Part shown: piece by piece, positions 1 through 17,511 of the stretch
How the letters are laid out: each line of letters begins with the position of its first letter
Position numbering within the stretch: the first letter of the stretch is position 1
Assembly: GCA_003551265.1 (NCBI GenBank)
Contig: PUMG01000207.1
Span: forward strand, 1-17,511
Direction of reading: 5' to 3'
From: Halovenus sp.
GTDB taxonomy: Archaea > Halobacteriota > Halobacteria > Halobacteriales > Haloarculaceae
DNA length: 17,511 nt
Notes under the pieces: generated by a model
Told to the model about the DNA's origin: nothing
Seen by the model: the letters and a program-made list of their open reading frames with translations, nothing else
Databases searched by the model: none
Translations under genes and position numbers: made by a program

Positions 1-974
1 ACCGCACCGGTTTCCTGTTCGAGCCAGTAGCGAGCGCTCTCGAAGCCCTTTCGTGAGCACTCTTCGGGAGGCCCAGAGAGAACGATTAGCGCGCGGTCCG
101 CACTCGAAATCTCACACGGAAGCGTCAGCTTTCGCGTCCCGGCGCGTTTAATCAGGTCCTGCGTGCGCATCGCGAGCGTCGTATCCGGTTCGTCGTCCTC
201 GCCGTTGCGAAACACTGAGACGAGTCGAGACAGCACTCCACCGGTGTCGAGTTCCAGCGAGGCCTGCCCGATCGTCGAGATGCCGCCCGTGTTGAGCGTC
301 CTCATCAGGTCGCTCGAATCGAGCGTGTTCTCTGCGATGTCTGCGGAGTCGAGTTCACCCAGCGCGAGCACCGCCAGTATCCGGTCTGCGAGCACCCCGT
401 TCAGCGTTTCGTACTGCTCCTCGAGTGATTCCTCGGCCGAACTGTCGTACCAGCTCTCGTTGTCGAAGAGCATGACGCTGTCTGCGAGACGGACGAACGG
501 TTGCAGTGAGCGAGCGGTGTTCAGGACGTGTCTGTCTGACTCGCCCTCGGTGGGCAACACACCCAGGACGTAGACCGGAATGTCGGTGAGCATATCGAGG
601 CTCTCCAGAACCACGGCACCGACACCGCCCCCGGTTCCGCCGCCGAGTCCAGCGACGACGAGCACCGCGTCGAGTTCGTGGAGGTCGAGTTTGTCGAACT
701 CCCGGTGGAGCTCGTCGCGGTCCTCACGAGCGACCGATGCAGCGAGGTCGACATCACCGTCGACGCCTTCGCCACGAATCTCCGGATTCGTATCGCCGAC
801 GAGTACGTGTCTATCGAGCGGGATGTGGTCGTACTGTTTGAACGGTTCGCGTTCCGTGTCGAACGCGAGGACGCTCCCTTTCGAGAACGACCGTCCAGTT
901 TCTGCTTCATCGCGACGGAGTCGGTCGGCGATGCGACCGCCCGCGCCGCCGACACCGACGAGTGCGAACTTCAT
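1..974 (-). CDS. CetZ-family tubulin-like GTPase (second of a tandem pair; 3' end cut by window edge)
   Basis: A tubulin/FtsZ superfamily GTPase of the archaeal CetZ group, whose studied members form cytoskeletal filaments that control cell shape and motility in haloarchaea. The ATG at 974-972 gives a protein starting MKFALVGVGGAGGRIADRL, the nucleotide-binding first strand and loop. The tubulin signature GGGTGGG is at about residues 111-117, followed by the family segments VLGVLPTEGES, LNTARSLQPFV and FDNESWYD. About 324 residues are visible; the C-terminus lies beyond base 1. It starts only 3 bases after the stop codon of the CetZ gene at 978-2153, so the two are almost surely co-transcribed. 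No ribosome binding site is visible, which suggests coupling to the upstream gene. It is more diverged than its neighbour: it has GGGTGGG rather than GGGTGSG, and an unusual region around residues 25-50. The CetZ assignment is firm; the specific role is unknown. Confidence 0.9.
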   Translation of the reverse strand, partial: MKFALVGVGGAGGRIADRLRRDEAETGRSFSKGSVLAFDTEREPFKQYDHIPLDRHVLVGDTNPEIRGEGVDGDVDLAASVAREDRDELHREFDKLDLHELDAVLVVAGLGGGTGGGVGAVVLESLDMLTDIPVYVLGVLPTEGESDRHVLNTARSLQPFVRLADSVMLFDNESWYDSSAEESLEEQYETLNGVLADRILAVLALGELDSADIAENTLDSSDLMRTLNTGGISTIGQASLELDTGGVLSRLVSVFRNGEDDEPDTTLAMRTQDLIKRAGTRKLTLPCEISSADRALIVLSGPPEECSRKGFESARYWLEQETGA

Positions 975-977
975 CGG

Positions 978-2153
978 TTAGATGACGGGGTCGAGTTCGT
1001 CGTTCGTGTCGGTGATGAGTTCTTCAATCTCCTGTTCGCGGACGGCGTCGAGTTCGCGAATCTTGTTCTGTGCGTCGACAGCCTGATTCTGTATCTCGTC
1101 GATCCGTGGCGTCTGGGTCACGTTCGACAGAAGCACGACTGCGGCGAGTTCCGTCGCGTTCTCCCGGGGGTCGTCCCCGGCGAGCACCTCGACTGTGTCG
1201 GCCGCCTCTTCGAGCCACTGGCGTGCACTTTCGAGTCCTTTCCGGGCGAACGTCTCGGGCGGACCCGAGATGACGACCAGCACGCGGTCGGCGCTGGAGA
1301 CTTCACACGGAATCGTCAGGCGAGAGTTGACGGCGCGACGAACCAGTCCCTTGATTTTCGTGGCGTCGGTCGCCTCGTCGGCGTTGAACTCGTCGCCGTT
1401 TTCGCGAAAGCGCCCGAGCAGCCCTTTCTTCTCGTCGACCGGGCTAGAGGCGTAGCCGATAGAGGAGACACCGCCCGTATCGAGCGTTCGCATGATGTCA
1501 CTCGAATCCATCACGTTCTCGGCAACGTCGGTGTCGTCTTTCTCGCCTGCAGCAAGCAACGTGACGATACGAGTCGCCAGCTCCTCGTTCATCTCGTCGT
1601 AGCCCTCTTCGATGGTCTGGTCGCGCATCCGCCAGGCGTCGTTGTCGAACGCGATGAAGTTGTCTACCTTGGTGACGAACGACTGGAGTGAGCGAGCGGC
1701 GTTCAGTGCTGGACGGCCGCCCTCGTACTTGCCGGGGAGGACGCCAAGTCCGTACACCGGTTCGTCGTACATCTTCTGGAGTTCGTCGATGACGACAGGG
1801 CCTGCGCCACTGCCGGTTCCGCCGCCGAGCCCAGCAGCGACGAGAATCGCGTCGACGTCGTGTATCTCGACGTCGTCGAACGCCCGTCTGATCTCTTCGA
1901 TGTCGGTCTTGGCGACGTCTGCACCGACTTCGACATCGCCGCCGACGCCGTGACCTTTCGCCTCTTGGTGAGTATCACCGATGAGAACGCGACGGTCGGT
2001 CGGGACGTAGTCGGGTTTTGCGAGGTCAGTCCGGGCGGTGTTTATCGCCATCGCGTGGCGGACGAGGTTACGGTTCGTTGCGCCTTCGAACTCGAGCATC
2101 CGGTCGAGAACTTTCGTACCGGCGTTACCGATGCCGATTGTTGCGAGTTTCAT
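978..2153 (-). CDS. CetZ-family tubulin-like GTPase (first of a tandem pair)
   Basis: A 391-residue CetZ protein, close to the usual family length of about 390. It starts MKLATIGIGNAGTKVLDRML, the expected CetZ N-terminus, so the ATG at 2153-2151 is preferred to the in-frame upstream ATG at 2387, which would add residues unlike the family. The GTPase signature GGGTGSG is at residues 110-116. Other family features are VYGLGVLPGKYEGG, ALNAARSLQSFV, FDNDAWR, the stretch LVRRAVNSRLTIPCEV before the C-terminal domain, and an acidic tail ending NDELDPVI. It looks like a canonical CetZ and resembles my recollection of Haloferax CetZ1 in most blocks. Family members polymerise in a GTP-dependent way and affect cell shape and swimming. 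The gene leads a two-gene unit with the CetZ at 1-974. Which numbered CetZ it matches needs a phylogeny. Confidence 0.94.
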   Translation of the reverse strand: MKLATIGIGNAGTKVLDRMLEFEGATNRNLVRHAMAINTARTDLAKPDYVPTDRRVLIGDTHQEAKGHGVGGDVEVGADVAKTDIEEIRRAFDDVEIHDVDAILVAAGLGGGTGSGAGPVVIDELQKMYDEPVYGLGVLPGKYEGGRPALNAARSLQSFVTKVDNFIAFDNDAWRMRDQTIEEGYDEMNEELATRIVTLLAAGEKDDTDVAENVMDSSDIMRTLDTGGVSSIGYASSPVDEKKGLLGRFRENGDEFNADEATDATKIKGLVRRAVNSRLTIPCEVSSADRVLVVISGPPETFARKGLESARQWLEEAADTVEVLAGDDPRENATELAAVVLLSNVTQTPRIDEIQNQAVDAQNKIRELDAVREQEIEELITDTNDELDPVI

Positions 2154-2194
2154 GGGTTGAGCTAGGGTGTGCGTGTCGTTCGTGACAGCGGGGA

Positions 2195-2263
2195 GTATCT
2201 TTTCGAGCAGCGTTTGATGTAACGGTACGCTCTGTCGAAGTCGTGTATCTCCACGTATTTTAA
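2195..2263 (-). promoter_or_regulatory. Possible promoter elements of the cetZ pair
   Basis: The 166 bases between the CetZ start and the end of the S2P gene hold two TATA-like candidates read on the minus strand. One is TTAAAATA at 2263-2256, implying a leader of roughly 80 bases. The other is CGAAAAGATACT near 2204-2193, which resembles a BRE followed by a TATA element and implies a leader of under 20 bases. Neither is decisive by eye. Confidence 0.35.
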
Positions 2264-2319
2264 TGTATGTCTGACAACCGTGATTGTCGCAACCGATAAC
2301 GACTCCGGTGGTTGGGTCC

Positions 2320-3447
2320 TCAGAACGCAACCGTTTCGCCACGGATGGCGAGCACTTCGGCAAAGTCATTCCGGGAGAGAAGGCCAACGAGTCGGCCGTC
2401 GCGTTCGACGAGTGTAAGCTCGGAACGGTCGCTTCGCATATCGTAGAACGCGTCGAACGCTGGTTTCGTGCCGTCGACCCGTGGCAGGTCGGTCGTCATG
2501 ACTTCACTGACTGCTGTGTGCTGATACTCGGACATGGGGAGATTTCGCAACGCTGAGGACGTGAGAACGCCGACGACCGTTCCGTCTTCGTCCACGACGG
2601 CGACGTTACTCCGGCGAGAGCGAAGCAGCTGGTCGAACGCCTCACTCACCGTCGCATCAGTCGGAACTGGTCGTGCGTCGCTGAGGATATCCTCGACGGT
2701 CAGTCCCGCCAGCAGTTCGCCGATCAGGACGGCTTTCGACTCGGTCGTTGCGGCGATGTAGATGAACAGTGCGAGCAACAGCAAAATCGGGCTGAATGCG
2801 ACCACGATTCCAAGGAAGACGAACAGGATGGCGAATCCCACGCCAGCACGCGAGGCAATCTGGGTGGCGCTGACGTACGAGCGGTTTCGAGCGAGCAGGG
2901 CACGAAGCACGCGTCCACCGTCCATCGGGAAGGCAGGGAGCATGTTGAACACAGCGAGGATGATGTTCATGACGGCGACGAAGCCGACGACGAACACCAG
3001 CAGGGTCGCAGACTCAGGAATGACGTACAGTGCGCCGATACAGACGACGCCGACGGCGATGCTCGTGGCGGGACCAGCGATGGCGATCCAGAACTCACGG
3101 TTCCACTCTCTGGGCATCTCCGCGAGACTCGCGAGCCCACCCAGCACCCACAGCGTAATCGACTGCACCTCGATGTCGTAGCGCATCGCCATCCACGAGT
3201 GGCCGAGTTCGTGGAGGGTGACGCTGACGAACAACCCGACTGCGGCCAGCGCGCCGACGAGCCAGCGGTCAGACTCTGCCAGCGCTTCCGGGTCGACCGT
3301 CGCCGGTGTCATCGCCTCGATCACTGTCGCGTACACTGTCAGTTGCTCGCCGCTTCCGATGAGCCAGGCGAGTATCGGAAGGAAGACGACCAGCGAGATA
3401 TTGACCCGAATCGGGATTCCCCAGACCCGGAGCACGGTGTAGTTCAT
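2320..3447 (-). CDS. Site-2 protease family zinc metalloprotease (M50) with two CBS domains
   Basis: A 375-residue membrane-embedded metalloprotease of the S2P/M50 family with C-terminal CBS domains. Hydrophobic segments occur at about 15-32, 63-80, 118-142, 150-168 and 205-232. The zinc motif HELGH is at residues 79-83, and the second active-site motif, NMLPAFPMDGGR with its aspartate at 176, follows at about 168-179. Two CBS domains occupy about 250-305 and 312-368; such domains usually bind adenine nucleotides and regulate the attached enzyme. This family cuts transmembrane or membrane-proximal substrates; the substrate here is unknown. The start at 3447 (MNYTVLRVWGIPIRVN) is typical of this subfamily and about 30 bases downstream of a TATA-like element. 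An in-frame extension to 3753 overlaps the permease gene and is not protein-like. It may have its own promoter despite lying on the same strand as the permease. Confidence 0.93.
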   Translation of the reverse strand: MNYTVLRVWGIPIRVNISLVVFLPILAWLIGSGEQLTVYATVIEAMTPATVDPEALAESDRWLVGALAAVGLFVSVTLHELGHSWMAMRYDIEVQSITLWVLGGLASLAEMPREWNREFWIAIAGPATSIAVGVVCIGALYVIPESATLLVFVVGFVAVMNIILAVFNMLPAFPMDGGRVLRALLARNRSYVSATQIASRAGVGFAILFVFLGIVVAFSPILLLLALFIYIAATTESKAVLIGELLAGLTVEDILSDARPVPTDATVSEAFDQLLRSRRSNVAVVDEDGTVVGVLTSSALRNLPMSEYQHTAVSEVMTTDLPRVDGTKPAFDAFYDMRSDRSELTLVERDGRLVGLLSRNDFAEVLAIRGETVAF

Positions 3448-3471
3448 ATCCGGGCAGAGGAACTGCAGTGT

Positions 3472-3486
3472 GTTATCTTTTGATAT
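3472..3486 (-). promoter_or_regulatory. TATA-like promoter element of the S2P gene
   Basis: On the minus strand the AT-rich block GATATCAAAAGATAA ends 24 bases before the start codon at 3447. In this GC-rich genome it is the best TATA candidate and would give a very short leader. A second AT-rich block (GTTATCAAAAAAAG, 3523-3510) lies farther upstream. Confidence 0.5.
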
Positions 3487-3503
3487 CGACTTCGTTTTGA
3501 CGG

Positions 3504-3528
3504 CAACTCTTTTTTTGATAACAACTCT
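3504..3528. repeat. Direct repeat CAACTCT x2, possible operator
   Basis: CAACTCT occurs at 3504-3510 and again at 3522-3528 on the plus strand, 18 bases apart start to start and flanking an A/T run. It lies in the 130-base gap upstream of the S2P gene and beyond its TATA candidate, where a regulator could bind. This is seen by eye only; chance is possible. Confidence 0.25.
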
Positions 3529-3577
3529 CACGTACGAACTGATGCGCGAAGGTATCCAGAATGTTCGTCCCAGCGCT

Positions 3578-5944
3578 CTAGTCGTCGGTTGCTTCCTCTT
3601 CTGAAACTGCGGTTTCCGGTGTCTCGCTGCCCGGTGCGGTCGTCGTTGACCCTCGGCCGAACACCCGCTGTCTGAGGGTTCGTGACGCCGGTCGTTCGGA
3701 GAGCAGCACCGAGCAGTCGACCTCGTCGACGACGTCGAACACGAGCGAGTCACTCAACAGCCGTGAGAGGAGTCCGCGACCGGTCGCCCCGATGAGAACC
3801 AGCGAGTGACTGCGTGAGTGCTCGCCGATTGCACCTTCGATGTCACCGTCAGTTTCGACCAGCAGGTTCGCATCCCCAAGTCCGTGTTCGTCGGCCCAGT
3901 CACCGATGAAACTCATTGCTTTCGCTCGCTCGGTCTTCTCGTCGACGACGTGCAGGACAGAGACGGAAGCGCCGTGAACGTTGCGGAACGCTTTGGCCAC
4001 CTCCGCACTCAGGTCGGAGTCCGGCCCTCCAGCGGTCGGCAACAGCACATCCGAGGGGTCGAAGCCACGGTCTTTGAACACGAGGAAGTCACAGGGCAGC
4101 TCCGTCGTCAGTTCATCCAGCGCCCCTCCTGTTCGGCCAGTCGTCCACGGCCTGCGGGGCGACCAGCCGAGCACGACCGAGTCGGCTTCGAACCGGCGGT
4201 CTGACTCGAATATCTCGCCGAACGGCCGGTGAGAGAAGATGGTGTGTGTCTCGATGTCAGCACCGTACTCGTCCGCGGTGTCCTGTGCACTCTCGAGTAG
4301 CGCCTCAGACTCGCTTCGCAACTCCTGTAGCTCTCTGGAGGCGTAATCCAGCGAGGTCTGGTCGGGCACGTCGACGATGTGGACCGCGTGGACGACGCCG
4401 TCGTTCTGTTTCGCCAGCGTACTCCCGAGTGCGACGAGTTCGGTCTCCGTTTCGGGGTTTGACACCGGAACCATCACTCTGTACGGGACTGCCGCATCAG
4501 GTGAAGCGGCTTCCGCTGCCGAGACGGCGATATCGGGCATCTCGTCAGGATGTTCTCTGACGTAGCGTCCGACTTCTCCCTCGACTTTCGTGTGTTCGCG
4601 GGCGTAGAGGAAGTACCAGACGACAGCCCCGACGACGAACAGCAGGCTCAACACCTGGGCCTCCCACTGGATGAAGTAGATGAGACCGAGTGAGGCGGTC
4701 GCCCCGACGATGGGGGTAATCGGATAGAGGGGGACCGTGAAATCAGGGTCGTAGTCCGGCACATCCGTCTCGCGGAACGCGATCAGCGCGAGGTTCATCA
4801 GCGCGTAGACGATGAGATGGAGCACGCTCGCGGCCGTCGCCAGAATCGAGAGGTCCTGTCCGAGCAACAGGATGAACGCGACGATCAGCGCCCCCGTCAC
4901 CAGAATCGACCGGTACGGTGTGGCGAAGTTCGGGTGAATCTCGTTGAGCCAGTCGGAGACGATTTTGTCCCTGCCCATCGCGAAGTTGATACGGGCAGAC
5001 GAGAGAATCGAGGCGTTCGCAGAGGAGGCGGTCGCGAGCAGTGCAGCGAACGTGATGAACGTGACGCCGACGGCGTCGAGCACCGGCCACCCGGCAAAGG
5101 AGAGCTCTGCGACCTGGGAGACGGGAACGCTGTCGTCGAGCTGGTCCCACGGAACGACGCCGACCATTATCGCCACCAGAATGGTGTAGATGATGGTCAC
5201 GATGACGACGCTTCCGACCACTGCAATCGGAAGGTTCCGGCTGGGGTTTTTCATCTCCTCGGCGACGGTGGCAATCTTGGCATACCCGAGGAAAGAGACG
5301 AAGACCAGCCCTGTGGCGGGAAGGATCGCACCGTACCCACCTGCTTCGGCCGGTGCGAGCCCATCTTCGAGCAGCACACCCCAGTCGAACTGGAGCCAGC
5401 CAGCAACCGCGAAGACGGTCAGAATCGAGAGCAACAGAAACACGATAATCGTCTGGAGACCACCCGTCTCTTTGGCACCGATGTAGTTGACACCGACGAA
5501 GAGCACACCCGCAATGATTGCGCCGAGTTGAATGTCGGTCACGACGAACACACCGAAATCGAACGTCGGCAGCGCGAACATCGTTCCGGCAAGCAGGTCG
5601 TCAGCGAGGTAGCCACCGAAGCCGATACAGTAAAACGCAGATGCGAACGCGAGACCCATCCAGTCGCCGAGTCCGGTTATCGACCCGAACATCGGGCCGA
5701 GCCCCCGGTTGACGTAGTAGTATCCACCGCCTGCTTTGGGCATTGCAGTCCCGAGTTCGGAGACTGCGAGCGCGTTGACAACGGCGATGAGACCACCGAT
5801 GATGAACGAGAGAACGACGATTGGACCTGCTTCCTGTGCTGCGATACCGGGCAGGACGAAGATGCCTGCGCCGATCATCGTCCCGATACCGATCGTCATC
5901 GCCGACAGCAGCCCGAGGTCTTTGGCGAGTTCGTCGTCACTCAC
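3578..5944 (-). CDS. APC-superfamily amino-acid permease fused to two UspA domains
   Basis: A 788-residue fusion transporter. Residues 1 to about 450 form an amino acid-polyamine-organocation permease with about 12 hydrophobic segments. It opens with GIGTMIGAGIFVLPG, the family's first-helix signature. Two universal stress protein domains follow, at about 487-623 and 630-745. The second keeps a nucleotide-binding-type loop, GATGRGLLSRLLSDS; the first is looser there. The tail after about 750 is low-complexity and acidic. The likely role is import of amino acids or related solutes, with the cytoplasmic Usp domains sensing nucleotide or stress state. The substrate cannot be read from the sequence. 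The start is GTG at 5944-5942, supported by GGAGG (5958-5954) 9 bases upstream and a TATA element about 40 bases upstream. It is divergent from a paralogue at 6335-8605. Confidence 0.93.
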   Translation of the reverse strand: MSDDELAKDLGLLSAMTIGIGTMIGAGIFVLPGIAAQEAGPIVVLSFIIGGLIAVVNALAVSELGTAMPKAGGGYYYVNRGLGPMFGSITGLGDWMGLAFASAFYCIGFGGYLADDLLAGTMFALPTFDFGVFVVTDIQLGAIIAGVLFVGVNYIGAKETGGLQTIIVFLLLSILTVFAVAGWLQFDWGVLLEDGLAPAEAGGYGAILPATGLVFVSFLGYAKIATVAEEMKNPSRNLPIAVVGSVVIVTIIYTILVAIMVGVVPWDQLDDSVPVSQVAELSFAGWPVLDAVGVTFITFAALLATASSANASILSSARINFAMGRDKIVSDWLNEIHPNFATPYRSILVTGALIVAFILLLGQDLSILATAASVLHLIVYALMNLALIAFRETDVPDYDPDFTVPLYPITPIVGATASLGLIYFIQWEAQVLSLLFVVGAVVWYFLYAREHTKVEGEVGRYVREHPDEMPDIAVSAAEAASPDAAVPYRVMVPVSNPETETELVALGSTLAKQNDGVVHAVHIVDVPDQTSLDYASRELQELRSESEALLESAQDTADEYGADIETHTIFSHRPFGEIFESDRRFEADSVVLGWSPRRPWTTGRTGGALDELTTELPCDFLVFKDRGFDPSDVLLPTAGGPDSDLSAEVAKAFRNVHGASVSVLHVVDEKTERAKAMSFIGDWADEHGLGDANLLVETDGDIEGAIGEHSRSHSLVLIGATGRGLLSRLLSDSLVFDVVDEVDCSVLLSERPASRTLRQRVFGRGSTTTAPGSETPETAVSEEEATDD

Positions 5945-5953
5945 CCGAGTTCA

Positions 5954-5958
5954 CCTCC
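5954..5958 (-). promoter_or_regulatory. Strong Shine-Dalgarno site deciding the GTG start of the minus-strand permease
   Basis: GGAGG, within AGGAGGTGA, lies 9 bases before the GTG at 5944. It is one of the few perfect matches to the 16S rRNA tail in this window and supports a GTG start, since no in-frame ATG occurs nearby. Confidence 0.75.
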
Positions 5959-5982
5959 TGTCACGGGCGGAACCGTTCTGAC

Positions 5983-5989
5983 CTATAAC
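5983..5989 (-). promoter_or_regulatory. TATA-like promoter element of the minus-strand permease
   Basis: The minus-strand block GGTTATAGGT has its TATA core at 5989-5983. A start site about 26 bases downstream falls near 5960, just ahead of the GGAGG site, giving a leader of about 16 bases. Confidence 0.5.
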
Positions 5990-6210
5990 CGAACAGGAAA
6001 CTCTGAACAGGGACGTGAATTTCTGTGGATACAGCAGAGAGTTCTGCGGAGACTGTGGCCTGACATACAGGACTCACCGTCCACCGAAGATTTTAAGCTT
6101 GTGATACTGACAGGCCAAACTCTCAGGATGACCGTCCAACAGTCTCAGAATTATCCATCTCATATTATTTCACATGGTTATTGGTGTACTATCAGTCTAC
6201 TATTCGATGC
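5990..6210. other. Long AT-richer intergenic region between divergent permeases
   Basis: The gap between the two permease starts is 390 bases (5945-6334), the longest non-coding stretch in the window. Apart from the promoters and possible leader ORF listed separately, this central part is clearly AT-richer than its surroundings, especially 6085-6220. It contains a weak inverted repeat, AACTCT (5999-6004) with AGAGTT (6038-6043). A long open frame passing through on the plus strand from 4817 is the antisense shadow of the permease and not a gene. I see no RNA gene here. Regulator sites serving both permeases are plausible but not identified. Confidence 0.6.
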
Positions 6211-6217
6211 TATTATA
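6211..6217 (+). promoter_or_regulatory. TATA-like promoter for the plus-strand permease and its possible leader ORF
   Basis: TATTATA at 6211-6217 is the best TATA match in the region. Its spacing of about 29 bases to the ATG at 6243 is that of a leaderless haloarchaeal transcript, so transcription may begin at that ATG rather than near the permease. A weaker alternative, GAATAAAC near 6278-6285, would start a short-leader transcript for the permease directly. Confidence 0.45.
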
Positions 6218-6242
6218 CGACTGCGAGACCGAAACTGGAACC

Positions 6243-6332
6243 ATGAGTCACGCGACCGTCTCGGTGTCTACCACGGTGAATAAACCGGTTGCTCGCATCG
6301 CACACGGTCGCTCCCTGTTACCTCGCCTCTGA
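6243..6332 (+). CDS. Possible 29-residue leader peptide (uORF) upstream of the permease
   Basis: A short open frame, ATG at 6243 and TGA at 6330-6332, encodes 29 residues beginning MSHATVSVSTTVNK and ending HGRSLLPRL. It ends two bases before the permease ATG at 6335, an arrangement suited to translational coupling. A TATATA-like element lies at leaderless spacing upstream, while the permease itself has no visible ribosome binding site. No homologous family is recognised, and a short frame of this size can arise by chance, so this is a candidate only. Confidence 0.3.
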   Translation: MSHATVSVSTTVNKPVARIAHGRSLLPRL

Positions 6333-6334
6333 AC

Positions 6335-8605
6335 ATGCCCGAAGAATTAGAACGTGACCTCGGTCTCCCATCGGTCATCGCCATCAGCATGGGCGCGATG
6401 ATAGGGAGTGGCATTTTCATCCTTCCGGGCATCGCGATGCAGGAAGCGGGTCCCGCAGTCATCCTGGCGTTCGTGCTGGCAGCGGTGCTCGTCCTTCCAG
6501 CGGCACTCTCTATCGCTGAACTCGGGACGGCGATGCCCGAGGCTGGCGGGGATTACATCTTCATCGAGCGGGGGATGGGTCCCGGTGCCGGAACAATCGC
6601 CGGACTCGGGACGTGGTTGATGCTGATGTTCAAGGGGTCGCTCGCGCTGTTCGGTGGGATGTTCTACCTCGAACCCGTTCTCTCCAGTTTCGATGTGACG
6701 ATGACTCAAACCGAGCTCAGACTGCTCGCGGTCGTCATCGGTGCACTCCTGGTCGGCATCAACGTCATCGGCGTCAAACAGACTGGCGGATTACAGAAGA
6801 TACTCGTGGTGGTCATGTTGTTCATCCTCGGCGGATTCGTCGGTCTCACCGGTGGCAGCGTCGACACCGCTCTGTACGGCGGCAGTCTCGATGGGTTCTT
6901 TTCCGAAGGTTCTGTCGGCTTGTTCGCAGCGACCGCCACCGTTCTGATCTCCTACGGCGGCGTCACCAAGGTTGCCGCAGTCGCCGAAGAGATCGAAAAC
7001 CCCGGTCGCAACCTTCCACTGGGTCTGTTGTTGTCGCTGGCAATTACAGCTATACTGTATGCGCTTATCGTCGCTGTCATCGTCGGCGTCGTCGAAGAGG
7101 AGATGCTGCTGACCGACGAGTGGGAGAACGTTCCGGTCGTGGCTGTCGTCGAGGTGGTTGGGCTCGGATTCGTGATGGTCGTGCTCATCGTCGTCGCGGC
7201 GATGTTCGCACTCATCAGTACGGCGAACGCCGGCGTTCTGACGGCTTCGCGGTATCCGTTCGCACTCAGCCGTGATAACCTGCTTCCGAAGCTGTTCGGC
7301 GACGTGAACGACCGTTTCAGAACGCCCGTGACGGCGATTCTCATCACCGGTGGCGTGATGCTGTTCGTCGTCGTCGCACTGCCGGTCGAACAGATCGCAA
7401 AGACCGCCGGCGCGTTCCAGATTCTGGTGTACATACTCGTCTGTCTCTCGTTGATGGCGTTCCGTCGCCGTGACCCCGAATGGTACGAGCCCGAGTTCTA
7501 CTCGCCGCTGTACCCGTGGATACAGATTTTTGGCGTCGTCTCGGGAGTGTTCATCATCACACAGATGGACCTTCTCCCACAGGTCGGCGGTGTTGGCATC
7601 GCCATTCTCGGCGCTGTGTGGTACTACGTCTACGGCCGGCCACGCGTCGATAGAAGCGGCGTCATGGGTGAAGCACTCGTCGACATCGTCGAACCGACGC
7701 TCCCGGAAGGAGAGGAGAAACCCCACCGCATCGTCGTTCCGGTGGCCAACCCTGAAACCGACAGGGGGTTGATTCGCCTCGCCGCGGCAAAGGCTGCGAA
7801 AGAGGAACCTGCGGAGCTGGTGGCGATGAACGTCATCACTGTCCCCGACCAGACCTCACTGGCACAGGAAGTCGCCTACGAACAGGAACGAATCGAGCGC
7901 CAGCAGGAGATACTCGACGAGGCACAGGAGATCGCAGACGAACTGGGAATCGGACTGCGAACGCACGCCATTGTCGGCCGGGATGTCGGGGACACAGTCC
8001 TCGACGTGATAGAACGGGAGGACGCCGACGGCGTCGTGATGGGATGGTCCGGTGTCCGGAAACCCCGCGACCGTATCCTCGGCTCGAACATCGACAGAAT
8101 CATCGAACGCGCTCCCTGCGAGGTGTCGTTGGTCAGACCTCGAGGCGAGACCGTCGGTGACATCGTCGCGTTCGTCGACGGCGGTCAGTACTCGGAGACG
8201 GTCGTCCGGCAGGCCGCCGCGTTCGCCGAGGCCGAGAACGGTGCCACGCTCACGCTCGTCAATATCCAGACCGTCGGTGCGGATGAATCCGAGGCTGAAG
8301 CGACAGAACGGGGCCGAGCACTCATCGAGAACGTGACCACGCGCGTCGGTCTCGACGAGTATGAGTGGAATGTCGTGACTGGTGATGACGTCCAGGCGAC
8401 GCTGATCACTGTTGCCAACGAGTATGACACTGCTGTCCTCGGTCTCTCACAGCGAACGGCTCTCGAGCAGGTATTTTCGGGCTCGCTTTCGGACACTCTC
8501 GGCGAGGAGGTAGACGGAAAAGTCATTCTTGTCCGGAACGCTGATGCGACGATACAGTCGCTGCAGACTGCGATTGCACGACGGTTCCGGCGCGGTCGTC
8601 CCTGA
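6335..8605 (+). CDS. APC-superfamily amino-acid permease fused to two UspA domains
   Basis: A 756-residue paralogue of the permease at 3578-5944 with the same architecture. An APC transporter domain spans about residues 1-440 and opens with ISMGAMIGSGIFILPG; two universal stress protein domains follow at about 463-601 and 607-735. The first Usp domain keeps the glycine/serine loop GWSGVRKPRDRILGSNID. The second has a related GLSQRTALEQVFSGSLSDT. Both proteins share the stretch VPDQTSL in the first Usp domain, which shows common origin. It probably imports amino acids or related cationic or neutral solutes, with nucleotide- or stress-linked control; the substrate is not readable. The ATG at 6335 is preferred because MPEELERDLGLPSVIAIS matches the paralogue's N-terminus. 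No clear ribosome binding site precedes it; see the leader ORF at 6243-6332. Confidence 0.93.
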   Translation: MPEELERDLGLPSVIAISMGAMIGSGIFILPGIAMQEAGPAVILAFVLAAVLVLPAALSIAELGTAMPEAGGDYIFIERGMGPGAGTIAGLGTWLMLMFKGSLALFGGMFYLEPVLSSFDVTMTQTELRLLAVVIGALLVGINVIGVKQTGGLQKILVVVMLFILGGFVGLTGGSVDTALYGGSLDGFFSEGSVGLFAATATVLISYGGVTKVAAVAEEIENPGRNLPLGLLLSLAITAILYALIVAVIVGVVEEEMLLTDEWENVPVVAVVEVVGLGFVMVVLIVVAAMFALISTANAGVLTASRYPFALSRDNLLPKLFGDVNDRFRTPVTAILITGGVMLFVVVALPVEQIAKTAGAFQILVYILVCLSLMAFRRRDPEWYEPEFYSPLYPWIQIFGVVSGVFIITQMDLLPQVGGVGIAILGAVWYYVYGRPRVDRSGVMGEALVDIVEPTLPEGEEKPHRIVVPVANPETDRGLIRLAAAKAAKEEPAELVAMNVITVPDQTSLAQEVAYEQERIERQQEILDEAQEIADELGIGLRTHAIVGRDVGDTVLDVIEREDADGVVMGWSGVRKPRDRILGSNIDRIIERAPCEVSLVRPRGETVGDIVAFVDGGQYSETVVRQAAAFAEAENGATLTLVNIQTVGADESEAEATERGRALIENVTTRVGLDEYEWNVVTGDDVQATLITVANEYDTAVLGLSQRTALEQVFSGSLSDTLGEEVDGKVILVRNADATIQSLQTAIARRFRRGRP

Positions 8606-8624
8606 CACCCGCCGGTTCGAAATC

Positions 8625-8631
8625 CTTTTAC
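8625..8631 (+). promoter_or_regulatory. TATA-like promoter of rps24e-rps27ae
   Basis: CTTTTAC at 8625-8631 is centred 31 bases before the rps24e ATG, predicting a leaderless or nearly leaderless transcript for the two-gene ribosomal unit. Confidence 0.5.
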
Positions 8632-8658
8632 CTCGATTAGGTCGAGTGTAAGGTAACT

Positions 8659-8955
8659 ATGGACATCACGATACTCTCTGAAGAGGAGAACCCGATGTTG
8701 CACAGGACGGACGTTCGCTTCGAGATGACTCACGAGGAGGCGACGCCAGAGCGCCTCTCCGTGCGTGACTCGCTGGCAGCGAAGTTGAACAAAGACTCGA
8801 AAGAAGTCGTCGTCCGTGAACTCGACACAAAATTCGGCATGCGAAAGACGATGGGCAAGGCAAAAGTCTACGAATCGTCTGACATCGCACGCGACGTCGA
8901 GCAGAAGTACATGCTCGAACGCAACAAGATCGAAAGCGACGGTGAGGAGGCATAG
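8659..8955 (+). CDS. rps24e: 30S ribosomal protein S24e
   Basis: A 98-residue protein matching archaeal/eukaryotic ribosomal protein S24e, a small-subunit protein with no bacterial counterpart. It begins MDITILSEEENPMLHRTDVRFE and contains the family core LAAKLNKDSKEVVVRELDTKFG, with a variable acidic tail ending SDGEEA. Length and sequence are typical of Halobacteria. It is directly followed by rps27ae with no gap, and the pair forms an operon with a TATA-like element just upstream. Confidence 0.97.
   Translation: MDITILSEEENPMLHRTDVRFEMTHEEATPERLSVRDSLAAKLNKDSKEVVVRELDTKFGMRKTMGKAKVYESSDIARDVEQKYMLERNKIESDGEEA
8946..8950 (+). promoter_or_regulatory. Shine-Dalgarno site of rps27ae inside rps24e
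   Basis: GGAGG at 8946-8950 lies in the last codons of rps24e, 5 bases before the rps27ae ATG. It indicates independent or coupled re-initiation inside the operon. Confidence 0.7.
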
Positions 8956-9090
8956 ATGGCACACTACGAGATTTACAACGACGACGGCACGACCGACCAC
9001 GTGAAGTGCCAGCGCTGTGGTGACGCCTTCCTCGCCGAACACGGCGACCGTCGCCACTGTGGGCGCTGTGGCTACATGGAGTGGACGTAA
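8956..9090 (+). CDS. rps27ae: 30S ribosomal protein S27ae
   Basis: A very short gene of 44 residues ([20 protein letters not shown] start, MEWT end). It is the archaeal zinc-ribbon ribosomal protein S27ae, which in eukaryotes is made as a ubiquitin fusion. Two cysteine pairs, CQRCG and CGRCG, spaced 18 residues apart supply four zinc ligands. It starts on the base after the rps24e stop codon. In many archaea this pair is followed by kae1 (tRNA threonylcarbamoyl modification); here a toxin-antitoxin-like module follows. Confidence 0.96.
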
Positions 9091-9143
9091 CGCCAGCGAA
9101 TATTTCTGACCGACAGAGAGCCTTCTCCAGGCAGCGCAAACGC

Positions 9144-9151
9144 TTTATATG
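9144..9151 (+). promoter_or_regulatory. TATA box of the AbrB-PIN operon
   Basis: TTTATATG at 9144-9151 is a near-consensus archaeal TATA box about 36 bases before the ATG at 9184. It gives a predicted leader of about 10 bases and shows the pair has its own promoter, separate from rps27ae. Confidence 0.6.
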
Positions 9152-9183
9152 TAAGGGAATTAGTGGGTATGGGATGATTTAAT

Positions 9184-9450
9184 ATGGGTAAGAACTCGAC
9201 CAGGACGACAACCGGGAAAGAAATCACGCTGACAGTCGACGACAGAGGGAGAGTCACGCTTCCAAAGGAGATTCGGGACCGACTCGGAATCGGCCCGGAC
9301 GACGAGATTCCCGCACGGCTGATTGGTTCCGTTTTGGAGGTCAATCCAAAGCCGAGTTCGAGGTTGCAGACGGCAACAGCTGGGCACGATTCGTGGGAGA
9401 CCCTGAGTGATGCCGGGGAAAGTCTTTTCGGCTCGATAGATGAGCAATGA
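9184..9450 (+). CDS. AbrB/MazE/SpoVT-type DNA-binding protein, putative antitoxin
   Basis: An 88-residue protein with an AbrB-like swapped-hairpin DNA-binding domain at about residues 12-55. The core is LTVDDRGRVTLPKEIRDRLGI, the family's signature, followed by GPDDEIPARLIGSVLEV. The C-terminal 30 residues, rich in small and acidic residues, would be the toxin-binding tail. It overlaps the next gene by four bases (ATGA, 9447-9450), the usual coupling in VapBC-type modules. The likely role is to neutralise the PIN protein and repress the shared promoter, including the TATA box at 9144-9151. It could also be a stand-alone transcriptional regulator; the coupling argues for an antitoxin. Confidence 0.85.
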   Translation: MGKNSTRTTTGKEITLTVDDRGRVTLPKEIRDRLGIGPDDEIPARLIGSVLEVNPKPSSRLQTATAGHDSWETLSDAGESLFGSIDEQ

Positions 9451-9932
9451 CCAGACAGGTGGACTCGCTGCCAACCGAGGTCACAGTTCTCACGGACGTC
9501 AACATCCTCGCCATTGGGCTTACTGACGACCATCCCGCACACGATGAGGTCTACCCGTGGATTGCGGATGCGCTCGATGGGCCAAATGTGTTGCTCCTGT
9601 TTGACTACTATCCTCTTCGAGCACAGTATATTATGACTCGCCAGTTTGGTGTGGAGCCGGTGGACGCCCGAAACGCGGTTCAGTCACTGGTTCAGAGTCC
9701 AGCGCGGATAATTAGCGCCACCGACGCTACGATACTTGATGCATACGAAATCAGTGCCGAAAAAAACCACGATGTATACGATTCGTTTCTTCTCTCGCTC
9801 GCACGCTCGTACGACGCGGACTATCTGCTCACTACTGATACTGACTTTGCGGAACTCTGTGAGACAGAAGAGGTGATGTATCGGAACCCGATTCCGGCGG
9901 ACAAACGTGACGTTCTGACGTTCGAACGATGA
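9447..9932 (+). CDS. PIN-domain protein, putative VapC-like ribonuclease toxin
   Basis: A 161-residue PIN-fold protein. The first metal-binding aspartate is D17 in VLTDVNILAIGL. The C-terminal acidic cluster includes D112 in HDVYDSFLLSLA and D131/D133 in LLTTDTDFAEL. PIN toxins cut tRNA or rRNA and use three or four acidic residues. The second usual acidic residue, normally a glutamate in the helix after strand two, is not evident: the corresponding stretch reads FDYYPLRAQYIMTRQFG, with an arginine where glutamate is expected. I have a vague memory of similar FDYxPLRAQ segments in other haloarchaeal PIN proteins, so this may be a subfamily trait. The ATG overlaps the AbrB-like gene's stop codon, which supports a toxin-antitoxin pair. 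Toxicity is inferred. Confidence 0.8.
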   Translation: MTRQVDSLPTEVTVLTDVNILAIGLTDDHPAHDEVYPWIADALDGPNVLLLFDYYPLRAQYIMTRQFGVEPVDARNAVQSLVQSPARIISATDATILDAYEISAEKNHDVYDSFLLSLARSYDADYLLTTDTDFAELCETEEVMYRNPIPADKRDVLTFER

Positions 9933-10091
9933 GAAGAGATCTAGCCCAAGGCTCCACGATTTCATATCGCAACATACAGTATACCAACGACACACGTCGG
10001 TCGTGAAACCGCCCGTATCTGGCACAAATCAGGTGACAACACAGCTCTATCTGGCGAGCATCGTTATTCACCGTCGTCACGTACCGACAGT
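9933..10091. other. Intergenic region after the PIN gene
   Basis: These 159 bases contain no gene I can support. GTTATTC near 10063-10069 is centred about 26 bases before the ATG at 10092 and is a plausible TATA element for a leaderless transcript. A second TATA-like block (CAGTATACC, about 9977-9985) has no obvious partner. Confidence 0.4.
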
Positions 10092-10280
10092 ATGTCCTCC
10101 AGAGCGTTGCTGACGGAGAGAGAACGCGAAGTGCTTGCGGGCCGAACCGGAAGCGATGCGTACCGGGCAACGGTGCGAAGCAGAGTGCGAAACCGGATTG
10201 ACGAACTGGATATTGACCTCGCTCTTCTCGAACGGCACGAACCGGAGCTATACCGCCGGGTCGAAGAACTCACCGAGTGA
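10092..10280 (+). CDS. Small conserved haloarchaeal protein of unknown function
   Basis: A 62-residue, highly charged, probably all-helical protein beginning MSSRALLTEREREVLAG, with repeated Arg/Glu-rich helices (RSRVRNRIDELDIDLALLER). I recall similar small proteins with a LTEREREVL start across haloarchaea, but no function is attached to them. The LTEREREVL phrase also resembles the start of LuxR-type helix-turn-helix domains (TxREREVL), though the rest does not continue as one. Its last 33 bases overlap the 3' end of truA on the opposite strand. A TATA-like GTTATTC lies about 26 bases before its ATG. Confidence 0.7.
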   Translation: MSSRALLTEREREVLAGRTGSDAYRATVRSRVRNRIDELDIDLALLERHEPELYRRVEELTE

Positions 10281-11069
10281 ACTGGCGAGTACCTCGGCGA
10301 TACGGGCACTCGTCGCCCGTTCTCTGTACATCGCACCGAATTGTTCTTGACTCCGCCGAGCGGCCTCCTGCTCGACAATAAACCGTATGTTGGGATATGA
10401 AACGCCGGTGAGCACGAGCGGAGGCGCGGGTGCTGGGCCGATTCCATCGGGTCCGGAGAGCGTTTCGGGTGAGAGAACGCGGTCAACGAACGACAGCGGG
10501 CGGGTTCCACGTGCGATATCGGAGACGAGTGTGACCGCTCGACGAACGAACTGTCGCGGAAAGCCACCTGCTCGAACGCGAATCACAAAAAACGGAGGTT
10601 CAGGTTCGAGCACCGCATCGAGCGTCCGGACGGTTCCGGTGTCGTCTGGGGTGAGGTTGTGGAAGTCATGTTCGCCAGAGAGCGCTTCGAGTGTCTGTCG
10701 TGCGAGCGTCTCCTCGGCGTCACCAGCCCACAGAAAGTACGTGTACTCGCGTTCGCTGGCCCAGTGGGTGGCGTGGAACTCCTCGGGAACCTCGGCACTC
10801 GCCCAGACACGGATCGAACCGGGGAGTTCGCTGTTGAACGCACTGGGTGTGAGCCAATCGGGCGCTTCGAAGCTGATAGTCTGGACGAGCGCGGAGACAC
10901 CGCTGTCGGTGCGTCCTGCTCCGGCGTATCCGGGAGGAGTCGTCTCGTCTGTGAGCACGTCAAGTGCTGACAGCGCGTCGAAGAGGGTGTCCTCGACAGT
11001 CGGAACGTCAGGCTGGCGCTGGAAGCCGTGGTAGGGCTGGCCGTCGTAGGCGAGTTGGTAGGCGCGCAC
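10248..11069 (-). CDS. truA: tRNA pseudouridine(38-40) synthase TruA
   Basis: A pseudouridine synthase of the TruA family, which isomerises uridines 38-40 in the tRNA anticodon arm. With the GTG start at 11069-11067 the protein has 273 residues and begins (M)RAYQLAYDGQPYHGFQRQPD, the standard haloarchaeal N-terminus. The catalytic aspartate is D55 in GYAGAGRTDSGVSA. Other family blocks are SEREYTYFLW, GEHDFHNLT and GGFPRQFVRRAVTLVSDIARG. The frame stays open to an upstream GTG at 11147 that would add 26 residues unlike the family, so the shorter start is preferred. The gene converges on the small ORF at 10092-10280 and overlaps its end by 33 bases. Confidence 0.93.
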   Translation of the reverse strand: MRAYQLAYDGQPYHGFQRQPDVPTVEDTLFDALSALDVLTDETTPPGYAGAGRTDSGVSALVQTISFEAPDWLTPSAFNSELPGSIRVWASAEVPEEFHATHWASEREYTYFLWAGDAEETLARQTLEALSGEHDFHNLTPDDTGTVRTLDAVLEPEPPFFVIRVRAGGFPRQFVRRAVTLVSDIARGTRPLSFVDRVLSPETLSGPDGIGPAPAPPLVLTGVSYPNIRFIVEQEAARRSQEQFGAMYRERATSARIAEVLASSLGEFFDPAV

Positions 11070-11147
11070 GGACTGGGATACGAGTGCGAAACTGGTGACT
11101 GTGTCGCTCTGGAGAGTCCCATTTCCGAGAAAGACTTTTGTTTTCAC

Positions 11148-11294
11148 TCGCTCTGTACTCTGTAATTAGAGGGAACATTGTCCGTCATCATCGAGTTCTC
11201 GCTGCACATTGTGGCGGGAATCTCTGAACAGGTCCACTACTCCCTCTCAGTTGGGTCGGTTCGACGACCAGGTTGATGCAAGGAGGGTGCCGCC
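11148..11294. other. Divergent promoter region between truA and the S74 adhesin gene
   Basis: The 147 bases from the longest possible truA frame to the adhesin ATG hold a TAATTAGAG block (11162-11170) that could serve as a TATA element for either direction. An imperfect hairpin lies around 11257-11273 (GGTCG ... CGACGACC). No tnpB or transposon left end is recognisable. The assignments are weak. Confidence 0.3.
11281..11287 (+). promoter_or_regulatory. Strong Shine-Dalgarno site of the S74 adhesin gene
   Basis: AGGAGGG at 11281-11287 sits 7 bases before the ATG at 11295. It fixes the start and indicates a leadered, efficiently translated mRNA, unlike most neighbours. Confidence 0.75.
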
Positions 11295-12680
11295 ATGACA
11301 GACGACACACAAACTGACAGCTCGACGAACAGTACAGCAACGCAATCAGCTTCGACCGTCTCACGACGTGGGACGCTGGCCACACTTGCCGGGCTCGGCG
11401 CGCTCGCCATCGGGGGTGGAACGGGAACGGCGTCGGCCAGATACGCCCAGGCACCAGAGCGCGTCAACCTCGGTGAGGAGACTATCGAGGTGGATGGAGA
11501 GACGGTGTTCCGCCTCACCGGCCCACAGTCGTTCGTTCGTGACGACGACGCCGAAATACGCGATGGGGGAACAGTGCGTGCGGGAAGCCTCAACGAAGTT
11601 GTCGACGGGGTCGTCGGCGGAGCAATCGGCGGCGGTGGTTTCTTCCGAAAAGACACGGAGAACACCGAAGCGAACGTCGTTACCTCACACTTCGGAACCG
11701 TCGGCGGGGGTGCCGGAAATCAGGCGGGAACTGACAGTGACGACCCGGAAGAGGGCCAACTCGCTGCCGTTGGGGGCGGTCTCAGAAACACCGCAAACGG
11801 TGCCGTGTCAGTTGTCAGTGGTGGGACAGGAAACGACGCCCTGGGACCACGATCAGTTGTCGCCGGGGGTGCGAACAACGATGCGACCGAGGCATTTACC
11901 AGCGTTGGCGGCGGTGTCGGAAACCGCGCGAGCAACAGCTATGCGACGGTCACCGGCGGCACGGGCAACGTCGCGCGTGGCTCCAGTTCGACTGTCGTCG
12001 GTGGGCGAGTGAACATCGCCCGCGCTCAACACAGCACCGTCGTCGGTGGTCGTGGAAACTTCGCAGACGGTCGTGGGTCGACTGTCGGGGGCGGCGTCGA
12101 CAACGACGCAACAGCAGCGGGTGCGTTCGTCGCTGGCGGAACCGATAACACCGCAGACGGCGAGTTCTCCTTCGCGGCCGGACGTGGAGCCGAAACCAAC
12201 GGCCACGATGGGTCTGTCGTCTTCGGCGACTCCTCGACAGACCGAATCCGTGCGGAGAGCGACAACACCGCGTACTTCCAGATGCCCGTCACCGCTCAGT
12301 CTTTCGACAACGAGAGTTCGCGGGCGCACAAACGGGATGTCGAGCAGGTGGACCCCGAGTCTGTACTCGACGGCGTCGAATCACTCGATATCACCCGATG
12401 GCGGTACGAACGCAACGACGACAGCACCCACATGGGTCCGACAGCCGAAGACTTCCACGAGGCGTTCGATCTCGGCGACGAGCGGACTATCTCGACGGTC
12501 GACGCCGACGGCGTTGCGCTTGCGGCTATCAAGGCGCTCTCGAACCGACTCGACGAAAGAGACGAACAACTCGGCGAGAGAGACGACCAGATCGCTGCAC
12601 TCGAAGAAGCGAACGAGCGAAAAGAAGCGCGCATCGACGATCTGGAATCGCGCCTCTCAGCGCTCGAAGAGCAGCTTTAG
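11295..12680 (+). CDS. Tat-exported protein with YadA-head-like repeats and C-terminal S74 intramolecular chaperone
   Basis: A 461-residue secreted protein with four parts. (1) Residues 1-48 form a twin-arginine signal peptide: SRRGTLATLAGLGALAIGG, with R24-R25 and a likely cut after ASA at residue 48. (2) Residues 49-135 form an unassigned domain rich in beta-type sequence. (3) Residues 136-310 form a beta-solenoid-like head with nine exact-length 15-residue repeats (159-293) of the form VxGGxxNxAxxxxST, as in trimeric YadA-type heads. (4) Residues 335-461 form a peptidase S74 / endosialidase chaperone domain, with S341 and K346 (SSRAHK) at the spacing of the self-cleavage dyad, then HMGPTAEDFHEAF and VDADGVALAAIKAL, and a coiled coil at about 414-461. 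S74 domains trimerise phage tail fibres and then cut themselves off. No membrane anchor or archaeosortase motif follows. The inferred product is a released, trimeric surface or extracellular fibre; its ligand is unknown. Confidence 0.88.
   Translation: MTDDTQTDSSTNSTATQSASTVSRRGTLATLAGLGALAIGGGTGTASARYAQAPERVNLGEETIEVDGETVFRLTGPQSFVRDDDAEIRDGGTVRAGSLNEVVDGVVGGAIGGGGFFRKDTENTEANVVTSHFGTVGGGAGNQAGTDSDDPEEGQLAAVGGGLRNTANGAVSVVSGGTGNDALGPRSVVAGGANNDATEAFTSVGGGVGNRASNSYATVTGGTGNVARGSSSTVVGGRVNIARAQHSTVVGGRGNFADGRGSTVGGGVDNDATAAGAFVAGGTDNTADGEFSFAAGRGAETNGHDGSVVFGDSSTDRIRAESDNTAYFQMPVTAQSFDNESSRAHKRDVEQVDPESVLDGVESLDITRWRYERNDDSTHMGPTAEDFHEAFDLGDERTISTVDADGVALAAIKALSNRLDERDEQLGERDDQIAALEEANERKEARIDDLESRLSALEEQL
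11769..12173 (+). repeat. Nine tandem 45-base (15-codon) coding repeats
   Basis: The stretch encodes nine consecutive units of exactly 15 residues (158 residues into the protein), each starting V-x-G-G with an Asn at position 7 and usually Ala at position 9. The units differ in DNA sequence, so they are old protein-level repeats, not recent DNA duplications. A degenerate unit with an insertion precedes them and a broken one follows. Confidence 0.9.
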
Positions 12681-12684
12681 CTGA

Positions 12685-12749
12685 ATGCAGGCGCTAAGCC
12701 CCTGCCTCAAGGAGCCGCCAACGGCGGCAGGTAGGCAGGGGTAGTTCAC
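12685..12749 (+). mobile_element. Right-end relic of an IS200/IS605 (IS1341-type) element: orphan TnpB omega-RNA end
   Basis: Five bases after the adhesin stop codon comes a segment with a compound hairpin. The outer stem is CCCCTGCCT (12699-12707) pairing perfectly with AGGCAGGGG (12733-12741). The inner stem is GCCGCC (12714-12719) with GGCGGC (12723-12728) closed by AAC. It ends TAGTTCAC at 12742-12749. An AAGCCCC-hairpin-GGGGTAGTTCAC end is, from memory, the right end of haloarchaeal TnpB-carrying elements; in active elements it forms the 3' part of the omega-RNA whose guide lies just outside. No tnpB or tnpA remains in this window. The sequence after the end (from 12750) is the 3' end of the next gene, so any guide would read into that gene. 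It may now also act as a terminator between the two convergent genes. Confidence 0.7.
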
Positions 12750-13163
12750 TTAGGTGTCGTCGTCACACGGCCAGGCCAGCGATTCGACGTGGAGAGACCC
12801 ACTGAGATAGAAGTTCAGGTACAAACACTCTTCGTCGGGAGTGACGAGGTCGCTGGTATCTGTGTGGCTCTCGTGGCCGTCGACTTCGACTGTCACCTCG
12901 TACTCGCCCGGTCCCGAGACTGGCTCTTCGTAGAGGATGACGCCCTCAGTCGGGTCGGCCACGAGTTCTTCACTTGCTTCGAACACTGTCTCGCCGCTCT
13001 CTTCGATTCGGATATCGAACTCGGAGGGGCTGTCGTGGCGGTGATTCTCGACTTCCAGAAACGCTATCTGTGGGTCGGGCTCTGTCTCTTGGGTATCGAG
13101 ACAGCCCGAGAACACCGCTGTTACCATCGAAGCAATGGCTGTCATATACGTCCGTCTGTCCAT
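12750..13163 (-). CDS. Small secreted lipoprotein of unknown function
   Basis: A 137-residue protein with an archaeal lipoprotein signal: MDRRTYMTAIASMVTAVFSGCLD, with an RR near the N-terminus (Tat-like) and the lipobox VFSGC at residues 16-20, so C20 would be lipid-modified. The mature part looks like a small immunoglobulin-like beta domain (IAFLEVENHRHDSPSEFDIR, GEYEVTVEVDGHESHT), often seen in haloarchaeal cell-surface proteins; no named family is recognised. The ATG at 13163 is chosen because the signal peptide begins there; the frame extends upstream to 13265 with non-signal-like residues. A TATA-like TTATTCT (13202-13196) is about 36 bases upstream. The stop codon begins directly at the edge of the transposon-end relic. 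It converges with the adhesin gene; a shared role is speculative. Confidence 0.8.
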   Translation of the reverse strand: MDRRTYMTAIASMVTAVFSGCLDTQETEPDPQIAFLEVENHRHDSPSEFDIRIEESGETVFEASEELVADPTEGVILYEEPVSGPGEYEVTVEVDGHESHTDTSDLVTPDEECLYLNFYLSGSLHVESLAWPCDDDT

Positions 13164-13287
13164 TGGAAGGGTCCATCCGAGATTGCTGGCTCGAGAGAAT
13201 AACTGTTCTGATACACACGAACGTCGGTACAGCGGAACAACCAGGGCTGCGCAACGGTGTTTCATATCCGGCTATATTGGGTTGAGG

Positions 13288-14844
13288 TCAGCCGAGCAAC
13301 ATTTCGCCGGTCATCTGGTCGGGCTGTGAAATGGAGAGCAGTTCCAACACCGTTGGTGCGATATCTGCGAGTGTGCCGCCATCCCTGACAGTACGACCTC
13401 CGTCGTTGTCGTCGGGTGAGAGGTAGACGAACGGAACCGGGTTGGTGGTGTGTGCCGTGTGAGGCGCTTCTGAGGTCCCCATGTCCTCAGCGTTCCCGTG
13501 GTCTGCGGTGACGATGACGTGTGCACCTGCTGCCTGCATCGCTCGCCTCAGCCGGGCCAGTTGCTCGTCGACGGCCTCGATGGCGCTCACTGCTGCGTCG
13601 AAGTCGCCTGTATGGCCGACCATGTCGGGGTTGGCGTAGTTGAGAACGACCACATCTGGGTCGTCGGTTTCGAGTATTTCGATTGCGCTGTCGGTCAACT
13701 CCGGCGCACTCATCGCTGGCTGCTGGTCGTAGGTCGGGACAGCGGGACTCGGGACAATCTCGCGGCGTTCGCCCTCGAAGGCCACCTCACGTCCACCGTT
13801 GAGGAAGTAGGTAACGTGGCCGTACTTCTCTGTCTCGGCGATTCTGAGCTGTGTGTGGCCGGTGTCGGCGAGCACCTCTCCGAGCGTGTTCCGGGGTCGA
13901 TTCGGTGGGAACGCAACGGGCAAGTCGAACGTCTCGTCGTATGCGGTCATGGTCACGAGATGAGTGTCGGGCGGGTCTGTCTCGAACGACCACACGGGTT
14001 CGATGTCTGCGAGCAGCCGTATCAACTGCCGTGCGCGGTCGGCCCGGAAGTTGACGAAGATGACGCTGTCACCATCTTCAAGGGCTGGTCTGCCAGCGAT
14101 GACCGTCGGTTCGACGAACTCGTCGGTTACGTCGCGGTCGTAGGATGCACCGACGGCCGCCACTGCCGAGGAGGCGGTGTGTGCTGCCTCGTGGTTGACA
14201 ATCGCGTCGTATGCCCGCTTCGTTCGTTCCCAGTTCTCGTCGCGGTCCATCGCGTAGTACCGGCCACACACTGTCGCCACGTGGCCCGTTCCGTATGTTT
14301 CAGTGATTCGTTCGAGTTCTCGAAGATACTCCAGCCCACCAGTGGGGGATGTATCTCGCCCGTCGGTGAAGGCGTGGGTGACTGCCTCGGTACCGCGTTC
14401 GGCGGCGAGTTCGACGAGCGCGTGCAGGTGTGACTGGTACGAGTGGACGCCGCCGTCGCTGACGAGACCAAGCAGATGAACTCGTCCACCCTGTTCACTC
14501 GCGTATTCAAACGCCGACTCGATGGCGGGATTTTTGGATAGCGCCGGGTCGGCCGGCTCCTCGAACGCGCTCTGGTCCCCGTGCCAGCGAGCAATCGCGT
14601 CGGTAATCCGGGCAGACGCCTGTGTGACCACGCGACCTGCCCCGATGTTGAGGTGGCCGACCTCGCTGTTTCCCATCTGTCCGTCCGGGAGACCAACGCG
14701 GCGGCCGTGGGTTTCGAGCGTTCCGAACGCGCCACGCTCGCGAACTTCGTCGAACGTTGGCGTGTCGGCCGCAGCGACCGCGTCACGAGCGTCCGGGTCC
14801 GGGTTCAGCCCCCAGCCGTCGAGAATCACGAGTCCGACTTCCAT
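13288..14844 (-). CDS. gpmI: 2,3-bisphosphoglycerate-independent phosphoglycerate mutase
   Basis: A 518-residue cofactor-independent phosphoglycerate mutase (alkaline phosphatase superfamily) that interconverts 3- and 2-phosphoglycerate in glycolysis and gluconeogenesis. It starts MEVGLVILDGWGLNPD, with the first metal-binding aspartate at D9. The phosphorylated serine is S60 in QMGNSEVGHLNIGAGR. Later blocks are HAFTDGRDTSP, VNFRADRARQ, NYANPDMVGHTGD, VTADHGNAEDM and HTTNPVPFVY, covering the metal-binding Asp/His residues. Length matches the bacterial-type (iPGM) form rather than the shorter archaeal apgM. The ATG at 14844 gives the exact family N-terminus. It is divergent from rps6e. Confidence 0.97.
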   Translation of the reverse strand: MEVGLVILDGWGLNPDPDARDAVAAADTPTFDEVRERGAFGTLETHGRRVGLPDGQMGNSEVGHLNIGAGRVVTQASARITDAIARWHGDQSAFEEPADPALSKNPAIESAFEYASEQGGRVHLLGLVSDGGVHSYQSHLHALVELAAERGTEAVTHAFTDGRDTSPTGGLEYLRELERITETYGTGHVATVCGRYYAMDRDENWERTKRAYDAIVNHEAAHTASSAVAAVGASYDRDVTDEFVEPTVIAGRPALEDGDSVIFVNFRADRARQLIRLLADIEPVWSFETDPPDTHLVTMTAYDETFDLPVAFPPNRPRNTLGEVLADTGHTQLRIAETEKYGHVTYFLNGGREVAFEGERREIVPSPAVPTYDQQPAMSAPELTDSAIEILETDDPDVVVLNYANPDMVGHTGDFDAAVSAIEAVDEQLARLRRAMQAAGAHVIVTADHGNAEDMGTSEAPHTAHTTNPVPFVYLSPDDNDGGRTVRDGGTLADIAPTVLELLSISQPDQMTGEMLLG

Positions 14845-14866
14845 GTACGAACGTCGGGGGGCGTCC

Positions 14867-14882
14867 CCTACTATCCTTTCGA
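14867..14882 (-). promoter_or_regulatory. Possible BRE/TATA element of gpmI
   Basis: On the minus strand CGAAAGGATAGTAGG (about 14881-14867) resembles a BRE followed by a weak TATA box, centred about 27 bases before the ATG. It would give a leaderless mRNA. Confidence 0.35.
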
Positions 14883-14944
14883 AAGAGAGAATCGCGGCGA
14901 GAACGGTTCAAAAGAGAGGCCGACGACGAGGACAGTTCGACGGG

Positions 14945-14952
14945 CTTTTGAT
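14945..14952 (+). promoter_or_regulatory. TATA-like promoter of rps6e
   Basis: CTTTTGAT at 14945-14952 is centred 27-28 bases before the rps6e ATG, the spacing expected for a leaderless haloarchaeal transcript. Confidence 0.5.
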
Positions 14953-14975
14953 TGCGGATTGATTTTGACACACAT

Positions 14976-15356
14976 ATGGCTGAATTCACAGTTGCCGTCG
15001 CCAACCCGGACGACGGAACGACTCACCAGGTCGAGGTATCGGATCAGGACGCAAACCGCTTCATCGGACGAGAGATCGGCGACGAAGTCGACGGCAGCGC
15101 CGTCGGCCTGGACGGCTACACGCTCGAAGTGACTGGCGGTTCGGACAACGCCGGACGGCCGATGCGCGGCGACGTTCCTGGCGCGAACCTGAAGGCGGTT
15201 CTGCTCACGGGAGGCACGGGCTACAAACCCCGACGCGACGGCGAGCGCAAGCGTATCACTGTCCGCGGCCGCGAAATCAGCAACAGCACGCGACAGATAA
15301 ACGCCCGCATCGTCGACACCGGCAACCAGCCAGTCGAAGAGCTTCTTGCCGAATAG
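14976..15356 (+). CDS. rps6e: 30S ribosomal protein S6e
   Basis: A 126-residue archaeal/eukaryotic ribosomal protein S6e. It starts [21 protein letters not shown] and carries the family core [35 protein letters not shown] and [20 protein letters not shown]. The ATG at 14976 is preferred to the in-frame ATG at 14952 because it matches the family start and sits at leaderless distance from a TATA-like block. S6e binds the small ribosomal subunit; the archaeal form lacks the long phosphorylated tail found in eukaryotes. Confidence 0.97.
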
Positions 15357-15456
15357 AGGCCCAGACGGTGGATAGAGACAGTGGACGCGGACCGTTCCAT
15401 CCGTGCTTCGATGAGCTGGGCCGGAACCAGGTGACGAACGCTTTACGAACGACCCT
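15357..15456. other. Intergenic region with long-range inverted repeat
   Basis: The 100 bases after rps6e hold GGCCCAG at 15358-15364 and its exact reverse complement CTGGGCC at 15416-15422, with ACGG/CCGT able to extend pairing internally. It could be a structured 3' UTR or processing site of rps6e mRNA, or chance. No terminator T-run is seen. Confidence 0.35.
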
Positions 15457-15897
15457 ATGACCGACCGCATTCCATCTGACCACACGACTGTCGACTCACA
15501 TCGAGTTCATCTCACGAGCGTCGGGCGAACGCGACGACTGCAGGTGGAACTTCCCGATGAACTCGACTGTGAACCCGGTGATGTTGTTTTTCTCTCCCTC
15601 GAAGGAGACGGCTCACACGCGATGGTCACAACAGGGCTCGGCGGCGAGACGACCGTCCAGGATGCCTATCCAACGCGCCAGCTCGCACGGGAACGAACGC
15701 GTGATAGCGAGAATCGTTTTCGAGCGTGGCTCGACGAACACGGACTCACTGCTGATGACCCGCTCGCGCTTGACGTGCTTCGGACGGGCTACGCCTACGG
15801 ACTGCGTCGGCCCGGTGAGCGAGTTATCTACTCGCCGCCGGAGCCGCCAGCCTCCACACTCGCCGACATTGCCCGAAATCTCGACAGCGAGTCCTGA
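15457..15897 (+). CDS. Conserved haloarchaeal hypothetical protein
   Basis: A 146-residue acidic cytoplasmic protein starting MTDRIPSDHTTVDSHRVHLTS, with no signal peptide or membrane segment. The N-terminal half looks like a small beta-barrel (RRLQVELPDELDCEPGDVVFLSLEGDGSHAMVTTGL), reminiscent of AbrB-like or OB-like folds. The C-terminal half (LALDVLRTGYAYGLRRPGERVIYSPPEPP) is characteristic. I believe this is a widespread haloarchaea-only family listed as a DUF (possibly DUF7112), but that label is from memory and unchecked. Its position after rps6e on the same strand hints at a link to translation, which is inference. Confidence 0.75.
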   Translation: MTDRIPSDHTTVDSHRVHLTSVGRTRRLQVELPDELDCEPGDVVFLSLEGDGSHAMVTTGLGGETTVQDAYPTRQLARERTRDSENRFRAWLDEHGLTADDPLALDVLRTGYAYGLRRPGERVIYSPPEPPASTLADIARNLDSES

Positions 15898-15906
15898 CAC
15901 GACCGT

Positions 15907-16479
15907 TCAATCCCGCCGCTCGAAGTCCCGACGCATCGCAATCTCGAACCAGGGACACAGCCGAAGCTGGCGGTACCACCGGGGATGGTGATAGAGACGT
16001 TCGTAGGGCACCCACATGACTCCGGCAACCTCACTCGGGTCAGGGTCGAGACGGGTGTCAGTGAGCGTCGCCTGCAAGACGGCGCACACCTCGTGCTCGA
16101 CGCCTTCGGTGTAGTAGTAGCGTTTGTACTCGAACTGGTCGGTCACCCGCAGGTCGTCGTACTGATCGGGCGTCACGCCGAGTTCCTCTTCGAGACGCTG
16201 GCGAGTCGCCTCGACCTGTGTCTGTCCCTGCTCGGGATGTGAGGCGACCGTTCCGTCCCAGTGGGTGTCCCAGAGGCGCTTTTCGGGGCTTCGCTGTGCC
16301 AGCAGAATGTGACCGCCCTGGTCGAACAGTAACGCGGTAAACGCCCGGTGACGGATTCCTTCTCCAGTGTGGGCGTCGAGTCGGTTGACCAGCCCCTGCT
16401 CGTTGTCGTCGGCGTCGACCGCGATTACGTCCTGTCGTGCGTTCTCGTGTTCCATGTCGTTCCCGTGGCTCGTACTCAT
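15907..16479 (-). CDS. idi: Isopentenyl-diphosphate isomerase type I-like Nudix protein lacking the catalytic cysteine
   Basis: A 190-residue protein of the type I IPP isomerase family, which interconverts isopentenyl and dimethylallyl diphosphate for isoprenoid lipid synthesis. The metal ligands known from the E. coli enzyme all seem present: H37 (AHTG), H44 (RHRAF), H81 (SHP) and the E128/E130 pair (VEHEVC). The Nudix helix is HPEQGQTQVEATRQRLEEELG. The E. coli catalytic cysteine lies in the segment WTNSVCGHP; here the segment reads WDGTVASHP, so the cysteine is alanine (A79, codon GCC at 16245-16243). It may therefore be an isomerase with altered chemistry, or a Nudix hydrolase derived from Idi. 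The ATG at 16479 is preceded by GAGAGGT (16492-16486), 6 bases away; an internal ATG at 16455 is a weaker choice. It lies downstream of the DUF2298 gene on the same strand. Confidence 0.88.
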   Translation of the reverse strand: MSTSHGNDMEHENARQDVIAVDADDNEQGLVNRLDAHTGEGIRHRAFTALLFDQGGHILLAQRSPEKRLWDTHWDGTVASHPEQGQTQVEATRQRLEEELGVTPDQYDDLRVTDQFEYKRYYYTEGVEHEVCAVLQATLTDTRLDPDPSEVAGVMWVPYERLYHHPRWYRQLRLCPWFEIAMRRDFERRD

Positions 16480-16485
16480 CAGTTT

Positions 16486-16492
16486 ACCTCTC
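16486..16492 (-). promoter_or_regulatory. Shine-Dalgarno site of the idi-like gene
   Basis: GAGAGGT, read on the minus strand, lies 6 bases before the ATG at 16479 and favours that start over the internal ATG at 16455. It suggests translation from a leadered, possibly polycistronic mRNA. Confidence 0.55.
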
Positions 16493-16580
16493 GGCGACCT
16501 GCCTCAAAGATGTCTCGATACCGTAGTCATCATCTCAAGCGTCCCTTTCGAACGGCTGTCTCGAACGTCCCTCTCGACGC

Positions 16581-17511
16581 TCAGAGGCGGTCGTGGTCGA
16601 CCTGATACATCGTGACGTCGTCCCACGACTCGGCAACCGTCACTGCATCGAGTTCGTCGACCGTAATCTCGAACTGTGCGTTCTCCTCGGCCGGACCAAC
16701 GTAGATGTACTCGACATCGTACGCTGCGAGCAGTGTCCGCTGGTCGTCGCGCTCACCGCCGTACATCGTCCAGACGTCGTCGACGCGTTCGTTGTACACC
16801 GCATCTCCCCGGTACTGCGCTTCGTGTGTCCACCCCGCGACGGTCGGAATGCCCGTGAGACTCGACGGGGCTGCCGAGCCATCTCCGTCCGCTGGAATCC
16901 AGTTGTATCCTGCGGGCGCACCAGTCAGAATCGTCGGTTGTCCGGAGTGTGACTCCAGCCAGCGAATCGCGGCGGCTTCCTCGGGATAGTGGACCTCGAC
17001 GAACGCCGTCGCATCGAGGGTCGTCCCGACCTCGTCGGTCGTTTCTGTGCCTGTACTCACGTGGTCTGTCAGCGCGAGTCCCGCGTACGGAACTGTCACA
17101 ACCACGAGAACAACCGCGAGAACCGTCCCCGTCTGTCGGAGTTGCCGTCGGTTGATGTCCTCGTTCGCGATGGCAGGCCAGCCGGATGTGAGACGCGCCA
17201 GCGCAACGGCGCTTGCAACTGCCCAGAACAGCCACACCTCGACGTACGGCTTGAAGATGACGTTGAACCGTTCGCCCTCCAGATTGACGAACTCGACGAC
17301 CAGGATGAGACCTGCGCCAGCGACGACCAGCATCGTCTCGAAGCCGACCGTGTCGTGGCGCAGGAGCCACCAGCCGACGAGAACCAGAACCAGCGCCAGC
17401 GCGACGACCGGAACCCCGACGAGCACGCCGAGTGTGACGACGAACCCGCCAGTGGCGAGTCCGAGCAGCGGGCGGACCCGGTCGTCAGTGGCCCAGACTG
17501 CCCGTGCGATG
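16581..17511 (-). CDS. C-terminal part of a DUF2298 (chlor_Arch_YYY) multi-pass membrane protein, cut by window edge
   Basis: The frame is open from the right edge of the window to the stop at 16581-16583, so about 309 residues of a longer protein are seen. The visible part has hydrophobic segments (LVGVPVVALALVLVLVGWWLL; TVLAVVLVVVTVPYAGLAL) around the block ERFNVIFKPYVEVWLFWAVA, which matches the R-x-N-x-x-F-K-x-Y pattern of DUF2298/YYY membrane proteins. The soluble C-terminal stretch includes EAAAIRWLESHSGQPTILTGAPAGYNW, AGWTHEAQYRG and YDVEYIYVGPAEE, reminiscent of the C-terminal parts of GT-C type glycosyltransferases. Full-length members are far larger. The GTG at 17426 is internal, not the start. 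The function is unproven, probably cell-surface glycan or membrane related. It lies 101 bases upstream of the idi-like gene on the same strand. Confidence 0.85.
   Translation of the reverse strand, partial: IARAVWATDDRVRPLLGLATGGFVVTLGVLVGVPVVALALVLVLVGWWLLRHDTVGFETMLVVAGAGLILVVEFVNLEGERFNVIFKPYVEVWLFWAVASAVALARLTSGWPAIANEDINRRQLRQTGTVLAVVLVVVTVPYAGLALTDHVSTGTETTDEVGTTLDATAFVEVHYPEEAAAIRWLESHSGQPTILTGAPAGYNWIPADGDGSAAPSSLTGIPTVAGWTHEAQYRGDAVYNERVDDVWTMYGGERDDQRTLLAAYDVEYIYVGPAEENAQFEITVDELDAVTVAESWDDVTMYQVDHDRL

Follow-up and report, generated by a model that had tools for sequence, protein, structure and literature searches.

Does the gene at positions 11295–12680 (+) of this stretch encode a self-cleaving fibre that an archaeal cell exports, and on which side of the membrane would the cut be made? 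The gene belongs to Halovenus sp. (GCA_003551265.1, contig PUMG01000207.1) and was studied in a window of 17,511 nt, which is the whole stretch of DNA analysed. Read from the window sequence, it is an open frame encoding 461 aa. A Shine-Dalgarno-like AAGGAGG, a putative ribosome-binding site, is located 8 nt upstream of the ATG (11280–11286, +). The protein is arranged as a Tat signal (residues 1–48), a cap (49–135), a head (136–300), a stub (301–340), and an S74 domain with a terminal helix (341–461). It contains no cysteine and therefore no lipobox. We lean towards a secreted precursor of a trimeric, adhesin-like fibre, which would be cut and exported as proposed below. All three modules (adhesin-type head, S74 chaperone, and Tat signal) are known, and it is their combination that seems unstudied in archaea. 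The literature searched for archaeal S74, YadA-type or trimeric-autotransporter fibres, in which most hits were seen as listed entries, contained no characterised archaeal example, as the earlier note had supposed. Judged by that literature, it could be the first S74 fibre of an archaeal cell surface to be studied.

Cap, beta-roll head and S74 chaperone

The beta-rich cap (11439–11699, +) forms the N-terminus of the predicted mature fibre and was delimited by alignment A1 and by the pLDDT of the model. From residue 61 onwards, the blocks of the fibre model had pLDDT values of 94–98. The head that follows (11700–12194, +) is of the YadA/UspA1 type. Its 15-residue period was above chance: self-identity reached 0.319 (lag 15) and 0.318 (lag 30), whereas 2000 shuffles gave no more than 0.21 at any lag from 5 to 44. 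Nine repeats of 15 residues had been counted earlier; the period stands, and the number is close, the motif [VIAF].GG..N occurring 10 times in the protein. The YadA-type character of the head was confirmed by the best match among PDB sequences, UspA1 (3pr7; E 1.5e-19 in a single-sequence search and E 2.7e-36 with a 20-row profile), and by the combination of short regular repeats with a left-handed beta-roll fold. A beta stub (12195–12314, +) lies between the head and S74 matches. By analogy with the T5 and MAT fibres, it would be the exposed tip of the fibre after the predicted cleavage.

The S74 intramolecular chaperone/peptidase domain (residues 341–400; 12315–12494, +) was recognised by PF13884 at residues 341–391 (E 9e-8, 32.7 bits vs. 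a cut-off of 22), a family to which every row of alignment A1 but one (19 of 20) could be assigned. The domain model had a mean pLDDT of 92.1, and the region matched four solved S74 structures. These data agree with the S74 fold that had been placed around residues 335–461. The fold is accompanied by a C-terminal coiled-coil stem: residues 401–460 (12495–12677, +) form a single coiled-coil-like helix in the model, presumably the trimerising stem of the chaperone.

S341 (12315–12317, +) is the predicted nucleophile and would be the first residue of the chaperone predicted to be shed; K346 (12330–12332, +) is the predicted general base of the Ser-Lys dyad. Both residues, as well as the blocks HMGPTAEDF from residue 379 and VDADGVALAAIKAL from residue 402, were found as the earlier note had given them. 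The catalytic pair was upheld by an alignment of 75 sequences (the window protein and 74 of the other 119 homologues among the 120 listed), in which Ser occupied position 341 in 74 and Lys position 346 in all 75, with positions 342, 344, 345, 347, and 348 variable and a median column maximum of 44/75 over positions 330–420. S341 is in register with S911 of endoNF and S1264 of T5, provided that the alignment has no local gap, and K346 with endoNF K916, which lies just beyond the aligned range. The strict pattern S-x4-K before HxG fitted 113 of the 119 S74 segments from fetched loci (kept from 169 domain hits, 50 being removed for length, coverage, unknown residues or identity), and of the six that did not fit, at least L135 and L071 visibly carry S-x4-K.

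According to excerpts of papers on T5 (PMC4690869), MyRF (PMC8326128), and Bd3182 (PMC10769870), S74 domains assist trimer folding, and cleavage at the Ser follows when the trimer has formed correctly; for Bd3182, self-cleavage at the Ser has been demonstrated (PMC10769870). The catalytic site of T5 also uses Arg1250 and Asp1239 of the neighbouring chain (PMC4690869), and the excerpted account of MyRF names aromatic residues near the centre instead of the phage Arg/Asp (PMC8326128). By eye, no counterpart of T5 Arg1250/Asp1239 was seen upstream of S341. The extreme C-terminus is conserved, although it belongs to the part expected to be shed: seven of 20 close members (P0012, P0013, P0014, P0017, P0018, P0019, and P0020) share the ending QASP, and several signal-less relatives end in ADD.

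The left-handed beta-roll head resembles the heads of trimeric autotransporter adhesins (UspA1, YadA, and BpaC), with UspA1 as the top structural match. These adhesins are anchored by a C-terminal outer-membrane barrel, whereas the present protein belongs to an archaeal cell and ends with an S74 chaperone, predicted to be cleavable, and a helix; no type Vc membrane-anchor barrel family occurred among its 8 Pfam matches up to E 10. With phage S74 fibres (T5 L-shaped fibre pb1, K1F endosialidase, and the GA-1/phi29 appendage) it shares the C-terminal chaperone with a coiled-coil stem and a Ser-x4-Lys dyad apparently in register. The phage fibres are parts of the virion and remain in the cytoplasm of the host until lysis, and their bodies are mainly not UspA1-type beta-rolls. 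The solved S74 fold nearest to the model was the ICA domain of MyRF, an animal membrane transcription factor with the same Ser-Lys dyad, which differs in being released from the ER membrane and in having no beta-roll head. The MAT fibres of Bdellovibrio (S74 group, e.g., Bd3182) are likewise cell-encoded and have a signal peptide and a trimeric beta fibre ending in S74 (PMC10769870). By description, they differ in being bacterial, typically of ~1000 aa, with their own N-terminal beta domain of ~130 aa and a triple beta-helix tip; the word YadA is absent from the excerpted MAT fibre text (PMC10769870).

Predicted Tat export and self-cleavage

The Tat signal peptide (11295–11438, +) consists of SRR at residues 23–25, a hydrophobic stretch, and a predicted ASA|R cleavage site after residue 48. 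SRR was invariant in all 20 rows of family alignment A1; residues 6–53 of the fibre model had pLDDT <50. With its SRRx signal peptide and a Tat translocase gene in the host (tatC, 3 domain matches across 2 frames), the protein is predicted to be exported as a Tat substrate. The signal recognised earlier was thus supported, while its coupling to a fibre, which had been called striking, is to be expected, since excerpts of PMC2910488 and PMC12186497 name Tat as the predominant route of secretion in halophilic archaea. According to the same sources, Tat transports folded proteins.

In the mechanism that we propose, the C-terminal coiled coil and the S74 domain would bring three chains together in the cytoplasm and template the folding of the beta-roll head. 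Once the trimer is correct, S341, activated by K346, would cut between residues 340 and 341 and shed the 121-residue chaperone, the chemistry presumably being that of other S74 proteins. The folded product with three Tat signals would then be exported through the Tat translocase and the signal removed after residue 48, leaving the head (residues 49–340) outside the cell, free or surface-bound, where it may act in attachment, to judge from the type of the head. The cut would most likely precede export, with the chaperone kept inside, because Tat substrates fold inside and S74 domains cut on folding; given that cleavage happens, we assign roughly an even chance to the order of folding, cutting, and export. 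A single Ser-dependent size shift would be a simple readout with which to ask whether an obligate homotrimer, already assembled, can pass through Tat, and whether the trimer-dependent self-cut comes before or after the membrane.

Rather tentatively, S74 self-cleavage could be coupled to Tat export in haloarchaea as a folding checkpoint, at which only the finished, self-cut trimer with its three adjacent Tat signals is accepted and the chaperone stays behind. In some relatives, a coiled coil precedes the Tat motif at the N-terminus and would then keep the three signals together from early on. Such coiled coils were examined by shuffling of 19 n-regions (the window protein and 18 relatives, one of them cut at a locus end). 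They were clear (at most 15 of 5000 shuffles) in L126, L129, L140, L142, L144, and L149, with S74 observed in the same frame for L126 and L129 alone. The coiled coil was not supported in the window protein, where 1431 of 5000 shuffles were as regular, or in 12 other n-regions (at least 131 of 5000). Being clear in 6 of the 19 n-regions, with the window protein not among them, it was dropped as a family rule. In these six relatives, the coiled-coil-like stretch ahead of the twin arginine is a possible cytoplasmic oligomerising stem.

The earlier note had also found no membrane anchor. This holds for a C-terminal membrane stretch, which is absent by sequence, and for the lipobox, but leaves room for a retained signal anchor, since no AxA cleavage site occurs near where the hydrophobic stretch ends in at least three (P0009, P0018, and P0020) of 20 family members; the scan was strict, with P0007 and P0008 also negative, yet carrying AAA or ATA 1–2 residues before the scanned range. 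The trimer would then be held in the membrane by its N-terminus, with the Tat signal as the anchor, and the cut at 340|341 would expose the tip, an arrangement reminiscent of the MAT fibres, whose N-terminal domain is thought to be placed at the surface of the cell, with the variable tip pointing away from it (excerpts of PMC10769870). The window protein, however, has a clear ASA|R site, and we regard retention of its signal as unlikely. Little probability is likewise given to an uncut fibre, in which the S74 domain would serve solely as a trimerising cap and the whole 49–461 chain would be exported and functional. As would be expected of a structural part, the C-terminal stretch is the best conserved one in comparison with the nearest relative P0002 (94.4% over 54 columns), and it is one long helix in the model; a pure cap, however, would not need the dyad, which is kept (Ser 74/75, Lys 75/75) amid variable neighbours.

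Relatives and the question of a viral origin

At E 0.001, 2358 homologues were found among 7996 scored candidates, the best 120 of which were listed. Bacterial relatives, including those of Chloroflexi, Verrucomicrobia, Planctomycetes, Proteobacteria, and others (79 named loci), share the cap-head-S74 order, and the head with S74 is widespread in bacteria. Surface proteins named 'tail fiber domain-containing' (Chloroflexi, Verrucomicrobia, and others) show this same order and mostly cover about 70–80% of the query in BLASTP; they differ in having mostly Sec-type leaders and, in many cases, a hydrophobic stretch after S74, as judged by eye. Such Sec-type relatives would fold and cut outside, and the chaperone would therefore work on either side of the membrane. 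The stretch behind S74 appeared membrane-like in P0031, P0033, P0036, P0048, P0057, and other bacterial relatives; by analogy with MyRF, self-cleavage would free head-plus-S74 fibres from such a C-terminal anchor.

PF13884 was present in 8 of 59 genomes (host counted) and in 4 of 18 of the same genus. Across 292 genomes of the class, the family profile reached 1e-15 in 25, the host among them, with five candidates scored per genome and some matches to the head only. Because of these few matches the fibre family is patchy in the class, yet it is sizeable. Overall, the observation made in the earlier note is real, and its interpretation stands in part, with the views on Tat and on the anchor amended and the combination of head and S74 found to be far from confined to this protein.

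An S74 tree was built by a quick method (138 rows x 131 columns; 58 of 135 inner branches unresolved), its segments coming from the 169 domain hits mentioned above. A branch with SH-aLRT 95 set 56 of the 57 archaeal rows apart; the exception, L130, had a long branch and fell among bacteria. On the archaeal side, the Tat label needed 12 changes, at least five of them forced by well-supported branches, and therefore export signals were repeatedly gained, lost or swapped. The 44 archaeal frames, classed by a scripted rule and including one gene counted twice (L133/L148) and locus-end fragments, comprised 16 with Tat signals (one gene twice), 7 with an NHxYNVP start and no signal, 4 with carboxypeptidase-regulatory-like N-termini, and 17 unclassified or fragments. 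The tree suggests that, in archaea, a single head-plus-chaperone scaffold switched between N-termini that direct export and N-termini that do not. In Halalkaliarchaeum sp. AArc-CO, a Tat-type relative (WP_259532799.1; Tat motif, head, and S74) is carried on a plasmid and adjoins a transposase gene. Genome G032 carries a pair of very similar fibre genes at distant positions (L097 8261–10087 and L098 8427–10249), one a single open frame and the other split over two frames. At L008 (9227–9685) and L059 (9083–9670), signal-less S74 fibre genes are situated directly downstream of a small Tat lipoprotein-like gene, whose product might carry or anchor the fibre.

It is very doubtful that the fibre is a relic or a working part of a virus-like or eCIS particle, a tail fibre with a secondary Tat signal. 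S74 is found in eCIS fibres, according to excerpts of PMC8213781 and PMC12923769, and on the archaeal branch a T4 gp19-like tail-tube gene is adjacent or close to the genes of some signal-less relatives (L072, L137, and L045) and to one Tat-type S74 gene (L074/L096). Against this, Baseplate_J (PF04865) had no match in the host and 17 other entries, some of these 18 apparently being one genome under two handles (e.g., G007/G065 and G049/G068), and gp19 (PF06841), present in 8 of 24 entries, was not found in the host; thus, no contractile-tail gene of the two families searched was detected in the host assembly, which is 88% complete. No phage protein occurred among the ten window proteins scanned, and particle fibres have no obvious need for a Tat signal. 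With 0/18 Baseplate_J matches and no gp19 match in the host, the identity as an eCIS fibre was rejected. Among 50,697 phage records, only the S74 part (residues 337–429) was matched, by 8 records, all from bacterial phages, while nine IMG/VR contigs matched the signal, cap, head or stub ranges at 30–41% identity and none reached S74; a viral origin of the whole protein was rejected on these grounds. The 26 fold matches in BFVD at E 0.001 or better were to head and S74 proteins encoded by giant viruses and phages, mostly with a large rmsd.

A tail-tube gene and a fibre gene adjoin each other in L072 (9196–9642 and 9656–10504; PF06841 E 6.1e-29), and further pairs were seen in L137/L159 and L045 (1937–2359 and 192–1184), with the tube assigned by similarity to L072. 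In L096 (8336–8776 and 8790–9608; same record as L074), a Tat-type fibre gene is just downstream of the tube gene. The occurrence of tube and fibre without Baseplate_J in those of these genomes that were searched is odd.

Genomic islet and neighbouring genes

The fibre gene and a convergent lipoprotein gene form a 2.1-kb islet (11148–13287) between truA (10248–11147, −) and a gene that we take to be gpmI (13288–14844, −). The islet was probably acquired, because, of the 15 other genomes of the genus in which truA was found, 9 have the two flanking genes close together, with a spacing of −7 to 594 nt; in the remaining six, gpmI was absent from the 1.2–1.5 kb on that side of truA. A search for transposition repeats flanking the islet yielded nothing beyond short chance-like pairs.

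The neighbour (12750–13163, −) encodes a small Tat lipoprotein with RR followed by an FSGC lipobox and had no Pfam match at 0.01. Its relatives occur in 39 of 194 genomes, its own counted. None was near a fibre in the fetched loci, where the best other match (E 0.057) came from a bacterial locus, and in the three other genomes positive for both the fibre profile and the lipoprotein (G058, G101, and G211) the lipoprotein relatives have distant coordinates. As a member of a general family without linkage to fibre genes, it was ruled out as the missing anchor partner.

The other window genes scanned are ordinary chromosomal ones, namely a CetZ pair, S24e, S6e, truA, and those for DUF7112 and DUF2298 proteins; two transporters, a protease, and an isomerase are presumably also encoded. 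A toxin-antitoxin-type pair, a MazE/AbrB-like antitoxin with a PIN-domain gene, was observed at 9184–9932, adjoining the gene of ribosomal protein S24e.
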